From assembly GCA_040752355.1 (NCBI GenBank), contig JBFMHE010000011.1, positions 1 through 64,000 of the forward strand: a stretch of DNA of 64,000 nt, read 5' to 3'. A model generated the notes under the pieces. That model was not told the origin of the DNA, did not search any database, and saw only the letters and a program-made list of their open reading frames with translations. This document shows positions 1 to 64,000 of the stretch, piece after piece (position 1 is the first letter of the stretch; each line of letters begins with the position of its first letter). The DNA is from Nitrospirota bacterium. GTDB lineage: Bacteria; Nitrospirota; Thermodesulfovibrionia; Thermodesulfovibrionales; Dissulfurispiraceae. The position numbers and the translations under genes were made by a program.

Positions 1-2
1 GA

Positions 3-107
3 ACGGGTCGCCCTTGCGGTGATGAGGGGTTCATACACAAGATAGAGCAAGTTGTCGGCAGGAAACTTGTTGCTTTGCCGAGAGGCAGGCCGAGGAGAAG
101 GGAATAA
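3..107 (+). CDS. REP-associated tyrosine transposase (RAYT), C-terminal end only
   Basis: The first 34 codons of the window read through to a stop at 105-107. They match the usual C-terminus of REP-associated tyrosine transposases: a TGRP motif, an acidic-hydrophobic helix (FIHKIEQVVGRKL) and a basic proline/arginine tail (RGRPRRRE). These single-strand Y1 transposases mobilise or maintain REP hairpins. The catalytic HUH and tyrosine region lies outside the window, so whether the gene is intact cannot be judged. The sequence just after the stop (about 108-130) resembles the short flanking repeats these genes usually carry. The family call rests on recognition of a short tail. Confidence 0.6.
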   Translation, partial: TGRPCGDEGFIHKIEQVVGRKLVALPRGRPRRRE

Positions 108-155
108 ATGGTCGCTGTCCCTATTAACGTCCATTATTTTTGAAACAGATGATCT

Positions 156-530
156 ATGGATAAGAGATTAGTGAAGAGAGCGCCAGAACGCCATCAAAAA
201 GCTTGGATATTAGGCAGTATTGGCTTAATGATTGGTGCTGGCATCGGTGGATATTTTTCTGCGATAACAGGGAGCTCTACTTACATTGTTATTGGCACTT
301 TTATAGGTGGCATTGTCGGCGATCTGATTGGTTTCCTGCTCAATAAAAGAATTTCACTGAAAGCACTTTTATCCATTGAGAAGATAGCTAATAATGTTCT
401 AATTTTTGTAAGCTTTAGTTTTGTAGCTGGAGGCATGATGGTTTTCATTCAAAAAGGCAGATGGATTGGACTTATTGGTGCTGTTGTATTTGGTTTATGT
501 GGTCTATATTTATATAAAAAAAGAAGTTGA
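156..530 (+). CDS. Small glycine-rich membrane protein, function unknown
   Basis: This 124-residue protein has four predicted membrane segments (about residues 17-37, 42-62, 80-98 and 102-119). The first two carry GxxxG-type glycine spacing (GAGIGG, GTFIGG) that favours helix packing. The N-terminus is basic. I do not recognise a named family. The gene is clearly AT-richer than its neighbours and has no strong ribosome binding site, both of which suggest acquired DNA. It follows the RAYT fragment and precedes a secreted protein by 70 bases on the same strand. Confidence 0.55.
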   Translation: MDKRLVKRAPERHQKAWILGSIGLMIGAGIGGYFSAITGSSTYIVIGTFIGGIVGDLIGFLLNKRISLKALLSIEKIANNVLIFVSFSFVAGGMMVFIQKGRWIGLIGAVVFGLCGLYLYKKRS

Positions 531-600
531 GAGATTACCAGTAGTAGAAAACCGGGATGGTTCTCATTCCATACAAAGAGTCGGGAGGGGGAGAAGAGAG

Positions 601-2457
601 ATGAAACGTGATCGGAGCTGTGCAGTCTTACTGCTGTATCTTACCCTGGCATTTATCATTGCTCCCCTTACCTCCTCGTTCGCCGGAACGACCCGGTACT
701 ATTATGATGAATTGAACCGCCTGAAAAAGGAGGAGTCCGGAAGCGCCATTTCCTATACCATCACTGCAATAGCAGGAAGCAACGGAGCCATCTCCCCTGC
801 CGGCACGGTCTCGGTGCCCTCCGGCGGCAGCCAGACCTTTACGATTACTCCTGATGCCGGGTACGCGGTTACCAATGTGCTTGTCGATGGCAGATCGGTG
901 GGAACGCCATCGAGCTACTCCTTCAGCAATGTCATTGATAACCGCACCATCGAGGCACAGTTCGGGCCTGTTACGACAGAGATCATCGTCGATAACGCCC
1001 CGGCAGGGCAGTCCTCTTCGAGCATATCATTCACCGGTCTATGGGCGGTGTCTGGCGGGACCAGTCCGTACGGTGTGGATTCGTTATATACCCGCGAGGC
1101 AGCGACCTATACATGGCATGCTGCTCTGCCCCAGACCGGCACCTACGAGGTCTATATGTGGTGGACTGCGTACAGCTCCCGTACCTCCAGCGCTCCGGTA
1201 ACCATAGAGTACAGCGGGGGCTCACAGACGATCAACGTCAATCAGCAGATCAACGGAGGCAGGTGGAACAAGCTGGGGACCTTCAGTTTCACTGCTGCAG
1301 CAGGAGGTAAGGTGACGATTATCTCTCCGGCACCCTCCAGCTACAGCTACTGTGCTGATGCCGTAAGATTCGTTTATGTCGGGGCTCCGGCAAACGTGGC
1401 CCCTTCGGCGGTTATCGATTCCATCACGCCCAACCCTGCCTCGGTGGGACAGCCGGTGAGCTTCAGCGGGCATGGCACGGACAGCGACGGCACCATAGCC
1501 GGATACAGCTGGATATCGAGCATCGATGGGCAACTGAGCACAGCGGCCTCCTTCAGCAGCTCATCTCTTTCCGCAGGCACCCACACGATCTACTTCAAAG
1601 TGCAGGACAATGCCGGGGCATGGTCGACCGAGGTGAGCCAAACGCTTACGGTCAACCAGAGCACGGATCAGATCATCATCGACAATGGAGGGGCCGGCAC
1701 TTCGTACACGGGGATATGGAACGTATCGGGAGCAGTTAATCCCTATGGCGCGGACTCGTTGTGGAGCCGCAACGGGGCAACCTACACCTGGCGTGCTGCT
1801 CTTCCCCAGACGGGGACCTACGAGGTTTATATGTGGTGGACCGAATACAGCTCCCGTTCGACCAACGCTCCGGTGGCGGTTACCTATAGCGGGGGTACGC
1901 AGACGATTACTGTGAACCAGCAGACGAACGGAGGCAAATGGAACTACCTGGGGACGTTTACATTCGATGCGACCTCGGGCGGGACCGTAAAGCTTACCGC
2001 CCCTGATCCCGAGCCGACAAGCTACTGTGCGGATGCGGTAAAGTTTGCCTACGTCCCGTCCATAGAGGTTATCGTGGACAACGGCGGACCCGGCACCTCG
2101 TATACAGGCCCCTGGGCAGTATCAGGCGGCGCCAATCCGTACGGTGTCGATTCATTGTACACCCGCGAGACGGGAAGCTACACCTGGCATGCCGCGCTTC
2201 CCCGCACGGGCAACTACGAGGTCTACATGTGGTGGACGGAGTACACGTCCCGTACCTCCAGCGCCCCGGTAACCATAGAGTACAGCGGGGGCTCACAGAC
2301 GATCAACGTCAATCAGCAGATCAACGGAGGCAAGTGGAACTACCTGGGCAAGTTCGCCTTTGACACGACAGCGGGCGGGAAGGTGACGATTATCTCTCCG
2401 GCACCCTCCAGCTATAGCTATTGCGCGGATGCGGTGCGGTTCGTGTACGCCCCTTGA
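601..2457 (+). CDS. Secreted protein with three golvesin-like domains and a PKD domain
   Basis: The 618-residue protein begins with a signal peptide (basic start, hydrophobic stretch to about residue 28). A short RHS-like segment (YYYDELNRLKK, about 33-43) follows, then a bacterial beta-repeat domain (about 52-122). Three golvesin/xanthan-lyase CBD-like domains of about 130 residues lie at roughly 127-260, 359-485 and 490-618. Each carries the YEVYMWWT and YCADAV(R/K)F motifs. A PKD-like domain sits between the first and second (about 264-350). Such modules bind polysaccharide or form surface stalks. The ATG at 601 is chosen over in-frame upstream codons because a purine-rich SD (GGGAGGGGGAGA) precedes it and the signal peptide then starts correctly. 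Substrate unknown. Confidence 0.8.
   Translation: MKRDRSCAVLLLYLTLAFIIAPLTSSFAGTTRYYYDELNRLKKEESGSAISYTITAIAGSNGAISPAGTVSVPSGGSQTFTITPDAGYAVTNVLVDGRSVGTPSSYSFSNVIDNRTIEAQFGPVTTEIIVDNAPAGQSSSSISFTGLWAVSGGTSPYGVDSLYTREAATYTWHAALPQTGTYEVYMWWTAYSSRTSSAPVTIEYSGGSQTINVNQQINGGRWNKLGTFSFTAAAGGKVTIISPAPSSYSYCADAVRFVYVGAPANVAPSAVIDSITPNPASVGQPVSFSGHGTDSDGTIAGYSWISSIDGQLSTAASFSSSSLSAGTHTIYFKVQDNAGAWSTEVSQTLTVNQSTDQIIIDNGGAGTSYTGIWNVSGAVNPYGADSLWSRNGATYTWRAALPQTGTYEVYMWWTEYSSRSTNAPVAVTYSGGTQTITVNQQTNGGKWNYLGTFTFDATSGGTVKLTAPDPEPTSYCADAVKFAYVPSIEVIVDNGGPGTSYTGPWAVSGGANPYGVDSLYTRETGSYTWHAALPRTGNYEVYMWWTEYTSRTSSAPVTIEYSGGSQTINVNQQINGGKWNYLGKFAFDTTAGGKVTIISPAPSSYSYCADAVRFVYAP
1180..1269 (+). repeat. 90-bp direct repeat, copy A (partner at 2251-2340)
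   Basis: The segment encoding the centre of golvesin-like domain 1 matches 2251-2340 in domain 3 at 88 of 90 bases. The equivalent part of domain 2 is much more divergent at DNA level. A second shared block follows (about 1312 onward and 2384 onward). This points to recent duplication or gene conversion between domains 1 and 3. Confidence 0.85.
2251..2340 (+). repeat. 90-bp direct repeat, copy B (partner at 1180-1269)
   Basis: Second copy of the near-identical block described at 1180-1269, inside golvesin-like domain 3. The two differences are T/C at 1194 versus 2265 (approximate) and G/A near the end. Confidence 0.85.
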
Positions 2458-2491
2458 GAGGGGTTCGCTGTAAAAGGGGCTTAGGAGGACT

Positions 2492-2519
2492 GAGGGCGCC
2501 CTTCCTCGGAGGCGCCCTC
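2492..2519. terminator. Hairpin between convergent genes
   Basis: GAGGGCGCC and GGCGCCCTC form a perfect 9-bp stem with a 10-nt loop, between the stops of the golvesin-like gene and the HAF/PEP-CTERM gene. An overlapping alternative stem (GCCCTCT/AGAGGGC, 2514-2535) follows. There is no clear T tract, so it is at best a weak bidirectional terminator. Confidence 0.5.
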
Positions 2520-2563
2520 TCCCTAGCGAGAGGGCACGTTGCACATCCAGGCCTAAATCAAGA

Positions 2564-3667
2564 TTAGGTCTGACGCCAGATTTTCTTTCTCAGCAGTCCT
2601 GCGCCTGCAAGACCTACCCCCAGGAGAAAAAATGTCGAAGGCTCAGGAGTGGGAATGGGGGCAGGGGAGTCCTCCTTGGGGATACCGATGAAGGCCTTCG
2701 AAGTGAGCCCGTCGTAGCCGCCTCCTGCTATTTCTCCGCTATCGTTGATGCCGAAGAGATGGGAGTACTGCCAGTCCGTAGGCAGTATCTCGATGTAATC
2801 CCCATCTTTGTAAATAAACCCCTTGGTACCCAAACCCACCCCATCATTTCCGTAGCCGACTACTTCTCCTTTGTTGTTAATGTCAATTGCAAAGGCATAG
2901 TCCCAGCCCGGCGGTAAAAGCTCAATATAAGTGCCATCGATGTATATGAAACCTTTACCGGTACCCTGGTAGCCGCGGCCAACCACCATCCCACTGTCGT
3001 TTATGCTATTAGCATGGGCGGAGCTCCACCTTGGAGGCAGTAGCTCAATATAAGTACCATTGCTGTACATGAAACCCTTGCCTATCCTGTCGAAGCCTCC
3101 TCCTACTACGGTTCCGTTATTATTGATACCACTTGCATTTGCACTTGACCAGCCCTGAGGCAGTATTTCCGTGTAGCTCCCTCCGCTATAAAGGAAGCCT
3201 CTTGAAGAGAATCCGTTCGTGCCGGAACCCACGATATCACCATTATTGTTAATGCCGTTAGCAAATGAGCTTGACCAGCCTTGAGGCAATAGTTCTTTAT
3301 AGCTTCCTTTGTCATATTGAAAGGCCCGTGAGGAAGAGCCGTTAAATGCTCCTCCTACGACGATCCCCTTATTGTTAATGCCTGTCGCTCCGACCATACT
3401 GCTTCCAGGAGGGAGCAAAGGAGTATAAGAGCCTTTGCTGTATACGAAACTTTTCTGAGAGGTTCCATCGAAGCCCGAGGCCACAAGATCTCCATAACCG
3501 TTAATATCGCCAAAGGACACAGGGGCTATAGCAGCCCATCCCGGAGGAATGATTTTGGTATAGGTATACTCTCCACCTATGGCTGCCGGGGCTAAAAGGA
3601 CATTCATCGCGAGATAGAAAAGTGATATGGGTAGTGTTGCTTTGAGCTTCTGCCAGACTTTTTTCAT
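2564..3667 (-). CDS. HAF-repeat PEP-CTERM exported protein
   Basis: The 367-residue protein has an N-terminal signal peptide and about seven tandem repeats of some 40 residues with the HAF-type signature (GINNNGDIVG, then RGFLYSGGSYTE and LPQGWS). A linker leads to a C-terminal PEP-CTERM sorting signal: PEPST, a hydrophobic segment and the basic end RKKIWRQT. PEP-CTERM proteins are exported, processed by an exosortase and usually tied to exopolysaccharide. No exosortase gene lies in this window. The start at 3667 has an SD (GAGGGGAAG). A possible sigma-54 promoter and an inverted repeat lie upstream. Confidence 0.85.
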   Translation of the reverse strand: MKKVWQKLKATLPISLFYLAMNVLLAPAAIGGEYTYTKIIPPGWAAIAPVSFGDINGYGDLVASGFDGTSQKSFVYSKGSYTPLLPPGSSMVGATGINNKGIVVGGAFNGSSSRAFQYDKGSYKELLPQGWSSSFANGINNNGDIVGSGTNGFSSRGFLYSGGSYTEILPQGWSSANASGINNNGTVVGGGFDRIGKGFMYSNGTYIELLPPRWSSAHANSINDSGMVVGRGYQGTGKGFIYIDGTYIELLPPGWDYAFAIDINNKGEVVGYGNDGVGLGTKGFIYKDGDYIEILPTDWQYSHLFGINDSGEIAGGGYDGLTSKAFIGIPKEDSPAPIPTPEPSTFFLLGVGLAGAGLLRKKIWRQT

Positions 3668-3775
3668 GGTCTTCCCCTCGACAACTCAAGATCGTTAGAG
3701 ATTAACGTACCCTTTCGCCGGTAGCCGAGCGAACGCTCACCGCCCATGTTTCTGTGTGATGATACATGATGATAT

Positions 3776-3790
3776 GCATACAATGTACCA
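3776..3790 (-). promoter_or_regulatory. Possible sigma-54 (-24/-12) promoter for the HAF PEP-CTERM gene
   Basis: Read on the minus strand, TGGTACATTGTATGC keeps the GG (-24) and GC (-12) doublets at the required 10-bp separation, with mismatches elsewhere. Predicted transcription starts near 3765, about 100 bases before the start codon. It is weaker than the site before the second PEP-CTERM gene. Confidence 0.35.
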
Positions 3791-3812
3791 GGCATGTAGG
3801 CACTTGATTTCA

Positions 3813-3852
3813 AGCTGATTTTTACTTCCTCGAGAGGGACTGTAAATCAGCT
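3813..3852. promoter_or_regulatory. Inverted repeat upstream of the HAF PEP-CTERM gene
   Basis: AGCTGATTT (3813-3821) and AAATCAGCT (3844-3852) are perfect 9-bp arms around a 22-bp centre. The centre of symmetry lies about 68 bp upstream of the predicted start, a plausible place for an enhancer-binding activator. The sequence differs from the palindrome before the other PEP-CTERM gene. Confidence 0.4.
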
Positions 3853-4060
3853 CGACGTTTTCAATGAGCTTTGAAACAAATAACCGTCGGAAATGATGAC
3901 AATATACCGGAATAGCTATCCTCGATCACTCGTGCCAAAAGAGGCAGAGGAATCAATAGGCCCTCAATATTGACCAAGTGCCGCTGCCGGCCGTATTGAT
4001 TTCCGCTCCGGCCTCGGATAGTATTTAGGTACCATCTTACCGAAAGCCCGGAGGTGTGTC

Positions 4061-4405
4061 ATGGGATTCAGCAGCGAGATCAAGATTGCATCCGCCGAAC
4101 CGCAGGCCGTTCACCTTGCCGACGCGATAAGCTACCAGGACCACTCGGTGGTCAGCAAGCAGCTCCTCAAGAAAGATACGGGGACAGTAACCCTCTTCGC
4201 CTTCGACGAGGGGGAGGGGCTGAGCGAACACACCGCGCCCTTCGACGCGATGGTCCATGTCCTGGACGGCGAGGCGGAGATCACCATCGCCAAGAAACCC
4301 TATCGTCTCAAGAGCGGCGAGATGATCGTCATGCCCGCCAACCAGCCGCATGCGCTGAAGGCGGTGCAGCGGTTCAAAATGCTGCTCGTCATGATACGGT
4401 CGTAA
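4061..4405 (+). CDS. Small cupin-domain protein
   Basis: The 114-residue protein is a single beta-barrel cupin. Motif 1 is visible around residues 50-70 (HTAPFDAMVHVLDGEAEI). Motif 2 lies around 85-105 (GEMIVMPANQPHAL), with histidines typical of metal binding. It resembles small stand-alone cupins that sense or bind ligands or metals; the substrate is unknown. An SD (GGAGGTG) sits 5-6 bases before the ATG. It converges with the flavodiiron gene, whose stop is 12 bases beyond. Confidence 0.75.
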   Translation: MGFSSEIKIASAEPQAVHLADAISYQDHSVVSKQLLKKDTGTVTLFAFDEGEGLSEHTAPFDAMVHVLDGEAEITIAKKPYRLKSGEMIVMPANQPHALKAVQRFKMLLVMIRS

Positions 4406-4416
4406 GCACCCGCAGC

Positions 4417-5628
4417 TCAGCGGGCGGCGAGCGACGGCTCCTGCAGTTGCAGGGCGAACTCCTTTCCGAAGGCCCGGCACTGCTCGATGCCGTGGCTGTC
4501 AGGACTCCATGAGAGCCGCAGCCCCTCGGTGATGAGCTCGAACCCGCACTCCTTCAACCGCTCGGTTATCAGCTTCACCGACTCGCCGCTCCAGCCGTAG
4601 GCGCCGAAGGCAGCCGCCTTTTTGTTCTTGAAGCTCAGGCCTCTCATCTCTTCGAGAATGCCGGCGACCGAGTAGAGAATCGCCCTGTTGATCGTGGGCG
4701 AGCCGACGAGTACGGCCTTTGATTTGAAGACTTCGGTGATGATGTCGTTCTTATCCGAGCGCGCGGAGTTGAAGAGCTTTACCGTTACCCGCTCGTCCGC
4801 AGACCCGATCCCCTCCGCTATCGCCTCCGCCATCCTGCGGGTGCTGTTCCACATGGTGTCGTAAACGATCGTTATCTGGTTCTCCTGGTACGCGTTCGCC
4901 CACTCGGCGTACTTGTTCACGATCTGGAGCGGGTCGTCGCGCCAGATGACGCCGTGGCTGGTGCAGATCATGTCGACGGGCAGGTTCAGCCCCACCACCT
5001 CTTTTATCTTCTTATCGACCAGCGCGCTGAAGGGGGTCAGTATATTCGCATAGTACTTGATGCATTCCGCGTAGAGCTCCCCCTGGTCGACCAGGTCGTT
5101 GAACAGGCGCTCCGTAGCATAGTGCTGCCCGAAAGCGTCGTTGCTGAAGAGTATGTTGTCGCCGGTCAGGTAACAGAACATACTGTCCGGCCAATGCAGC
5201 ATCGGCGCCTCGATGAAGACGATGTCCTTTGTCCCGATATTCAGCCGGTCTCCAGTCTTCACCACCCTGAAATTCCAATCCCGGTGAAAATGGCCCTTCA
5301 GCGACTTCACTGCATTGGCGGTACAGTAGATCGGCGTATCGGGAATCGCTTCCATGAGCCGGGGCAGCGCCCCGCTGTGGTCGATCTCCGCGTGGTTAGC
5401 GATAATGCAATCGATCCGATGCAGGTCCGTCTCCTTCGCGAGATTCTGCACGAACTCGGAGGAAAACGGCGCCCATACCGTATCGATCAGGACCGTCTTC
5501 TCGTCCCGTACCAGGTAGGAATTGTACGTAGACCCCCTGTGCGTCGAGTACTCTTCGCCATGGAACTTCCTCAGCTCCCAATCCACCTTTCCGACCCACA
5601 CCACATTATCCTTTACCTTGATTCCCAT
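4417..5628 (-). CDS. fprA: Flavodiiron protein (FprA family A-type flavoprotein)
   Basis: This cytoplasmic 403-residue enzyme reduces O2 to water and/or NO to N2O, protecting anaerobes. The N-terminal metallo-beta-lactamase-like domain (about 1-250) keeps all diiron ligands: HAEIDH near residue 82, H in MLHWPDS, D in FSNDAFG and H in CTSHG. The C-terminal flavodoxin domain (about 255-395) has the FMN loop [10 protein letters not shown]. No rubredoxin domain is fused. The ATG at 5628 is preferred because AAGGAGG lies 8 bases upstream; an in-frame GTG at 5637 overlaps that SD. It is the last gene of a minus-strand series following the exporter and the DUF6448 gene. Confidence 0.93.
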
Positions 5629-5696
5629 CGCACGCACCTCCTTACCGAATATGTATGATCCACCCTCCTCATTCCATTAGATGCTCTAAATGACTC

Positions 5697-6317
5697 TTAA
5701 TGATGGTGTCCCTCCCCTGCTTCAGCCTTTTTCGGCTCGCCGTGGTGCGCATGCCCTGCCACCGCATCGTTGTGGAGCCGCTCTACGTAATGGGTGTAGT
5801 CGACATACGCCTCGACGAACTTCCGGCCCGCCTCGACGCTCTCATCGGCATGCTTCCTCGCTTCGGCAACACGCGCGAAGCGCTCGCGTATGCCCTTCGC
5901 CGCTGCACCGGTAATCATCGCTGCGAGCCCGTCTGCCGAGCCGGTCTCGAGCGCCTTATCCGCAGCCGCTATCGAGGGCTCAACCGAACCGGCAGGCTGG
6001 AGCCCGGTGTACGGGGCGCCCTCTCCCGCACGATGAATCCTTACCACTGTCTCGAAGAAATACGTATCGGCAAGCTCCCGCGCCTCCGGCCCTTTGCTCC
6101 GTACGGCGAGGGTCTTCTTGAACATCTCGCGGATCGCCGGCTCGTCCTCCCTCCTCACCCATTTGAGCACCGGCGTGACATCGCCCTTTTCGAGCGCAGC
6201 CCTTGCCGTCGTTACGACCGGGCCGTCGAGCGTGTCGCAGTGCGCACCCGCGCCTGCCGGGACGAGCCAGGCGGCGAGGACAATCAAAACCGTCTTCAGA
6301 TACGTCTTACCTTTCAT
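5697..6317 (-). CDS. DUF6448 family secreted protein
   Basis: The 206-residue protein has a signal peptide (MKGKTYLKTVLIVLAAWLVP to about AGA). The mature part starts with the conserved HCDTLDGPVV typical of DUF6448. It is helical, rich in charged residues and ends in a histidine-rich tail (HAHHGEPKK...GHHH) that could bind metal. The ATG at 6317 has the SD AAAGGAGG. It sits 36 bp after the last exporter permease and 68 bp before fprA, so it may share their transcript. Molecular function is unknown. Confidence 0.75.
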   Translation of the reverse strand: MKGKTYLKTVLIVLAAWLVPAGAGAHCDTLDGPVVTTARAALEKGDVTPVLKWVRREDEPAIREMFKKTLAVRSKGPEARELADTYFFETVVRIHRAGEGAPYTGLQPAGSVEPSIAAADKALETGSADGLAAMITGAAAKGIRERFARVAEARKHADESVEAGRKFVEAYVDYTHYVERLHNDAVAGHAHHGEPKKAEAGEGHHH

Positions 6318-6353
6318 GATAGCCTCCTTTATTAGGTCGTGCACACGACCTCG

Positions 6354-7475
6354 TTATCCAAGCCTCTTTTTGAACCGGAGCGAGCTGAACGCGATCACGA
6401 CCACTCCCAGCGTGAAGAGGGCCGCCATCTGCGGCCAGAGGATGCCCGGCCCGATGCCCTTCAGGAATACACCCCTGATGATGACGAGAAAATACCGCAG
6501 CGGGTTCAGGTAGGTCGCATATTGTATGATCTCCGGCATGTTGTCGATCGGGAACATGAAGCCCGAGAGCAGGACCGCAGGGAGGTAGAAGAGGAAGGTC
6601 GCCATCAGGGCCTGCTGCTGGGTCTTCGATACGGTCGATATGAAGAGCCCGAACCCGAGCACCGAGAGGAGATAGATCGCCGTGCTCCCGGTGAGGAGGA
6701 GCAGCGAGCCCTGTATCGGGATCGAGAACCAGAAGACGCCCACCGTCGTGACGAGCGCCATGTCGAAGAAGCCTATGGCGGCAAAGGGGATCGTCTTGCC
6801 GAGCATGAGCTCGATCGGTCTGAGCGGCGTCACCATGAGCTGCTCCATGGTGCCGATCTCGCGCTCGCGCACCACTGCCATGGAGGTGAGGAGAAGGCCG
6901 GTGAGCATGATGATGATCGCAATGACGCCCGGCACATAGTAATTCCTGCTCCTCAGGTCGGGATTGTACCAGGCCCTCGTCCGCAGGTCGACCCGTCCCG
7001 GAACGGCCGTCTGCTGCACCTCCGCTCTCGTATCGAACGACTGCGCATAGCGCGCGATGATCCTGTTCGCGTAGTCCATAGCAACGGTCGCGGTATTGGA
7101 ATCGGTCCCGTCGACGATCACCTGCACCTCGGTCGGGAAGCCCCTCTTCAGATCGCTCCCGAATCCCCTGTCGATCTGGAGCGCGGCGAGCGCCTTGCCC
7201 CGCTCGATCAGCATCGCCAGCTCTCCCGGCGAGTCCGGACGGTACCGTATCGTGAAGTACCCCGAAGCCTCGAGCTGCCGTGCGAGCTCCCTGCTCTCGT
7301 ACGACCGGTCGAGATCGTAGAGCGCGGTCGTGATGTCAGTGACATCCGTCGTGACGGCATAGCCGAACATGATGAGCTGGAGAAGGGGCGTGACGAAGAC
7401 AACGGCCTTCATCCGTGCGTCGCGCAGCACCTGAATGAACTCCTTGATGACGAGCTGTCTTATGCGCTCGAGCAT
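6354..7475 (-). CDS. ABC-2 type transporter permease (YbhR-like), second permease
   Basis: The 373-residue inner-membrane protein has one N-terminal membrane helix, a long periplasmic domain (about 50-175, with the VIVDGTDSNTA segment typical of YhfK/YbhR-type permeases) and five C-terminal helices. It also has the EREIGTMEQLMVTP coupling motif that contacts the ATPase. It pairs with the adjacent permease, one base upstream, to form the channel. Together with two ATPases, an HlyD adaptor and a TolC-like protein this is an exporter of the YbhGFSR type. Substrate unknown, possibly drugs or cations. Confidence 0.88.
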   Translation of the reverse strand: MLERIRQLVIKEFIQVLRDARMKAVVFVTPLLQLIMFGYAVTTDVTDITTALYDLDRSYESRELARQLEASGYFTIRYRPDSPGELAMLIERGKALAALQIDRGFGSDLKRGFPTEVQVIVDGTDSNTATVAMDYANRIIARYAQSFDTRAEVQQTAVPGRVDLRTRAWYNPDLRSRNYYVPGVIAIIIMLTGLLLTSMAVVREREIGTMEQLMVTPLRPIELMLGKTIPFAAIGFFDMALVTTVGVFWFSIPIQGSLLLLTGSTAIYLLSVLGFGLFISTVSKTQQQALMATFLFYLPAVLLSGFMFPIDNMPEIIQYATYLNPLRYFLVIIRGVFLKGIGPGILWPQMAALFTLGVVVIAFSSLRFKKRLG

Positions 7476-7476
7476 A

Positions 7477-8586
7477 TCAGGCCACCCTCTTTTTGAACTT
7501 CCTGTTCGCCAGGAAGAAGACGCCGAGGCCGAACACCGCCAGGAGGAGCGACTCGGTAACGAGGAACGGGAGCGTGCTCCCCTTCAGGAAGATACCTTTC
7601 AGTATGGTGACGAAGTAGCGCGCCGGTATGAAGTAGGTCACCGCCTGGAGCGGCGGCGGCATGTTCGCTATGGTATACATGAACCCGGAGAGCAGGAAGG
7701 CGGGAAGAAAGGTCACCACCATCGCGACCTGGCTCGCCACGAGCTGCGACTTTGCGGCGATCGAGATCAGTATCCCGAGGCTGAGCCCCCCGAACAGGAA
7801 GAGGGAGGAGAGCGCGGCGAGAAGGAGGACGCTCCCGCGGAGGGGGACGCTGAAGATGAAGACCGCCATGAGCACCGAGAGCGCCACATCGATGAAGCCG
7901 ATGAAGAAATAGGGGACGAGCTTGCCCGTGATCAGCTCGGGCGTCTTCACCGGCGTGGAGATCAGCTGCTCCATGGTGCCCCGTTCCCATTCACGGGCAA
8001 TGGTGAGCGAGGTGAGGAGCGCTGCGATCACCGCCATGATCACGGCGATGAGCCCGGGGACGATATAGTTGCGCGATTCGAGCTCGGCATTGTACCAGGC
8101 CCTGACGCGGGTCTCGATGAGGGGGACGACGGTGCTCGCGGGGAGCTCCCGGGAGTAGCGTTCGGTCACTGCAGTGACGTATCCCAGGGCGATCGTCGCG
8201 GTATTCGAGTCGCTCCCGTCGACGATCACCTGGAACTCCGCCTGCTTCCCGGTCAGCACGTTCCTCGAAAAATCGCCGGGCACCGAAAGAGCGAGTACCG
8301 CCCTACCCGAATCGAGATAGGCGTCGATCGCCCCCGGCTCGCTCACATGGTCGATCACCGTAAAATAGTCGGAGGCGCTGAACCGCTCGACGAGCCCCCT
8401 GCTGAGGCTGCTCCTGTCCCTGTCATAGACCACGGTCTTGAGGTTGTTGACATCGAGCGTTATCGCGTAGCCGAAGATGAAGAGGAGCATCACCGGCATG
8501 AGGAACGCCATGGCGAGGCTCAGGGGATCGCGGAGGATCTGAATGAGCTCTTTCTTGGCGATGGCTTTAACTCTGAGCAGTTTCAT
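7477..8586 (-). CDS. ABC-2 type transporter permease (YbhS-like), first permease
   Basis: The 369-residue paralogue of the following permease has the same layout: a first helix at about 20-42, a periplasmic domain with VIVDGSDSNTA, an EWERGTMEQLISTP coupling segment near 190 and five C-terminal helices. The start codon has no clear SD. It lies 8 bases beyond an imperfect palindrome that fills the gap to the upstream ATPase gene (8595-8661), so initiation may depend on RNA structure. Confidence 0.88.
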   Translation of the reverse strand: MKLLRVKAIAKKELIQILRDPLSLAMAFLMPVMLLFIFGYAITLDVNNLKTVVYDRDRSSLSRGLVERFSASDYFTVIDHVSEPGAIDAYLDSGRAVLALSVPGDFSRNVLTGKQAEFQVIVDGSDSNTATIALGYVTAVTERYSRELPASTVVPLIETRVRAWYNAELESRNYIVPGLIAVIMAVIAALLTSLTIAREWERGTMEQLISTPVKTPELITGKLVPYFFIGFIDVALSVLMAVFIFSVPLRGSVLLLAALSSLFLFGGLSLGILISIAAKSQLVASQVAMVVTFLPAFLLSGFMYTIANMPPPLQAVTYFIPARYFVTILKGIFLKGSTLPFLVTESLLLAVFGLGVFFLANRKFKKRVA

Positions 8587-8594
8587 ATCATTCT

Positions 8595-8661
8595 CGTAAC
8601 GCGTAACGCGCGATGAGTATGCAAATTGTTGTCTTTTGCTGATTACGCATCACGCATTACG
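8595..8661. repeat. Imperfect palindrome built from CGTAACGCG words
   Basis: Arms 8595-8617 and 8639-8661 match at 17 of 23 positions, and the mismatches are mostly C/T or A/G changes that still allow G-U pairs. The left arm shares the word ACGCG(C/T)GATGAGTATGC with the palindrome at 35131-35189. It fills the gap between the second ATPase gene and the first permease gene of the exporter operon. Confidence 0.65.
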
Positions 8662-8665
8662 GCCT

Positions 8666-9592
8666 TTACGCTGTTTCTATCAACGTGACGAACACATCTT
8701 CCAGCGAGGGCACGATCTTCTCGATCCTTGTTACCCGTATACCCGCCGCCCCGAGGAGCCGCCCGATCTCGGGGATCGCCGGCCCGGCGTCCTCGACCGT
8801 GACATGGAGGATGCTGCCGAACAGGGCCGTTTCAAAGCCCTTCTGATCGAGCAGCTCCATGGCGTCGACGAAGCGGTCTGCGTCGACCTCCAGGATATCG
8901 CGTCGCATATATTCCTGCTTGAGCTCATCCGGCGTGCCCTTGGCGATGATCTTCCCCCGGTAGAGGAGCGCAAGCCGGTCGCAGTACTCGGCCTCGTCCA
9001 TGTAGTGCGTCGTCACGAAGACCGTCGTTCCTCCCTGGGACATCTCATAGATGAGGTTCCAGAAATTCCGGCGCGACAGGGGATCGACCCCCGAGGTCGG
9101 CTCGTCGAGGAAGAGGATCGGCGGCTCGTGGAGCACGGCGCACCCGAGGGCGAGGCGCTGCTTGAACCCGCCCGGAAGCGTCCTCGTCAGCGCACCCTTC
9201 CTGTCCTCGAGCCCTGCCATGGCGAGGCTCCATGCCTTGCGCTCGCCCGCCTTCTCCCTCGGCACGTTGTAGACGCCGCTGAAAAAGTTTATGTTCTCCT
9301 CGACCGTCAGGTCGTCGTAGAGGGAGAACTTCTGCGACATGTAGCCTATGGTCTCCTTTATCTTCTCGGTCTCCGTCATGATATCGTATCCGCCCACAGT
9401 GCCCCTGCCGCTGCTCGGGACGAGCAGGCCGTTGAGCAGCTTTATGGTCGTCGACTTCCCTGCGCCGTTCGGGCCGAGAAAGCCGAAGATCTCCCCCTTC
9501 CTGACGGTAAAGCTCACGTGGTCTACCGCGACAAAGTCGCCGAAGACGCGCGTCAGACCTTCGACCTCTACCGCATTACCTTCCCCGTTCAT
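8666..9592 (-). CDS. ABC transporter ATP-binding protein, second ATPase
   Basis: The 308-residue nucleotide-binding subunit shows Walker A GPNGAGKST (about 39-47), a slightly divergent signature LPGGFKQR, Walker B ILFLDEP and the H-loop TTHYMDEAE. The C-terminal about 80 residues form the extra DRI/DUF4162-like domain seen in drug-type exporters. It overlaps the preceding ATPase gene by four bases (ATGA), indicating translational coupling. In E. coli YbhF the two ATPase domains are one polypeptide; here they are separate genes. Confidence 0.9.
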   Translation of the reverse strand: MNGEGNAVEVEGLTRVFGDFVAVDHVSFTVRKGEIFGFLGPNGAGKSTTIKLLNGLLVPSSGRGTVGGYDIMTETEKIKETIGYMSQKFSLYDDLTVEENINFFSGVYNVPREKAGERKAWSLAMAGLEDRKGALTRTLPGGFKQRLALGCAVLHEPPILFLDEPTSGVDPLSRRNFWNLIYEMSQGGTTVFVTTHYMDEAEYCDRLALLYRGKIIAKGTPDELKQEYMRRDILEVDADRFVDAMELLDQKGFETALFGSILHVTVEDAGPAIPEIGRLLGAAGIRVTRIEKIVPSLEDVFVTLIETA

Positions 9593-10512
9593 CGTTCCTT
9601 CACCATCGCGATGAATACATCCTCGAGCGACGGCACGATCTCCCTCCGGCTCTTCACGGTCACCCCTTTATCACGGAGCGCCCCGGCGAGGCCGTCCGCT
9701 GTCGTCTCCGGCTCGAGAGTAATGTGGAGCTTATCGCCGTATATGCTCACCTCCCTGATGCCTCGCGCCTCCCTGGCCACGGCGGCGGCGGAGCGCGCGT
9801 CATCGACCCAGACTTCGGCCATGCGCAGGCCGAGCGACGTCTTGACCTTTGCCGGCTCATCGACCATGAGGAGCTTCCCCCGGTGCATAAGCCCTACCCG
9901 CGTGCACCGCTCCGCCTCGTCGAGGTAGGCGGTCGAGACGACAATCGTCATCCCGTCCTTGAGGAGATCGTAAAGTATCTTCCAGAAATCCCGCCGCGAC
10001 ACAGGATCGACGCCGTTCGTCGGCTCGTCGAGGAAGAGCACGTCGGGAGTATGGATCAGGGCGCAGGCGAGCCCGAGCTTCTGCTTCATGCCGCCGGAGA
10101 GCTTTCCCGCGAGCCTTCCCTTGAAAGGGGTGAGATTGCTGAAGCCGAGAAGCCGCTCGATCCGCGCGGGCCGCTCCCTCCGGGGCACCTCGTAGAGGTC
10201 GGCGTAAAAGATGATATTCTCGTACACCGTAAGGTCCTCGTAGAGGCCGAACCGCTGCGCCATGTACCCGATCTTCTCCTTGAGCCGCTCCCCCTCTTTG
10301 ACAATGGAGTGTCCCGCAACCCGCGCCTCGCCCGAGGTCGGCTCCATGATGGCAGTGAGGAGCCGCAGGGTCGTCGTCTTCCCTGCGCCGTCAGGGCCGA
10401 CAAGACCGAAGAGCTCTCCCTTCCTGATCTCGAGCGTGAGATCGTCGACGGCAGCGATATCGCCGAATCGTTTGGTGAGGCCTAATAGTGTAACTGCCCC
10501 GGGCGTATCCAT
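9589..10512 (-). CDS. ABC transporter ATP-binding protein, first ATPase
   Basis: The 307-residue subunit has Walker A GPDGAGKTT (about 38-46), the canonical signature LSGGMKQK, Walker B VLFLDEP and the switch motif STAYLDEAE. In the last motif the usual H-loop histidine is replaced by alanine-tyrosine (STAY), a common asymmetry in heterodimeric or fused ATPases of this type. With its partner it probably forms a heterodimer with one degenerate site. It lies 174 bp after the HlyD gene; that gap holds the multi-hairpin repeat at 10533-10667. Confidence 0.9.
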   Translation of the reverse strand: MDTPGAVTLLGLTKRFGDIAAVDDLTLEIRKGELFGLVGPDGAGKTTTLRLLTAIMEPTSGEARVAGHSIVKEGERLKEKIGYMAQRFGLYEDLTVYENIIFYADLYEVPRRERPARIERLLGFSNLTPFKGRLAGKLSGGMKQKLGLACALIHTPDVLFLDEPTNGVDPVSRRDFWKILYDLLKDGMTIVVSTAYLDEAERCTRVGLMHRGKLLMVDEPAKVKTSLGLRMAEVWVDDARSAAAVAREARGIREVSIYGDKLHITLEPETTADGLAGALRDKGVTVKSRREIVPSLEDVFIAMVKER

Positions 10513-10532
10513 ATTTACGTTCTGTGTCCAAC

Positions 10533-10667
10533 AGGAATCGGGATGGTATGGTACGTGAGCGGCTTTTTTTGCCGGCAGTTCATGCCGGATGCATGAGTTG
10601 CCGGCAAAAACCTCGGAGGCAAACAGGGATGTTTGCCGAGAATGAGCGAATGTACCATACTATTCCT
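10533..10667. repeat. Multi-hairpin repeat element, family 1, copy 1
   Basis: Outer arms AGGAAT...GTATGGTAC (10533-10554) and GTACCATAC...ATTCCT (10652-10667) enclose three smaller hairpins. These are a perfect 12-bp stem at 10566-10577/10599-10610, an apical stem CATGC/GCATG around CGGAT, and GGCAAAC/GTTTGCC around AGGGAT (10618-10637). Unpaired words GAGCGGCTT, CCTCGGAG and GAGAATGAGCGAA are shared exactly with copy 2 at 35221-35353, while the stems differ. The element lies inside the exporter operon, antisense to it if read in the plus direction. Confidence 0.75.
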
Positions 10668-10686
10668 ATTTTGGTCCGATTCCGGC

Positions 10687-11673
10687 TCACTGGAGCATTA
10701 TCCTCACATCCGCCGGCATGCCCGGCTTCAGCTCGTTCTTCTCGTTCTTCACCCGCACCTTCACCCCGAAGACGAGCTTCACCCGTTCCTCCTGCGTCTG
10801 CACGTTCTTCGGGGTGAACTCCGCCTCGGAAGCTATGTATGACACGACGCCCTCGTACACCTTTCCCGGATAGGAGTCGGTGGTGATCTCCGCCCGCTGC
10901 CCGAGCTTCACGAGGCCGAGGTCCGGCTCCCTGATGTAGACCTTTACCCACGGGTTCGCGAGATCGCCGATCGTATAGACCGGCGTGCCCGGGGCGACCG
11001 TCTCGCCGAGCTCGACATTCTTGTTCAGCACCACGCCGGCGATCGGCGCGTAGAGTACGGTGTCCTTCAACCGCTCCTGCGCTGCGCTCAATGATGCTTC
11101 CGCCTGCTGGACGCGGTCCTGCGCGGCCCTGATCTCCTCCCTTCTCGGTCCCTCCTTGGCGAGGCTCAACGACTCGAGCGCCTTTCTGTAGCCGGCAACG
11201 GCAGTGTCGTAAGCCTTCTGCGCTCTATCCATCTGCTGGGCCGAGATCGCGCCGTTCTTGTAGAGGAGATCGGCCCTCCCGAGCTCTCTCTTGGCGTTGA
11301 CCATTTCCGCCTCGGCTGCTCTCACCGCTGCCCGCGCCTGCTCGATCTCCTGGGGTCGCGAGCCGGCCCGCAGCTCCTGGAGCTTGGTCCTCGTCTCCTG
11401 CAGGGAGGCCCTCTGCTGCGCTGCCTGGCTCTCGAGCTCGGCGCTGTCGAGCACCGCGAGTCTGTCGCCCTCTTTGACGCTGTCGCCCTCTTCAACCGGG
11501 AGCGCGACGATCCTTCCGGAGGACTTGAACCCGATATTGCCCTCCGTAACTTCGACGTTGCCCGAGACCGGGATAAAGCTCCTCTCCTGCCTGCCGCCGA
11601 AACGGTACACCAGGAAGACCGCGAGCGCGACCACGACAGCAAGGATTCCGGCTGCAACCACCTTTTTTCTCAT
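10687..11673 (-). CDS. HlyD-family periplasmic adaptor (membrane fusion protein)
   Basis: The 328-residue protein has an N-terminal membrane anchor (about 5-25) and then a lipoyl/barrel-sandwich half (VEVTEGNIGFKSSGRI). Two long coiled-coil helices span about 75-195 (repeated LQELRAGSR and EAEMVNAKREL patterns). The second lipoyl half (DTVLYAPIAGVV) is followed by a beta-barrel and the end KPGMPADVRI. It bridges the inner-membrane ABC transporter and the TolC-type channel. The SD AAAGGAGAG precedes the ATG. It lies 43 bp after the tolC-like gene in the same operon. Confidence 0.92.
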   Translation of the reverse strand: MRKKVVAAGILAVVVALAVFLVYRFGGRQERSFIPVSGNVEVTEGNIGFKSSGRIVALPVEEGDSVKEGDRLAVLDSAELESQAAQQRASLQETRTKLQELRAGSRPQEIEQARAAVRAAEAEMVNAKRELGRADLLYKNGAISAQQMDRAQKAYDTAVAGYRKALESLSLAKEGPRREEIRAAQDRVQQAEASLSAAQERLKDTVLYAPIAGVVLNKNVELGETVAPGTPVYTIGDLANPWVKVYIREPDLGLVKLGQRAEITTDSYPGKVYEGVVSYIASEAEFTPKNVQTQEERVKLVFGVKVRVKNEKNELKPGMPADVRIMLQ

Positions 11674-11716
11674 TGCTCGACTCTCCTTTACCGATTACTC
11701 TCCTGCCGCGAAGACC

Positions 11717-13084
11717 TCAGCTCTCTTCAGACGGCCTGCGGTCCTTATCCGCAGGCTTTGCGAAGCGTTCTTCTCCCATTGCCCTCATCAGGGCGGCCGC
11801 GGCCAGCCGCTTATCGAACAGCGCCTGGTAGTAGTCCGTTTCAGCGCGCAGGAGGGTAGTCCGGGCGTCGATGACATCCGTGCTGGTGCCTCCTCCCGCC
11901 TCGAACTTCAGCCGTTCTATACGCAGGTTTTCCTGCGCGCTCTCGAGCGCCTTTTCGGTGACGCCTATCCTCTTCCGGGCATTCTCTATCGCCAGGTACG
12001 CATCCTTGACCTCGCGGATGATAGCGAGCCTCAGCGACTGCTGCTCCTCCCTGGTCCTCTCGAGCTCCTTCTGCCGCCTGCCTACATCGGCCTTTATGGC
12101 TCCCCCGTCGAAGAGAGGCATGGTGAGCCGCAGCGCGAGGTTCCAGTTCTCCTTGAACGAGAGCTCGTCTCCCGACCGTCCCGCATACTCGCTGCTCACA
12201 GAGACGAAGGGGAGCCGTCTTCCCCGGGCGAGCGCTATCTGCTCTTCCGCCACCCGCAGCCGCTTCAGCATCGCCCGGTAATCGGGCCTCTGGGAAAAGG
12301 CCCTTTCCACGCCCTTTTCGAGGGGAGGATACGCCTCGTCCACCGCCGTCTCCCGGACAACGGAGATAGTCCTCGTCATCTCCTCGATGCCCATGAGCGC
12401 CTTCAAGAGCGTAAAAGCGCTCTCGAGGCTGTTCTCGATGGCGAGCACATTCTGCCGCGCGTGCGCAAGCTCGGTCTCGGTCTTCAGGAGCTCGATCCGC
12501 GGTACGGTCCCCGCCTCGAAAAAGAGCGCTACGTCCCGCTGATGCGCTTCGAGCTGCCGCACCGATGCCCTGTTCGCCTCGAGGAGCTCTTCGAGCTGAT
12601 AGATCTTGTAAAAGACGCTGGTCACGTTGTAGACAAGGTCCTGGCGGCTCATGCGGAACATGTCCTGCGCAATGGCTCTGTCTATTTCGGCGATGGTCAC
12701 CGCCCTGTCGAGCCTGCCGCCCCGGTAGAGCGGGAGCGTAAGATAAGCGCCGAGATCGTATATCGTCGTATCGAACTCCGGAAAGCCGGCGCCCTCGAGG
12801 GGAGACCCCGATATCGGCGTTACCGGAGCGGGATAGCGGTACCGCACCGCATTGCTGAAGAAATCGATCTTCGGCATCTTTTCCGCCCTCGCTGCATCAA
12901 TCCCGTAATCCGCGATCGCCACGTCGGCTCCGGACGCCCGTATCCCCGGGTTATCCCTGAGCGCGATCTCGAGCGCCTCGGAAAGGGTATAGGTATCAGT
13001 GCTGCCGGGCGCACCGGCGCCCCTCTCCGCATGAACAGCGGCCGGAAGAAACAAGAGACAGACGACGGCCAGCACTCTCATCAT
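11717..13084 (-). CDS. TolC-family outer membrane efflux protein
   Basis: The 455-residue protein has a signal peptide (MMRVLAVVCLLFLPAAVHA) and two OEP repeats (about 35-230 and 245-435), each with long helices and a TLPLYRGG or TMPLFDGG turn marking the beta-strand insert. It should form the trimeric outer-membrane channel of the exporter. The ATG at 13084 is chosen over an upstream in-frame codon because GGGAGGA lies 6 bases before it and the signal peptide then begins at residue 1. It starts 46 bp after the tetR stop. Confidence 0.92.
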   Translation of the reverse strand: MMRVLAVVCLLFLPAAVHAERGAGAPGSTDTYTLSEALEIALRDNPGIRASGADVAIADYGIDAARAEKMPKIDFFSNAVRYRYPAPVTPISGSPLEGAGFPEFDTTIYDLGAYLTLPLYRGGRLDRAVTIAEIDRAIAQDMFRMSRQDLVYNVTSVFYKIYQLEELLEANRASVRQLEAHQRDVALFFEAGTVPRIELLKTETELAHARQNVLAIENSLESAFTLLKALMGIEEMTRTISVVRETAVDEAYPPLEKGVERAFSQRPDYRAMLKRLRVAEEQIALARGRRLPFVSVSSEYAGRSGDELSFKENWNLALRLTMPLFDGGAIKADVGRRQKELERTREEQQSLRLAIIREVKDAYLAIENARKRIGVTEKALESAQENLRIERLKFEAGGGTSTDVIDARTTLLRAETDYYQALFDKRLAAAALMRAMGEERFAKPADKDRRPSEES

Positions 13085-13130
13085 TGCCGATCCTCCCTGT
13101 GAGTGCTCACGTGCAGTTTTAAAAAGGAGA

Positions 13131-13742
13131 CTAGGCTTTGATGCATCTTTCATAATTGTCCCACATTTTCATCCCCTCTGCCATAAGCGGGAAGGAGAAG
13201 CCGCTCAGGGACCATAAGAAGATCGTCACCTGTATCATCCCGATAACCATCAGGGCGGAAGCGTGCGGTTCGATATCCTTCTTTATGAGCCCCGCCTTTT
13301 TCCCCTCTTTGATGAGCGCCTCGAGCCGCTCCCGATAGGCCGTGATCGTACCCAGGAGCTTCTCCCCGAGCTCTTTGCTGCCGATGTGCATCTCTTCCGA
13401 AAAGCCGAGCCGGGGGATCCCCTCGTTCTTCTCTATGTACTCGAGATGGAGCTGGAAGACCTTTTTGAGGCGCGCGAGGGGAGAGGCGCTGCTCCTGAAC
13501 GCCGATTCGAGGTTCTCCCTGAGGCCGGCGCCGATCCGTTCTACTGTTTCGGCGAGGATCTCTTCCTTGTTCTTGAAGTGGCGGTAGAGGTTCGCCTCCG
13601 AGATACCCACCTCCTCCGCGAGCGCGGCGGTCGTGAGCGCCCTGACGCCCCGCTGGGCGATGATCCTGAGGGCAGCCTCGGCGATCTGCGCACGCCGCAC
13701 CCCCCTCGCCATTCTCCCTCCTGTTTTTACCGCCTTTTTCAC
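13131..13742 (-). CDS. TetR/AcrR family repressor of the exporter operon
   Basis: The protein of about 203 residues has an N-terminal HTH (ALTTAALAEEVGISEANLYRHFKNKEEIL) and a helical ligand domain with a hydrophobic C-terminal pocket. It heads the operon tetR-tolC-hlyD-ABC, so it most likely represses itself and the exporter and is released by an exported compound (CecR-like arrangement). The GTG at 13742 has the SD AAGGAG. An alternative ATG at 13712 has AGGAGG. A farther in-frame ATG would lie inside the operator and promoter and is unlikely. Confidence 0.9.
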   Translation of the reverse strand: MKKAVKTGGRMARGVRRAQIAEAALRIIAQRGVRALTTAALAEEVGISEANLYRHFKNKEEILAETVERIGAGLRENLESAFRSSASPLARLKKVFQLHLEYIEKNEGIPRLGFSEEMHIGSKELGEKLLGTITAYRERLEALIKEGKKAGLIKKDIEPHASALMVIGMIQVTIFLWSLSGFSFPLMAEGMKMWDNYERCIKA

Positions 13743-13753
13743 CCGCGCTCCTT

Positions 13754-13773
13754 GTAAGTGAATAATCACTTAC
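13754..13773. promoter_or_regulatory. TetR operator, 20-bp palindrome
   Basis: GTAAGTGA-ATAA-TCACTTAC has perfect 8-bp arms. It begins immediately downstream of the tetR -10 box and therefore covers the transcription start, just before the tetR ribosome binding site. Position and symmetry are those of an autoregulatory TetR operator. Confidence 0.85.
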
Positions 13774-13802
13774 ATAATAGCCGAAAAAAAATCGCCTGTC
13801 AA
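13774..13802 (-). promoter_or_regulatory. Promoter of the tetR-exporter operon
   Basis: On the minus strand TTGACA (13797-13802) and TATTAT (13774-13779) are separated by 17 bp. The operator abuts the -10 box. Confidence 0.85.
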
Positions 13803-13875
13803 GAGGTTTGTCAAAAATATTTCAGGAGTTACCCGCTCGGAAATCGCTTTAAAGTCTATAACGGGATCAGGAAGC

Positions 13876-15522
13876 TCATCTCGACGGTTCGCTCGCCCAC
13901 CATGCCTCTTTCTCCGGACGCTCTTTCCAGTACGGGCTCGAGAGGTCTTCGAACGCGGTAAGGGCGGCTATGGAACCCTGTCCGACAGCGGTAGCGATCT
14001 GCTTGATGCCGCCGGTCACATCGCCGGCAGCGTAGACCATGCGCATCGATGTCCGCTGCCTGCCGTCGACCTTGACGTATCCCTCGTCATCGAGGGCGAG
14101 CCCGAGCATCTTCGCCAGCTCGTTGTTCGGCTCGTACCCGATCGCGATGAATACTCCCTCGACCGGCAGCTCCTTGATCGAGTTATCTTTCACATTGCGG
14201 AGCCTCACCCGCTCGACCTGCTCCTTGCCGGCGATCTCTTCCACGACCGTGTTCCAGAGGATCGGGATCTTCCGGTCTTCGAGGCTCTTCCGGAGAAACT
14301 GCTCAGCCCGCAGCGACTCTCTCCGGTGCACCATGATGACCTGCGCCCCGATGCTGTTGAGATAGAGGGCGTCCGTTGCCGCGGAATTGCCGCCGCCGAC
14401 GACTATCACCCGCCTGCCGTCCTTGAAGAAGTAGCCGTCGCAGGTAGCGCAATAGCTTACGCCCCTGCCGTAAAGCGTCCGCTCGCCGGGAACGTCGAGC
14501 TTCTTATGCTCCGCCCCGGTGACGAGGATGATCGCCTTCGCGCGGTAGGTCTTCCGGTTCGTCTTCAACTCGAACACTTCGTCTGTCTTTTTCGCCTCGA
14601 GCACCGGCTCTCCCTCGAAAACATAGGTGTACTGGAGCGCCTGCTGGTACATGATATCGACGAGCGTCTTCCCGGCGATCTGGCTGAAGCCGGGATAATT
14701 CTCGACCACCGGGGTTATCAGCACCTGTCCGCCGACGGTCGCCTTCTCGAGCACGGCGGTCTTGAGCCCGCTCCGGCCTGCGTAGATGCCTGCGGAGAGG
14801 CCTCCCGGGCCGCCGCCCACGATGACGAGGTCGAGCTCGACCGTCTCGCCCGCAAAAGCCGCCGACATGATCTCGGCCGACGCGAGGCCGATCACCTCCT
14901 CTATGAAGACCTCGGGGGTCCTGACGCCGGTCCCTATGGGGACATCATTTATCACGGTGAAAGGGACGGTGACGATATGGTACTTTTCCATATAATCCCT
15001 GTTCTCGTACATTTCGATGATCTCCGCGGTGATGAGCCCGGGCAGCGCAATGGCAGCGGATACGGCGTTGAGCGCCTGCTGCGGGCAGTAGGGGCAGGTG
15101 GGAGAGACGAAGATCTGGATATGGCGCGGCTCCTTCAGCTCGAAAAGCCGTTTCAGGGCCTCATCGGAGAGGAGCGTCCCCCTGGTCGAGGCGAGCAGGA
15201 GCATCATGATGAGGGTGCGCCCCTCCTCGCCGACCGGTGCGCCGATATAGCGTATTTTGAATCTGTCCGGGGCGATCACGAGAGCAGGGGACCGCGTGAT
15301 ACCCCGCTGCTTCGCCTGCTCGCTGTTCACCGTGTAAAACTTCGCCTCGACCTTGTCGGTGAGCTCGGCGATCGCTTTGACGAGCTCCACGGTCGCTTCG
15401 GTGAACTGCGTCTTCTGCTCGCCGGTATACACTTCGACGAGGACCTTGTCATGCATATGCTTGAAGGTGTCCCGCAGCACACTGCGGGTCTCTTCGGGTA
15501 TCAGCGACGGCTGCTTCTTCAC
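13876..15522 (-). CDS. Glutaredoxin-like (PDO) / thioredoxin reductase fusion
   Basis: The 548-residue fusion carries two tandem thioredoxin folds in its N-terminal about 215 residues. The second has the redox motif CPYC (SPTCPYCPQQ). The rest is a full low-molecular-weight thioredoxin reductase: FAD motif GGGPGGLSAG, redox pair CATC in SYCATCDGYF, NADPH motif GGGNSAATDA and the FAD-ribityl motif AAGDVTGG. The layout recalls AhpF, but no ahpC gene is adjacent and the CPYC site resembles protein disulfide oxidoreductase. It probably passes NAD(P)H electrons to disulfides or peroxiredoxins. The GTG at 15522 is preferred for its SD (AAAGGAGAG). Confidence 0.85.
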   Translation of the reverse strand: MKKQPSLIPEETRSVLRDTFKHMHDKVLVEVYTGEQKTQFTEATVELVKAIAELTDKVEAKFYTVNSEQAKQRGITRSPALVIAPDRFKIRYIGAPVGEEGRTLIMMLLLASTRGTLLSDEALKRLFELKEPRHIQIFVSPTCPYCPQQALNAVSAAIALPGLITAEIIEMYENRDYMEKYHIVTVPFTVINDVPIGTGVRTPEVFIEEVIGLASAEIMSAAFAGETVELDLVIVGGGPGGLSAGIYAGRSGLKTAVLEKATVGGQVLITPVVENYPGFSQIAGKTLVDIMYQQALQYTYVFEGEPVLEAKKTDEVFELKTNRKTYRAKAIILVTGAEHKKLDVPGERTLYGRGVSYCATCDGYFFKDGRRVIVVGGGNSAATDALYLNSIGAQVIMVHRRESLRAEQFLRKSLEDRKIPILWNTVVEEIAGKEQVERVRLRNVKDNSIKELPVEGVFIAIGYEPNNELAKMLGLALDDEGYVKVDGRQRTSMRMVYAAGDVTGGIKQIATAVGQGSIAALTAFEDLSSPYWKERPEKEAWWASEPSR

Positions 15523-15560
15523 GGACTCTCCTTTCTCGGGCCCACCAGGACGTGTAACCA

Positions 15561-15580
15561 AATTATATCAAATTATATCA
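15561..15580. promoter_or_regulatory. Duplicated 10-bp AT-rich word carrying two minus-strand -10 boxes
   Basis: AATTATATCA occurs twice in tandem. On the minus strand this gives two TATAAT hexamers 10 bp apart, about 40-50 bases before the reductase start codon. They are probably alternative start sites for that gene. No good -35 box is visible. Confidence 0.45.
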
Positions 15581-15585
15581 GCATC

Positions 15586-15614
15586 TTTTCACCTGCGGAA
15601 GAATACCGTATAAT
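15586..15614 (+). promoter_or_regulatory. Promoter of the deacetylase-family gene, leaderless type
   Basis: TTTTCA (15586-15591), a 17-bp spacer and a perfect TATAAT (15609-15614) end only six bases before the GTG start codon at 15621. Transcription would begin at or next to the start codon. Confidence 0.55.
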
Positions 15615-15620
15615 TAGGAT

Positions 15621-16544
15621 GTGCACGCGACAGGGTTTGTGTACGATCCCATCTTTCTCAGGCACGAGACGCCGCCGGGCCATCCCGAGCGGAAGGACCG
15701 GCTGATCGCCATCGTCGATGCGCTCCGTGCCGCCCCCTTCTGGAATGACCTGGTGCAGCTCTCTCCCCGCAAGGCGTCGTACGATGATATCGCTCTCGTC
15801 CACACGCCGAAGTATATAGAGTCGATCCGGAGCTCCGGAAGCGGGTATCTCGATCCCGATACCTACCTGTCCGAAGAGAGCCTCGATTCTGCGCTCTATG
15901 CAGCGGGTGCGGTCATCGAAGCAGTCGAGCGCTGCAAGACGGGCGAGATCTCCCGCGCCTTCTGTGCAGTGCGGCCGCCCGGCCACCATGCCGAAGCGAA
16001 CAGGGCGATGGGATTCTGCATCTTCAACAACGTCGCCGTCGGCGCGCGGTATGCGCAGAGGCGAGGGTACCGGAAGGTCTTCATCATCGACTTCGATGTC
16101 CACCACGGCAACGGGACCCAGCATATGTTCGAAGAGGACGACACGGTGTTCTACTTCAGCACCCACCAGTTCCCGCATTACCCCGGCACCGGACGCGCCG
16201 CTGACCGCGGAAGGGGCAGAGGAGAAGGGTTCACCTACAATATCCCCATGGAATACGGGGCGGGCGACAAAGAGTATTTCAGCGCCTACAGCGAAGTCCT
16301 CCCCGACCTCATGAGGAATTTCGGTCCCGACCTGGTGCTCGTATCCGCCGGATACGATATCCACGCGAGCGACCCGCTCTCCGGCATACAGGTCACCACC
16401 GAGGGCATCCGCAACATCGTCTACAGCATCCTCTGCTGTCCCATCGGCCTCCCGGTGCCGCACCTTTTCGCTCTCGAAGGAGGCTACAACCTGAGGGCGC
16501 TCGCCGAGGGGGTCACCGTTACCATCGAAGAAATGATGAAGTAG
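15621..16544 (+). CDS. Histone deacetylase family protein (AcuC/AphA-like)
   Basis: The 307-residue single-domain zinc hydrolase of the arginase/deacetylase fold keeps the catalytic dyad HHAE (RPPGHHAEAN, about 115-124), the zinc ligands in DFDVHHGNGTQ and the late aspartate in SAGYDIHASDP. The end has GGYN. Bacterial members deacetylate acetyl-CoA synthetase, acetoin-related targets or acetylpolyamines; which applies here is not evident. The GTG start lies six bases after a TATAAT box. It is transcribed divergently from the reductase fusion. Confidence 0.88.
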   Translation: MHATGFVYDPIFLRHETPPGHPERKDRLIAIVDALRAAPFWNDLVQLSPRKASYDDIALVHTPKYIESIRSSGSGYLDPDTYLSEESLDSALYAAGAVIEAVERCKTGEISRAFCAVRPPGHHAEANRAMGFCIFNNVAVGARYAQRRGYRKVFIIDFDVHHGNGTQHMFEEDDTVFYFSTHQFPHYPGTGRAADRGRGRGEGFTYNIPMEYGAGDKEYFSAYSEVLPDLMRNFGPDLVLVSAGYDIHASDPLSGIQVTTEGIRNIVYSILCCPIGLPVPHLFALEGGYNLRALAEGVTVTIEEMMK

Positions 16545-16551
16545 AACAAAT

Positions 16552-16620
16552 CCAGAATTCAGGAGTCAGAATCCAGAACAAAGGACCTCTCTTAGGGCTC
16601 TCCTCACTTCTGCATTCTGC
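16552..16620. repeat. Imperfect palindrome built from CAGAAT words
   Basis: Arms 16552-16566 and 16606-16620 match at 12 of 15 positions and consist of the repeated words CAGAAT, TCAGGAGT and CAGAA. It fills the gap between the convergent deacetylase-family and EamA genes and could act as a terminator. Confidence 0.55.
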
Positions 16621-16625
16621 CTCTT

Positions 16626-17504
16626 TTATCGCGACAGCACAATTAATGCAAAGCCCGCCAGCATCATCACCGCTCCCGCCAACCGCTCCCGCACGTTCGG
16701 CTCTCCGAAGAACAGCGAGCCGTAGAGCACGCCGATGAGCAGGCTCAGCCGCTTCACCGAGATCATGTAGGCGACCTTGGTGAGGCTGATCGCGATCATG
16801 TGCGCGATGATCATGGAGAGGTGAAAGAGTCCGGGCAGCAGGGCGGCCTTGAGCGTGCCGTTGCGGAGCAGCCCCCTCGCCTCCTCTCTTCCTTTATAGA
16901 GCGCTATGGGCGTAAAGAGCATGACCAGCGCCGTGTAGTAGGCTGCGGCAAAAAAGAGCGGCGACGAATGCTCGATGGCGCTCTTGCCGAGGGTCGAGGT
17001 GATGCTGAAGAGGAGCGCCACGAGGATCATGTACAGCGACCCGCGCTCCCGCTTTATGGCACGGAAGGGCTCCAGGACCCCTTTCCTGAACTCCTTCAGG
17101 TTGAGCACATAGCCGCCAGCCGCAATGAGCAGCACGCCGAGCGCCCCCTGTACGGAAATCTCCTCCCCCAGCAGGAGATAGGGTACTGCGATGAGGAAGA
17201 CCGGCGTGAGCGAGAGGAAAGGGAGCGTAAGGCTGAGCGGCGACACCTTCAACGCCTTGATGTAGAGCACCATGGCGGCGATCTCGAAGGGCAGCGCAAT
17301 CAGCGACGCGGCAAAGAACTCTTTGTCGAGCGGGGGGATGGGGATGAACAAGAGGATCGCAAAGAGGCCGGGGAGCGCCACTACCAGCCGGAGCCAGGCG
17401 ATGAGGTACTCATTATGCGCGGCGAGCGCCTTTTTGGCAAAAGCGTCGCTCGTGGCGAGAGAGAAGGCTGCCAGGAGGGAGAGCCCTACCCATGCGTTTT
17501 CCAT
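16626..17504 (-). CDS. EamA/DMT-family transporter
   Basis: The 292-residue integral membrane protein has ten predicted helices in two five-helix EamA repeats (about 5-135 and 150-290). Features are the first-helix WVGLSLLAAFSLATSDAFAKK and the repeat-end patterns GVLLIAAGGYVLNL and GAVMMLAGFALIVL. Drug/metabolite transporters of this group export or import small metabolites; the substrate cannot be told. An SD (GGAGGG) directly precedes the ATG. It converges with the deacetylase-family gene. Confidence 0.85.
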   Translation of the reverse strand: MENAWVGLSLLAAFSLATSDAFAKKALAAHNEYLIAWLRLVVALPGLFAILLFIPIPPLDKEFFAASLIALPFEIAAMVLYIKALKVSPLSLTLPFLSLTPVFLIAVPYLLLGEEISVQGALGVLLIAAGGYVLNLKEFRKGVLEPFRAIKRERGSLYMILVALLFSITSTLGKSAIEHSSPLFFAAAYYTALVMLFTPIALYKGREEARGLLRNGTLKAALLPGLFHLSMIIAHMIAISLTKVAYMISVKRLSLLIGVLYGSLFFGEPNVRERLAGAVMMLAGFALIVLSR

Positions 17505-17604
17505 CCCTCCATTCTATCGCAAATGAAGCAGATACGTTGAGCTCAGATCCGTTTATTTTTCATGCCCCGATGGCGCGTCCCGATTCTCTTTTCGCTGGGA
17601 GTGC

Positions 17605-17633
17605 CTGAAATTATTTTGTAAAATATGTAATAT
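17605..17633 (+). promoter_or_regulatory. Probable promoter of the ilvC operon
   Basis: CTGAAA (17605-17610) and TAATAT (17628-17633) are 17 bp apart, in an AT-rich stretch about 60 bases before the ilvC start. No attenuator or leader peptide with Leu/Ile/Val codon runs is visible between them. Confidence 0.45.
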
Positions 17634-17662
17634 ATATGCTTCACCCTTTGGGCCGGAGTTGA

Positions 17663-18709
<1,047 letters not shown>

Positions 18710-18721
18710 GTTTCGTTTGTG

Positions 18722-18824
18722 GCGTTCATAGCGTTGTGGCGTTTATTGCACAGAGAAGTGTTCATTAAAACGTTATGGCGCCATAAACGCTATAACGCTA
18801 TAACGCTATAAACGCTATGAACGC
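18722..18824. repeat. Palindrome of CGCTATAA words overlapping the psd start codon
   Basis: GCGTTCATAGCGTT (18722-18735) and AACGCTATGAACGC (18811-18824) are perfect 14-bp arms. Between them lie the palindrome TTATGGCGCCATAA (18773-18786) and three to four tandem CGCTATAA words. The right arm contains the psd ATG at 18817, so the start codon would be inside the stem in mRNA. Confidence 0.75.
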
Positions 18825-19467
18825 ACCGATCAAATTCGCCCCAGAAGGGTATCCGTTCATCGCCGGGTTCGGCATTCTTACGTTACTTCTCTATCTCGTT
18901 GGAGGGGTCTGGGCTGCGCTCCTGCCGCTTCTCCTCACCCTTTTCATGCTCTACTTTTTCAGGGATCCCGAGAGGAACATCCCCGGGGGAGAAGACCTCT
19001 TCCTCTCTCCTGCGGACGGGAGGGTCATTCTCATACAGAATGTCAGCGGCGATGCCTGCTTTGCCGATCGCTCCACCGAGATCAGCATCTTCATGTCTCC
19101 CCTCAATGTCCATGTGAACAGGGCTCCCTGCGACGGCGTCGTGGAATCGGTGGTGCATACACCGGGGAAATTCATCTCGGCATTCAAGCCCGAGGCGTCC
19201 CTCCAGAACGAAAACATAACCATGATCCTGAAGGGGACCGGGAGCAGGGTCCTGGTGCGCCAGGTGGCGGGCGCCATAGCGCGCCGGGCGGTCTGCAGGG
19301 TGAAGCCGGGCGACCGGCTCAAAAAAGGAGAGCGGTACGGCATCATAAAGTTCAGCTCCCGCCTCGATATTTATCTTCCTGAAAACACGGAAATTAAAGT
19401 AAAATTAGGGGATAGGGTAACAGCGGGGGAGACGATCCTCGGCGCTATGGGGAACGACAGGGGGTAA
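18817..19467 (+). CDS. psd: Phosphatidylserine decarboxylase, short (type A) proenzyme
   Basis: The 216-residue membrane-associated proenzyme makes phosphatidylethanolamine. The N-terminus has hydrophobic segments (about 12-45), then LSPADGRV, the HVNRAP motif, PGKFISAFKPEAS and NEN. The self-cleavage site, usually Gly-Ser in FGSR, reads FSSRLDIYLP here, so the residue before the pyruvoyl serine is Ser rather than Gly. It lies seven bases before pssA, which makes its substrate. There is no SD; the start codon lies in the arm of a palindromic repeat. Confidence 0.92.
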   Translation: MNAPIKFAPEGYPFIAGFGILTLLLYLVGGVWAALLPLLLTLFMLYFFRDPERNIPGGEDLFLSPADGRVILIQNVSGDACFADRSTEISIFMSPLNVHVNRAPCDGVVESVVHTPGKFISAFKPEASLQNENITMILKGTGSRVLVRQVAGAIARRAVCRVKPGDRLKKGERYGIIKFSSRLDIYLPENTEIKVKLGDRVTAGETILGAMGNDRG

Positions 19468-19473
19468 TGCCAC

Positions 19474-20286
19474 ATGACCTTTGAACAGCGGCACGAGGGA
19501 GAGAGAAAGCCGAAGAAGGGCGTCTACCTGCTGCCGAATACCTTGACGCTCTGCGGCATGTTCGCAGGCTTTTTCGGGATCATGGCGGCGATCAACGGCA
19601 ATTTCCTTCACGCGGCGTGGGCGATCATCATCGCCAATATCTTCGACGGTCTCGACGGCTGGATCGCCCGGCTCACCAATACCGGCACCCGCTTCGGCAT
19701 CGAGCTCGACTCTCTTTCGGATGTCATCGCCTTCGGTGTCGCGCCTTCGATCATGATGTATAAATGGGCGCTCTTCCCCTTCGGGAGGCTCGGGTGGGCT
19801 GCGGCGTTCCTCTTTGTCGCCTGCGGCGCGCTCCGGCTCGCGCGCTTCAATGTCCAGACCGGGACCTCGGGCTCGAAGGCCTTCAAGGGCATCCCCATTC
19901 CCGGCGCCGCAACGGTCCTGGCGTCGATCGTTATCTTTTACTATGAGTTCTGGGAGGGAATTCCCGAGAAGCATGTCTTCTTCCCGGTGATCGTCATCCT
20001 CCTGTCGCTGCTCATGGTCAGCACGCTCAAGTTCCACGGCCTCAAGGAGGTCGATTTCAGGGAGAAGAAGCCCTTCTGGGCCCTCATCATCTTTGTGCTC
20101 ATCCTCTTCGTGCTCCTCATTCACCCGTCGACGGCGATCTTCATCTTTGCAATGATCTACCTTGCTTGGGGTATAATTGAGAACATTTATCTTCTCATCA
20201 AGAAGAGGAAAATGAAGCTGGCGGAACAGCAGGGCGCGCCTCCCCACCCCATGAGGAGAGCAGAAGACAAGGAGAAGAAGGAATGA
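19474..20286 (+). CDS. pssA: CDP-diacylglycerol-serine O-phosphatidyltransferase
   Basis: The 270-residue integral membrane enzyme makes phosphatidylserine from CDP-diacylglycerol and serine. The CDP-alcohol phosphotransferase motif DGx2ARx8Gx3Dx3D is complete (from DGWIAR to DSLSD, about residues 61-84). About seven to eight membrane helices follow or flank it, and the C-terminus is basic and cytoplasmic (KKRKMKLAEQ). Its stop overlaps the leuA start (ATGA), giving translational coupling across an unrelated pathway, an order also common in Geobacter-like genomes. Confidence 0.95.
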   Translation: MTFEQRHEGERKPKKGVYLLPNTLTLCGMFAGFFGIMAAINGNFLHAAWAIIIANIFDGLDGWIARLTNTGTRFGIELDSLSDVIAFGVAPSIMMYKWALFPFGRLGWAAAFLFVACGALRLARFNVQTGTSGSKAFKGIPIPGAATVLASIVIFYYEFWEGIPEKHVFFPVIVILLSLLMVSTLKFHGLKEVDFREKKPFWALIIFVLILFVLLIHPSTAIFIFAMIYLAWGIIENIYLLIKKRKMKLAEQQGAPPHPMRRAEDKEKKE

Positions 20287-21788
20287 GGACCATCAGGATA
20301 TTCGACACCACGCTCCGCGACGGCGAGCAGTCTCCCGGCGCGTCAATGAATGTTGATGAGAAACTGCAGGTCGCGAAGCAGCTCGTCAAACTGGGGGTCG
20401 ATTGCATCGAAGCGGGATTCCCGATCGCGTCGCCCGGAGACTTCGAGGCGGTAAGGCGCATTGCGAACGAAGTGCCCGGCGCCACCATCGTCGGCCTCGC
20501 CCGGGCCAAGGAGGCGGATATCAAGAGCGCCTACGAGGCGATCAAGGATGCGCCGCAGCGGCGGATACACACCTTCCATTCCACCTCCGACATCCACCTG
20601 AAGTACCAGTTCAGGGTGAGCCGCGAGGAGGCGCTCAAGCGGTCCGTAGAGATGGTCACGCTCGCGCGGAGCCTTGCGGAGGATGTAGAGTTCTCGCCCA
20701 TGGACGCGACGAGGACCGAAATCCCCTACCTCATCGAGGTTGTCCAGGCGGTCATAGAAGCCGGGGCTTCGACCGTCAATATCCCGGACACCGTCGGGTA
20801 TACGACGCCTGGCGAGTTCGGCGCGCTCATCAGGGCGATCAAGGACAAGATCGGCGACAGCGCCGTGATCTCGGTGCATTGCCATAACGACCTCGGCCTG
20901 GCGGTCGCCAACTCCCTCGCCGCGATCCTCAACGGCGCGGGACAGGTGGAGTGCACGGTCAACGGCATCGGCGAGCGGGCAGGCAACTGCTCCATGGAAG
21001 AGGTCGTCATGAACCTCAGGACGCGGCGGGACTTCTACGATGCGGAGACCGCCATCAACACGAAAGAGATCATCCGCACCAGCAGGCTCATCACGAGGAT
21101 CACCGGCATCCCTGTCCAGCCCAACAAGGCAATCGTCGGCGCCAACGCCTTCGCCCACGAGTCGGGCATTCACCAGGACGGCCTGCTGAAAGAAAAGATG
21201 ACCTACGAGATCATCCGGCCCGAGGATATCGGGCTGCACCGCACCGAGCTGGTCCTCGGAAAGCATTCGGGCCGCCACGCCTTCAAGACACGGCTCCAGG
21301 AGCTGGGGTACGAGCTGAGCAGCGACGAGATCGAGACGGCCTTCCAGAAGTTCAAGCACCTCGCCGACCAGAAGAAAGATATCTTCGACGAGGACCTCGA
21401 GGCGATCATCTCCGAAGAGGTCTCGAAGATCCCCGAGACCTACAGTCTCGTCGACCTCTCGGTCTCGAGCGGAACGAACGTGAAGCCTACGGCAGCCCTC
21501 CGCCTGAAGATGAACGGCACGGTCGTCGACAGGATGGAGCACGGCGACGGCCCGGTGGATGCGGTCTACAAGGCCATCTCGGCCATTACGCAGACAAAGA
21601 GCAATCTCCTCAAGTTCGAGATAAAGAGCATCACCGGCGGTACGGACGCCCTCGGCGAGGTCTTTGCAACACTCGAGGAAGACGGCAGGACCGTCCGCGG
21701 CCACGGCGCGGACACGGACATCATCGTCGCCGCTGCAAAGGCGTACATCAACGCCCTCAACAAGCTGGCAGCACGGAAGCAGCAGTAG
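20283..21788 (+). CDS. leuA: 2-isopropylmalate synthase
   Basis: The 501-residue enzyme catalyses the first committed leucine step, condensing acetyl-CoA with 2-oxoisovalerate. The TIM-barrel catalytic domain has DTTLRDGEQSPG (about 7-18), the HCHNDLGLA metal motif and the ESGIHQDG active-site loop. The C-terminal part (about 390-495) is the LeuA dimer regulatory domain for leucine feedback. Start and stop overlap with pssA by four bases. The next leucine gene, leuC, is displaced by about 9.4 kb of accessory genes. Confidence 0.96.
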   Translation: MRTIRIFDTTLRDGEQSPGASMNVDEKLQVAKQLVKLGVDCIEAGFPIASPGDFEAVRRIANEVPGATIVGLARAKEADIKSAYEAIKDAPQRRIHTFHSTSDIHLKYQFRVSREEALKRSVEMVTLARSLAEDVEFSPMDATRTEIPYLIEVVQAVIEAGASTVNIPDTVGYTTPGEFGALIRAIKDKIGDSAVISVHCHNDLGLAVANSLAAILNGAGQVECTVNGIGERAGNCSMEEVVMNLRTRRDFYDAETAINTKEIIRTSRLITRITGIPVQPNKAIVGANAFAHESGIHQDGLLKEKMTYEIIRPEDIGLHRTELVLGKHSGRHAFKTRLQELGYELSSDEIETAFQKFKHLADQKKDIFDEDLEAIISEEVSKIPETYSLVDLSVSSGTNVKPTAALRLKMNGTVVDRMEHGDGPVDAVYKAISAITQTKSNLLKFEIKSITGGTDALGEVFATLEEDGRTVRGHGADTDIIVAAAKAYINALNKLAARKQQ

Positions 21789-21813
21789 AGGCTTGCGCGA
21801 AAACAGCTCAGAG

Positions 21814-21844
21814 GAAGAGGCGAAGCCGTATCCCCCGCCTCTTC
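21814..21844 (+). terminator. Hairpin after leuA
   Basis: GAAGAGGCG (21814-21822) pairs perfectly with CGCCTCTTC (21836-21844) across a 13-nt loop, about 25 bases after the leuA stop. There is no T run after it, so factor-dependent termination or simple 3-prime protection is possible. Confidence 0.5.
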
Positions 21845-21888
21845 GCTGGTCAGTATGTCCCTACCTATCCGGCTTATTTTGCTCCCGG

Positions 21889-22008
21889 CTCATTGACAGT
21901 CTATTTGATTATGCGGTATGCCAGGAATGCCGGTCGTTTTTGACCTTCGACCGCAAGCTCGTCCGAAAAGCCGAAGGGATGGGTGCGTGCAAGGTAACGG
22001 AACCGTAA
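21889..22008 (+). pseudogene. PIN-domain (VapC-type) toxin, C-terminal remnant
   Basis: Thirty-nine codons ending at 22008 read like the tail of a PIN nuclease: LIDSLFDYAVCQ, then the conserved FLTFDRKLVRKAEGMGACKV, where TFDRKL carries the last acidic active-site residue of VapC toxins. Nothing upstream in this frame resembles the rest of the domain; it runs into leuA sequence. No antitoxin is nearby. It is therefore a decayed toxin gene at the left edge of the accessory region between leuA and leuC. Confidence 0.65.
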
Positions 22009-22224
22009 TAAGTGAAAAGTACTATATCGCCGAATGCATCGGCCTGCCGGCCGTTACATGAAAGCCGGAACTCGTCCTGGCAGTCAATGTCAGATTAAGT
22101 CTAACCTTTTACATCAAGCTTTTTTCTTGAACTTGCACAGGCAGTCTGGTAGTATCGAGAAACTATCTGATAGCTGGTTAGGCCGTGACCGAATCTATTC
22201 ACACCCATAAGGAGATTTCCCGAA
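22009..22224. other. Non-coding gap with the promoter of the methyltransferase gene
   Basis: Besides the promoter listed separately and an AT-rich stretch (22100-22130), no gene or repeat is visible between the PIN remnant and the methyltransferase. Confidence 0.5.
22127..22155 (+). promoter_or_regulatory. Promoter of the methyltransferase gene
   Basis: TTGAAC (22127-22132) and TAGTAT (22150-22155) are separated by exactly 17 bp, about 70 bases before the ATG. Confidence 0.6.
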
Positions 22225-22983
22225 ATGGACATTCCACGGATCTTCAACATCACCGAAAGTGCTCACCGCATCCATAACCCACTCACACCCGAAAAGCTCG
22301 CCACTCTCGGCGCAGCGCTGCGTCTGGAAACGGGGACCCGAGTGCTCGACCTCGGCAGCGGTTCGGGTGAGATGCTGTGCACCTGGGCACGCGATTACGG
22401 AGTCATCGGAACCGGCATTGACATGAGCCAGTTGTTCACCGAGCAAGCGAAACTCCGCGCTGAAGAACTCGGCGTTGCCCATCACGTCAAGTTCATCCAT
22501 GGCGATGCTGCCGGCTACGTCTCTGACGAGAAGGTCGGTGTGGCAGCCTGTGTCGGCGCCACTTGGATTGCCGGGGGAGTCATCGGCACTATCGAGCTTC
22601 TGTCGCAGAGCCTCCGCATCGGAGGGATCATCCTCATCGGCGAACCCTACTGGCGGCAGTTACCGCCGACGGAAGATGTTGCCAAGGGGTGTCTTGCCAA
22701 CTCAATCTCCGACTTTCTCATGCTTCCAGAACTTCTCGCGTCTTTCGGCCACCTCGGCTACGACGTAGTTGAGATGGTTCTGGCAGACCAAGACGGCTGG
22801 GACAGATACGAGGCGGCCAAATGGCTCACCATGCGCCGATGGCTAGAAGCCAATCCCGACGACGAGTTAGCCAAAGATGTCCGAGCCAAACTGACCTCGG
22901 AACCCGAGCGCTACGCCGCTTACACTCGTGAATACCTGGGCTGGGGTGTGTTCGCGCTGATGCCGAGGTACAAAATCGATTGA
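22225..22983 (+). CDS. Class I SAM-dependent methyltransferase
   Basis: The 252-residue protein has motif I VLDLGSGSGE (about 41-50), an acidic motif II (GTGIDMS), HGDAAGY as motif III and a GGIILIGEPYW strand typical of small-molecule methyltransferases. The C-terminal helical part (YEAAKWLTMRRWLEANPDDE) resembles UbiE/SmtA-like proteins of unknown target. The SD AAGGAGA lies nine bases before the ATG. Its base composition is closer to 55 percent GC than that of the ilv-leu genes. It leads a short accessory series with the NTF2-like remnant and a GNAT gene. Confidence 0.8.
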   Translation: MDIPRIFNITESAHRIHNPLTPEKLATLGAALRLETGTRVLDLGSGSGEMLCTWARDYGVIGTGIDMSQLFTEQAKLRAEELGVAHHVKFIHGDAAGYVSDEKVGVAACVGATWIAGGVIGTIELLSQSLRIGGIILIGEPYWRQLPPTEDVAKGCLANSISDFLMLPELLASFGHLGYDVVEMVLADQDGWDRYEAAKWLTMRRWLEANPDDELAKDVRAKLTSEPERYAAYTREYLGWGVFALMPRYKID

Positions 22984-23022
22984 GAGATGGAAAAGGTGAA
23001 TAATGCGCAGGAGGAGATGAAC

Positions 23023-23374
23023 ATGATTCCCGAGCCGGCGGTATTTGCACAAGAATGGATCAACGCATGGAACTCGCACGATCTTGACAGGATTCTCAAC
23101 CACTACAGTTGAAGACGTCGAGGTGACAAGCCCGATGATTAAAGTGGCCCTTGGCCTCGACTCTGGGACGATAAAAGGGAAGGACCATGTCCGGACGTAC
23201 TGGCAGGCCGCCCTCCGGAAGGTGCCGGACCTCACGTTCACCCTGGTCGATGTGACCCGCAGTGTAGAATCTCTTGCGCTCTACTATAAATCCGTCATGG
23301 GGAAGATGGCGATCGAGACGATGTTCTTCGATCCGCAGGGTAAAGTATGCAGGGTGATTGCCCACTACAGCTGA
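23023..23374 (+). pseudogene. NTF2/SnoaL-like protein, single-base frameshift
   Basis: From the ATG at 23023 (SD AGGAGG) 29 codons read PEPAVFAQEWINAWNSHDLD and end HYS followed by TGA at 23110-23112. Removing one T at 23109-23110 restores a continuous NTF2-like protein: NHYSEDVEV, then IKGKDHVRTYWQAALRKVPD and the end RVIAHYS at 23374. The family is a small alpha+beta barrel of about 115 residues with varied roles. Either the gene is newly inactivated or the base is a sequencing error. It lies between the methyltransferase and GNAT genes on the same strand. Confidence 0.8.
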
Positions 23375-23391
23375 TAGATGAGGGGTTGAAT

Positions 23392-23883
23392 ATGGACTAT
23401 ACTATTTCTCCGATTACCAGCGAAGACCGGACAGCAATTATCGATATTTTCAATTACTACGTTGAGCACTCCTTTGCGGCATATCCGCAGAACAAGCTGC
23501 CCTATGAGGCATTCGACCACTTCATGAAGATGTGCGAGGGATATCCTGCTGCAGCGGTAAGAGACCCTCAGCAGAAGGTAGTCGGCTTCGGCCTGCTCCG
23601 CGCGCATAATCCCATAGATACCTTTTCAGAAACAGCGGAGATTACGTATTTTATGGACCCAGCGCATACGGGAAAAGGCATCGGAGGCTCCCTGCTCAGC
23701 TACCTCGAAGCCGAGGGAAGGAAAAAGGGCATACGTATTATCCTGGCCCACATATCCTCCCTGAACCCCGGGAGCATCCTGTTCCATAGGAAGAACGGCT
23801 TTGTCGAATGCGGCCGGTTCAAGGGCGTGGGCAGGAAGAACGGGCAGGCATTCGATACCATATGGATGCAGAAGATGCTGTAG
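23392..23883 (+). CDS. GNAT-family N-acetyltransferase
   Basis: The 163-residue protein has the GNAT fold: N-terminal strand YTISPITSEDRTAIIDIFN, a central ITYFMDPAHTGKGIGGSLLSY stretch with the acetyl-CoA pyrophosphate loop (R/Q)xxGxG/A given as HTGKGIGG, and the C-terminal LFHRKNGFVECGRF. It resembles the PAT/phosphinothricin acetyltransferase subgroup. The ATG at 23392 is chosen for the SD GAGGGG six bases upstream. The substrate is not known. Confidence 0.85.
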   Translation: MDYTISPITSEDRTAIIDIFNYYVEHSFAAYPQNKLPYEAFDHFMKMCEGYPAAAVRDPQQKVVGFGLLRAHNPIDTFSETAEITYFMDPAHTGKGIGGSLLSYLEAEGRKKGIRIILAHISSLNPGSILFHRKNGFVECGRFKGVGRKNGQAFDTIWMQKML

Positions 23884-23898
23884 GAGCCCGCTTCCCTT

Positions 23899-23970
23899 TA
23901 GAAATGCGGGGCACATCCCCGATTTCCTGACGAACTCTCGGTAGAAATGCGGGACACATCCCCGATTTCC
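23899..23970. repeat. Pair of 29-bp REP-like repeats
   Basis: Two direct copies (23899-23927 and 23942-23970) differ at one base. Each can fold as GAAATGCGGGG-CACAT-CCCCGATTTC with one bulge. The loop and GGGGATGTGTCCC-type core are the kind of hairpin RAYT transposases act on, and a RAYT fragment sits at the left end of the window. Two copies are too few for a CRISPR array. Confidence 0.7.
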
Positions 23971-24019
23971 ACAAGATTTTACCCTAACCGACTTTCTTGC
24001 ACATCACGAAAAAAGGAAA

Positions 24020-24040
24020 GCAGGGGGAACTTCCCCCTGC
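24020..24040 (-). terminator. Rho-independent terminator of the DUF1566/PEP-CTERM gene
   Basis: GCAGGGGGAA-C-TTCCCCCTGC is a perfect 10-bp stem. Read on the minus strand it is followed by TTTCCTTTTTTC. It may also stop plus-strand transcription from the GNAT gene. Confidence 0.8.
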
Positions 24041-24072
24041 CCTCCAAAGACCAGATTACTCACATCATCAAA

Positions 24073-24738
24073 TTACCCGCGTCGCCGCTTTGACATCATT
24101 GTCCTCGCTGCCAACCCCACCAGCCCTAAGCCAAACAGAAGCACTGTGCCCGGCTCAGGCACCGCCGCAACATCTCCGGGACGCACGGCAAGCGCGGAGA
24201 AGTTGTAGAACTTACCGCCCACTCCATGAGCGCCCACGGGGGTATCGAAACCCCACGCGTCATACGTACCGGCTGAATACGTCGTACCAGACCAGTAGAA
24301 GGAAGAGGTCAAGTGCACAAAGTCTCCGGTATTGAGTAAGCCCATGCTATTTTGAATTTTGCCTGAAGTGTCTAACCACCCATTATTCCCTAGCTCAGTA
24401 TAAAACAGATGCCCCATCTCGCTGCTGGTGATGTTGTAGCCCACCGTAGTTGTGCCGTCATAACCGTAAACAGCCAGGCCATCCACTGTCGACGGCAGAC
24501 GCCAGTCATCATAAATGGTGCCGTTGAAGGTAACTGTCAGGCCGGACGCCCAGGCCATCTGATTCTGCCATGAGGCAGGAGCATTCGTATAGTCATACCA
24601 GGTGATGTTCAGATCGGTGTCGTAGATCAGCTTATTACCGAGAGTATCCGTTCCACGGGTAATCAAGGTAGCCTGCGCCTGCGCCGAAAGTGCGGCAATG
24701 ATCACTGCTGCAATAAGTAAAACAATTGTCCGTCTCAT
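24073..24738 (-). CDS. PEP-CTERM exported protein with a DUF1566-like domain
   Basis: The 221-residue protein has a signal peptide (MRRTIVLLIAAVIIAALSAQ to AQA) and a DUF1566/Lcl-type core (LIYDTDLNITWYDY, WRLPST, FYWSGT). The sorting tail has PEPGT, a hydrophobic helix and the basic end SKRRRG. Such proteins are exported and anchored or released by exosortase, often in the exopolysaccharide matrix. A sigma-54-type promoter and GGAAAACTGTAC half-sites lie upstream, and a strong terminator lies 33 bases after the stop. Confidence 0.88.
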   Translation of the reverse strand: MRRTIVLLIAAVIIAALSAQAQATLITRGTDTLGNKLIYDTDLNITWYDYTNAPASWQNQMAWASGLTVTFNGTIYDDWRLPSTVDGLAVYGYDGTTTVGYNITSSEMGHLFYTELGNNGWLDTSGKIQNSMGLLNTGDFVHLTSSFYWSGTTYSAGTYDAWGFDTPVGAHGVGGKFYNFSALAVRPGDVAAVPEPGTVLLFGLGLVGLAARTMMSKRRRG

Positions 24739-24778
24739 TACTTACCCCTGTTCTAGTATTTAAGATGGTCTATTGCAA

Positions 24779-24793
24779 GCAATTTCCAAGCCA
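24779..24793 (-). promoter_or_regulatory. Sigma-54 (-24/-12) promoter of the PEP-CTERM gene
   Basis: On the minus strand TGGC-TTGGAAA-TTGC matches the consensus TGGCACG-N4-TTGC in both conserved blocks at correct spacing. The predicted start is near 24768, some 30 bases before the ATG. Confidence 0.7.
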
Positions 24794-24829
24794 CTCCATA
24801 AGTTATTGATTATGTGACATTAGTCTTTA

Positions 24830-24871
24830 GGAAACTGTACAGTTTTCCGACACGGTGTCGGAAAACTGTAC
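24830..24871. promoter_or_regulatory. Palindromic activator site: three GGAAA(A)CTGTAC half-sites
   Basis: A 35-bp perfect palindrome (24837-24871, one-base centre, 17-bp arms GTACAGTTTTCCGACAC and complement) overlaps a further 14-bp palindrome AAACTGTACAGTTT (24832-24845). The unit GGAAA(A)CTGTAC therefore occurs three times in alternating orientation. It is centred about 86 bp upstream of the predicted sigma-54 start, a typical place for an NtrC-type activator such as PrsR. Confidence 0.75.
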
Positions 24872-24931
24872 GATTTAATAGGAATAGAGCAGGATAGTCC
24901 GGTACTGCCAATGCGTTTCACAGGGGAGAAT

Positions 24932-25066
24932 ATGCGAGAACTGATGAATGGGGCGTTATCGTACACTGCCTGGGAGACCAACCAAGTACAGACTTTTACC
25001 TTCTGTTCAGGGTTTGTTCAAAACAACCGGAAGCTGCCTGGTCGCCCTTCTGATCTCGCCCCGTAA
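24932..25066 (+). CDS. Possible 44-aa small ORF, unknown
   Basis: An ATG at 24932 follows AGGGGAG by four bases and opens 44 codons ending at 25066, directly abutting the convergent vapC stop. The peptide (start MRELMNGALSYTAWE) resembles nothing I know. It may be chance; codon use gives no clear support. Confidence 0.2.
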   Translation: MRELMNGALSYTAWETNQVQTFTFCSGFVQNNRKLPGRPSDLAP

Positions 25067-25462
25067 TTACAGCAATGAAAAAAGAGAACTGCCTTTTAAA
25101 GCGCGGTCGAACGTATAGGTAGTGTCACACCCCTCGCTATGATTATTCCGGCCAATGAGGTAATCGGCTAGATCCCCAGCGCCGGTCGTGTAATCATGAA
25201 CCGCCTGATGAACGAGATCTTTCATTTCGATTTCGAACTGTTTTGTGGCGAGTATTTTTTCGAGTACGCCGGCTATTTCCTTCTTGTCGTACCCATACGC
25301 AGATTCCAACACCCATACCAGCTCGCAAAGGACTATATGGCTCAGAAAGCAGCTCTTGCCTGCTGAAATGATTTTCGCGATGCAGGCAGACGCTTTTTGT
25401 GCCTGCTTTTCATCATCCCTGACAAGATAGCGAACCAGTACATTTGTATCAAGACCGCTCAT
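25067..25462 (-). CDS. vapC: VapC-type PIN-domain toxin
   Basis: The 131-residue PIN-domain RNase has the acidic active-site residues in place: GLDTNVLVRYLV (first Asp), LCELVWVL (Glu), AGDLADYLIG (Asp) and TYTFDRAL (last Asp). Toxins of this family cut tRNA or rRNA and are blocked by the cognate antitoxin. The start overlaps the upstream AbrB-type antitoxin gene by four bases (ATGA). The pair is a type II toxin-antitoxin module of the VapBC kind with a SpoVT/AbrB antitoxin. Confidence 0.9.
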   Translation of the reverse strand: MSGLDTNVLVRYLVRDDEKQAQKASACIAKIISAGKSCFLSHIVLCELVWVLESAYGYDKKEIAGVLEKILATKQFEIEMKDLVHQAVHDYTTGAGDLADYLIGRNNHSEGCDTTYTFDRALKGSSLFSLL

Positions 25463-25710
25463 CGCGTGCCGGCGCCTTTAAAACGTTTTTTGATTGCTGC
25501 CTGCATCTGCTCGGTAGAGACGGGCTTCATTCCAGGCCGGTGCAGGATTCCTTCGAGCTCTTTGATATCAACGGTAGCCGGCTGCAGCACGACCTTGCCG
25601 TCGTTTTGTATAACAAAATTGATCTTATCGCCGGGATTGAGATGCAGGTGTTCCCTTATCCTTTTGGGGATAGTGGTTTGCCCTTTCGAGGTAATCAGGG
25701 AGACAGGCAT
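25459..25710 (-). CDS. vapB: AbrB/SpoVT-family antitoxin
   Basis: The 83-residue protein has an N-terminal swapped-hairpin AbrB DNA-binding domain (SLITSKGQTTIPKRIREHL, then LNPGDKINFVIQNDGKVVLQP) and a C-terminal toxin-binding tail (MQAAIKKRFKGAG). It neutralises the PIN toxin encoded next and should autoregulate the pair. The SD AAGGAGG lies upstream of the ATG; the promoter and operator are at 25743-25775. Confidence 0.88.
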   Translation of the reverse strand: MPVSLITSKGQTTIPKRIREHLHLNPGDKINFVIQNDGKVVLQPATVDIKELEGILHRPGMKPVSTEQMQAAIKKRFKGAGTR

Positions 25711-25742
25711 AGGTGCATACCTCCTTACAAATAATATCTATC

Positions 25743-25775
25743 CTTACTTTATAGTAAGAATATAACTCCCGTCAA
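25743..25775 (-). promoter_or_regulatory. vapBC promoter with operator over the -10 box
   Basis: On the minus strand TTGACG (25770-25775), a 16-bp spacer and TATAAA (25748-25753) form the promoter. The palindrome CTTACT-TTAT-AGTAAG (25743-25758) covers the -10 box, as expected for repression by the VapBC complex. Confidence 0.7.
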
Positions 25776-25891
25776 GCGGCAGCTCCAAAGTTTCAGCCCG
25801 ATTCACCGATAACTGAACCAAAGAGCAGGACATTCGACGGGTGCGACGCCCGTTCCAGCCGTTCATCTTGTACGGAGGAGAGTACCGCACC

Positions 25892-26947
25892 ATGAAAATA
25901 GGCAGCTCGGACATCGTCATGCACAGCAGCAGCTCTTCGGGGAAAGCATACTCCCGCAAAGAGACGCTGAATGTTTGGATCGGTAACGAGAGGCCCGGCT
26001 CCGGCACTACTCCCCCCAACCGGTCTCTCCCGGTCTCCGTTACTGTGAGCACAACCGCCGTAGAAGTGTCTGCCTCGCAAGGGGGTACTACCGAAGACGG
26101 CCATATCCGCCTCGGCCCCAAAGAGAGGATGAATATGCTGCTTATCAAGGCGTTGATAAAAGCGCTGACCGGCAAGGATATCGATATCTCCCTCCCCGAG
26201 CTGCACGACCCTAAATCAGCTGTCATAGACGTGCAGGTCGCTGCGCCGGACCAAGCGGTTCCGGCGCAGCAGGGTGCGGGATGGGGCGTCGAGTACGACC
26301 GCCGCGAATCGCTTCGTGAAGATGAGACCCTGGTCTTCCGTGCGCAGGGAACAGTAAAGACTGCCGACGGCGCCGAGCTGCGCTTCAGCACGGCGCTTGC
26401 CATGAGCAGATCGTTCGTAGTCGAGAACAGCCTGAGCATACGGGAGGGAGACGCCAGGAAGATCGACCCGCTCGTTATCAATCTCGATGGGAAAGCAGTC
26501 GAGCTGGCTGAAACCTCTTTTGAGTTCGACCTGAACAGTGACGGTAAAAAAGAGCATATCGCGCTCCTCAAGCCGGGAAGCGGATTTCTCGCACTCGACA
26601 GCAATGGCGACGGCGTCATCAGCAGCGGCAGCGAGCTCTTCGGTCCGGCAAGCGGCAACGGATTCACCGAGCTGGCGGCATTCGATCAGGACGGTAATAA
26701 CTGGATCGACGAGGCCGACGCAGTCTATTCACAGCTCCGCATCTGGATGAAAAACGCGGGAGGGGAAGATACGCTCTCCACGCTCGATGAAAAGAACATC
26801 GGCGCGCTCTTCCTGGGCAGCATCACAACGAAATTCGATATGAAAGATGCCTCGAATACATCCAGGGGAGAAGCAAAGAGCGCCGGCGTCTATCTCACGG
26901 AAAGCGGCAGCGCCGGAACGCTGCAGCAGATCGATCTAACCGTATAG
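25892..26947 (+). CDS. Calcium-binding (EF-hand-like) protein of unknown role
   Basis: The 351-residue protein has a low-complexity N-terminus, a helical segment (about 90-125), then a C-terminal block typical of proteins with dockerin/EF-hand-like Ca2+ loops: FDLNSDGKKEHIALL, LDSNGDGVISSGSELFG and FDQDGNNWIDEAD. The same block is often found next to RTX or flagellar-hook-like regions, with the SQLRIWMKN motif. No signal peptide is visible, so it may leave by a type I route or stay inside. The ATG at 25892 is preferred (GGAGGAG 11 bases upstream). Confidence 0.65.
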   Translation: MKIGSSDIVMHSSSSSGKAYSRKETLNVWIGNERPGSGTTPPNRSLPVSVTVSTTAVEVSASQGGTTEDGHIRLGPKERMNMLLIKALIKALTGKDIDISLPELHDPKSAVIDVQVAAPDQAVPAQQGAGWGVEYDRRESLREDETLVFRAQGTVKTADGAELRFSTALAMSRSFVVENSLSIREGDARKIDPLVINLDGKAVELAETSFEFDLNSDGKKEHIALLKPGSGFLALDSNGDGVISSGSELFGPASGNGFTELAAFDQDGNNWIDEADAVYSQLRIWMKNAGGEDTLSTLDEKNIGALFLGSITTKFDMKDASNTSRGEAKSAGVYLTESGSAGTLQQIDLTV

Positions 26948-27024
26948 CCGCAGATATTCCCTCTTCTTTCAGGCAAAAAACGTTCTTCTTCCACCGGAAA
27001 AACTGTTATACTTATTTTCGTATC

Positions 27025-27411
27025 ATGCCCCACAGCATAAAAATAAAAGTCTACTACGAAGACACCGATGCAGGCGGTGTCGTTTACTACGGCAGGTATC
27101 TCGGCCTCCTCGAACGCGCGCGCACCGAATTCCTCTCAGAGCGCGGCATCAGCGTCGCCGACCTCCATTACCGGGGACTCTTTCTTGTCGTCACCCGCGT
27201 CGACATCTCCTATAAAAAACCCGCCCGCCTCGGCGACCTCATCGACATCACCACGGAGGTTACCGAAATCCGCAACGCCTCGATGACCCTGAAGAACCAG
27301 GTCCTGCGCGATAACGCTCTCCTCGCCGAGGCGCACGTCACCTTCGCCTGCATCGATAAAGACGGCAGGCCGAAGAGGCTGCCCGGAGAGTTGAAGGATC
27401 TGGGGACCTAG
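27025..27411 (+). CDS. ybgC: YbgC/FadM-type acyl-CoA thioesterase (hotdog fold)
   Basis: The 128-residue hotdog-fold enzyme has the catalytic signature YYEDTDAGGVVYYGRYLGLL (residues about 9-28), with the Asp of the YbgC/4-hydroxybenzoyl-CoA thioesterase group. It hydrolyses acyl-CoA esters. YbgC usually sits with tolQRA, but here it stands alone between a Ca-binding protein and PBP4. There is no clear SD; a TTATAC box ends 14 bases before the ATG, implying a very short leader. Confidence 0.88.
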   Translation: MPHSIKIKVYYEDTDAGGVVYYGRYLGLLERARTEFLSERGISVADLHYRGLFLVVTRVDISYKKPARLGDLIDITTEVTEIRNASMTLKNQVLRDNALLAEAHVTFACIDKDGRPKRLPGELKDLGT

Positions 27412-27414
27412 ATT

Positions 27415-27440
27415 CCGCGGGCAGGGTATTTCTGCCGCGG
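27415..27440 (+). terminator. Hairpin after ybgC
   Basis: CCGCGGGCAG and CTGCCGCGG pair with one bulged G around a 7-nt loop, right after the ybgC stop. No T tract follows. Confidence 0.45.
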
Positions 27441-27523
27441 CCGGCTGCCGGCTACCCGTGCTCAACTCACGAGGCCCTCGTCTTTCCGGAGATTCGGTCT
27501 CTTACGGAGCAGGAGAGCTGCGC

Positions 27524-28987
27524 TTAGCGCTGGCGCGAAAGGGTCGAGAGCAGGTCGCAGAAGCGATCCTGCAACTCGCGCGTATCGGCAGGAGAGCCGA
27601 GATAGTTGTTCGCCAGGAGGGAAAAGGCGAGCAGCTCGCCCTCACGTGTCGCGAGATAGCCCGAGAGCGCCCTCACCTGGCTGAAATAGCCGGTCTTGGC
27701 GCGGACATTGCTCTCGGCTCCCGTGCTTCTCATCCTCCGTTCGAGCGTGCCGTCGACTCCCGCAACCGGAAGCGAGTCATAGAAATAGCTGAAGTGCTCG
27801 TGCTTCGCCATGGCATCGAGCAGTATCACGGTGTGGAGCGGCGTCACGAGATTGAGCCGGGAGAGGCCCGACCCGTCGTGTATGGCGACCGCTTCGGGAG
27901 GTATCCCCATCGCGGCAAGCGTATCTTTCATCACCGCTGACGCCCGGGCCGTCGATCCCTCCCCACCGATGACCTTTCCTATGGTCCTGAAGAGCTGTTC
28001 GGCATAGAGGTTCCTGCTCAGCTTGTTGGTGATCCTGATGAGGTCGGATAACGGCGGCGAGGTATAAACGGCGACGGTCTTCGAGGAGGCGTACTCAGGC
28101 GACGTACGCAGCTCGCCGATGTCGAGGGCGCCTCCCGAAACAGCAATACCCTTCGATTCGAGCATCTCCTTCAAAACAGTGGCCGCGAAGTGTGTCGGGT
28201 TATGAACGCTGATGGATTGGGAGAGCGGCTGCGACGCCGCTGCTATGAAGCCCGAAATCCTGATGCGATTAGCGCCGGGCTCGCGAACAAAACGGAGCGC
28301 GTTGGGCCGGTCTGCCGGAGCGGTGACAGCCTGGTTTATGACGGTCACGTACCGGGTGTCAGGAGTAATCTTCACCGTCGCCGGGTCGCCGGCATGGGGT
28401 CCCGGCGTTATGTGGACGGTTATGCTGTTGTCGTTGAACGTGAGACCGCTGATCTGCGCCGCATAGCCGAAGGTCTCGTCATCCCAGGACCATCCTGTTC
28501 CCAGGAGCTGGTCGTCGAAGGCGGTATCGTCGCCGATAACCCTGCCCCTGATCTCCCGTATGCCTCCGGCGATAAGCTTCTCAATCCATGCTTCGAACAC
28601 CGCCGCCGAAAGCGTGGGGTCGCCGCTGCCGCGCACCACGAGGTCGCCGTGGAGTATGCCGTCCTTTGCTTCGCCGACCGCCGAGAGCTCGGTGGTGTAC
28701 CTGAACTCGGGGCCGAGCTTTACGAGGGCGACGGCGGTGGTGAACAGCTTCATGCTCGAGGCGGGAGTGAACGCCTTCTGTTCATCACGCCGGTAGACGA
28801 CCCGGCCGGTCTCGGTCGACCTCACGGCCGCGCCCCACCGCGCAGCGGCAAAGGCGGGAGCATCGAAAAGCTCATCGAACCCGGTATCCCGCGGGACTGA
28901 AGCGCAGGCGACGAGGGAGAGGAACAGGAGGGCAACCAGACCCGCCCTCCAGCTCTTCTCCCCTATCCTCTCGACGATATTCCCCAC
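27524..28987 (-). CDS. dacB: D-alanyl-D-alanine carboxypeptidase/endopeptidase, PBP4 (S13)
   Basis: The 487-residue class C low-molecular-weight PBP has catalytic motifs PASSMKLF (SxxK, about 77-84), SRN in ITNKLSRNLYAEQ (SxN) and VRAKTGYFS (KTG), with the long S13 insertion between SxxK and SxN. The N-terminus ends in a lipobox (FLSLVAC), so it should be a lipoprotein rather than a soluble periplasmic enzyme. It trims or cuts cross-linked peptidoglycan. The GTG start at 28987 has GGAG five bases upstream. The tautomerase gene lies just upstream. Confidence 0.9.
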   Translation of the reverse strand: MGNIVERIGEKSWRAGLVALLFLSLVACASVPRDTGFDELFDAPAFAAARWGAAVRSTETGRVVYRRDEQKAFTPASSMKLFTTAVALVKLGPEFRYTTELSAVGEAKDGILHGDLVVRGSGDPTLSAAVFEAWIEKLIAGGIREIRGRVIGDDTAFDDQLLGTGWSWDDETFGYAAQISGLTFNDNSITVHITPGPHAGDPATVKITPDTRYVTVINQAVTAPADRPNALRFVREPGANRIRISGFIAAASQPLSQSISVHNPTHFAATVLKEMLESKGIAVSGGALDIGELRTSPEYASSKTVAVYTSPPLSDLIRITNKLSRNLYAEQLFRTIGKVIGGEGSTARASAVMKDTLAAMGIPPEAVAIHDGSGLSRLNLVTPLHTVILLDAMAKHEHFSYFYDSLPVAGVDGTLERRMRSTGAESNVRAKTGYFSQVRALSGYLATREGELLAFSLLANNYLGSPADTRELQDRFCDLLSTLSRQR

Positions 28988-29003
28988 CGCTGCTCCACGA
29001 CGG

Positions 29004-29204
29004 TCAGCCGCGCTGCCGGCGGACGGTCACCGACTCCCCGCCGATCCCCCAGTTATCGGTCTCGACCTCGTCGATAATGACCATCGTCGTCTGGGGGTTC
29101 TTTCCGAGCACCTCGGCCAGCAGTTTCGTAGCGCCGCTGATGAGCTGCGCCTTCTGCTCCTGTGTCGCTCCGTCCTTGGTTATCCTGATGTTGACATAGG
29201 GCAT
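29004..29204 (-). CDS. 4-oxalocrotonate tautomerase family protein
   Basis: The 66-residue protein keeps the catalytic N-terminal proline exposed after Met removal (MPYVNIRITKDG) and the arginine-bearing loop. The motif VIIDEVETDNWGIGGESV is characteristic. Small tautomerases of this type form hexamers and act on enol-keto substrates; the physiological one is unknown. The start at 29204 is set by the proline rule and the SD GGAGGAGG; longer in-frame upstream sequence is not part of the family. It is 16 bases from the dacB start, so possibly co-transcribed. Confidence 0.88.
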   Translation of the reverse strand: MPYVNIRITKDGATQEQKAQLISGATKLLAEVLGKNPQTTMVIIDEVETDNWGIGGESVTVRRQRG

Positions 29205-29356
29205 ACGCCTCCTCCGTGTACGAGAAATCACCTTTATGATTATACCATTAGTTCCCCCGGACACCTGAAAGAGGAGACTTTCGCCCGAGGCCCTGAACAG
29301 GGGACCTGATAGAGGGATCCACTTCGAACAGATTTTTGATGAGACACTTCGGGGGA

Positions 29357-29387
29357 TTGAAAACAGGGGGGCCGTTTTGTTTATAAT
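29357..29387 (+). promoter_or_regulatory. Promoter of the tri-heme cytochrome gene
   Basis: TTGAAA (29357-29362) and a perfect TATAAT (29382-29387) are 19 bp apart, a slightly long spacer. About 85 bases of leader follow before the start codon. Confidence 0.5.
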
Positions 29388-29479
29388 GGAGCCCAAGGTC
29401 TCCGGCCCTGGGGATCAATCATCAAAGGGGGGCAGCCGGTGTCCGCGTCGGACGCGAGGAGGGCTGCAGCACCGATCTT
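29388..29479 (+). other. Structured leader upstream of the tri-heme cytochrome
   Basis: The leader folds around GCAGCC...GGCTGC (about 29432-29476), enclosing GTCCG-CGT-CGGAC and the overlapping CGCGTC/GACGCG. The loop sequence GGTG can pair with CACC after the outer stem, a pseudoknot-like option. It does not match the GEMM cyclic-di-GMP consensus that often precedes cytochrome genes. Confidence 0.3.
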
Positions 29480-29794
29480 ATGAGGATGCCTATTTTCCTT
29501 TCGGCTCTTATCCTGCATCTCGCTTTATCGGGCAGTGCAACCGCAGTTCCACCCGGCAAGAAGGTGACGTGGAAGACAGCGATGGGCGCCGTGGTCTTCA
29601 GCGGCAGCGTTCATGCAGACCATGGGGTCTCCTGTGTCGACTGCCACCCGCAGGTTTTCGATCAAAAAAAGGGCGCCGCCAGATTCAAAATGTCCGATAT
29701 AAAGGCAGGAAAGTTCTGCGGGGCATGCCACAACGGGGAGAGGGCGTTCAAGGCAAGCGACGGGCTCAACTGCTTACGGTGCCATAACCGTTAG
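29480..29794 (+). CDS. Tri-heme c-type cytochrome (c7/c3-like), periplasmic
   Basis: The 104-residue protein has a signal peptide (to about SATA) and three CxxCH haem c sites: CVDCH, CGACH and CLRCH. Extra histidines (SGSVHADHG) suit bis-histidine coordination. It resembles small periplasmic electron-shuttle cytochromes of class III/c7. It stands alone; cytochrome maturation genes are not in the window. The convergent GGDEF gene follows 42 bases after. Confidence 0.9.
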   Translation: MRMPIFLSALILHLALSGSATAVPPGKKVTWKTAMGAVVFSGSVHADHGVSCVDCHPQVFDQKKGAARFKMSDIKAGKFCGACHNGERAFKASDGLNCLRCHNR

Positions 29795-29836
29795 GGAAAC
29801 GGCCGGCCCAGTTTCAGGTACGCACGGCCGGGAATG

Positions 29837-31072
29837 CTATGCTATCCAGGCGACCTGGTCGCGCCCGGAGTTTTTCGCCTTGTATAAGCCGTCATCCGCC
29901 TTTTTCAGGGCGGCGTCCATGTCCTTGTCACTGCCGGAGACACAGGAGATACCGAGGCTCACCGTAATGGTTATTGTCTGCCCGCCGGGCACGGTAAAGG
30001 GGGTCTCCCTCACCATCCGCAGTATGCGCTGTGCGATAGTAAGGGTCTCCTCGAAGTCGGTATTCGGCAGCACCACGAGAAACTCTTCACCGCCATAGCG
30101 GCCCACAAAGTCGTAGACACGAATCGAGCTCCTGATAAGGCTCGATAGATTCCTCAGTATTTCGTCCCCGACAAGATGTCCGTACCGGTCGTTGATGTCT
30201 TTGAAATGATCGACATCGACCATGATGAATCCCAGGAAATTCTTTATAATCCTGCCGTCGCTGTGCCTCACCACCTTCGAGAACTCTTCCTCCGCCCTCG
30301 TGATCAGGTAGCCCCTGGTGAACAGACCGGTCAGACCGTCGGTCTTTGCCATTCTTTCGAGCTCTTTCTGTGTCTCGGTCAATTCCTTCGTCGATTTGCT
30401 CATGAGCCCGAAAAGGATGCCGAACACAAAGAACAGCACGGCGGAGAGGATGAGGGAAAGCGACAGCATAACCTTCTTGATCTCGTTCTTATAGCGGGTG
30501 ATGTCGATATATACCTCGAAGCTCCCGATCACCTCATGATCGTCATTGATAATCGGCAGGTATGTTTCAACCACATCGACATTGAAGCGTTTTTCTCCCT
30601 CGAGGTCGAGGATGCCGTCTTTTTTCAATATTGTGGAAGCAATCTCGCCCTTGAGCGCCCGTGCCAGCAATTCGTTCTTGGCATCCACTCTTCCGACAAT
30701 CGAATGATCAGTGCTGTAAACAACCCTCTTGCCGGCATCGAAGAGCTTGATCTTATACATATTGAAGGGGTGAAGGTATCGTTTCATCCTCAGGTCAAGC
30801 TCAGGGAGATATTCCGGGGAAATGGAAAAGGTCTGCTTGCCGTCCGCTCCTGCTGAAACCAGCCTCTCCTGCTCCCGCTCGTATATCGCATAGGCAACGC
30901 TCATCGAGTTCATTTCAGCTTCGCGGATTATATGGGAGGAAAGTATGCGGTAGATACCGCCGCTCACGAGCAGGAGGATGGAGATAACCGAGAGGACCGA
31001 GAACACCGTGAATACCCGCAATACCTGCTTGGGATTCCTTCTGCTGCTGATGGAGGTCAGCGGTTCTGCCAT
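29837..31072 (-). CDS. Membrane-anchored diguanylate cyclase (GGDEF)
   Basis: The protein of about 411 residues has one membrane helix near the N-terminus (FTVFSVLSVISILLLVSGG), a periplasmic sensor-like region (about 45-195), a second helix (about 205-228) and a C-terminal GGDEF domain with an intact GGEEF active site (GRYGGEEF). RxxD five residues before it (RVYD) is the inhibitory I-site, so cyclic-di-GMP feedback is expected. The start is uncertain: ATG 31072 or ATG 31090, neither with a strong SD. It is divergent from leuC. Confidence 0.9.
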   Translation of the reverse strand: MAEPLTSISSRRNPKQVLRVFTVFSVLSVISILLLVSGGIYRILSSHIIREAEMNSMSVAYAIYEREQERLVSAGADGKQTFSISPEYLPELDLRMKRYLHPFNMYKIKLFDAGKRVVYSTDHSIVGRVDAKNELLARALKGEIASTILKKDGILDLEGEKRFNVDVVETYLPIINDDHEVIGSFEVYIDITRYKNEIKKVMLSLSLILSAVLFFVFGILFGLMSKSTKELTETQKELERMAKTDGLTGLFTRGYLITRAEEEFSKVVRHSDGRIIKNFLGFIMVDVDHFKDINDRYGHLVGDEILRNLSSLIRSSIRVYDFVGRYGGEEFLVVLPNTDFEETLTIAQRILRMVRETPFTVPGGQTITITVSLGISCVSGSDKDMDAALKKADDGLYKAKNSGRDQVAWIA

Positions 31073-31125
31073 GGTGGAATACCATAGCATATTGCCCTAC
31101 CCACGTCAATCGACGCACCCCGCCC

Positions 31126-31155
31126 TTGTCAATCCCCCTTTCATAACGATATAAT
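31126..31155 (+). promoter_or_regulatory. leuC promoter
   Basis: TTGTCA (31126-31131), an 18-bp spacer and a perfect TATAAT (31150-31155), about 30 bases before the leuC ATG (SD GGAGG). Confidence 0.75.
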
Positions 31156-31187
31156 AGCTTTTTCAATGATTTCATCCTGGAGGGACC

Positions 31188-32447
31188 ATGACGATTACCG
31201 AGAAGATTCTTGCAGCCCATGCCGGCAAAAAGGAAGTATCCCCCGGCGAGCTGATAAATGCAAAGGTCGATCTGATCCTTGCCAATGACATCACCGCTCC
31301 CATAGCCATTCAGGAGTTCAAGAAGACCGGCGCGAAGGGGGTCTTCGACAAGGAGCGGGTGGCGCTCATCCCCGACCACTTTACTCCCCAGAAGGATATA
31401 AAGGCTGCCGAGCAGTGCAAGATGCTGCGGGACTTTTCCCGCGAGCAGCGCCTCGACCTCTACTTCGAGGTAGGCAGGATGGGCGTCGAGCACGCGCTCC
31501 TGCCCGAGCAGGGGCTGGTCGGGCCGGGCGATCTCGTTATCGGCGCCGACAGCCATACCTGCACCTACGGCGCCCTCGGCGCCTTTGCGACCGGCGTCGG
31601 TTCGACCGATGTCGCAGCCGCCATGGCGACCGGGGAGTGCTGGTTCAAAGTGCCCGAATCGATGAAGTTCGTCTACCGCGGGAAGCTGAGCAAGTGGGTC
31701 GGCGGCAAGGACCTCATTCTCCATACCATCGGCGATATCGGTGTGGACGGTGCGCTCTACCGGGCGATGGAGTTCGAGGGCGAGGCGATACGGAGCCTCC
31801 CCATGTACGGCCGTCTCACCATGTGCAACATGGCGATCGAAGCCGGCGGAAAAAACGGCGTCATCGTGCCCGATGCCGTTACCGATGACTATGTAAAGGG
31901 GAGGACACGGAGACCTTATACCTTCTACACCTCCGACTCCGGGGCGCGCTATGCGGAGATCAGGGAGTACGACTGTTCGAGGATACCGCTCACGGTCGCC
32001 TGCCCTCATCTGCCTTCGAATACCAAGCCGGCGGCGGAGCTCGCCCATATCACCATCGATCAGGTCGTGATCGGCTCCTGCACCAACGGAAGGCTCGAGG
32101 ACCTGCGCGAGGCAGCGCAGGTGCTCAAGGGCAGAAAGGTCAATGCCAATGTCAGGATGATCGTGATCCCCGCAACGCAGCTGATCTACAAGCAGGCGAT
32201 GCAGGAGGGGCTCATCGATATCTTCATCGACGCAGAGGCGGTGGTCTCGACCCCGACCTGCGGTCCCTGCCTCGGCGGCCACATGGGTATCCTGGCGAAG
32301 GGAGAGCGTGCGCTGGCGACGACGAACAGGAACTTCGTCGGCAGGATGGGCCATCCCGAGAGCGAAGTCTACCTCTCCAACCCGGCCGTAGCCGCAGCTT
32401 CAGCGGTACTCGGCAAGATCGGGGTGCCGGAAGAGCTGGGGCTATAG
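31188..32447 (+). CDS. leuC: 3-isopropylmalate dehydratase, large subunit
   Basis: The 419-residue aconitase-family protein has the [4Fe-4S] ligands in GSCTNG (about 297-302) and [10 protein letters not shown] (about 356-365), plus [10 protein letters not shown] near 121. It isomerises 2- to 3-isopropylmalate with the small subunit LeuD. The length fits the shorter bacterial/archaeal type that pairs with a stand-alone small subunit. leuD and leuB do not follow here; a RidA-family gene starts three bases after the stop. Confidence 0.95.
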
Positions 32448-32450
32448 GAG

Positions 32451-32963
32451 ATGACACCTGAAGAGAGACTGAAGTCACTCGGCATCACGCTGCCGGAAGC
32501 GCCGCAGCCGCTCGGCGCCTATGTTCCCTGTGTCCAGACAGGAACCCTCCTGTATGTGAGCGGAATTCTCCCCCTGCGCGAAGGCGCACTCGCCAGGAGG
32601 GGCAAGGTCGGCGATACGGTATCGCCGGAAGATGCCCGGGAGGATGCCCGACAGATCGTTATCAACGCTCTCGCCGTCGTGACATCCTTCCTGGGGAGCC
32701 TCGAACGGGTCAAGCGGTGCGTCCGCCTCAACGGCTATGTGGCTTCCGCTCCCGATTTCGCGGAGCAGCCGAAGGTGCTCAATGCAGCATCGGACTTGCT
32801 CTTCGAGATACTCGGAGACGCGGGGAGACACACCCGGACAGCGATAGGCGTGGCCGTCCTCCCGCTCGATGCGCCTCTGGAAATCGATTTCATCTTCGAA
32901 ATTGCGCCGCAGGTCTCCTCGGATCGGGCCACTGTCTCGCAGCCGGCAGAGATGCGTTTCTAA
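32451..32963 (+). CDS. RidA (YjgF/YER057c) family protein
   Basis: The 170-residue protein matches the longer YjgH/AtuJ-like RidA branch: LPEAPQPLGAYVPCVQTG, LLYVSGILPL, then LNGYVASAPDFAEQP and an RTAIGVAVLPLDAPLEIDF end carrying the conserved arginine. RidA proteins hydrolyse reactive enamine/imine intermediates from amino-acid metabolism, which suits coupling to leuC. It starts three bases after leuC, with the leuC stop forming part of an AGGAG site. Confidence 0.85.
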   Translation: MTPEERLKSLGITLPEAPQPLGAYVPCVQTGTLLYVSGILPLREGALARRGKVGDTVSPEDAREDARQIVINALAVVTSFLGSLERVKRCVRLNGYVASAPDFAEQPKVLNAASDLLFEILGDAGRHTRTAIGVAVLPLDAPLEIDFIFEIAPQVSSDRATVSQPAEMRF

Positions 32964-33011
32964 CGGGAAAGAGGGCGGGACACCACTCGTGGTGTACAGG
33001 ACGACAGGTGC

Positions 33012-33239
33012 TTACACATACCATTCACTGCTCGTTCTCAGCCGCTGCCCGCAGTGAGGGCAGAAGTTCAGCTTGATCCGGTGCAGGCTGAAGTCAGGAT
33101 AGACCTCTTCGAGAGGCAGGAAATCGATGCCGCTCTCCTTGATGGCAAGGCAGCACCAGTTCTCCTTGATATGGTATCGCCTGAAATCAGTCCATAACGA
33201 CAAGGTAGAGGTGTCTCCCCTCCTATCATCATCATTCAT
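33012..33239 (-). CDS. Small zinc-ribbon protein, unknown function
   Basis: The 75-residue protein has a charged N-terminus, a WTDFRRYHIKENWCCLAIKE segment and a C-terminal half zinc knuckle, NFCPHCGQRL, which with the earlier CC could make a four-cysteine site. The ATG at 33239 is set by the SD GGAGGAGG; the frame stays open upstream, but that extension runs through a short tandem repeat and into the radical SAM gene and is unlikely to be coding. It lies downstream of and parallel to the radical SAM gene. Confidence 0.6.
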   Translation of the reverse strand: MNDDDRRGDTSTLSLWTDFRRYHIKENWCCLAIKESGIDFLPLEEVYPDFSLHRIKLNFCPHCGQRLRTSSEWYV

Positions 33240-33248
33240 GGGAACCTC

Positions 33249-33295
33249 CTCCGGCCATCTTCTCTCCGGCCATCTTCCAGCCGGCCATCCGGCAG
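33249..33295. repeat. Three tandem 15-bp CCGGCCATCTTC-type repeats
   Basis: About three imperfect copies of CTCCGGCCATCTTCT lie immediately upstream of the zinc-ribbon start codon. The copy nearest the gene includes part of its ribosome binding site. Confidence 0.55.
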
Positions 33296-33417
33296 TAGCT
33301 GTTACCAAAAAACCGTTTTCTTCCTGCATACCGGCTTCCACAGAGCGGGTATCCCGCCCTCTTCTTATATATATTATGCCCCTTTTTAAGGTTTGAAGCA
33401 TGTTTTTATTCAGCAAC

Positions 33418-35109
33418 TCAGGATATCCTTTCGCCTGCCAGCGCTTCGTTATACGCGGACCAGAGCTTCTCTTTGGAGATGCCGGCATCGATGAAATCCC
33501 ACGGCAGGACCTCGTCAAACCCTCTTGCCCGGAAAAGACAGGGTTCCGGAGATATCCCCGCTGCAGCAGAAGCCGCCCTCCAGTCGTCGGTATGAGCCAT
33601 CGCTTCGAGCACCGGGGCGATGCGCCGGCTGCCCCGGCTGAAGAGCCCCTGCATGAAGGCATACTTCGGGACATCGTGGAATACCTTGATACCCCGCTCA
33701 TTCTTTACCGCATCCTTTATCGTCTTCATCTTTCTCTTCACCGAATCAAGCGCCTCCATGGGGTGCCATTGAAAAGGGGTAAAGGGCTTCGGGACGAACG
33801 TGCTGATGCTCGCTACGAGAGAGCCCCTTGCGGAGAGCGCCCGTATCTTCTTCACCAGTCCGGCGATACCGGCGACATCTTCCTCCGTCTCGGTCGGCAG
33901 CCCGATCATGAAGTAGAGTCTCAGGGTCTCGATGCCGGCAGTCAAGATGAGCTGCGCCGTCTCCAGGATATCCTGTTCGGTGATCCTCTTGTCGATCACG
34001 CTTCTCATCCGCTCCGTACCCGCTTCGGGCGCGATAGAGACGCTCTTATGCCTCTTGAGCAGCTCGACGAGCCCGGCGCTCTTCGCACTGGCGCGGAGCG
34101 AGGTGATCGAAAACTCGACGCCCTCCATGCAGAGGACCTCTTTCGCGTAGGGGTAATCGGAGAGCGAGGGGCCGATTAAGCCTATCCTGGTCTGGCCTGC
34201 CTTCGTCTGACCGGCCCGCGCCGCCTCGCCTGTATCAGCCGCATGGTCCTTTGCCCGCTCGATCTCGCCGGTGATGGCAGCGATATCTTTTTTCCGTGGT
34301 GGATTATAGGTATGCCCGACCAGGCAGAAGCGGCAGCTCCAGGGGCAGCCCCGCATCGCTTCGATCAGATACATCCCCGAAAATTCTGCCTCGGGGGTGA
34401 CCACGGCGGTCGACATCGGCATGCGCGACAGGTCGCGCTGGATGCGCCGCTCCACCCGTTCCGGCACGCCGCCCTGTGCGCTCCTCCGGGCGACCCTGCC
34501 CTCGGCATCATAGGCAACATCGTAAAATTCGGGGACATAGACTCCCTGCAGCATCAGGAGCGCTCTCTTCAGAACATCCCGGTCCGCCTGCCGGCGGTAA
34601 CAATCCAGAAACTCCCCGAGCGCCTCCTCTGCCTCGCCGATGAAGACGACATCGAGGAAGGGCGCGAGCGGCTCGGGGTTGAACGACATGCACGCCCCTC
34701 CTGCGATCAGCAGGGGATGATACCGCGTACGCGCGGCAGTGCGGAAGGGAATGCGGGAGAGGTCGAGGATACGGATGAGATGGGGATAGTCGTTTTCGAA
34801 GGAGACCGAGAAAGCGACGATGTCGAACTGATCGAGAGGCCGCCGCGACTCGAGGGAAAAGACGGGCGTCCCTGTTCTGCGGTGCTCCTCGAGGTCCTTT
34901 TCATCAGGGAGGAAGGCGCGCTCGCAGACGACATCATCGCGGCTGTTCAGGAGCCCGTAGATGCCCTGGAAGCCGAGGTTCGACATCCCCACACGGTAGG
35001 TATTGGGATAGACGAGGCATATCCGTATCCTGCCCCCCGGGTCCTTATAGATCGTACCCTTTTCCCTGGCAAGGAGGGCAGCGGCCTTTTCGAGAAGCCG
35101 TCGATTCAC
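33418..35109 (-). CDS. B12-binding-type radical SAM protein (TIGR03960-like)
   Basis: The 563-residue protein has an N-terminal cobalamin-binding-like domain (about 28-165, VYPNTYRVGMSNLGFQGIYG and LIAGGACMSFNPEPL). The radical SAM core carries the cluster motif C-PWS-C-RF-C (about 255-262), followed by APEAGTERMRSVI. It matches the uncharacterised radical SAM family that accompanies a DUF2344 partner involved in tRNA or protein modification; no such partner follows. It is the last gene downstream of ftsZ, separated by 266 bp that hold two repeat elements. Confidence 0.85.
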   Translation of the reverse strand: MNRRLLEKAAALLAREKGTIYKDPGGRIRICLVYPNTYRVGMSNLGFQGIYGLLNSRDDVVCERAFLPDEKDLEEHRRTGTPVFSLESRRPLDQFDIVAFSVSFENDYPHLIRILDLSRIPFRTAARTRYHPLLIAGGACMSFNPEPLAPFLDVVFIGEAEEALGEFLDCYRRQADRDVLKRALLMLQGVYVPEFYDVAYDAEGRVARRSAQGGVPERVERRIQRDLSRMPMSTAVVTPEAEFSGMYLIEAMRGCPWSCRFCLVGHTYNPPRKKDIAAITGEIERAKDHAADTGEAARAGQTKAGQTRIGLIGPSLSDYPYAKEVLCMEGVEFSITSLRASAKSAGLVELLKRHKSVSIAPEAGTERMRSVIDKRITEQDILETAQLILTAGIETLRLYFMIGLPTETEEDVAGIAGLVKKIRALSARGSLVASISTFVPKPFTPFQWHPMEALDSVKRKMKTIKDAVKNERGIKVFHDVPKYAFMQGLFSRGSRRIAPVLEAMAHTDDWRAASAAAGISPEPCLFRARGFDEVLPWDFIDAGISKEKLWSAYNEALAGERIS

Positions 35110-35130
35110 GGCAACGACCGCGCTGCGCGA

Positions 35131-35189
35131 CGCGCAACGCGTGATGAGTATGCGGAAGCAATCATACTCCTATTGTAACTCATCACGCG
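35131..35189. repeat. Palindrome of ACGCGTGATGAG words
   Basis: CGCGTGATGAG (35138-35148) and CTCATCACGCG (35179-35189) are perfect arms, with an inner AGTATG/CATACT pair. The left arm shares 17 of 18 bases of the word AACGCGTGATGAGTATGC with the palindrome at 8595-8661. It lies between the radical SAM start codon and the second family-1 element. Confidence 0.65.
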
Positions 35190-35220
35190 GGCCGGCGTGC
35201 TGCAAACGAGGAGCCGGAGG

Positions 35221-35353
35221 AGGAGCGAGGTGAGGCATTTGGAGCGGCTTGGGCAGCCCGGGCGAAGCCAGGATGGCGGAGCGGGCTGCCCCGCCTCGGA
35301 GCAAGGCGTGGATGCCTTGCGAGAATGAGCGAAAATGACTCGCCTCGCTCCTC
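35221..35353. repeat. Multi-hairpin repeat element, family 1, copy 2
   Basis: The outer arms (about 35221-35240 and 35333-35353) match at 17 of 20. The inner stems are GGGCAGCCCG/CGGGCTGCCC (35251-35260/35282-35291), GCC/GGC around AGGAT, and GCAAGGC/GCCTTGC around GTGGAT (35301-35320). The unpaired words GAGCGGCTT, GGAT, CCTCGGAG and GAGAATGAGCGAA are the same as in copy 1 at 10533-10667. It is located 22 bases after the ftsZ stop. Confidence 0.75.
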
Positions 35354-35375
35354 CGATCCCCTGCACGTGCTCTGC

Positions 35376-36695
35376 TTACGAGGCCCCTGACTGCCGACGC
35401 AGGAAGGTAGGAATATCGTAGAGGTCCTCTGCTCCAGCCGCGGCATCGTTCAGCGAGAGCTGCTTGTCCGGAGAGGAGCCCGGGGCGTCGGCCGGGCGCT
35501 TCTGCTGCTGATGCGGCGCGCTCTCCGAAACCCTCTCGAGCGGCTCGAGCGGCAGCTCCTCGCGCCTCGACGGCGAAGCGCTGTAGCTCTCTCCCGTCTC
35601 GCTCACCGTCTCCTTCAGCGGCTCCCGAGCCGGGGGCAGGGGCATGCTCTTCGATAATATTCTCTCGGAACCCTTGAGGCTGACCGGCTCTTTCTTCGGC
35701 GTCCACTTCCTGATCTGCGGCAGCTCGGCCTTCTCCACCCTGTCCTCGAGCCCCGTGGCGATAGCCGTCACCCGCACGCCGCTCTCCATGTCCGGGTTGA
35801 TGACCGCGCCCAGGATGATATTCGCATCGTCGTGGGCCGAGTCGTGGATGAGCGAGGCCGCCTGCTGAACGGCGTCGAGCGACATGTCGAGACCGCCGGT
35901 GATATTGATGAGAATGCCCTTCGCCCCTTCGATCGACGACTCCTCGAGAAGGGGGTTCGATATCGCGCGCTTCGCGGCCTCGAAGGCGCCGTTTTCTCCC
36001 TCGCCGCAGCCCACGCCGATCACCGCCTTCCCCGCATTCTCCATGACCGACTTCACATCCGCGAAATCGAGGTTGATGAGGCCGGGGATGAGGATGAGGT
36101 CGGAGATGCCCTGTATGGCCTGGCGCAGCACATCGTTCGCTACCGAGAAGGACTTCAGCAGCGGCGTCCCCTTCTCGACGACGAGATGGATCCGGTCATT
36201 GGGGACCACGATGAGGGTATCGACCTGCTTTTTGAGCTCACGGATGCCCTCTTCCGCATTGATCGCCCGCTTTCTCCCTTCGTAGTAGAACGGCTTCGTC
36301 ACCACGCCCACGGTGAGGATGCCCAGCTCCTTCGCCATGCTCGCGATGACCGGGGCAGCGCCGGTGCCGGTGCCGCCTCCCATGCCTGCGGTAATGAAGA
36401 CCATATCGGCGCCTTCGATGCAGCCCAGGAGAGAGTCCCTGTCCTCGAACGCCGCCTCCCTCCCGATGACGGGGTTCGAGCCGGCGCCGAGTCCCTTGGT
36501 CAGGTCGGCGCCGATCTGTACCTTCACCGGGGCCAGCGAGGCGTCGAGGTGCTGGCTGTCGGTGTTCACCGCTATGAATTCTATGCCGAACAGGTTGGCG
36601 GCGACCATGCTGTTGATCGCATTACCGCCGCCGCCGCCGACGCCCACCACCTTTATTTTCGCGATAAGCCTTCCCACATCCTGGAGCTCAAACAT
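35376..36695 (-). CDS. ftsZ: Cell division protein FtsZ
   Basis: The 439-residue tubulin-like GTPase forms the Z ring. The GTP-binding loop GMGGGTGTGAAP (about 104-115), the N-terminal VGVGGGGGNAIN and the T7 loop NLDFADVKSVM are intact. A linker of about 100 residues (320-420) leads to the conserved C-terminal peptide DLYDIPTFLRRQ that binds FtsA and other partners. The ATG at 36695 is chosen for the SD AAAGGGGG and the usual MFELQD start. It follows ftsA with a 62-bp gap containing a short palindrome. Confidence 0.97.
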   Translation of the reverse strand: MFELQDVGRLIAKIKVVGVGGGGGNAINSMVAANLFGIEFIAVNTDSQHLDASLAPVKVQIGADLTKGLGAGSNPVIGREAAFEDRDSLLGCIEGADMVFITAGMGGGTGTGAAPVIASMAKELGILTVGVVTKPFYYEGRKRAINAEEGIRELKKQVDTLIVVPNDRIHLVVEKGTPLLKSFSVANDVLRQAIQGISDLILIPGLINLDFADVKSVMENAGKAVIGVGCGEGENGAFEAAKRAISNPLLEESSIEGAKGILINITGGLDMSLDAVQQAASLIHDSAHDDANIILGAVINPDMESGVRVTAIATGLEDRVEKAELPQIRKWTPKKEPVSLKGSERILSKSMPLPPAREPLKETVSETGESYSASPSRREELPLEPLERVSESAPHQQQKRPADAPGSSPDKQLSLNDAAAGAEDLYDIPTFLRRQSGAS

Positions 36696-36713
36696 GATAA
36701 CCCCCTTTGGCAA

Positions 36714-36765
36714 AAAATAAAAAGTAAGAGGTCGAAATGATTTATTCCGTTTACTTCCTACTTTT
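36714..36765. repeat. Palindrome of AAAAAGTA(A/G)GA words between ftsA and ftsZ
   Basis: Arms around AAAAAGTAAGAGG (36717-36731) and its near complement CTTCCTACTTTTT (about 36753-36766) match at 11 of 13. The right arm includes the ftsA stop codon and last lysine codons. Confidence 0.45.
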
Positions 36766-38062
36766 TCCTTATGATTTTTTTGAACCAGCCCGTCATCCTC
36801 GTTACGATCCTGCTCAACACCGCCGAAGAAACCGCACTGTTTTCAGCGGGCAGCAGCACCTCGGCGCCGTGCAGGACCAGGCCGATGCCGGTGGCATACA
36901 GAGGACTGTCGAAGGCCTCCTCGAGCCCGTTGACCGGGAGCGGGGCAGGAGCATCATCCGGGAAACGGTCCAGCGCCCTGCCCGGATACCCGATCCTGAC
37001 CGGCATCGAGAGGACCGCTTCAGCCATCCGATCGAACCCCGCAAGCAGCGACGAGCCGCCGGTGAGGACGACCCCGGCAATCGCGATACCGCCCCCCTGC
37101 ACGGTCCGCATCTCCTCGTTGATGAGCTCCAGCAGCTCTTCGGCCCTGGGGTGGAGGATCTCCTCGATATACTTTTTCGGAATGCCGCGCACCTGCCCGT
37201 CGAGGGAGACGACCTCGACTTCGGCGTCCCCATTCGTACCGGCAGGGAGCGGCGTGAGATCGGAAGGAATTACAGAGCCGTAATGCTTCTTCACCCGCTC
37301 CGCCTCATGGAAGGGAAGCCGCAGCCCGACCGCGAGGTCGTTGGTAAAATGGTTGCCGCCGATCCCCAGCACCGCGGTATGCCGCAGCCACGAATCCTGG
37401 TACATCGCCATATCTGTCGTACCGCCGCCGACATCGACCAGCATGATGCCCATTTCGCGCTCATAGGGCGTCAGCGTCGCTTCGGCAGAAGCGAGCGGCT
37501 GCAGGATGATATCGGCAACCTCGAGGCCGGCGCGCTCGCAGCATTTGATCAGGTTCTGCACCGAAGTGACCGCGCCGGTGACGATACAGACCTTGACCTC
37601 GAGCCGCACGCCCGCCATGCCCACGGGGTCTTTGATCCCGTCCTGCCCGTCCAGAATGAAGTCGGTGGGGAGCACATGCAGTATCTCCCGGTCGAGAGGG
37701 ACATAGATGGCGCTCGCCGCATCAATCGCCCGCTCAACGTCCTCGGGGGTGACCTCTTTTCCCTTGATACCGACCGCCCCGTAACTGCTCGCGCTCTTTA
37801 TATGGCTCCCGGCGATGCCGACGTAGACCTCCCTGGTCCCGACACCCGCCTGTTCCGCGATCTCCGCGATCACCTTCTTGATCGTCGCGGCCGTCGCCTC
37901 CAGGTCGACGACGACCCCTTTCCTCAGCCCCGAGGAGGGATGCGAGCTCACCGCGCGTACGGTGACGCCCTCGGCCCCGAGCTCTCCGACGATGGCGCAT
38001 ACCTTGGTCGTGCCCACGTCGAGACCGACGACGACCGGGTTATCTCTTTTTCTTCTTTCCAT
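36758..38062 (-). CDS. ftsA: Cell division protein FtsA
   Basis: The 434-residue actin-like protein tethers FtsZ to the membrane. The ATPase phosphate-1 motif GLDVGTTKVCAIVGE (about 13-27), the 1C domain (about 85-165), phosphate-2 MLVDVGGGTTDMA and adenosine motif VLTGGSSLL are all present. The C-terminus ends in an amphipathic basic helix (MTGWFKKIIRKK) for membrane attachment. The ATG at 38062 lies inside the end of ftsQ (23-bp overlap) and has the SD GGGGAAGA. Confidence 0.96.
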   Translation of the reverse strand: MERRKRDNPVVVGLDVGTTKVCAIVGELGAEGVTVRAVSSHPSSGLRKGVVVDLEATAATIKKVIAEIAEQAGVGTREVYVGIAGSHIKSASSYGAVGIKGKEVTPEDVERAIDAASAIYVPLDREILHVLPTDFILDGQDGIKDPVGMAGVRLEVKVCIVTGAVTSVQNLIKCCERAGLEVADIILQPLASAEATLTPYEREMGIMLVDVGGGTTDMAMYQDSWLRHTAVLGIGGNHFTNDLAVGLRLPFHEAERVKKHYGSVIPSDLTPLPAGTNGDAEVEVVSLDGQVRGIPKKYIEEILHPRAEELLELINEEMRTVQGGGIAIAGVVLTGGSSLLAGFDRMAEAVLSMPVRIGYPGRALDRFPDDAPAPLPVNGLEEAFDSPLYATGIGLVLHGAEVLLPAENSAVSSAVLSRIVTRMTGWFKKIIRKK

Positions 38063-38837
38063 GCTGCTCTTCCCCCTGCGGCTGCACATCCGGGGATGCC
38101 TGGCTTACCGGCTTCACTACGATCTTGTTGGCGAAGCGCAGATCGATGGAATCGACCTGCATGTTTCTTCTCTGGATCTCGTCCTTGACGAACTCGAGCC
38201 GCTCGAGCTTCTTTTCGAAGTCCCCCATCCCCACTTTCACCGCTACATTTTCGACAGTGAGCGTGAGGTCCTCGGGCCGCGCCCCGGTGATGACGATATC
38301 GCCGTCATAGGCGACGACATTCCTCGCCCGCAGCACGCCCATGAAGCGCACCGCCTCCGCATAGGTCGCCCTGTTGACCGAGGGATCGATATCCTTGATG
38401 ACCGGCAGGAGGAGCAGGGCGCCCTCCCTGAGCTGCTCGAGTATCCGGCCATCATTGTCGATAAGATACGGCGCGCCCGCGAGGCTCAGGATCGCGACAG
38501 GGACCCTCTCGGTAACTTTGACGAGCACCCTCCCCGAGAGCTCCTTGCGGACCGCCACCTCTTTGATCCAGGGCGACCGCTTGAGATTTCCATAAAGCTC
38601 TCTGCCGGAGCGCGCGAAGAGCTCGTCGCCCGTCCTGACCCTGATCAGGGATTTCAGCTCCTCGTTCTTCAAATGATGATTACCGATGAACACGATATCC
38701 TTTACGGTCACCAGGTGCTTGATCAGCAGGGAGAAGCCGAGACCGATGATCAGCATGAGAGAGAGCGGGAGCACCACGCTGCGCAGCCGCCTTCTCTCCT
38801 TCCTTCGCTGTAACGATCTGAGATTCCTCCTCTTCAT
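38040..38837 (-). CDS. ftsQ: Cell division protein FtsQ (POTRA domain)
   Basis: The 265-residue bitopic protein has a strongly basic cytoplasmic N-terminus (RRNLRSLQRRKERRRLR), one membrane helix (about 22-43), a POTRA domain (VKDIVFIGNHHLKNEELKSL, about 48-115) and the beta domain that recruits FtsL and FtsB-type partners. Its end overlaps ftsA. No strong SD precedes the ATG; coupling to ddl (18-bp gap) is likely. Confidence 0.92.
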   Translation of the reverse strand: MKRRNLRSLQRRKERRRLRSVVLPLSLMLIIGLGFSLLIKHLVTVKDIVFIGNHHLKNEELKSLIRVRTGDELFARSGRELYGNLKRSPWIKEVAVRKELSGRVLVKVTERVPVAILSLAGAPYLIDNDGRILEQLREGALLLLPVIKDIDPSVNRATYAEAVRFMGVLRARNVVAYDGDIVITGARPEDLTLTVENVAVKVGMGDFEKKLERLEFVKDEIQRRNMQVDSIDLRFANKIVVKPVSQASPDVQPQGEEQHGKKKKR

Positions 38838-38855
38838 TTCAACGACCGATGCCGG

Positions 38856-39806
38856 TCATGAGTGAGCTCGCTCTCCTGCCGCGCAGGCGAGTATCTCCTC
38901 GATCAGGTCGGGGAATTCGAGGCCCGCGAGCCGGGCTATCTTCGGAAGGAGGCTCGTCTCCGTCATCCCCGGGATGGTGTTCACTTCGAGGAGGTAAGGG
39001 TTGTTCGCCTCATCGAGGATGAAATCGACGCGGGTAGCCCCCTTGCATCCCAGTGCGCGGTGGGCGCGGAGCGCGAGTGTTTCGAGCACGGTGTACGCGG
39101 CGCTATCGATCTCGGGGGGCAGGATGTACTCGGTGAGGCCGGGGGTATATTTCGCCTCGTAGCTGTAGAACTCCCGCGACGGCCTCACTTCGACGCCGCC
39201 GAGGGCGCGCTGGTCGAGAATGCCGATCTGCACCTCCTTGCCCTTCACGAACGTTTCTATGATGATGCGGTCTCCGTAGGCAAAGGCGTCCCTCACCGCG
39301 TCCTCTATCTCGCCCTCCTCCTTCACGATGCTGACCCCGATGCTCGACCCCTCGGTGGCGGGCTTTACGACCCAGGGCAGCGGGATGCCGACCATGGTGA
39401 TGAGGAGCTGCAGGTTGATCCGGCTGCCGCTGCCGAGCTGCCCCCGCCGCACCACCATGAAGGGAGTCACCGGTATCTCGTGATAGGAAAAGACCATCTT
39501 CGAGGCCTCCTTATCCATGGCGAGCGCTGACGCCATGACGCCCGAGCCGGTATAGGGAACGCCGAGCACCTCGAGGAGTCCCTGCACAGCGCCGTTTTCC
39601 CCTGCTCCGCCGTGCAGCACCACAAAAGCGAGCTCCACCCGCTCGCGCTTCAGGACCTCGCAGAGGTCCTCTCCCGCATCGATGAATACCGCATCATAGC
39701 CGCGGCTCAACAGCGCCTTATGCACCGCGCTGCCGCTTCTGAGGGAGACCTCGCGCTCCGCCGAGGTCCCTCCGGCAAGAACGCCGATACGCTTCGCCGT
39801 TATCAT
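38856..39806 (-). CDS. ddl: D-alanine-D-alanine ligase
   Basis: The 316-residue ATP-grasp enzyme makes D-Ala-D-Ala for the MurF step. Features are [18 protein letters not shown] at the N-terminus, the LHGGAGENG loop, [16 protein letters not shown] as part of the ATP-grasp core and [24 protein letters not shown] with the Mg2+ ligands. In many relatives murB lies between murC and ddl. Here ddl follows murC directly, with only 77 bp between, so murB is absent. Confidence 0.95.
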
Positions 39807-39883
39807 GAATCTCCCGTCCTCTCGTTTCTCTCGACCGTTTGTTACACACTCACCGGCGCTGCCCCCCGGTGCTCCCCTGCCTC

Positions 39884-41251
39884 TTACAACGCCTTCAGAA
39901 TCTCTTCGCCCATCTTGTAGACATCGCCCGCGCCGAGCGTGATGAGTACGTCTCCGGGTGAAAGGTGCGCCGTTATATGGGCGATCATGTCCTTCCGCTC
40001 AGGTATGTAGTCTATACTCTTGAAGCCGCTTTTTTCTATCGCCTCGGCGAGCGCCGCGGCGGTAACGCCCTCGATCGGCCTCTCGCCGGCAGGATAAATG
40101 TCCATCAGGAACAGCCGATCGGCATCACAGAAGCTCACGGCAAACTCGTCGAGCGCGTCCCGGGTCCTCGTATAGCGGTGGGGCTGGAACAGGACCAGGA
40201 CCCGGCGGCCGTCGAAACACTGCCGCGCCGCTTTCAGCGTCGCCTGCACCTCCGAGGGATGGTGGCCGTAGTCGTCGAAGACCTTGATGTCCCGTTTCTC
40301 TCCCTTGAGCTCGAACCGGCGATGGATGCCGCTGAAATTGCCGAGGGCCCGCGCAACCTTCGCGACGGGGATCTGCAGCTCGATGGCGGTGGCGATCGCA
40401 GCGAGGCTGTTGAGCACGTTGTGCTCGCCCGGAATGGGGATGGCAAAGGTGCCCAGCGAGCCGCCCTTGAAGACCGGCTCGAAGCTCATCCTGGTGCCGA
40501 GATTCCTGATATTCCGCGCATAGATATCCGCCTTGGGGGAAAACCCGTAGGTCAGCACCTTGCGCTGGATGGACGGAAGGATCTCCCGGACATGGCTGTT
40601 CTCTATGCAGACCACCGCCAGGCCGTAAAACGGTATCTTGTTGATGAAGGAGATGAAGGCCTGCTTGAGCGCCTCGATATCCTTGAAATAATCCATGTGC
40701 TCTTTATCGATATTGGTGATGACCGCGATGGTCGGGCTGAGCTTCAGGAAGGAGCCGTCGCTTTCGTCGGCTTCGGCGACGAGGTAGACGCCCTGCCCGA
40801 GCTTTGCGTTGCTGCCGATGGCATTGAGCTTGCCGCCGATGACCACGGTCGGGTCGAGACCGCCCTCGCCGAGGGTAGTGGCGATGAGCGAGGTGGTCGT
40901 CGTCTTTCCATGAGCGCCGGCAACCAGTATGCCGTACTTGAGCCTCCCCAGCTCGGCGAGCATCTCCGCACGCGGGATGACCGGGATGGCGCGATGCTTT
41001 GCCTCGATGACCTCGGGATTGTCCGGGGCCACCGCCGAGGAGATGACGACGACGTGAGCGCGGTCGACATTCTCCGCGCCGTGCCCGATATACACCTTTA
41101 TGCCCAGCGCCCGCAGGCGCGCGGTGGTATCCGACTCCCGCATGTCGGAGCCGGTCACCTCGTAGCCGAGATTATGCAGCACCTCGGCGATACCGCTCAT
41201 GCCGACCCCCCCGATGCCGACAAAATGGATGATTTTATACTTGTTGAACAT
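39884..41251 (-). CDS. murC: UDP-N-acetylmuramate-L-alanine ligase
   Basis: The 455-residue Mur ligase adds L-Ala to UDP-MurNAc. The N-terminal domain has [17 protein letters not shown] (about 9-25), the ATP loop is [14 protein letters not shown] (about 112-125), the central domain has [10 protein letters not shown], and the C-terminal domain has [14 protein letters not shown]. The SD GGGGAGCG precedes the ATG. It follows murG with a 34-bp gap. Confidence 0.96.
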
Positions 41252-41285
41252 CGCTCCCCATGCTCCGTTATATCGTAGAGTACGC

Positions 41286-42392
41286 TTATTTGGCCGTCTG
41301 CTGCTTGATCAGGCTCTCGGCTATATCGACCACCCGCTCCGCCGCATCGGGCCTGCCGAAGACGACCGCCGCCTTCTGCATCTCCCTCCGCGCCTCGGCA
41401 TTGCGGACGAGCTCCCGTATGGCCCCGGCGAGGGTCTCGCCGTTGAGCCTGCTCTCGAGAATGACCCGCGCGGCTCCCATGTCCTCCAGCTTCCTCGCAT
41501 TGTGCTCCTGGTGGTTGGCAGCAGCGTACGGAAACGGAATCAAGAGGGCCGGCTTGCCGATCGCCGTCAGCTCCGCCAGGGTGGTCGCCCCTGCCCTGCA
41601 GATGACCATATCGGCGGCGGTATACGCTTCCGCCATCTGGTAGATGAAAGGGACGACAATGCCGTGGAAGCCCTTGCTCCGGTAGCCTTCGGTCACCCGC
41701 TCAGCGTCCCGCTCACCCGTCTGGTGAAGGAACTGGATATTGTGCCTTAAATCCAGGAGGTAATTCAATGCCTCGAGCATGGTCTGGTTGATGCGGTGGG
41801 CGCCGAGACTGCCGCCGAAGACGAGAATGGTGAACTTATGCTCGTTGAGGGGAAAGAGGGCGAAGGCCTTCCGCTCATCCCTGTTCAGGATATGCTTGCG
41901 TATAGGGTTCCCGGTGAGGAAGGTCTTTTCCTGGGGAAAGGAGGAGATGCTCTCCTGGTAGGTCACGGCAATGGCATCGGCGAACTTCCCGAGGAATTTA
42001 TTCGCGAACCCCGGAACGGAATTCTGTTCGTGGATCAGCGTCGGAATCCCCTTGAGGGAGGCGGCAAGCACCATACCGACCGACGCATAGCCGCCGACGC
42101 CGATGACCAGCGAGGGCCTGACCTCCTTCAGGATGCGCAGGGAGTCGAATATCGAGACGATGAAGAGCAGCAGCGCGCGGATCTTTCTGGTGAACGGCTT
42201 TCCGATCAGCCCCTCGGCCTTGAGGAGCTTCAGAGGATATCCCTCGCGGGGGATGACCCGCGCCTCGATGCCGTGCGAGGTCCCGACGAAGACGATCCCG
42301 TCGGCGCTCCCCCTGTCTTTGAACTCTTCCGCTATCGCGATGCCGGGGAACAGATGTCCTCCCGTCCCTCCTCCGGCGATGATAATCTTCAT
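41286..42392 (-). CDS. murG: UDP-GlcNAc-undecaprenyl-PP-MurNAc-pentapeptide GlcNAc transferase
   Basis: The 368-residue GT-B glycosyltransferase forms lipid II at the inner face of the membrane. It has the G-loops IIIAGGGTGGHLFPGIAIA (about 3-21) and VFGGSLGAHRIN, and the UDP-GlcNAc region ICRAGATTLAELTAIGKPALLIP. The ATG at 42392 overlaps the ftsW stop (ATGA) and is preceded by GAAAGAGAG; longer in-frame extension upstream lies within ftsW. Confidence 0.96.
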   Translation of the reverse strand: MKIIIAGGGTGGHLFPGIAIAEEFKDRGSADGIVFVGTSHGIEARVIPREGYPLKLLKAEGLIGKPFTRKIRALLLFIVSIFDSLRILKEVRPSLVIGVGGYASVGMVLAASLKGIPTLIHEQNSVPGFANKFLGKFADAIAVTYQESISSFPQEKTFLTGNPIRKHILNRDERKAFALFPLNEHKFTILVFGGSLGAHRINQTMLEALNYLLDLRHNIQFLHQTGERDAERVTEGYRSKGFHGIVVPFIYQMAEAYTAADMVICRAGATTLAELTAIGKPALLIPFPYAAANHQEHNARKLEDMGAARVILESRLNGETLAGAIRELVRNAEARREMQKAAVVFGRPDAAERVVDIAESLIKQQTAK

Positions 42393-43699
42393 TCTCTCTT
42401 TCCAAACGATCGGTGGTATTGCGCAGCCTTCTGTGCAGCCTGGCGATACCCGTAGCCCCTTCCCCATTGCGATGCCGGACGGGATGCCATAGACCGCGAT
42501 GCCCCGGCGCCTGCAGCGGCCGGAGAGGGCGTGCTCCTCTTCTGGCTCCTGCTCTGGCCTGCCCCCGCCGGAACGGGCGTCTGCTTCCCCTGCTCTCCTG
42601 TTCGCGAGACATTGAGCAGCAGCCCTATGGCGAGCATGTTCACCATGAGCGACGAGCCTCCGTAACTGATGAACGGCAGCGGCAATCCCTTGGTGGGCAC
42701 CATCCCGGTCACCACGGCAAAATTGATGACCGCCTGAATGGCGATCATCATGGCGATGCCGAAGGCGAGATAATAGGAAAAGCTGTCCTGCGTCCTCCGG
42801 GCGATGGTAATCCCCCTCAGGAAGAGCACGAAGAAGAGAAACGCCACGCCGACAGCGCCGACGAACCCCAGCTCCTCGCCGATCAGCGAGAAGATGAAGT
42901 CCGTATGCACTTCCGGGAGGAACGAGAGCTTCTGCATCCCCTCGCCGAGCCCCACTCCCGTAAGCCCGCCGCTGCCGAGGGCGATGAAGGACTGCACGAG
43001 CTGGAAGCCGCTGCCCTGGGGATCTTTCCAGGGGTCGAGAAAGGCCACCACGCGCTTCATCCGGTAGGGTTCGGACACCAGCTTAATGACAACGGGAATG
43101 CCCAGGACGCCGAGGGAAAAGAGATACCGCAGACGGATGCCCGACAGAAAGAGCATCGCCATGGTCAGGATGGCGAGGCTCATTACCGCGCCGAAATCGG
43201 GCTGCTTGAGGAAGACGACCTGGAACGCGCCCATAATGACGACGGGAATAAAGAACGAAAGGAACCGGTCTCTCCTGAAGCTCGCCAGGCTCATGTAGTA
43301 GGAGAGAAAGACCACCATGCAAAGCTTCACCAATTCGGATGGCTGAAAGGTGGACGGCCAGACGCGTATCCACCGCCGCGCGCCCCCTGCGGTGACGCCG
43401 AGGGGCGTAAAGACCATCAACAGACAGATGAACGACAGGACGAGCAGGGGAATCGCGAGCTTCTTCAGCCATTCGCGCGGAACCCTGCAGGCGACCAGCA
43501 TGATCGTGAGGCCCAGCCCCACGGTGAAGAGCTGCTTCCCGAGAAAGCCGAACTGGCTTACCGCCACTCCTTTCTTGCGGTATTTCTCGATCACGTCGGG
43601 AGAGATGACCGACGTAGAGCTGTAGACGGCGGTAAGCCCGATGAGGATGAGCAGGAAGACCAGCACCACGATCCAGCGATCATACGAGGCCTGTTTCAT
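42389..43699 (-). CDS. ftsW: SEDS glycosyltransferase FtsW with an extended basic tail
   Basis: The 436-residue SEDS polymerase of septal peptidoglycan works with FtsI. Ten membrane helices span about 10-365 with conserved SEDS motifs (FQPSELVKLC, KQPDFG and LPFISYGGSS). The last about 70 residues form an unusual cytoplasmic extension rich in Ala, Pro, Ser, Gly and basic residues (from GEQGKQTPV to HRSFGKRE). Both ends overlap neighbours by four bases (murD and murG). Confidence 0.95.
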   Translation of the reverse strand: MKQASYDRWIVVLVFLLILIGLTAVYSSTSVISPDVIEKYRKKGVAVSQFGFLGKQLFTVGLGLTIMLVACRVPREWLKKLAIPLLVLSFICLLMVFTPLGVTAGGARRWIRVWPSTFQPSELVKLCMVVFLSYYMSLASFRRDRFLSFFIPVVIMGAFQVVFLKQPDFGAVMSLAILTMAMLFLSGIRLRYLFSLGVLGIPVVIKLVSEPYRMKRVVAFLDPWKDPQGSGFQLVQSFIALGSGGLTGVGLGEGMQKLSFLPEVHTDFIFSLIGEELGFVGAVGVAFLFFVLFLRGITIARRTQDSFSYYLAFGIAMMIAIQAVINFAVVTGMVPTKGLPLPFISYGGSSLMVNMLAIGLLLNVSRTGEQGKQTPVPAGAGQSRSQKRSTPSPAAAGAGASRSMASRPASQWGRGYGYRQAAQKAAQYHRSFGKRE

Positions 43700-45105
43700 A
43701 GCGCGTTCACCAGTTTTTTGAACTGCCTGCCCCGGTCCTCAAAATCCTTGAACATATCGAAACTGGCGCACGCCGGGGAGAGGAGCACCACATCGCCCGG
43801 AGCGGCGAGCTGTTTCGCCCGCGCGACGGCGCTCTGAAAGTCGTCTTCCATCACGGTCTGCGCAACGTCCCCGAGCGCCTTCCGCAGCTTCTCCCGGGCC
43901 TCGCCGATGAGGACGAGCGCTTTGACGCGCTCCTTTACGAGCGGCCGCAGCACGGCGAAGTCGCTGTCCTTGTCCCTGCCTCCTGCGATAAGCACCACCG
44001 GCTCCGAAAAGCTCTCGAGGGACTTGATGACCGCTCCCACATTCGTTCCTTTGGAGTCATTGATGAAGGTCACGCCGTCGAGCTCGCGCACCGCTTCGAG
44101 ACGATGCTCGAGGCCGGGAAAGCTCCGGAGCGTCTCTGCCACGGCATCGGCGCCGCAGCCCGACACCAGGGCCATCAGCGATGCGGCCATCGCGTTTTCG
44201 ATGTTGTGGACACCCTTGATGGCGATGGCGGAGCCAGGGACCGCAAAGTCCGGCGGCGCCGTAACACCCTGCAGGCGGGGGATCGAGAAGACGATACGCC
44301 CTTCGCGGTAATACGCCCCTTCGACGGGCCGCTTCCTGCTGAAATAGAGGATGCGGGGGGAGCCCTTGATACGGTTCAGCACCTCCTCCGTCATCTCGTC
44401 GTCCGCATTGAGGATGAGAACATCGCCCTCGCGCTGGTTGAGCGCTATCCTGCACTTCGCCCCGGTGTATTCCTCAAGGGAGTGGTAGCGGTCGAGATGA
44501 TCGGGGGTAATGTTCAGGATCGAAGCGCAGGTCGGCCTGAAGGTCTCGATCGTTTCGAGCTGGAAGCTCGAGACCTCCACGACGAAACACTCCGCACGGC
44601 CCCCCTGTTCCGTGCTCCCGGAGAGCACCTCGGTAAGGGCCGTACCGATATTGCCGCCGAAGAGGGTCCTGAACCCGCCGTTCTTCATCATTGCGTAGAC
44701 GAGGGAGGCGGTCGTCGATTTTCCGTTGGTGCCGGTGACGGCGAGCAGCAGCGGTCTCTTCGCCTGCGGGAGGGCGTCCTCGCTTATCAGCTGATAAGCG
44801 AGCTCCAGCTCACCGATGACGGGAATCCCTCGTGCCGCAGCCTGCCGCAAGGGAGCGATCGTGAGGGGCACACCGGGGCTGATCACGATGAGATCGGTCT
44901 CCTCGAAGAGCGAGAGGGGATGATGACCGAGCTCCTTCTTCACGGCGGGGTCGAGATGATCGAGAAATCCGGCGAGCTCCTGCGGCTTCTTTTTATCGGT
45001 GACGGTTACGGCGGCGCCGAGCCGGGAGAGCAGATTCGCTGCGCCGACGCCGCTGCGCGCAAGGCCGACAACGGTCGCCCGTTTACCGTTCAGATCCCGC
45101 ACCAT
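43696..45105 (-). CDS. murD: UDP-N-acetylmuramoylalanine-D-glutamate ligase
   Basis: The 469-residue Mur ligase adds D-Glu. The N-terminal Rossmann part has VVGLARSGVGAANLL, the ATP loop is VTGTNGKSTTASLV (about 125-138), ending with the FINDSKGTNVGAV and AGGRDKDSD segments. The stop overlaps the ftsW start. The preceding 100 bp separate it from the dacA-like gene and show nothing notable. Confidence 0.95.
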   Translation of the reverse strand: MVRDLNGKRATVVGLARSGVGAANLLSRLGAAVTVTDKKKPQELAGFLDHLDPAVKKELGHHPLSLFEETDLIVISPGVPLTIAPLRQAAARGIPVIGELELAYQLISEDALPQAKRPLLLAVTGTNGKSTTASLVYAMMKNGGFRTLFGGNIGTALTEVLSGSTEQGGRAECFVVEVSSFQLETIETFRPTCASILNITPDHLDRYHSLEEYTGAKCRIALNQREGDVLILNADDEMTEEVLNRIKGSPRILYFSRKRPVEGAYYREGRIVFSIPRLQGVTAPPDFAVPGSAIAIKGVHNIENAMAASLMALVSGCGADAVAETLRSFPGLEHRLEAVRELDGVTFINDSKGTNVGAVIKSLESFSEPVVLIAGGRDKDSDFAVLRPLVKERVKALVLIGEAREKLRKALGDVAQTVMEDDFQSAVARAKQLAAPGDVVLLSPACASFDMFKDFEDRGRQFKKLVNAL

Positions 45106-45205
45106 CCGCCCGGCGCTGCCAGCATAACCCGATACGCAGCACGCCGTGCGCAGACGTCTACGGGGGAACTGCGGCGATCACGAGGATTTTCTTTGCGGAA
45201 GCCGC

Positions 45206-46339
45206 TCATGAAACGCCCTTCTCCGCCGCTTTCTTCCCTTCGTTGGCAAGATTGACGCCGGAGCTCTTCTTCTTGGGCTTCTTGGCGACCGCTGTCTTGA
45301 CCTTTTTCGCTTTGGCTTTCTTCACGCTCGCCTTTTTGACCGCCGTCTTCTTCACGCCCGTCTTCTTGGCGAGCTTCGCGCTTTTGTACTTTTTCTTCGA
45401 GGGAGCAGTGTACGACGCCAGTACGATGGGGCTTTCATTCGCGCTGGTGAAGTAGATCATGGGTTCGGCCTGCTGCGCAAGCACCTCATAGCCTTTCACC
45501 AGGAGCATCCTCGAGTCCTGCCAGAGGTCATCCCGCACCGACTCGCCGAGGACCGCGGTGATCAGCGTGCTCTGGTCCCTCGATGCAGCGGAGACGAAGC
45601 AGTGGCGGGCCGCCCTCGTGTAGCCCGTCTTTCCGCCGATGAACTCATCATCGGTCCAGAGGAGCTGGTTGGTGTTCTTGACGAAGAGGCGCCTGCCGTC
45701 GAGAGAGGACACCTCCTTGGTCCTCGTATTGAGGATCTCCTTGATGAGGGGATAGCTCAACGCCTCTTTCATGACCTTGGCGAGGTCGAAGGCGGTGATG
45801 TACTGATTCGGTCCCGGGAGGCCCGAGGCATTGGCGAAACGGGTATTCTCGGCGCCCATCTGCGCGGCCTTCTCGTTCATGAGCGCCACGAACGCCGCCT
45901 CGGAGCCCGCAGTCGCCTCGGCGAGGGCGACGGCGGCGCTGTTGACGGACCTCATGAGCGCGAGCGAAAGCATCTCCCGCACCGTATACCGCTCACCCGC
46001 CCGGATATAGGGAGACACGGAAGGGGTGTTCGCCGCATTCCTGCTCACTGTTATGATTGTTTCGGGGTGGAGCCGGTCGAGGGCGACCATGGCGGTGACG
46101 AGCTTGGTCGTGCTCGCCGGAGGAAGCTTCCAGTTGGGATTCTTCGCATAGAGTATTTTTTCCGTTACGCCGTCGATGACAATGGCAGCCCGTGCGGTTA
46201 TCTCTTCAGCGCGGACCGCCGGGCCCTGGAAGAGGACCAGGGAGAGGAAGAATGCCGCCACTCCCTGCACGATGCGGAATGCAGGCCGTGATGCGGCGCG
46301 GGACACTATTCGACAGGCAGTACGGCATAGTACGTTCAT
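45206..46339 (-). CDS. D-alanyl-D-alanine carboxypeptidase (S11) with a lysine-rich tail
   Basis: The 377-residue periplasmic PBP5-type enzyme has a long signal region (cleavage near AVRAEE, about residue 45) and motifs PASTTKL (SxxK), SVNSA (SxN) and GKTGYT (KTG). After the catalytic domain it lacks the usual PBP5 beta-domain and amphipathic anchor; instead residues about 310-377 are Lys/Ala/Val repeats (KKTGVKK, KKASVKK, KKAKAKKVK), like a histone H1 tail. Location between mraY and murD is unusual for the division cluster. Confidence 0.9.
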   Translation of the reverse strand: MNVLCRTACRIVSRAASRPAFRIVQGVAAFFLSLVLFQGPAVRAEEITARAAIVIDGVTEKILYAKNPNWKLPPASTTKLVTAMVALDRLHPETIITVSRNAANTPSVSPYIRAGERYTVREMLSLALMRSVNSAAVALAEATAGSEAAFVALMNEKAAQMGAENTRFANASGLPGPNQYITAFDLAKVMKEALSYPLIKEILNTRTKEVSSLDGRRLFVKNTNQLLWTDDEFIGGKTGYTRAARHCFVSAASRDQSTLITAVLGESVRDDLWQDSRMLLVKGYEVLAQQAEPMIYFTSANESPIVLASYTAPSKKKYKSAKLAKKTGVKKTAVKKASVKKAKAKKVKTAVAKKPKKKSSGVNLANEGKKAAEKGVS

Positions 46340-46410
46340 ATATCACCTCAGAAGGAACTATTATAACAATACGCGTACGCTAACCACTATACGGAGGTAC
46401 TCTGCTCCTG

Positions 46411-47493
46411 TCACCTCAATTTTAAAGATGCCAGGCTGAATAATGCAAGTATTATTCCTATGATCCAGAACCGGACGATCACCTTCGGTTCCTGCCATCC
46501 CTTGAGCTCGAAATGGTGGTGCAGGGGCGCCATCCTGAAGATCCTCTTGCCGGTCGACTTGTACGAGGCGACCTGCAGCACCACGGATATGGTCTCGATA
46601 ACGAAAATACCGCCGACCACGACCAGCACGATCTCGTGCTTCGTCACCACCGCGAGCGTGCCCAGCGCGCCGCCCAGACCGAGGGAGCCGACGTCGCCCA
46701 TGAAGACCTCGGCAGGATAGGCGTTATACCAGAGGAACCCCAGGGAGGCCCCCAAAAGGGCTCCGCAAAACACGGTGAGCTCGCCGATGCCCGGCAGATA
46801 GAGCACCTGCAGATACCGGGCGAACTGCGCATGCCCCGAAAGGTAGACGAGGGCCATGTTCGCAATCGCCGCGATCGCGACGAGGCCGATCGCGAGGCCG
46901 TCGATGCCATCGGTGAGGTTGACGGCATTGGACGACCCTACGATGACAAACACGGCAAAGGGTATGTAGAAGACGCCGAGATCGAAAAGCCACCGCTTGA
47001 AAAAGGGGATGCTGAGCACCGTATTATAAGGGTCGTGCGGGTTGGCATAGAGGAAGACGCCGATGGCGAAGGCGATAGCCATTTGCGCTCCGAATTTATA
47101 CCACGCCCGCAACCCCTTCGGGTTCCGCTTGACCACTTTGAGATAATCGTCGATGAACCCGATGGCGCCGAACCCGAGCAGCGCGATCATCACCATCCAG
47201 ACGTACATGTTCCTGAAGTTGCCCCACATGAGCATGGCGACGGTGAGCGAGGTCAGGATGATGATGCCGCCCATGGTCGGCGTCCCTGCCTTCGAGAGGT
47301 GCGTCTTCGGCCCGTCCTCGCGTATCTGCTGGGTCATGCTGATGCGCCGCAGCCACCTGATCATCGGCGGCGCGATGAAAAACGAGACGAGCAGTGCCGT
47401 GAGCGCCGCGAGCGACGTCCTGAACGTAATATACCGAAAAACATTGAAGGCGGAGAGATAGCCGTGCATACCGTAGAGGAGCTCGAAGATCAC
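46411..47493 (-). CDS. mraY: Phospho-N-acetylmuramoyl-pentapeptide transferase
   Basis: The 360-residue polytopic enzyme makes lipid I. Ten helices are expected. Signature parts are KAGTPTMGGIIIL (about 67-79), GFIDDYLKVVK with the DD pair, NLTDGIDGLAIG and the C-terminal MAPLHHHFELKGW. The GTG start at 47493 overlaps the murF stop (GTGA). A 71-bp gap separates its stop from the dacA-like gene. Confidence 0.96.
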   Translation of the reverse strand: MIFELLYGMHGYLSAFNVFRYITFRTSLAALTALLVSFFIAPPMIRWLRRISMTQQIREDGPKTHLSKAGTPTMGGIIILTSLTVAMLMWGNFRNMYVWMVMIALLGFGAIGFIDDYLKVVKRNPKGLRAWYKFGAQMAIAFAIGVFLYANPHDPYNTVLSIPFFKRWLFDLGVFYIPFAVFVIVGSSNAVNLTDGIDGLAIGLVAIAAIANMALVYLSGHAQFARYLQVLYLPGIGELTVFCGALLGASLGFLWYNAYPAEVFMGDVGSLGLGGALGTLAVVTKHEIVLVVVGGIFVIETISVVLQVASYKSTGKRIFRMAPLHHHFELKGWQEPKVIVRFWIIGIILALFSLASLKLR

Positions 47494-48977
47494 TGCTGCG
47501 CCCTCCCCGGTCCGCGATGAGCCGCCTCGACCGCTGCCAGGACCCTTTCCATCCGCATGCCGCGGGACCCTTTGATGAGGACGATGTCTCCCTCTTTCAC
47601 GATCGAGACCAGCGCCGCAGCAGCATTCTCCGCGGTATCCTCGTGCAGCGCCGTGCCCGTGAATGCGGCGACGGCGTGCGCCATGAGGGGACCGGCGCCG
47701 ATGACGACAGCGACAGGCAGCTCCGCCATCCAGGCCCCGAGCTTCCGGTGCGCCTCGACGGCGAAGTCGCCGAGCTCGAGCATATCGCCGAGCACGGCTA
47801 TCGCCCGCCGGGAGCCCTGCTGTCCCGGGCCCGATGCCTGAACGCGCCGCACCAGCTCTTTTACCGATGCCTCCATCGATGAGGGATTCGCGTTGTAGCA
47901 GTCGTTCAGATAGGTCACCCCGCCGATCCGCCTGATCTCGAATCGCAGCGCAACGCCGCCGAAGGCCTCGAGTCCTGCCTTGATCTCCTGCAGGGCAAAC
48001 CCGATCGTAGAGGCGGCTGCGGCTGCGGCGAGGGCGTTGTACACATTGAACAGCCCTGCAAGCCGGAGCTGCACCGCTATCTGTTCACCTCGCGCGACCA
48101 GGGAGAACCTCGTCCCCTCGTCGCTGAACACCGTATCTTCGGCCCTGACCGTCGCCTCCGGCTGCTCGATGCCGAAGGTCACCACCGTTCCCTTGAACGT
48201 CTCGTTCACCCCTTCCATGAGAAAAGCGTCATCGGCATTGACGACGAGCTTCGTTACGTACGGAGCGATCTCGAGCTCCGCTGCCCTCACCCTCTCGATC
48301 GATCCGAACCCCTCGATATGCTCGTAGCCGATATTGGTGACCACGCCGATATCCGGCAGGCCGATGCTGCAGAGCTGGTCCACGTCCCCGGGCCGGTTGG
48401 TCCCCATCTCGAGAACCAGTGCGTCGGTATCCCCGCTGATCCGCGTCATGGAAAGGGGCATGCCGATGTGGTTATTGAGATTGCCAGCGGTCTTGAGCAC
48501 GTTCCAGCGGGTCTCGAGAATCGAGCAGATCAGCTCTTTAGTGGTCGTCTTCCCGTTGCTCCCAACGACAGAGACGACGCTGCCCGCAAACCGCTTCCTC
48601 AGGAAGCGCGCCAGATCGTGGAGAGCCCGCAGGGTGTCATCCACCGCGATAAGAACTTTAGGAGCGGCGGCCCTGCCGTCGTAATCCGCACTATGCAATG
48701 ACGGTTCCTGTGAGAGCGCCTCCATTACGCACTGCGCAGTACGATGTACCAGGGCGCCGCCGGCGACCTTCAGGGCATCTTTGACAAAGTCATGCCCGTC
48801 GAAGCGGTCTCCCTTGAGCGCCAGGAAAAGCTCCCCCTCCTTGATTGTCCTCGAATCGATGGATATGCCCGGGAATACGATCTCCGCCGGGGAGAAATCC
48901 GGCATGCCGCCGGGAGCGATAGTGAGAGGGATGAGCGTTCCCCCCGTTGCTTCGGCGATATCCTGCGCCTTGATCAT
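47490..48977 (-). CDS. murF: UDP-MurNAc-tripeptide-D-Ala-D-Ala ligase
   Basis: The 495-residue Mur ligase completes the pentapeptide. It has FPGISIDSRTIKEGELFLALKG at the N-terminus (about 29-50), ATP loop VVGSNGKTTTKEL, and the C-terminal YNANPSSMEASV and VLGDMLELG. The ATG at 48977 gives the usual N-terminus; an in-frame GTG at 49013 overlaps the end of murE and is the alternative. The gap to murE is 23 bp. Confidence 0.94.
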   Translation of the reverse strand: MIKAQDIAEATGGTLIPLTIAPGGMPDFSPAEIVFPGISIDSRTIKEGELFLALKGDRFDGHDFVKDALKVAGGALVHRTAQCVMEALSQEPSLHSADYDGRAAAPKVLIAVDDTLRALHDLARFLRKRFAGSVVSVVGSNGKTTTKELICSILETRWNVLKTAGNLNNHIGMPLSMTRISGDTDALVLEMGTNRPGDVDQLCSIGLPDIGVVTNIGYEHIEGFGSIERVRAAELEIAPYVTKLVVNADDAFLMEGVNETFKGTVVTFGIEQPEATVRAEDTVFSDEGTRFSLVARGEQIAVQLRLAGLFNVYNALAAAAAASTIGFALQEIKAGLEAFGGVALRFEIRRIGGVTYLNDCYNANPSSMEASVKELVRRVQASGPGQQGSRRAIAVLGDMLELGDFAVEAHRKLGAWMAELPVAVVIGAGPLMAHAVAAFTGTALHEDTAENAAAALVSIVKEGDIVLIKGSRGMRMERVLAAVEAAHRGPGRAQQ

Positions 48978-49000
48978 GATTAAGCCTGTTACCTCCCGGT

Positions 49001-50671
49001 TCAGCAAGAGCACTCCTTCGACCGGGCGGAATAGAGCCCGTCATAGGTCGACCCGCCGCCGAACGCCGGCCTGCTGATCGTCCTCCGTATGGCGTTTTCG
49101 AGGGCGGTCCGGTCGCTGAAGCCGTGACGGATGCCCTTGATCTCCTGGTAATCCTCGTGCCCTTTCCCTGCCACCAGCACGATATCGCCGGAGGACGCCA
49201 GCTCGACCGCCATGCTTATCGCCACGTGCCTGTCGGGTATCACTATATAATTATCGGTTTTTATGCCTTTTTCTATATCCCGTATGATCGCCTTGGGGTC
49301 CTCGTTGCGCGGGTTGTCGGACGTGATAATGACGAAGTCGCTCAGTGCGGCGGCAATGGCGCCCATCTTCGAACGTTTTCCCTTGTCCCGGTTGCCGCCG
49401 CAGCCGACGACGGTGATGATCTTCCCGTTCCCGGCTCTCCCGGGCTCACCCTCGCCCGGCATCGAGAACCGGCGGCGCTTCACCTTCAGCATGCGCTCCG
49501 CTTTCTCGACGAAACGATACGCCTCGAGCAGCTGACGGGCGGTCAGGAGCAGGCGCTCCAGGGCGTCCTCGGTGTGGGCGTAGTCCACGACAGCGAGGAA
49601 ATCCTGTCCCACGTCGACCTTTTCGAACCTTCCTTTCACCAATCCTGCCATAGCAATTCCCTCCCTTATTACCGGAAATGGTATTCCGAGCATTCGCGCA
49701 GCGCTCACTGCGGAAAGAATGTTGTAGAGATTCGTGGTTCCTACGAGAGGAGAGGTCATTGCAGCCTCCAGCACCGCATCCCCCTGCTCCTTGAGCCTTA
49801 CGGTGAAAGATAATCCCTTGAAGGTCGATTTCACCCCGCTGACGGTAACGTCGGCATCGGCATTCTCGACGGCATAGGAGAGCGTGCGCGTCCCCCGCTC
49901 CCTGAGCGTCTCGAGAAGGCGGCGGCCGTACGCATCATCGGCATTGACCACGGCAAAGCCGCCGGCGGCGAGCAGCTCGGTAAAGAGCCTCTCCTTTGCC
50001 TCGAAATAAGCATCCATTGTCTTGTGGAAATCGAGATGGTCCCTCGTCAGGTTGGTAAACACCGCGCCGGCGAACCGCGTATGCGCCACCCGCTTCTGCG
50101 CCAGCGCATGCGACGAGACCTCGGTAACGATATGGCTGCAGCCCCGGTCAGCCATCTCCCGGAGCAGGGCCTGGAAGTCGGGGGCCTCCGGCGTCGTATG
50201 GGGCGCAGCCGCAACGGTATCCCTGATCAGGTACTGTATGGTCCCGATCAGGCCGACCGCCTTGCCCCACTGCTCGAGAATGGCCTTGATCAGGTAGGAG
50301 GTGGTCGTCTTCCCGTTCGTGCCCGTAATACCGACGACCGTGAGCTGCTCGGACGGCCTGCCGTAGAAGGCATGCGACAGCCGCGCCATCGCATCACGTA
50401 TATCGTCGACGCCTATCCAGACCGCATCGCGAAAGCGGTCTTGCAGGCCCGTATCAATGCTCCCTTTTTCGTACACGACAGCCGCGGCGCCGCGCTCGAA
50501 CGCGTCCTCGATGAAGTCATTGCCGTTGACCCGCTCGCCCTTTACGGCAACGAACAGCCAGCCTTTACCGGCTTTGCGGGAGTCGCAGGTTATCCCGGCG
50601 ATGATCCGCCTGTCGTCTCCGCATACCGTATCGCCCTTCCCTATGATATCTCTCACTCTGATTTTGTTCAT
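49001..50671 (-). CDS. murE: UDP-MurNAc-tripeptide synthetase, meso-DAP adding
   Basis: The 556-residue Mur ligase has ITGTNGKTTTSYLI as ATP loop (about 109-122) and SDNPRNEDP, the DNPR motif that selects meso-diaminopimelate, indicating Gram-negative-type peptidoglycan. It is longer than usual (about 490-510): a basic insert of roughly 40 residues (VEKAERMLKVKRRRFSMPGE and following) precedes VVGCGGNRDKGKR. The ATG at 50671 has GGGGGGAG upstream. Confidence 0.94.
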   Translation of the reverse strand: MNKIRVRDIIGKGDTVCGDDRRIIAGITCDSRKAGKGWLFVAVKGERVNGNDFIEDAFERGAAAVVYEKGSIDTGLQDRFRDAVWIGVDDIRDAMARLSHAFYGRPSEQLTVVGITGTNGKTTTSYLIKAILEQWGKAVGLIGTIQYLIRDTVAAAPHTTPEAPDFQALLREMADRGCSHIVTEVSSHALAQKRVAHTRFAGAVFTNLTRDHLDFHKTMDAYFEAKERLFTELLAAGGFAVVNADDAYGRRLLETLRERGTRTLSYAVENADADVTVSGVKSTFKGLSFTVRLKEQGDAVLEAAMTSPLVGTTNLYNILSAVSAARMLGIPFPVIREGIAMAGLVKGRFEKVDVGQDFLAVVDYAHTEDALERLLLTARQLLEAYRFVEKAERMLKVKRRRFSMPGEGEPGRAGNGKIITVVGCGGNRDKGKRSKMGAIAAALSDFVIITSDNPRNEDPKAIIRDIEKGIKTDNYIVIPDRHVAISMAVELASSGDIVLVAGKGHEDYQEIKGIRHGFSDRTALENAIRRTISRPAFGGGSTYDGLYSARSKECSC

Positions 50672-50700
50672 ATGCACGCTCCCCCCGTCGATGGTGACGC

Positions 50701-52422
50701 TCATCTGCCTGCGATGGCGCTGCCGCCCGTCGAAACGAGCAGCAGCCGCTTCTCCGCTGCATCGTCCCTGGGCACACTGAGATAGGACAGGGACTCATCG
50801 GCGATCTTCTTGAATACAGGCCCTGCCACGACCCCGCCGTAATGGGCGCCCTTAGGCTCGTGGATCACGACGATCATCGCGAGCTTGGGGTCATTGGCGG
50901 GAACGAACCCGACAAAAGAGCTCACGAACTTGTCCTTGGAATACCGCTTCGTCTTGGGATCCATCAGCTGCGCCGTTCCGGTCTTTCCCGCCACTGCGTT
51001 GCCGTCGACAGCCGCGCCCGTCGCCGTCCCTCCCTCCTCGGTCACGGTCTGGAGGATACTCCTGAAGGTCGCCACCGCCTTTTCGGAAAGGATCCTCTTT
51101 GCTTCCGGCACAGCCCTGTAGACCGGGATACCGTCGGGAGAGAGGACCGCGGCAACGACATAGGGTTTGACGAGGGAGCCGCCGTTGGCGATCGCGGCGT
51201 ACGCGCGCAGCACCTGGAGCGGCGTTACCGCTACCTCCTGTCCGATCGAGATCGAGCCGATGGACATGCCCGACCACCGCTCCGGCGGCCGCACCCACCC
51301 CGATACCTCACCGGCGAGATCGATGCCGGACTTTTCGGCAAACCCGAAGCGCCTGATATAGTCGTAGACCTTCTCGCGGCCCAGCGCAAGACCGATTTTT
51401 ATTGTACCGACATTCGAGGACTTCTGTATAACCTCCTTGAAGGAGAGCACGCCGTGGCGGTGGGCGTCCTTGATCTTCCTGCCGCCGACTTCGATATGCC
51501 CGGCGCTGCAGTCGAACTTCGTCGACGGCGCCACGATCCCTTCCTCGAGCGCCGCCATGCCGACGACCACCTTGAAGGTGGAGCCCGGCTCGTAGCAGTC
51601 CGTGATGGCCCTGTTCCTCCGCTGCTCCGGGCCGACCTCGGAAGGGTCGTTGAGATCGAAGGTGGGCCTGTTCGCCATGGCGAGGATCTCGCCGGTGTAG
51701 GGGTCCATCATGACCGCGGTAGCCGAGGCGGCCCTCCAGTGCTCGGCAGCGGCATCGAGATTCTTCTCGAGGATATACTGCAGTCCCTCGTCGATCGTCA
51801 GCACGACGTTGTTGCCGCGGAGCTCCTTGCTGACGCCGTCGGAAAGGACGTTGCCCCTGGCGTCCCTGAGTATGGCCTTTGTCTCTCCGCCCTGTGCCGA
51901 GAGGGCGCGGTCGAGCTTCTGCTCCACGCCCTCGAGCCCGTTATTGTCGATACCCACGAAGCCGATGACCTGCGAGGCGAGGCTCCCTTTGGGATAGAAG
52001 CGTTTGGCATCCGCGACAAAGCCGATGCCTCTCAATTTCATATCGCGCAGCTTTCTCGTCTCGTCGATGCCCACCTTGCGTTCGATCCAGCTGAACCTTC
52101 CCTTGCTATCCATCTTTGCGAGGATCGCCTCGGGCCTCTTGCCGGTCGCCTGGGAGAGGGCGGCGGCAAGGCGCTCGCGGTCATTGACCTCTGCCGGATC
52201 GCAGTAAATGGACTCTGTCTCGACGTTGATGGCGAGCTCGCGGCCCCTCCGGTCGAAGATGACGCCGCGCTTGACCGGGATCGTCTCCTTCTTGAGCTGC
52301 TGCCCTTTCGCCTTTGCCAGGAACCACTGGTGGTTGATGAGCATGATGTCGACAAGCCGGGCGATCACCGCAATAAAGCCGGCGGTGATGAGCACGCTCA
52401 GTATGATCGGTCTCGCCTTCAT
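50701..52422 (-). CDS. ftsI: Septal transpeptidase FtsI (PBP3)
   Basis: The 573-residue class B PBP has an N-terminal membrane helix (about 5-27), a pedestal domain and a transpeptidase domain with PGSTFKVV (SxxK), KSSNVG (SxN) and AGKTGTAQL (KTG). It cross-links septal peptidoglycan with FtsW. There is no PASTA domain. The ATG at 52422 has GGGGA upstream; it lies 16 bp after the short membrane-protein gene. Confidence 0.95.
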   Translation of the reverse strand: MKARPIILSVLITAGFIAVIARLVDIMLINHQWFLAKAKGQQLKKETIPVKRGVIFDRRGRELAINVETESIYCDPAEVNDRERLAAALSQATGKRPEAILAKMDSKGRFSWIERKVGIDETRKLRDMKLRGIGFVADAKRFYPKGSLASQVIGFVGIDNNGLEGVEQKLDRALSAQGGETKAILRDARGNVLSDGVSKELRGNNVVLTIDEGLQYILEKNLDAAAEHWRAASATAVMMDPYTGEILAMANRPTFDLNDPSEVGPEQRRNRAITDCYEPGSTFKVVVGMAALEEGIVAPSTKFDCSAGHIEVGGRKIKDAHRHGVLSFKEVIQKSSNVGTIKIGLALGREKVYDYIRRFGFAEKSGIDLAGEVSGWVRPPERWSGMSIGSISIGQEVAVTPLQVLRAYAAIANGGSLVKPYVVAAVLSPDGIPVYRAVPEAKRILSEKAVATFRSILQTVTEEGGTATGAAVDGNAVAGKTGTAQLMDPKTKRYSKDKFVSSFVGFVPANDPKLAMIVVIHEPKGAHYGGVVAGPVFKKIADESLSYLSVPRDDAAEKRLLLVSTGGSAIAGR

Positions 52423-52438
52423 CGATTCCCCGCTTCCC

Positions 52439-52615
52439 TTACTTCGAGAAAAACCATACTGCAATGCCCCAGAGCGCCAGCCCGCAGGAGATCGCTGCCA
52501 GCGAAAGTTCGAAGAACCGGGCGTCTCTCTCTTCGCTTTTCTGCACGGTACGCTCCCCGCTCTCCTCGGGCGCGTCCGGTCTCCTCATCCCGCTCTCCGC
52601 ATCCGCCGGGCGCAT
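52439..52615 (-). CDS. 58-aa single-pass membrane protein between ftsL and ftsI
   Basis: The 58-codon gene starts with an ATG overlapping the ftsL stop (TGATG), so it should be translated by coupled re-initiation. The protein has a charged, acidic-rich N-terminal half (EESGERTVQKSEERDARF) and one membrane helix (about 36-55, LSLAAISCGLALWGIAVWFF), ending SK. It ends 16 bp before the ftsI ATG. I know no family for it. Its position suggests a small FtsL/FtsI partner. It is easily missed because of its length. Confidence 0.65.
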   Translation of the reverse strand: MRPADAESGMRRPDAPEESGERTVQKSEERDARFFELSLAAISCGLALWGIAVWFFSK

Positions 52616-52968
52616 CAGTGTGTCCTCCGGGCGCCGGCCTCATGGGCCGCCAGCGACGTCTTGTAGGCCTTGCGGTCCTTCTGCTCCTGGACGTACACCA
52701 CCTTGACCCTGTCGGGAAAGGCGAAACCCGTGCCGTCGGCTGCCGCATGCTCGAGCCTGCCGACAGAGAGCAGGTTCGCGCGTGCGGCGAGCAGCCCCTT
52801 GCGGTCCTTCGTAAGCTCCGCCCTCTTTTTTTCGAGATGACTGAGCGTGTATTCCATCGAGACGACGCTCGAGCGGAGCCAGACGACGCTGAATATCATG
52901 ACCAGCAGCGCGAGCAGCATTACCGGTTTGAGCAGACATACGATCCAGCTCCTCTTCCTGCCTCTCAT
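52615..52968 (-). CDS. ftsL: FtsL-like cell division protein
   Basis: The 117-residue bitopic protein has a basic cytoplasmic start (MRGRKRSW), one membrane helix (about 10-32) and a periplasmic coiled coil (SHLEKKRAELTKDRKGLLAARANLLS), the FtsL leucine-zipper region that pairs with FtsB-type proteins. The C-terminal FPDRVKVVYV patch is typical of FtsL-like proteins here. It overlaps rsmH by four bases and the next small gene by one. Confidence 0.85.
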   Translation of the reverse strand: MRGRKRSWIVCLLKPVMLLALLVMIFSVVWLRSSVVSMEYTLSHLEKKRAELTKDRKGLLAARANLLSVGRLEHAAADGTGFAFPDRVKVVYVQEQKDRKAYKTSLAAHEAGARRTH

Positions 52969-53834
52969 AGTTTTTCGACCCCCCTCAGTTTCGCACTTCT
53001 CGACGAGGGGTTCGCCCTCATTTCGTCGGGTCCGGGGCTCACCGGTTTTTTGGTGAGCAGCCGTACCCGCCCCTCCCGGGCGCGGTCGCGCATCAGGTTC
53101 TTCACGATCCGGTCCTCGAGGGAGTGGTACGAAATGACGCAGAGCCTTCCGCCGGAGGCGAGCACCTCCAGGGCCGACGAAAGCCCCTCCTTCAGTTCAT
53201 CGAGCTCCTTATTCACTTCGATCCGCAACGCCTGGAATGTCCTCGTAGCAGGGTGCGTCTTGCCCCTTCCTCCGTACACCTCCAGGACGAGATCGGCGAG
53301 CTCTTTCCCGGTGGCAATCGGCGCCTTCTTCCTGCGGGCGACGATCGCCCTTGCTATTCTCCTCGCTGCGGGCTCCTCGCCGTATTCGCGCAGGATCCTT
53401 TCCAGGTCCCGCTCGGAATATCTGTTCACCACCTGCCACGCGTCGAGCGCCTGGGAGGTATCCATTCTCATGTCGAGCCGCTCTTCCGAAAGAAAGCTGA
53501 ATCCCCGCTCGTGCCGTTTCAGCTGGAGCATCGAAACGCCCAGGTCGAAAAGGGCGCCGTCAACGGCGCTTGGAGCGAGGGCCTGCAGAATATCCTTGAG
53601 GTCCGAGAAGCTCCCTTTGACGAGGCGGACCCGGCCATTGCCGAGCCGCTCGCGGGCAGCGGCGAGGGCGTCGTCGTCCCGGTCGATGCCGACCAACCTG
53701 CCCGTCGGGCCGAGCCGCCCGAGGATTTCAGCGGAGTGGCCTCCGAGCCCTACCGTCGCGTCCACATAAACTCCGTCGTCCCTGACTTGAAGCATCTCCA
53801 TTGTTTCCCTCAACAAGACCGGTGTATGGATCAT
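52965..53834 (-). CDS. rsmH: 16S rRNA (cytosine-1402-N4)-methyltransferase
   Basis: The 289-residue enzyme (formerly MraW) methylates C1402 of 16S rRNA. It has YVDATVGLGGHSAEIL (SAM motif I, about 23-38), IGIDRDDDAL, FDLGVSMLQL with the catalytic-site pattern, and the typical CVISYHSLEDRIVKNLM. The SD TAGGAG lies directly before the ATG. It is three bases after mraZ and overlaps ftsL. Confidence 0.96.
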   Translation of the reverse strand: MIHTPVLLRETMEMLQVRDDGVYVDATVGLGGHSAEILGRLGPTGRLVGIDRDDDALAAARERLGNGRVRLVKGSFSDLKDILQALAPSAVDGALFDLGVSMLQLKRHERGFSFLSEERLDMRMDTSQALDAWQVVNRYSERDLERILREYGEEPAARRIARAIVARRKKAPIATGKELADLVLEVYGGRGKTHPATRTFQALRIEVNKELDELKEGLSSALEVLASGGRLCVISYHSLEDRIVKNLMRDRAREGRVRLLTKKPVSPGPDEMRANPSSRSAKLRGVEKL

Positions 53835-53837
53835 CTC

Positions 53838-54293
53838 CTAGAGGCCGTATCCGGCAAGCACCGATTCGAAGGCCCTGGCATCCACCTTTTTGGGATCGGT
53901 CACCGTATCCCATTCGCTCCTGTCCCAGACCTCGATCTTATCCAGCTGCCCGACGATGACCACCTCGGCCGCAATGCCGGCGTCCTCTCGATGCGATGCG
54001 GGGATAAGGACCCTTCCCTGCTTGTCGACCTCGCACTCGAGGGCCGAGGCGATGACCCGCCTGAGAAAATACTTCACCGCCTCCTCCATCCTGGGCATTG
54101 CCCGTATCTTCTCCTCCAGCCGGTTCCACTCGTCGAGGGGATAGATATGGAGGCACTTGTCAAAGGCAGCATTGGTGATATATAGTTTGGAATTATTGTA
54201 TTTTGTAAGGATGATATCGCGTAAAGGAGCAGGGATGATGAGTCTCCCTTTCGGATCCAATGAGTAGTGGTATTTACCTAAAAACGAGGTCAC
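53838..54293 (-). CDS. mraZ: MraZ transcriptional regulator
   Basis: The 151-residue protein has two AbrB-like swapped-hairpin halves with the DxxxR motifs YSLDPKGRLIIP (about 10-21) and VDKQGRVLIPA (about 88-98). It forms rings, binds TGG-box repeats and represses the division cluster. The GTG at 54293 is chosen because GGAGGAG lies nine bases upstream and the protein then begins MTSFLGKYHYSLD as usual. A GTG at 54311 would lie in the operator repeats. Confidence 0.95.
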   Translation of the reverse strand: MTSFLGKYHYSLDPKGRLIIPAPLRDIILTKYNNSKLYITNAAFDKCLHIYPLDEWNRLEEKIRAMPRMEEAVKYFLRRVIASALECEVDKQGRVLIPASHREDAGIAAEVVIVGQLDKIEVWDRSEWDTVTDPKKVDARAFESVLAGYGL

Positions 54294-54295
54294 CG

Positions 54296-54335
54296 ATCCA
54301 TTCTCCTCCACTTTCTACCACTTTTTACCACTCCA
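54296..54335 (-). promoter_or_regulatory. MraZ operator: four TGG boxes at 10-bp spacing
   Basis: On the minus strand, TGGTA (54326-54330), TGGTA (54316-54320), TGGAG (54306-54310) and TGGAT (54296-54300) recur at exactly 10-bp intervals. A fifth TGGAG lies at 54331-54335, off phase. The same arrangement of TGG boxes with 5-bp spacers is the known MraZ site in E. coli. They lie between the -10 box and the start codon. Confidence 0.85.
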
Positions 54336-54336
54336 T

Positions 54337-54364
54337 ATTATGTGTTCGTTATCGGCGGTGTCAA
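54337..54364 (-). promoter_or_regulatory. Promoter of the division and cell wall cluster
   Basis: On the minus strand a perfect TTGACA (54359-54364), a 16-bp spacer and CATAAT (54337-54342) lie just upstream of the MraZ boxes. Confidence 0.8.
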
Positions 54365-54466
54365 GGAAAAAATTAATTTTTTTTAAAGCTTCCATATCTT
54401 GTGGCATCGCCATGGGATAAAACACTAAATATTGCGCATCAAGCTCAGAAATAGGGAATAATTAAA

Positions 54467-55624
54467 GTGTTTTCCGATGATCTGACCGAAGAGCTGGACC
54501 GGTTGCGGCGGGAGCACCTGTTCCGGCGCATCGAGGACCGCGGACCGGCCCGAAGCATGCAACGCCCGTCGCGGATATCCCTCGGCGGGAGGGAGTACAT
54601 TAATTTCGCGTCCAACGATTACCTGGGTCTCTCCCTTCACCCGGCGCTCGGCGATGCGGCGAAGCAGGCGGTTGATACGTACGGGTTCGGGGCAGGCGCA
54701 TCACGGCTTCTCGCCGGGGGCACCGAGGCACATGCGGAGCTGGAGCGGGCAATCGCCCGGTTCAAGGGAGCGGAACGGGCGCTGCTCTTCAATTCGGGAT
54801 ATACGGCGAACCTCAGCGCCATACCCGCACTCGCCCGCGAGGGAGACGTCCTGTTCAGCGACGAGCTGAATCACGCGAGCATCATCGACGGATGCCGCCT
54901 GAGCAGGGCGAGAGTGGTCGTTTACCGCCACCGGGATATGGACCACCTCGATGCGCTCTTGAAGCGCGAGAAGGGGCGAAGGAGCATTATCATCACCGAC
55001 TCCGTATTCAGCATGGACGGCGATATCGCGCCGCTCCCGGAGCTCTGCAGCCTCTGCCGCACCCATGGCGCGCTGCTCTATATCGATGACGCGCACGGCA
55101 CCGGCGTGCTGGGAACAGGCAGGGGCGCCCTCGCCCATTTCGGCATCCCTGCCGCACCGTGGATCGTTCAGATGGGGACCTTCTCGAAGGCGTTCGGCTC
55201 GTTCGGCGCCTTCATCGCAGCGGGAAGCGACTGCATCGAGTGGCTCATCAACACCGCCCGCGGATTCATCTTCTCGACGGCGCTGCCAGCCGCTGCTGCC
55301 GCGGCGTCGCATGCGGCGCTGTCGCTCGTCGAGGAGCGGGCCGACCTAGTCGCAGCGCTCTGGCGCAACCGCGAAGCGCTGGTGAGGGGCGTACAGGAGC
55401 AGGGATTCGATATCCTGCAGAGCGAAACCCCTATCGTCCCGGTCGTCGTGGGCGATCTGGCCATGACGGTGCAGTGCGCTGAGGCGCTGCGGAAGCGCGG
55501 TGTTTACGCGCCCGCCATACGGCCGCCGACCGTGCGCGTGGCGCGCCTGCGCGTAACGGTCACCGCCGCACACGAGCCGGCGGACATCGATGCGCTGCTC
55601 GAAAGCCTGGGGCGGTTCCGCTGA
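54467..55624 (+). CDS. bioF: 8-amino-7-oxononanoate synthase
   Basis: The 385-residue PLP enzyme condenses alanine with pimeloyl-thioester in biotin synthesis. It has NFASNDYLGLSLHP (about 44-57), GAGASRLLAGG, DDAHGTGVLG, the PLP lysine in TFSKAFGSFG (about 238) and the IRPPTVRVARLRVTVTAAH end. Other bio genes are not adjacent. The GTG start has a weak AGGGA ten bases upstream. It is divergent from mraZ. Confidence 0.9.
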   Translation: MFSDDLTEELDRLRREHLFRRIEDRGPARSMQRPSRISLGGREYINFASNDYLGLSLHPALGDAAKQAVDTYGFGAGASRLLAGGTEAHAELERAIARFKGAERALLFNSGYTANLSAIPALAREGDVLFSDELNHASIIDGCRLSRARVVVYRHRDMDHLDALLKREKGRRSIIITDSVFSMDGDIAPLPELCSLCRTHGALLYIDDAHGTGVLGTGRGALAHFGIPAAPWIVQMGTFSKAFGSFGAFIAAGSDCIEWLINTARGFIFSTALPAAAAAASHAALSLVEERADLVAALWRNREALVRGVQEQGFDILQSETPIVPVVVGDLAMTVQCAEALRKRGVYAPAIRPPTVRVARLRVTVTAAHEPADIDALLESLGRFR

Positions 55625-55656
55625 GCGGCGAATTTACTCTGAAATTATTTTTCTGC

Positions 55657-55662
55657 TATAGT
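55657..55662 (+). promoter_or_regulatory. -10 box five bases from the gpsA start codon
   Basis: TATAGT ends at 55662 and the gpsA ATG is at 55668, with no SD between. Transcription would begin at the ATG. The -35 region is weak (TTACTC at 55634-55639). Confidence 0.4.
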
Positions 55663-55667
55663 CTCTT

Positions 55668-56672
55668 ATGAATTATCCCGCAGGGTATATATCGGTCATA
55701 GGCGCAGGGAGCTGGGGGACGACGCTCGCAGCCCTGCTCGCGGAAAAGGGATACGACGTGGTCCTCTGGGCGCGCGAGGCGGAGCTCGTCAGGGATATAA
55801 ACGAGAAGCGGGTCAACACCCTCCATCTCCCCGGCGTCACCCTTCCTGCGCAGATACGCGCAACGGCAGACATCGTCGAGGCCGTGGCCGAAGCCCGCTA
55901 TATCGTCAGCGTCGTGCCTACCCAGTATATCCGCGCTGTCTTCACTCCCCTCGCCTCTCACCTCCGTACCGAGGCGGTCATCGTCAGCGCATCGAAGGGC
56001 ATCGAGATCGACACGTTCCTGACCCCCTCCCGGATACTCACGGAGATCACGGGGAAGCCGGTCTCGGCCCTCTCGGGTCCGAGCTTCGCGCAAGAGGTCA
56101 TCGCGCACCTGCCCACCGCGGTGACGCTCGCAACGGACGACAAGAAGACAGGGCTGCTGCTCCAGGAAATCTTTACCACCGATTACTTCAGGGTCTATAC
56201 CCATGACGACCTCATCGGCGTCGAGATCGGCGGCGCGCTCAAGAACGTCATTGCGATCGCCTCGGGCATCTGCGACGGGCTGCGGCTCGGCCACGACGCG
56301 CGGGCGGCGCTCATCACCCGCGGCCTGAGCGAGATGGCGCGGCTCGGCGTAAGCATGGGCGCCAAAGCCGTCACCTTCTCCGGGCTCAGCGGCCTCGGCG
56401 ACCTGGTGCTTACCTGCACCGGCTCGCTGTCGAGGAATTATACGGTGGGGTACAAGCTCGGCCAGGGCAAGCGGCTGGCGGAGATCACCGCGGAGACGGC
56501 GTCGGTGGCCGAGGGCGTCACCACCACGCTTGCGGCGCATGAGCTTTCGCGGAAGAGGCGTATCGATATGCCCATTGTCGAACAGGTGCACCTCACCCTT
56601 TACCAGGACAAGTCGCCGGCAGCTGCGGTGCGGGATCTCATGCACCGCTCCTTGAAGACAGAGTTCTACTGA
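55668..56672 (+). CDS. gpsA: Glycerol-3-phosphate dehydrogenase [NAD(P)+]
   Basis: The 334-residue enzyme reduces dihydroxyacetone phosphate to sn-glycerol-3-phosphate for phospholipid synthesis. It has the NAD motif VIGAGSWGTTLA (about 10-21), SALSGPSFAQEV, the catalytic lysine region EIGGALKNVIAIASGI and GLSGLGDLVLTCTG. No ribosome binding site precedes the ATG, consistent with a leaderless transcript from the TATAGT box. Confidence 0.95.
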   Translation: MNYPAGYISVIGAGSWGTTLAALLAEKGYDVVLWAREAELVRDINEKRVNTLHLPGVTLPAQIRATADIVEAVAEARYIVSVVPTQYIRAVFTPLASHLRTEAVIVSASKGIEIDTFLTPSRILTEITGKPVSALSGPSFAQEVIAHLPTAVTLATDDKKTGLLLQEIFTTDYFRVYTHDDLIGVEIGGALKNVIAIASGICDGLRLGHDARAALITRGLSEMARLGVSMGAKAVTFSGLSGLGDLVLTCTGSLSRNYTVGYKLGQGKRLAEITAETASVAEGVTTTLAAHELSRKRRIDMPIVEQVHLTLYQDKSPAAAVRDLMHRSLKTEFY

Positions 56673-56688
56673 TGCCCGCGCTTTCTCC

Positions 56689-56717
56689 TGTCAATAGGCC
56701 TCGGTTATCGGTATAAT
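56689..56717 (+). promoter_or_regulatory. Promoter before the small ORFs and the YkgJ-type gene
   Basis: TGTCAA (56689-56694), a 17-bp spacer and a perfect TATAAT (56712-56717) lie just after gpsA and about 18 bases before the ATG at 56735. Confidence 0.55.
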
Positions 56718-56734
56718 AAGAACAGAGGCATAGA

Positions 56735-56884
56735 ATGGACCCGTCGAAGAAACAAGTGCAAGAGCGCCGTACAGACGGCCACGAGAGCACACCGGGCAGC
56801 GAAGCCTGTGATGCGGCTCCTTCAGCCGCTGCCGTCCCTGTCCTTTCGGACGACGAGTTCTACGGCCTGTCCGTCGGCACGTGA
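56735..56884 (+). CDS. Possible 49-aa hydrophilic protein
   Basis: An ATG 17 bases after a TATAAT box, with AGAGG as weak SD, opens 49 codons. The peptide starts MDPSKKQVQERRTDGHE and ends DDEFYGLSVGT. The stop overlaps a GTG (GTGA, 56881-56884) that opens a second short frame coupled to the YkgJ-type gene. It may be a real leader gene or the front half of a frameshifted one. I recognise no family. Confidence 0.35.
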   Translation: MDPSKKQVQERRTDGHESTPGSEACDAAPSAAAVPVLSDDEFYGLSVGT

Positions 56885-56973
56885 GGGCCGAGCTGAAGGC
56901 CCGGGCGGCCCGTGCTGACGGTTTTCGGATACGAAAGCACTGCGCGTCTCCCTGCATGAAACGACCGCAATGA
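56881..56973 (+). CDS. Possible 30-aa basic peptide coupled to the next gene
   Basis: This frame opens at a GTG overlapping the previous stop and closes at 56971-56973, overlapping the ATG of the YkgJ-type gene (ATGA). The sequence is basic (RAELKARAARADGFRIRKH). Joined to the preceding frame by a one-base shift it would make a protein of about 80 residues. Confidence 0.25.
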   Translation: MRAELKARAARADGFRIRKHCASPCMKRPQ

Positions 56974-57605
56974 AAAAGATCCCGATCCCCGATCGCCACA
57001 GATTTCCCGACGACGAGAAAAGACTCTCCTGGCTTCCCCTCCTCCTCGATGCGTACGCCGTCGTCGACGAGGGAATCTCTGCCGCGGTGCGGAAAAGAGA
57101 GCGTGAGCAGGCTGCAGCGCTCGCCTGCGGGCAGGGGTGCAACGTCTGCTGCCGTGTCCTCAAAGATATTCCTGTCTACCCGCTCGAGCTCGTCGGCATC
57201 TACTGGTTCGCGATCGAAAAGATCGCCGGCCCCGACCGGGCGCTGCTCAAAAAGCAGTTCCTGAACCACGCCCGGTGGGCAGCCTGCCCCTTTCTGCTGC
57301 ACGGGCTCTGCTCCCTCCACCCGCTCCGGCCCATGGCATGCCGGCAGTTCAACGTCTTCAATAAACGCTGTGAGGAGGGAGAAGACCCCTATCACACCAG
57401 GCGGGGAGATGTCCTCACGCCGATCGAGGAGTATGTCCACCAGGCCTTCTTCATCACGCTCCCCTTTTACGGCGTGACGGATGAATCCAATAAGGCGCAT
57501 GTCATAAAAAACAACCTCATCCACACCCATGCCCGCGTTCTCCAGTCCCTCCCCTGGCACGAGCTCGCCGCCAGAATGGACGACTTCGATTTCAAGCACC
57601 GCTGA
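56970..57605 (+). CDS. YkgJ-family cysteine cluster protein
   Basis: The 211-residue protein carries the zinc/iron-chelating pattern of the YkgJ (CxCxxCC-like) family: GCNVCCR (about 55-61), then CPFLLHGLCSLHPLRPMACRQF (about 98-119), supplying six or more cysteines. The role is unknown; relatives are thought to bind Fe or Zn. The start codon overlaps a short frame upstream. It lies about 100 bp before larB on the same strand. Confidence 0.85.
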   Translation: MKKIPIPDRHRFPDDEKRLSWLPLLLDAYAVVDEGISAAVRKREREQAAALACGQGCNVCCRVLKDIPVYPLELVGIYWFAIEKIAGPDRALLKKQFLNHARWAACPFLLHGLCSLHPLRPMACRQFNVFNKRCEEGEDPYHTRRGDVLTPIEEYVHQAFFITLPFYGVTDESNKAHVIKNNLIHTHARVLQSLPWHELAARMDDFDFKHR

Positions 57606-57703
57606 GGCGGTCTTCCGTTTGCCATCGCGTCCCCGCCCCTGCTACAATTGCTTATGTTTCATTCTTGCGCTCGTGATAGTGCGCGTTCTACTGGTGCGGA
57701 GAC

Positions 57704-58465
57704 ATGGAGAGAGAAAAGATAGAGCGGCTGCTTAAAAAGGTACGGGAGGGCACGCTGCCGGTCGGTGAGGCGGTGGAGGCGCTCAAGCACCTTCCCTATG
57801 AGGATATCGAGGTCGCCACTGTCGACCACCACCGGAGCCTGCGCAACAATATCCCGGAGGTCATCTTTGCCCAGAACAAGAGCGTCGATGATGTCGTCGC
57901 CATCGCCCGCACCATGCTCAGGCGGGCCGGCCGATTCTTCATCACCCGGGCTTCGGAAGAGATGCATCGCGCCCTCGCCATGGAGAAGGCGGTCTTTTAC
58001 CCTGCGTCCCGGGTCATCGCCTGCGGCGCAGCGCGCGCCGGGAAGGGACAGGTGCTCGTCATTTCAGCAGGAACCTCCGACGCTCCTGTTGCGGAAGAGG
58101 CGGAGGTGACCGCCTCGTTCCTGGGCAGCAGGACGGAGCGGCTCGTCGACGTCGGGGTAGCGGGCATACACCGCCTCCTCAGCAGAAGGGCGGTCATGGA
58201 AAAGGCACGGGTCATCGTCGTGGTGGCGGGAATGGAAGGCGCCCTCCCCTCGGTAGTAGGAGGGTTGACGGACAAGCCGGTCGTCGCCGTACCGACCTCG
58301 GTCGGGTACGGCACGAGCCTCGGGGGGCTCACCGCGCTCTTCGCCATGCTCAATTCCTGCGTGCCCGGCCTGGCGGTGGTCAATATAGACAACGGCTTCG
58401 GCGCCGGATGCCTCGCCCATAAGATCAACATAATGGGACGGCCGGACCAGCGCGCAAAAAAATAA
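57704..58465 (+). CDS. larB: LarB, nickel-pincer cofactor biosynthesis (AIR carboxylase-like)
   Basis: The 253-residue protein is an N-terminal helical region fused to a PurE-like domain with VISAGTSDAPVAEEA (about 117-131), VVVAGMEGALPSVVGGL and PTSVGYGTSLGGLTAL. LarB carboxylates and hydrolyses nicotinic acid adenine dinucleotide to start the Ni-pincer cofactor of lactate racemase-type enzymes. larC and larE are not in this window. A strong terminator includes its stop codon. Confidence 0.93.
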   Translation: MEREKIERLLKKVREGTLPVGEAVEALKHLPYEDIEVATVDHHRSLRNNIPEVIFAQNKSVDDVVAIARTMLRRAGRFFITRASEEMHRALAMEKAVFYPASRVIACGAARAGKGQVLVISAGTSDAPVAEEAEVTASFLGSRTERLVDVGVAGIHRLLSRRAVMEKARVIVVVAGMEGALPSVVGGLTDKPVVAVPTSVGYGTSLGGLTALFAMLNSCVPGLAVVNIDNGFGAGCLAHKINIMGRPDQRAKK

Positions 58466-58492
58466 GACCGAAGGGAAACCCCTTCGGTCTTA
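58463..58492 (+). terminator. Terminator hairpin after larB
   Basis: A perfect 13-bp stem (TAAGACCGAAGGG and complement) with an AAAC loop starts at the larB stop codon. The following CTGTTTGACTGT is only moderately T-rich. It also faces the fmdB transcript. Confidence 0.8.
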
Positions 58493-58511
58493 CTGTTTGA
58501 CTGTCTCTTTC

Positions 58512-58529
58512 GCTAAACGACCGTTTAGC
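58512..58529 (-). terminator. Small hairpin after fmdB
   Basis: GCTAAACG-AC-CGTTTAGC is a perfect 8-bp stem 10 bases after the fmdB stop on the minus strand. It lacks a T run. Confidence 0.4.
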
Positions 58530-58539
58530 AGGCAGGTCC

Positions 58540-58743
58540 TCAGCCGCCGCCGAAGCCTCTGCCGAACCCCGAACCGAGAGACGAGCCGCCGCCTGTGGGG
58601 CAGCAGCTGAAGGAAGACAGCTTCTTCTTTACCTCGTTCGCACCGCACTTCGGGCACTTTGTATCGCTCTCCCGTGCAGTGATGCTCTGGTAGACAGAAA
58701 AAGACTCCTTGCACCGCGTGCAGGCATATTCATAAATCGGCAT
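58540..58743 (-). CDS. fmdB: FmdB-family zinc-ribbon protein
   Basis: The 67-residue protein starts MPIYEYACTRCKESF and has the second cysteine pair in KCPKCGANEVKKKL, the FmdB zinc-ribbon pattern, followed by a glycine-rich tail. Members are putative regulatory or chaperone-like zinc ribbons, first seen near formamidase genes. A good SD (AAGGAGGTG) precedes it. Confidence 0.9.
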   Translation of the reverse strand: MPIYEYACTRCKESFSVYQSITARESDTKCPKCGANEVKKKLSSFSCCPTGGGSSLGSGFGRGFGGG

Positions 58744-58817
58744 CCTTCACGCACCTCCTTAACCGTTGTTGCCTAATAATTGCACATTTTCGAAATCAAA
58801 GTCAAACAGGCCTCTCC

Positions 58818-59210
58818 TTACTCGTTGAATTTATTAAGTCTTTCGACATGCCGCCGATATTCCCCGTTCTGGAAGAGGGAGAGGAGGTCATGCAGCCTGA
58901 ACGGCTTCGAGAGAAAAGCCTGCGCTCCCGCCCTGAGGAGCTCGCCCGCTTCGCAATAAGCGCTGATCCCGATGATGAAGAGGTGCGGATAGCGCTCACG
59001 GAGGATCGCGACCAGCTCCGCTCCGTTCAGCTCGGGCATGACATAATCGCTGATAACAACATCACAGTGCTGCTTCTGCAAAAAGTCGAGCGCCTGCCTC
59101 CCGTTATTGACGCCGTGGACGATAAACCCCTCGATATGCAGGAATTCTTTCAGGAGCTCGATCACTGCTTCATTGTCATCAACCACCAGCACCGTTCTCT
59201 GTTCTGTCAT
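58818..59210 (-). CDS. Stand-alone response regulator receiver protein
   Basis: The 130-residue CheY-like domain has the acid pair VVDDNE (about 8-13), the phospho-acceptor Asp in VVISDYVMPELNG (about 53), Thr/Ser position as GISAY and the Lys in FLSKPF. No output domain or kinase gene is adjacent. The ATG at 59210 has GGGGGAA upstream; an upstream ATG is less likely. It is divergent from an XRE regulator. Confidence 0.88.
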   Translation of the reverse strand: MTEQRTVLVVDDNEAVIELLKEFLHIEGFIVHGVNNGRQALDFLQKQHCDVVISDYVMPELNGAELVAILRERYPHLFIIGISAYCEAGELLRAGAQAFLSKPFRLHDLLSLFQNGEYRRHVERLNKFNE

Positions 59211-59321
59211 AAATTCCCCCAAAAAGATAATCATGTATTTTTACTACTATCAGTTGTATTTGTCAATATGCTGCAACCAGAGCTTGCTAGATTTTTGGCA
59301 CGCGCTCGTTTAGAGTGTCTT

Positions 59322-59798
59322 ATGACTAAAAATTCGAAAAAAGGCATCGGCCAGACCATAAAGGGGCTGAGAAAGGTGCGGGGCATATCCCAGATGGAGC
59401 TCGCCGAGAAGATCAACGTCTCTTACCAGCAGATCCAGAAGTACGAAAAAGGCGTCAGCAGTATCAGTGTGGACCGGTTGAAACAGATCGCCCGGGCCCT
59501 CAACGTGCCGACAAGCTCCTTTTTCATGAATGATCGTGATGTCGTTGCCGAAACACCGGCGCCGTATGGGAAGATGACCGATGACGAGCAGCAGCTGCTC
59601 CAGATGTTCAGGGAGATCAGGGACAATAAGGTTGAAGAGAGCGCTGCTCGAGTTTCTCAGGTCCATAGCGAAGTGACCAGCCGGCAGGCCGTTTTCGAGA
59701 GCCCGACTGTCTCCCGCCCCGTAGCTCCTCGCGGAATCGTGGTATACTGCAACGCACTCTACTACTCTCGTTTCCACAAGGAGGAAAGCATGCCATGA
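59322..59798 (+). CDS. XRE-family transcriptional regulator
   Basis: The 158-residue protein has an N-terminal lambda-Cro/cI HTH (GIGQTIKGLRKVRGISQMEL, then SYQQIQKYEKGVSSIS, about 8-62). The linker and C-terminal region have no known ligand domain. Its last codons contain the ribosome binding site of tupA and the two genes overlap by four bases, so it may regulate tungstate uptake. There is no SD; a TAGAGT box ends five bases before the ATG, as at gpsA. Confidence 0.85.
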   Translation: MTKNSKKGIGQTIKGLRKVRGISQMELAEKINVSYQQIQKYEKGVSSISVDRLKQIARALNVPTSSFFMNDRDVVAETPAPYGKMTDDEQQLLQMFREIRDNKVEESAARVSQVHSEVTSRQAVFESPTVSRPVAPRGIVVYCNALYYSRFHKEESMP

Positions 59799-60613
59799 GT
59801 CGGATACCCGGCCTGTTGCTTGCAGTAATACTCCTGTTCGGCGCCGTACCGGCACGCCCTGCCGAAGCGGAGATCATCCTCGCCTCGACGACGAGTACCG
59901 AAAACTCCGGCCTTTTCGGTTATGTCTTGCCGCTCTTTGAGAAGAAGACCGGCATCAAGGTGAAGGTTGTCGCCCGGGGCACCGGAGCCGCCATCGAGAT
60001 GGGCAAGCGGGGCGATGCCGATGCAGTGTTCGTCCATGCAAAAGAGCAGGAGCTGAAGGCGGTCGAGGAAGGGGAGTTCGTGAACCGCCACGATGTCATG
60101 TACAACGATTTTGTCATCATCGGGCCGACCAATGATCCGGCAAAGATCGAGGGCACTAAATCGGCTGCCGATGCTTTCAGGAAAATAGCTGAAAGCGGGA
60201 CCGCCTTTGTTTCAAGGGGGGACAACTCCGGTACGCATACGAAAGAACTAGCCATCTGGAAAAAGGTCGGCACAGAGCCGAAGGGACAGAAGTGGTATCT
60301 CGAAGTCGGCCAGGGCATGGAGAAGACCCAGAGGATCGCCGACGAGAAGCGTGCCTACACGCTTACCGACCGGGGCACCTGGCTTGCAACGAAAGATAAA
60401 GATAAGCTCGATATGGTCATCGTCCTCGAAGGCGACCCGCTCCTCTTCAACCAGTACGGCGTGATGGCGGTCAATCCGCAGAAGCACAAGCACGTGAAGT
60501 ATAAAGAGGCTATGGCCTTCGTGAACTGGATCGTTTCTGAAGAGGGACAGCAGGCGGTCGCTTCCTTCAGGGATAAAAACGGCAACCCGCTCTTCATTCC
60601 GAACGCACGGTAA
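59795..60613 (+). CDS. tupA: Tungstate ABC transporter substrate-binding protein
   Basis: The 272-residue periplasmic binding protein has a signal peptide (to about AEA) and the TupA motif LASTTSTENSGLFGYVLP (about 30-47). ARGTGAAIEMGKRGDADAVFVH and SRGDNSGTH line the oxyanion site. TupA-type proteins bind tungstate with high selectivity, for W-cofactor enzymes. The SD AAGGAGG lies within the preceding gene. It is separated from tupB by 293 bp containing a long inverted repeat. Confidence 0.93.
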   Translation: MSRIPGLLLAVILLFGAVPARPAEAEIILASTTSTENSGLFGYVLPLFEKKTGIKVKVVARGTGAAIEMGKRGDADAVFVHAKEQELKAVEEGEFVNRHDVMYNDFVIIGPTNDPAKIEGTKSAADAFRKIAESGTAFVSRGDNSGTHTKELAIWKKVGTEPKGQKWYLEVGQGMEKTQRIADEKRAYTLTDRGTWLATKDKDKLDMVIVLEGDPLLFNQYGVMAVNPQKHKHVKYKEAMAFVNWIVSEEGQQAVASFRDKNGNPLFIPNAR

Positions 60614-60634
60614 AAGGGGAGCTGATGCTGGTGA

Positions 60635-60814
60635 TGAGCAGGGGGGGCTATGCGGTTTTGAGGGGAATTCCTGGCTCTGGTGCAGCCCATAAAGGCGGAG
60701 CCTTTGGGGCGAACCACCAGTGCGGGGGTATCTACGAGGATCGAGTTCAACACCCTTTGCTCTGGAGCAAACGAAGAATAATTCCCCTCAAAACCGCATA
60801 GCCCCCCCTGCTCA
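60635..60814. repeat. Element with perfect 35-bp inverted arms between tupA and tupB (family 2)
   Basis: Arms 60635-60669 and 60780-60814 are exactly complementary over 35 bases. The 110-bp interior folds into a branched hairpin (CTGGTG/CACCAG enclosing AAAGGC-GGA-GCCTTT) and a second hairpin TTTGCTC-TG-GAGCAAA. No protein frame or target-site duplication is evident. It is unlike the family-1 elements in sequence but similar in plan. Confidence 0.8.
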
Positions 60815-60839
60815 CATAGGGCAATTGCACAAAAGAGCC

Positions 60840-60878
60840 CGGAGAGGGAGCGAGGCCCTCTGCAACAGACCCTCTCCG
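60840..60878 (+). terminator. Hairpin upstream of tupB
   Basis: CGGAGAGGG (60840-60848) pairs perfectly with CCCTCTCCG (60870-60878). It lies before the tupB -10 box, so it could end transcripts coming from tupA. Confidence 0.4.
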
Positions 60879-60892
60879 CTCTGTGTTTCCGT

Positions 60893-60898
60893 TATAAT
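60893..60898 (+). promoter_or_regulatory. tupB promoter -10 box
   Basis: A perfect TATAAT lies eight bases before the tupB ATG. The transcript would have almost no leader, and no SD is visible. Confidence 0.5.
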
Positions 60899-60906
60899 AG
60901 TGATCT

Positions 60907-61614
60907 ATGGATTTTATCCTCAAAAGTTTTCACGAAGCCTTTGAGCTCATCGTCGGTCTCGATCCCGAGCTGCTCCGCATCATCCTCCTTTCGCTGGCGG
61001 TCTCGGGCACGGCCCTCGTCATAGCGACCCTGATCGGCCTTCCGCTGGGCGCGCTCTTCGGGCTGAAGAACATCCCGGCCCGGGGGCTGCTCGTCAGCAT
61101 CGTGAATACCTTCATGGGACTCCCCCCGGTGGTGGTGGGTCTTTTCGTATACCTCATGCTCTCGAGGCGCGGGCCCCTCGGTTTCATGGGACTGCTCTAT
61201 TCACCCGGCGCCATGATCATCGCCCAGACCATCCTCGCTCTTCCCATTGTCACGGCCCTCTGCCACTCCGCTCTTATCAATGTCGATCCGGTCATCAAGC
61301 AGGCTGCCCGCACCCTCGGCGCCACGCCGCTGCAGGTGGCGGCGACGGTTATCAGAGAGGCGCGGTACGGCATCATGTCCGGGGTCATCGCCGCCCTGGG
61401 AAGGGTGATGGCCGAGGTGGGAGCGATCCTCATGGTCGGGGGGAACATAGCGGGCTACACAAGGGTGATGACCACTACCATCGCCCTCGAGACGGACAAG
61501 GGGAATTTCGAGCTCGCCCTCGCCCTGGGCATGCTCCTGCTGCTCCTCTCCCTGCTCATCAACGCCTCGCTGCATATCGTCCAGAAGAAAGGAGCGATCC
61601 CGGCTACGCGATGA
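60907..61614 (+). CDS. tupB: Tungstate ABC transporter permease
   Basis: The 235-residue permease has five to six helices and the BPD_transp_1 coupling loop EAA-type motif (QAARTLGATPLQVAATVI, about 133-150). LLSLAVSGTALVIATLIGLPLG and MGLPPVVVGLFVYLML are typical of TupB/ModB. The stop overlaps tupC (ATGA). Confidence 0.93.
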   Translation: MDFILKSFHEAFELIVGLDPELLRIILLSLAVSGTALVIATLIGLPLGALFGLKNIPARGLLVSIVNTFMGLPPVVVGLFVYLMLSRRGPLGFMGLLYSPGAMIIAQTILALPIVTALCHSALINVDPVIKQAARTLGATPLQVAATVIREARYGIMSGVIAALGRVMAEVGAILMVGGNIAGYTRVMTTTIALETDKGNFELALALGMLLLLLSLLINASLHIVQKKGAIPATR

Positions 61615-62267
61615 GCCTTATCCTCTCGGCAGACCATCTCTGGAAAAGCCATAACGGCAGGGACATCCTCAGGGACTGCTCGTTCACGTTCGACAAGGTC
61701 GGGACCTATGTCCTCACCGGCCCCAACGGCTGCGGCAAATCGACCTTTCTCAGGATCTGCGCCATGGTGGAGCCCCCGGACAGAGGCGCGGTGCGTTTTT
61801 TCTCGGGCGGCGACCCGGTCGCGCCCGGTCTCGACCTCACACGGCGCATGACGCTCGTGCTGCCGAAAGTCGGTGTGTTCAACACCTCGGTCTTCAATAA
61901 TGCCGCCTACGGTCTGAAGGTCAGGAAAGCGACGGGAACGGTGATCGAGGAGCGGGTCGGGAGGTGTCTGGAGCTCGTCGGGCTCGCGCATAAGAGGAAC
62001 CAGAACGCCCTTACTCTTTCGAGCGGTGAGACGCAGCGGCTCGGCATCGCCCGGGCGCTCGCACTCTCACCGGAGATCCTTTTCCTCGACGAGCCGACCG
62101 CCTCGGTGGATCAGAAAAATACCGTCCTCATCGAGGACCTCATACTCACCATGAAGCAGCAGCGTACGGTACTGGTCATCATGACCACGCACGACAGGGC
62201 GCAGGCCGCGCGTCTCGCCGACTCCCTGCTCGTTATGGACGGGGGCGCCATACAGCGCCGAAGTTGA
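61611..62267 (+). CDS. tupC: Tungstate ABC transporter ATP-binding protein
   Basis: The 218-residue ATPase has Walker A GPNGCGKST (about 36-44), signature LSSGETQRLG, Walker B ILFLDEP and an H-loop TTHD. It powers TupAB. No C-terminal Mop domain is present, as expected for Tup rather than ModC. It overlaps tupB by four bases. Confidence 0.92.
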   Translation: MSLILSADHLWKSHNGRDILRDCSFTFDKVGTYVLTGPNGCGKSTFLRICAMVEPPDRGAVRFFSGGDPVAPGLDLTRRMTLVLPKVGVFNTSVFNNAAYGLKVRKATGTVIEERVGRCLELVGLAHKRNQNALTLSSGETQRLGIARALALSPEILFLDEPTASVDQKNTVLIEDLILTMKQQRTVLVIMTTHDRAQAARLADSLLVMDGGAIQRRS

Positions 62268-62543
62268 CACCCCCCTGCTCATTTGCTATATATGAAGTAG
62301 GAGAAGGCTTCTTGGAACATCCCTTCGGCAGGCAGCGCACATACCGCTTCTCGTTCATTGTCACCGCCCCGCTCAGGTCTGAACAGCACTGCTGCTACAA
62401 CTCGGCAGCGCCTTTGGCGCTATGGCAGCATTTTCGAGCACGGCTTCCGGAGGAGAGCACCCGCTCCTCCCCTCACTGCGAGTAGTAACCGGGAACGTGG
62501 AAGAATTTCCCCTCACCAAGCCACCACAACAAGGAGGTACGCT
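62268..62543. other. 276-bp gap before the DUF1328 gene
   Basis: It contains a small AGCGCC-TTT-GGCGCT hairpin (about 62412-62426) and no convincing frame or promoter. A long leader of the DUF1328 gene is possible. Confidence 0.35.
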
Positions 62544-62708
62544 ATGTTGTCATGGGCCATCATCTTCCTGATCGTCGCCATCATTGCAGGGATATTCGGC
62601 TTCGGCGGGATCGCCGGCACCGCGGCATGGATCGCAAAGGTGCTGTTCGTCATCTTTCTGGTCCTCTTCCTGGTATCCCTCATCTTCGGCCGGAGATCGC
62701 GCATATGA
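62544..62708 (+). CDS. DUF1328 (YtjA-like) small membrane protein
   Basis: The 54-residue protein has two membrane helices ([20 protein letters not shown] and [20 protein letters not shown]) joined by GGIAGTAA, matching DUF1328/YtjA; the family is often stress-induced. A perfect SD (AAGGAGG) lies seven bases before the ATG. Confidence 0.9.
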
Positions 62709-62764
62709 CCGACGCCGCCTCTCGCACCTGCGCGCCGGGGCATATCCGCAATCGGTATCCTGAG

Positions 62765-62796
62765 TGACCATTAACCCGGCTGGGGGTTAATGGTCA
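62765..62796. terminator. Bidirectional terminator
   Basis: TGACCATTAACCC (62765-62777) and GGGTTAATGGTCA (62784-62796) form a perfect 13-bp stem between the convergent DUF1328 and Crp/Fnr genes. Confidence 0.8.
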
Positions 62797-62800
62797 TTTC

Positions 62801-63487
62801 CTATTCGGCGCGCTTGCCCTCAGCAGCAAGCCCTTCCAGGGCCCTCCGGTCCAGAAGGGTAATGCGCCGCCCCTGGACCTGGATTATTCCCTGGCTGCTC
62901 AGCTTGCCGAGGATCCTCGATATCGTCTCGGGAATGGTCCCCAGAAGGCTCGCCAGCTGGCCCTTCGTGATGGTCAATTCCAGCTCACCCGAGCCGTCTT
63001 CGCGATCGCTCAGATAGAGCAGGTAGGCTGCCAGCCTGCCCGGCACCTCTTTGAGGGAGAGCTCCTCGACGAGACGGGTCAGCTGCCTGAGCAGCCGCGA
63101 AAGCTCGGCGAGCATGTTCATGGCGAGGGAGGGGTCTTTTTTGATGAGATCGAGAAAGCCCGACCGGGGGAAAAAGAAGACGCGGCTCTTCTCGATAGCC
63201 TCCGCATGAGCGGGATAATGGCCGCCGGCGAACATCGGCACCTCGCCGAAGGTCTCTCCCGGTCCCATGATATGGAGGATCTGCTCTTTTCCTTCAGAAG
63301 ATATCTTGAATATCTTGACCCGCCCCGAGGCGACCACGTAAAAGCCGGTCGCCTCTTCGCCCTCGGTGAATATCGCCTGCCCCTTGCCGAAGACCTGGTC
63401 GACCATCATGGTCACCACCTCTTCGAGCTGCTCCTCCTGCAGGCCGTGAAACAGCGGAATCGCTGCAACCATATCCGTAATGCCCAT
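62801..63487 (-). CDS. Crp/Fnr-family regulator, probably HcpR-like
   Basis: The 228-residue protein has an N-terminal cyclic-nucleotide-binding-like beta-roll (about 8-125, FTEGEEATGFYVVASGRVKI) and a C-terminal winged HTH (ITKGQLASLLGTIPETISRI, about 168-190). It lacks the FNR cluster cysteines. It is divergent from a ferredoxin of the type that often precedes hcp, with a TTGAT-N4-GTCAA box between, which suggests HcpR, the nitrosative-stress regulator. The ATG at 63487 has AAGGAGG; sequence upstream in frame is not part of the family. Confidence 0.85.
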   Translation of the reverse strand: MGITDMVAAIPLFHGLQEEQLEEVVTMMVDQVFGKGQAIFTEGEEATGFYVVASGRVKIFKISSEGKEQILHIMGPGETFGEVPMFAGGHYPAHAEAIEKSRVFFFPRSGFLDLIKKDPSLAMNMLAELSRLLRQLTRLVEELSLKEVPGRLAAYLLYLSDREDGSGELELTITKGQLASLLGTIPETISRILGKLSSQGIIQVQGRRITLLDRRALEGLAAEGKRAE

Positions 63488-63583
63488 GCTATCCCTCCTT
63501 GCGGGCTCTTCGCGGCGATAGGCCTGTCGAAAAGTCCCGAGCCCGGCATACCGGCGCCTCCCTGCAACGAGAAAAAGAGCCCT

Positions 63584-63597
63584 TTGATTTAAGTCAA
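63584..63597. promoter_or_regulatory. FNR/HcpR-like binding site
   Basis: TTGAT-TTAA-GTCAA is a near-perfect 14-bp inverted repeat in the intergenic space between the Crp/Fnr gene and the ferredoxin, 97 and 125 bases from their starts. It matches the TTGAY-N4-RTCAA pattern of FNR-type regulators. Confidence 0.7.
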
Positions 63598-63721
63598 TGC
63601 AGGGTGAAACGGCCCTCCGATAGAATAACACTAAGGGGAGCGGCAAGAAAATCGTGCGGCGCTCCCGCATATGGCAAAGCGAATAAGCGTGCTTTATAAT
63701 TAAAGTAGCCCGGAGGGACTC

Positions 63722-64000
63722 ATGAAGACGAAGAGAAAGATCATCGAGATTGACGAAGCGCTCTGCAACGGCTGCGGGCAGTGTGTCACGGATTGCGCCG
63801 AAGGGGCGCTCAAGGTAGTCGACGGCAAGGCGCGCCTCGTAGCGGAAGTTTTTTGCGACGGCCTCGGGGCCTGCATCGGCGGCTGCCCGACCGGCGCCCT
63901 GCAGATCATCGAGCGGGATGCGGACGAGTTCGACGAGAAGGCGGTCGAAGAGCACCTGAAGCAGCAGGAGACGGCAGGCCAGAAGCACTCCCCCCACCCT
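63722..64000 (+). CDS. 4Fe-4S ferredoxin, 3-prime end beyond the window
   Basis: Ninety-three codons are visible. The first cluster motif is [15 protein letters not shown] (about 15-29) and the second [15 protein letters not shown] (about 45-59), a 2[4Fe-4S]-type arrangement in which the second motif has a longer first spacing. The SD GGAGG precedes the ATG. The reading frame is open at the window end. Ferredoxins of this type commonly precede hcp. Confidence 0.85.

Follow-up and report, generated by a model that had tools for sequence, protein, structure and literature searches.

Small dispersed repeats of bacterial genomes are usually treated as decaying DNA parasites. Known examples (BOX, RUP, ERIC, Correia and BIME) resemble the element described here in being intergenic, 100-200 bp long, non-autonomous, strongly folded, present in dozens of copies and often bounded by terminal inverted repeats. 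BOX and RUP belong to the pneumococcus, are fewer in S. mitis and are very rare in other streptococci, while the effects of ERIC on transcripts are orientation-dependent (PMC3049150). Our element departs from all of these by junction words that barely vary and stems that covary fully in at least three phyla, by a strand-specific fold with a sharp boundary, by a single core that occurs with different terminal repeats or with none, by a strong antisense bias and by its CsrA-type loops. It shares with REP/BIME and their RAYT (Y1) the dispersed, strand-specific, intergenic hairpins, but is much larger and multi-branched, and Y1 is not required in carriers (genome G022). It shares with the CsrB/CsrC and RsmX/Y/Z decoy RNAs apical loops that carry GGA on hairpins which otherwise vary, but has dozens of mobile copies with only 2-3 sites each, keeps its three-way junction where csrA is missing, and shows no promoter or terminator. 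Covarying stems and conserved single-stranded words also recall the structured noncoding RNA classes of Rfam, none of which it matches. We consider it best filed among the small dispersed structured repeats, and not as a member of the MITE, REP or CsrB groups, because their defining features are unmet or unsettled; the MITE criteria of being short, non-coding and in many copies are fulfilled (a unit of ~125 bp, insertions of 168-179 bp, 49 copies in the host genome).

Two copies lie in the window, by which we mean the whole 64,000-nucleotide stretch of Nitrospirota DNA that was analysed. The original prediction placed them at 10533-10667 and 35221-35353, in the same orientation within minus-strand operons, and this held: both match one covariance model and both read on the + strand between minus-strand genes (ABC transporter ATPase and HlyD-type protein for copy 1, radical SAM and ftsZ for copy 2). 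Each consists of a closing helix, P1, and two hairpins, P2 and P3, separated by conserved words:

10540..10666, + strand: element copy 1, the selected unit (P1 plus three-way-junction core); covariance-model match 10542-10666, 88.6 bits, E 5.9e-18; MFE -72.1, z -9.1
10540..10556, + strand: copy 1, P1 5' arm (fold; inverted repeat I10)
10557..10565, + strand: copy 1, word GAGCGGCTT; GA opposite GA, then the junction GC and GG pairs, then a TT bulge
10566..10610, + strand: copy 1, hairpin P2, 20-bp stem with GGA in the apical loop (inverted repeat I5; fold)
10587-10590, + strand: copy 1, first GGAT, in the P2 apical loop (sequence)
10611..10618, + strand: copy 1, word CCTCGGAG (sequence)
10618..10637, + strand: copy 1, hairpin P3, apical region ACAGGGATGT (sequence)
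10627-10630, + strand: copy 1, second GGAT, in the P3 apical loop (sequence)
10638..10650, + strand: copy 1, word GAGAATGAGCGAA, the junction strand followed by GC and GA (sequence)
10650..10666, + strand: copy 1, P1 3' arm (fold)
35219..35354, + strand: element copy 2 with extended P1; covariance-model match 35226-35349, 128.7 bits, E 5.6e-27; inverted repeat I2; z -7.4
35219..35240, + strand: copy 2, P1 5' arm (inverted repeat)
35242..35250, + strand: copy 2, word GAGCGGCTT (sequence)
35251..35293, + strand: copy 2, hairpin P2, apical part GCC-AGGAT-GGC (fold)
35271-35274, + strand: copy 2, first GGAT, in the P2 apical loop (sequence)
35294..35301, + strand: copy 2, word CCTCGGAG (sequence)
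35301..35320, + strand: copy 2, hairpin P3, GCAAGGC-GTGGAT-GCCTTGC (fold)
35310-35313, + strand: copy 2, second GGAT, in the P3 apical loop (sequence)
35321..35333, + strand: copy 2, word GAGAATGAGCGAA (sequence)
35333..35354, + strand: copy 2, P1 3' arm (inverted repeat)

The remaining claims made from the two copies also held. Their shared words come in the predicted order (GAGCGGCTT, GGAT, CCTCGGAG, GGAT, GAGAATGAGCGAA), the stems between the words have changed and are still complementary, and the outer arms differ and pair. The inferred compensatory change, of the kind expected of a structured RNA or a DNA hairpin substrate, is supported by strong covariation both genome-wide and phylum-wide; words without covarying stems, which would have refuted it, did not occur. 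The absence of a named family was confirmed, as none of 4227 Rfam families reached its gathering score in the window and in 13 loci none gave a hit overlapping the element with E as high as 5. What had been missed is that ~20 bp of the outer arm belongs to the selected fold, that both GGAT words lie in apical loops, and that the element is mobile, with dozens of copies, an antisense orientation bias and CsrA-like loops.

On the + strand, none of 200 dinucleotide shuffles was as stable as either copy. A covariance model (R1) built from 14 copies, a search proposed with the original prediction, found only these two matches above noise in the window (third-best E 0.31) and 49 in the host genome. 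The 13-mer GAGAATGAGCGAA alone is not rare when 2 mismatches are allowed, but the genome contains 16 exact occurrences of the combined word pattern of the 3' half, compared with 0 for a reversed-pattern control.

The layout of the fold is 5'-P1-GA-GC-GG-Y-UU-[P2]-R-CC-UC-GGA-[P3]-GA-GA-AUGA-GC-GA-P1'-3'. P1 is a helix of ~20 bp that closes a junction of near-invariant words (GAGCGG, CCTCGGAG, CGAGAATGAGC) around P2 and P3. As GC pairs and GG pairs with CC, the three helices meet in a three-way junction with AUGA as the single linking strand. Twice, beside P1 and beside P3, GA faces GA in GA-rich internal loops, for which a sheared geometry is possible, although this is our inference.

Among 111 distinct relatives, 94.1% of cells were paired, as against 38-46% in slid controls, 35 of 41 pairs had changes on both sides, and the covariation score was 0.619 compared with 0.165 in shuffles, none of 500 of which reached it. 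The 51 Gemmatimonadetes and Latescibacterota copies, scored separately, gave 90.7% pairing and a covariation of 0.650. These alignments were fitted to the covariance model, which biases them toward the structure of that model. Covariation extends even to the near-invariant words: among 250 scored copies, the GG/CC junction pair is G-C 211 times and A-U 39 times, with no intermediate, and an extra A in AATGA(A)G accompanies the A-U type in 41 of 41. The signal is very strong for an undescribed bacterial repeat. In some host-genome copies the 3' strand of P2 contains a further hairpin (TCGGTA...TACCGA), or inserted sequence follows GAGAAT; RNAs tend to grow by extra helices and inserts of this kind.

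Short palindromic elements also appear to have been inserted within P2 at three loci (L159:275-421, L276:3115-3263 and L148:4920-5089). The one in L276 reads ACCCCACCTAACC...GGTTAGGTGGGGT, and the junction words are intact in L159 and L276 despite the insertions.

If a palindrome were constrained as double-stranded DNA, its G-C pairs would be lost to G.T and to A.C equally often. We therefore compared G.U with A.C mismatches along P1, with a scoring that is symmetric for the two and favours neither. The G.U:A.C counts were 73:18 at pairs 1-4, 176:10 at pairs 5-8, 70:12 at pairs 9-12, 60:10 at pairs 13-16 and 35:18 at pairs 17-20, and then 18:23, 6:11 and 3:8 past pair 20. Because the excess of G.U is limited to the ~20 bp of P1, it is the strand bearing the words that is selected, as a single strand, whether RNA or single-stranded DNA, and the outer palindrome is not selected. 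The ratio is high whatever the arrangement of the flanking genes (7.1 in antisense copies, 3.0 in sense copies). The Gemmatimonadetes and Latescibacterota copies gave 48:16 at pairs 5-20 and a reversed ratio, 3:19, at pairs 1-4; the reversal may come from arm anchoring, but this remains unresolved. That pairing is kept only in copies read in the sense direction can be rejected, as P1 pairing is independent of flanking-gene arrangement. One strand's fold is thus clearly selected across phyla, and other repeat families could be examined with the same orientation and strand tests.

The element is found in 31 of 60 close relatives, with a maximum of 58 copies, and in 52 of 296 genomes sampled across Nitrospirota. 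Named matches came from Thermodesulfovibrionales and other Nitrospirota, from Candidatus Latescibacterota and from one Gemmatimonadetes MAG, that is, from at least three phyla, the list being a lower bound. The Gemmatimonadetes MAG holds 59 copies spread over many contigs, and three Latescibacterota MAGs that were searched hold 3-14 each. Such numbers over many contigs make a stray contaminating contig unlikely, with the caveat that all of these are MAGs. Viral contigs gave 0 exact pattern matches. In our literature searches none of six sequence words of the element turned up in a relevant paper, and no comparable repeat or RNA of Nitrospirota proved to have been described.

Direct evidence for mobility comes from two elements of genome G012, for which the congeners G022 and G027 show precise empty sites, with clean gaps of 168 and 179 bp. 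One of these insertions falls between a stop codon and the ribosome-binding site of the next gene. A target-site duplication is not evident, the two empty sites showing at most 1-2 ambiguous bases. In 18 shared-site comparisons within the same genus, the orientation was opposite in 5, and at one site (L240:4849, L276 and L277) P1 was retained while the core was different in all three species. Ectopic gene conversion and recombination between P1 arms could explain such flips and swaps, a possibility that we only infer. Taken together, it is very likely that this is a mobile element of ~125 bases, with dozens of copies per genome, in which paired mutations have preserved the single-stranded fold although most of the sequence has diverged; that a mobile element with a selected single-strand fold exists is close to certain.

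Outer inverted repeats flank many copies and are of two types, TTAGAGC..CTAACRAAATGA in the host genome and CTAACCCAGATTATTCATAAA elsewhere; none were seen around other copies, including both in the window. The second type is also present in genomes without a detected core, so terminal repeats and core are separable. The window itself contains one lone half of the type that flanks many host-genome copies elsewhere:

5668..5689, + strand: lone terminal-inverted-repeat half CTCATTCCATTAGATGCTCTAA, between two genes, with no core beside it

At another locus, L294, left and right terminal repeats are joined and the entire core is missing. Genomes G034 and G047 have a terminal repeat TTTATGAATAATSYGGGTTA 8-12 times, with no core found, which represents a separate repeat family.

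The orientation of the copies is strongly biased. Between co-directional genes 119 copies are antisense and 43 sense (p 2e-9), the antisense:sense counts being 19:7 in the host genome, 34:20 in one genus and 66:16 in other Nitrospirota; the Gemmatimonadetes MAG, counted apart from these, gives 16:9. These are counts of copies, not of independent insertions, and the gene calls came from a simple codon model. The distance from antisense copies to a stop codon is short (median 20 nt). Across the family, neither strand has a U-run after the stem, and a scan restricted to consensus sequences found no promoter-like site at the two window copies. CsrA can be rejected as the cause of the bias, which is equal with and without GGA loops. 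We judge the effect of the replication strand too weak to cause it, by argument only and without measurement.

The two apical loops deserve particular attention. The SELEX consensus of CsrA is RUACARGGAUGU; its GGA sits in a hairpin loop, which in most cases has six bases and is closed by AC/GU pairs, and the CsrB repeats are CAGGA(U/A/C)G (PMC7652899). The P3 apical region of copy 1, ACAGGGATGT, matches the core of this consensus exactly. In the family of the host genome and in both other phyla, the P2 and P3 loops hold GGA on differing stems, in forms such as ACANGGAUGU, CC-AGGGAU-GG and CAGGA(U/A/C), and GGA is found in these loops in most genomes with csrA. In one genus, 64 of 88 copies have a site of the ACANGGAUGU type (free N), matching RUACARGGAUGU within a hairpin loop. 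In the sample of relatives csrA was found in 22 of 31 carriers and was absent from 9, and GGA in the P3 loop was seen in 20 of 21 genomes with csrA, versus 3 of 9 sampled without it. There are exceptions both ways: csrA was not found in the G009 assembly, where 14 of 15 P3 loops keep GGA, and GGA is missing from G048, which does have csrA. For four genomes the loops were entered manually by eye, many genomes contributed only a single copy, and the families are not independent; omitting G009 and G010 from the group without csrA would be post hoc, and no conclusion rests on it. Moreover, the genomes with neither csrA nor GGA loops belong to three families, so that the link with CsrA is confounded by phylogeny. 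In families without csrA the junction core is kept without GGA loops (G031, G040, G043, G053, G054), which makes CsrA an add-on and not the core function. Binding of CsrA by the loops is a good hypothesis that we would not yet bet on, being inferred without binding data; literature searches found no CsrA-binding mobile repeat. Were it correct, a mobile element would be tied, via its RNA, into a global post-transcriptional network, and lineages with and without csrA offer a natural comparison by which the idea can be tested.

In families f2 and f11, which lack csrA (e.g. L065 and L071), P2 carries instead a recurring GCCGATATTC...AAAGAGGC, suggesting another loop-specific constraint.

The means of mobilisation has not been identified. 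Clustering of 726 neighbouring proteins gave as largest clusters only ordinary operon genes, with no recurrent linked mobiliser or other gene and no REP-RAYT arrangement among these clusters. A transposase whose presence might follow copy number had been suggested in the original prediction; none was found linked, and neither Y1 transposase (Fisher p 0.59) nor reverse transcriptase tracks the presence of the element, in tests that count related genomes as separate. RVT_1, which a genome carrying a retroelement, group II intron or retron RNA would be expected to encode, is missing in 10 of 14 genomes that have at least 7 copies, including the host genome, G012, G022 and G027, and Y1 is absent from two copy-rich carriers, G022 (32 copies) and G031 (7). 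Resident reverse transcriptase and Y1 transposase are thus ruled out as requirements by copy-rich genomes that lack them. No autonomous relative was found beside the copies, and the terminal-repeat search recognised no transposase-bearing pair; a transposase acting on the outer repeats might still move some copies, though none was identified.

Our main reading, to which we give a probability of about 0.5, is that the element is mobile but non-autonomous and that its own strand, most likely as RNA, adopts a closed three-way junction. Its established parts are the fold and its conservation, the selected strand, the boundary at ~20 bp of P1, the precise insertions, the swapping and inversion of the core, and the antisense bias. 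The rest of the mechanism is inferred. The fold, and not the stem sequence, would keep the element propagating; its strand would act as RNA rather than single-stranded DNA; and an unidentified protein, acting in trans and required for copying or stability, may recognise the junction words. Where the host has CsrA, the two apical GGA loops might bind it, so that the element would serve as a dispersed ligand or decoy of CsrA, or its RNA would come under CsrA control. Sense insertions in operons would be weeded out, the fold being harmful inside mRNA. Against this reading stand the lack of a known transcript and of a promoter-like site, and the mostly antisense position of the copies, so that the route to RNA is unexplained; the indifference of P1 pairing to the flanking-gene arrangement also counts against it. 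RNA is nevertheless likely, and preferred over single-stranded DNA by about three to one, because G.U pairs are frequent, the extra helices are modular and the loops are of CsrA type; transcription itself is inferred.

The main rival, which remains possible, is a fold of single-stranded DNA, serving as the hairpin substrate of a transposase or recombinase like REP/RAYT, the ends of IS200/IS605 or integron attC sites. It would account for a strand-specific fold, for mobility, for inversion and core swapping at shared sites, and for pairing that does not depend on flanking genes. Against it are the copy-rich genomes without Y1 and the failure of Y1 to track presence, the lack of a gene family recurring as linked mobiliser, a G.U share of ~8% of P1 pairs, which is high for a DNA hairpin, and loops of CsrA type that would have no role in DNA. 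A strict CsrB/RsmZ-like family, existing to titrate CsrA, is unlikely. The two SELEX-type apical GGA loops, a third GGA in CCTCGGAG and the association with csrA speak for it, but the core persists without such loops in families lacking csrA, so CsrA binding cannot be its basic function, and no promoter or terminator was found. We regard as very unlikely an ordinary DNA-transposon MITE whose palindrome is merely its terminal inverted repeats, without strand-specific function. Many copies do have outer terminal repeats of a type also found without the core, and insertions are precise, but a double-stranded or cruciform constraint is strand-symmetric, whereas the excess of G.U over A.C is several-fold and confined to 20 bp of P1, and in three phyla the core words hardly vary, whether the terminal repeats differ or are lacking. 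A transcription terminator or cis-regulatory mRNA element, suggested by the closeness of antisense copies to stop codons, is equally improbable, since there is no U-run on either side, no conserved gene association, and a mostly antisense position relative to the operon. Retroposition of a SINE-like RNA by a reverse transcriptase resident in the genome would fit the RNA-like fold and the many dispersed copies, but is very improbable given the lack of RVT_1 in most copy-rich genomes.

Beyond the main reading of a mobile element folding as RNA, one might speculate that this is a new class of mobile structured RNA in Nitrospirota, Gemmatimonadota and Latescibacterota, a three-way-junction cassette that spreads without reverse transcriptase or Y1 and forms, in CsrA hosts, a genome-wide CsrA-binding swarm. 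We hold this bolder view to be no more than possible.

Other palindromic elements were observed in the same genomes. An intergenic palindrome of 22 bp, near-perfect and with a single nucleotide at its centre (ACTGTACAGTTTTCCGACAC G GTGTCGGAAAACTGTAC), lies at 24832-24876 of the window. Positions 60635-60814 hold a different element, whose 110-nt core is unrelated to that of the present one and is enclosed by a perfect inverted repeat of 35 bp, and a 95% identical copy of it (L081:1337-1480) adjoins a studied element. Finally, at L310:1338-1500 (G000:C14), a 28-bp palindrome surrounds a further 107-nt core and is followed by the same terminal-repeat half as is seen beside many copies of the studied element.
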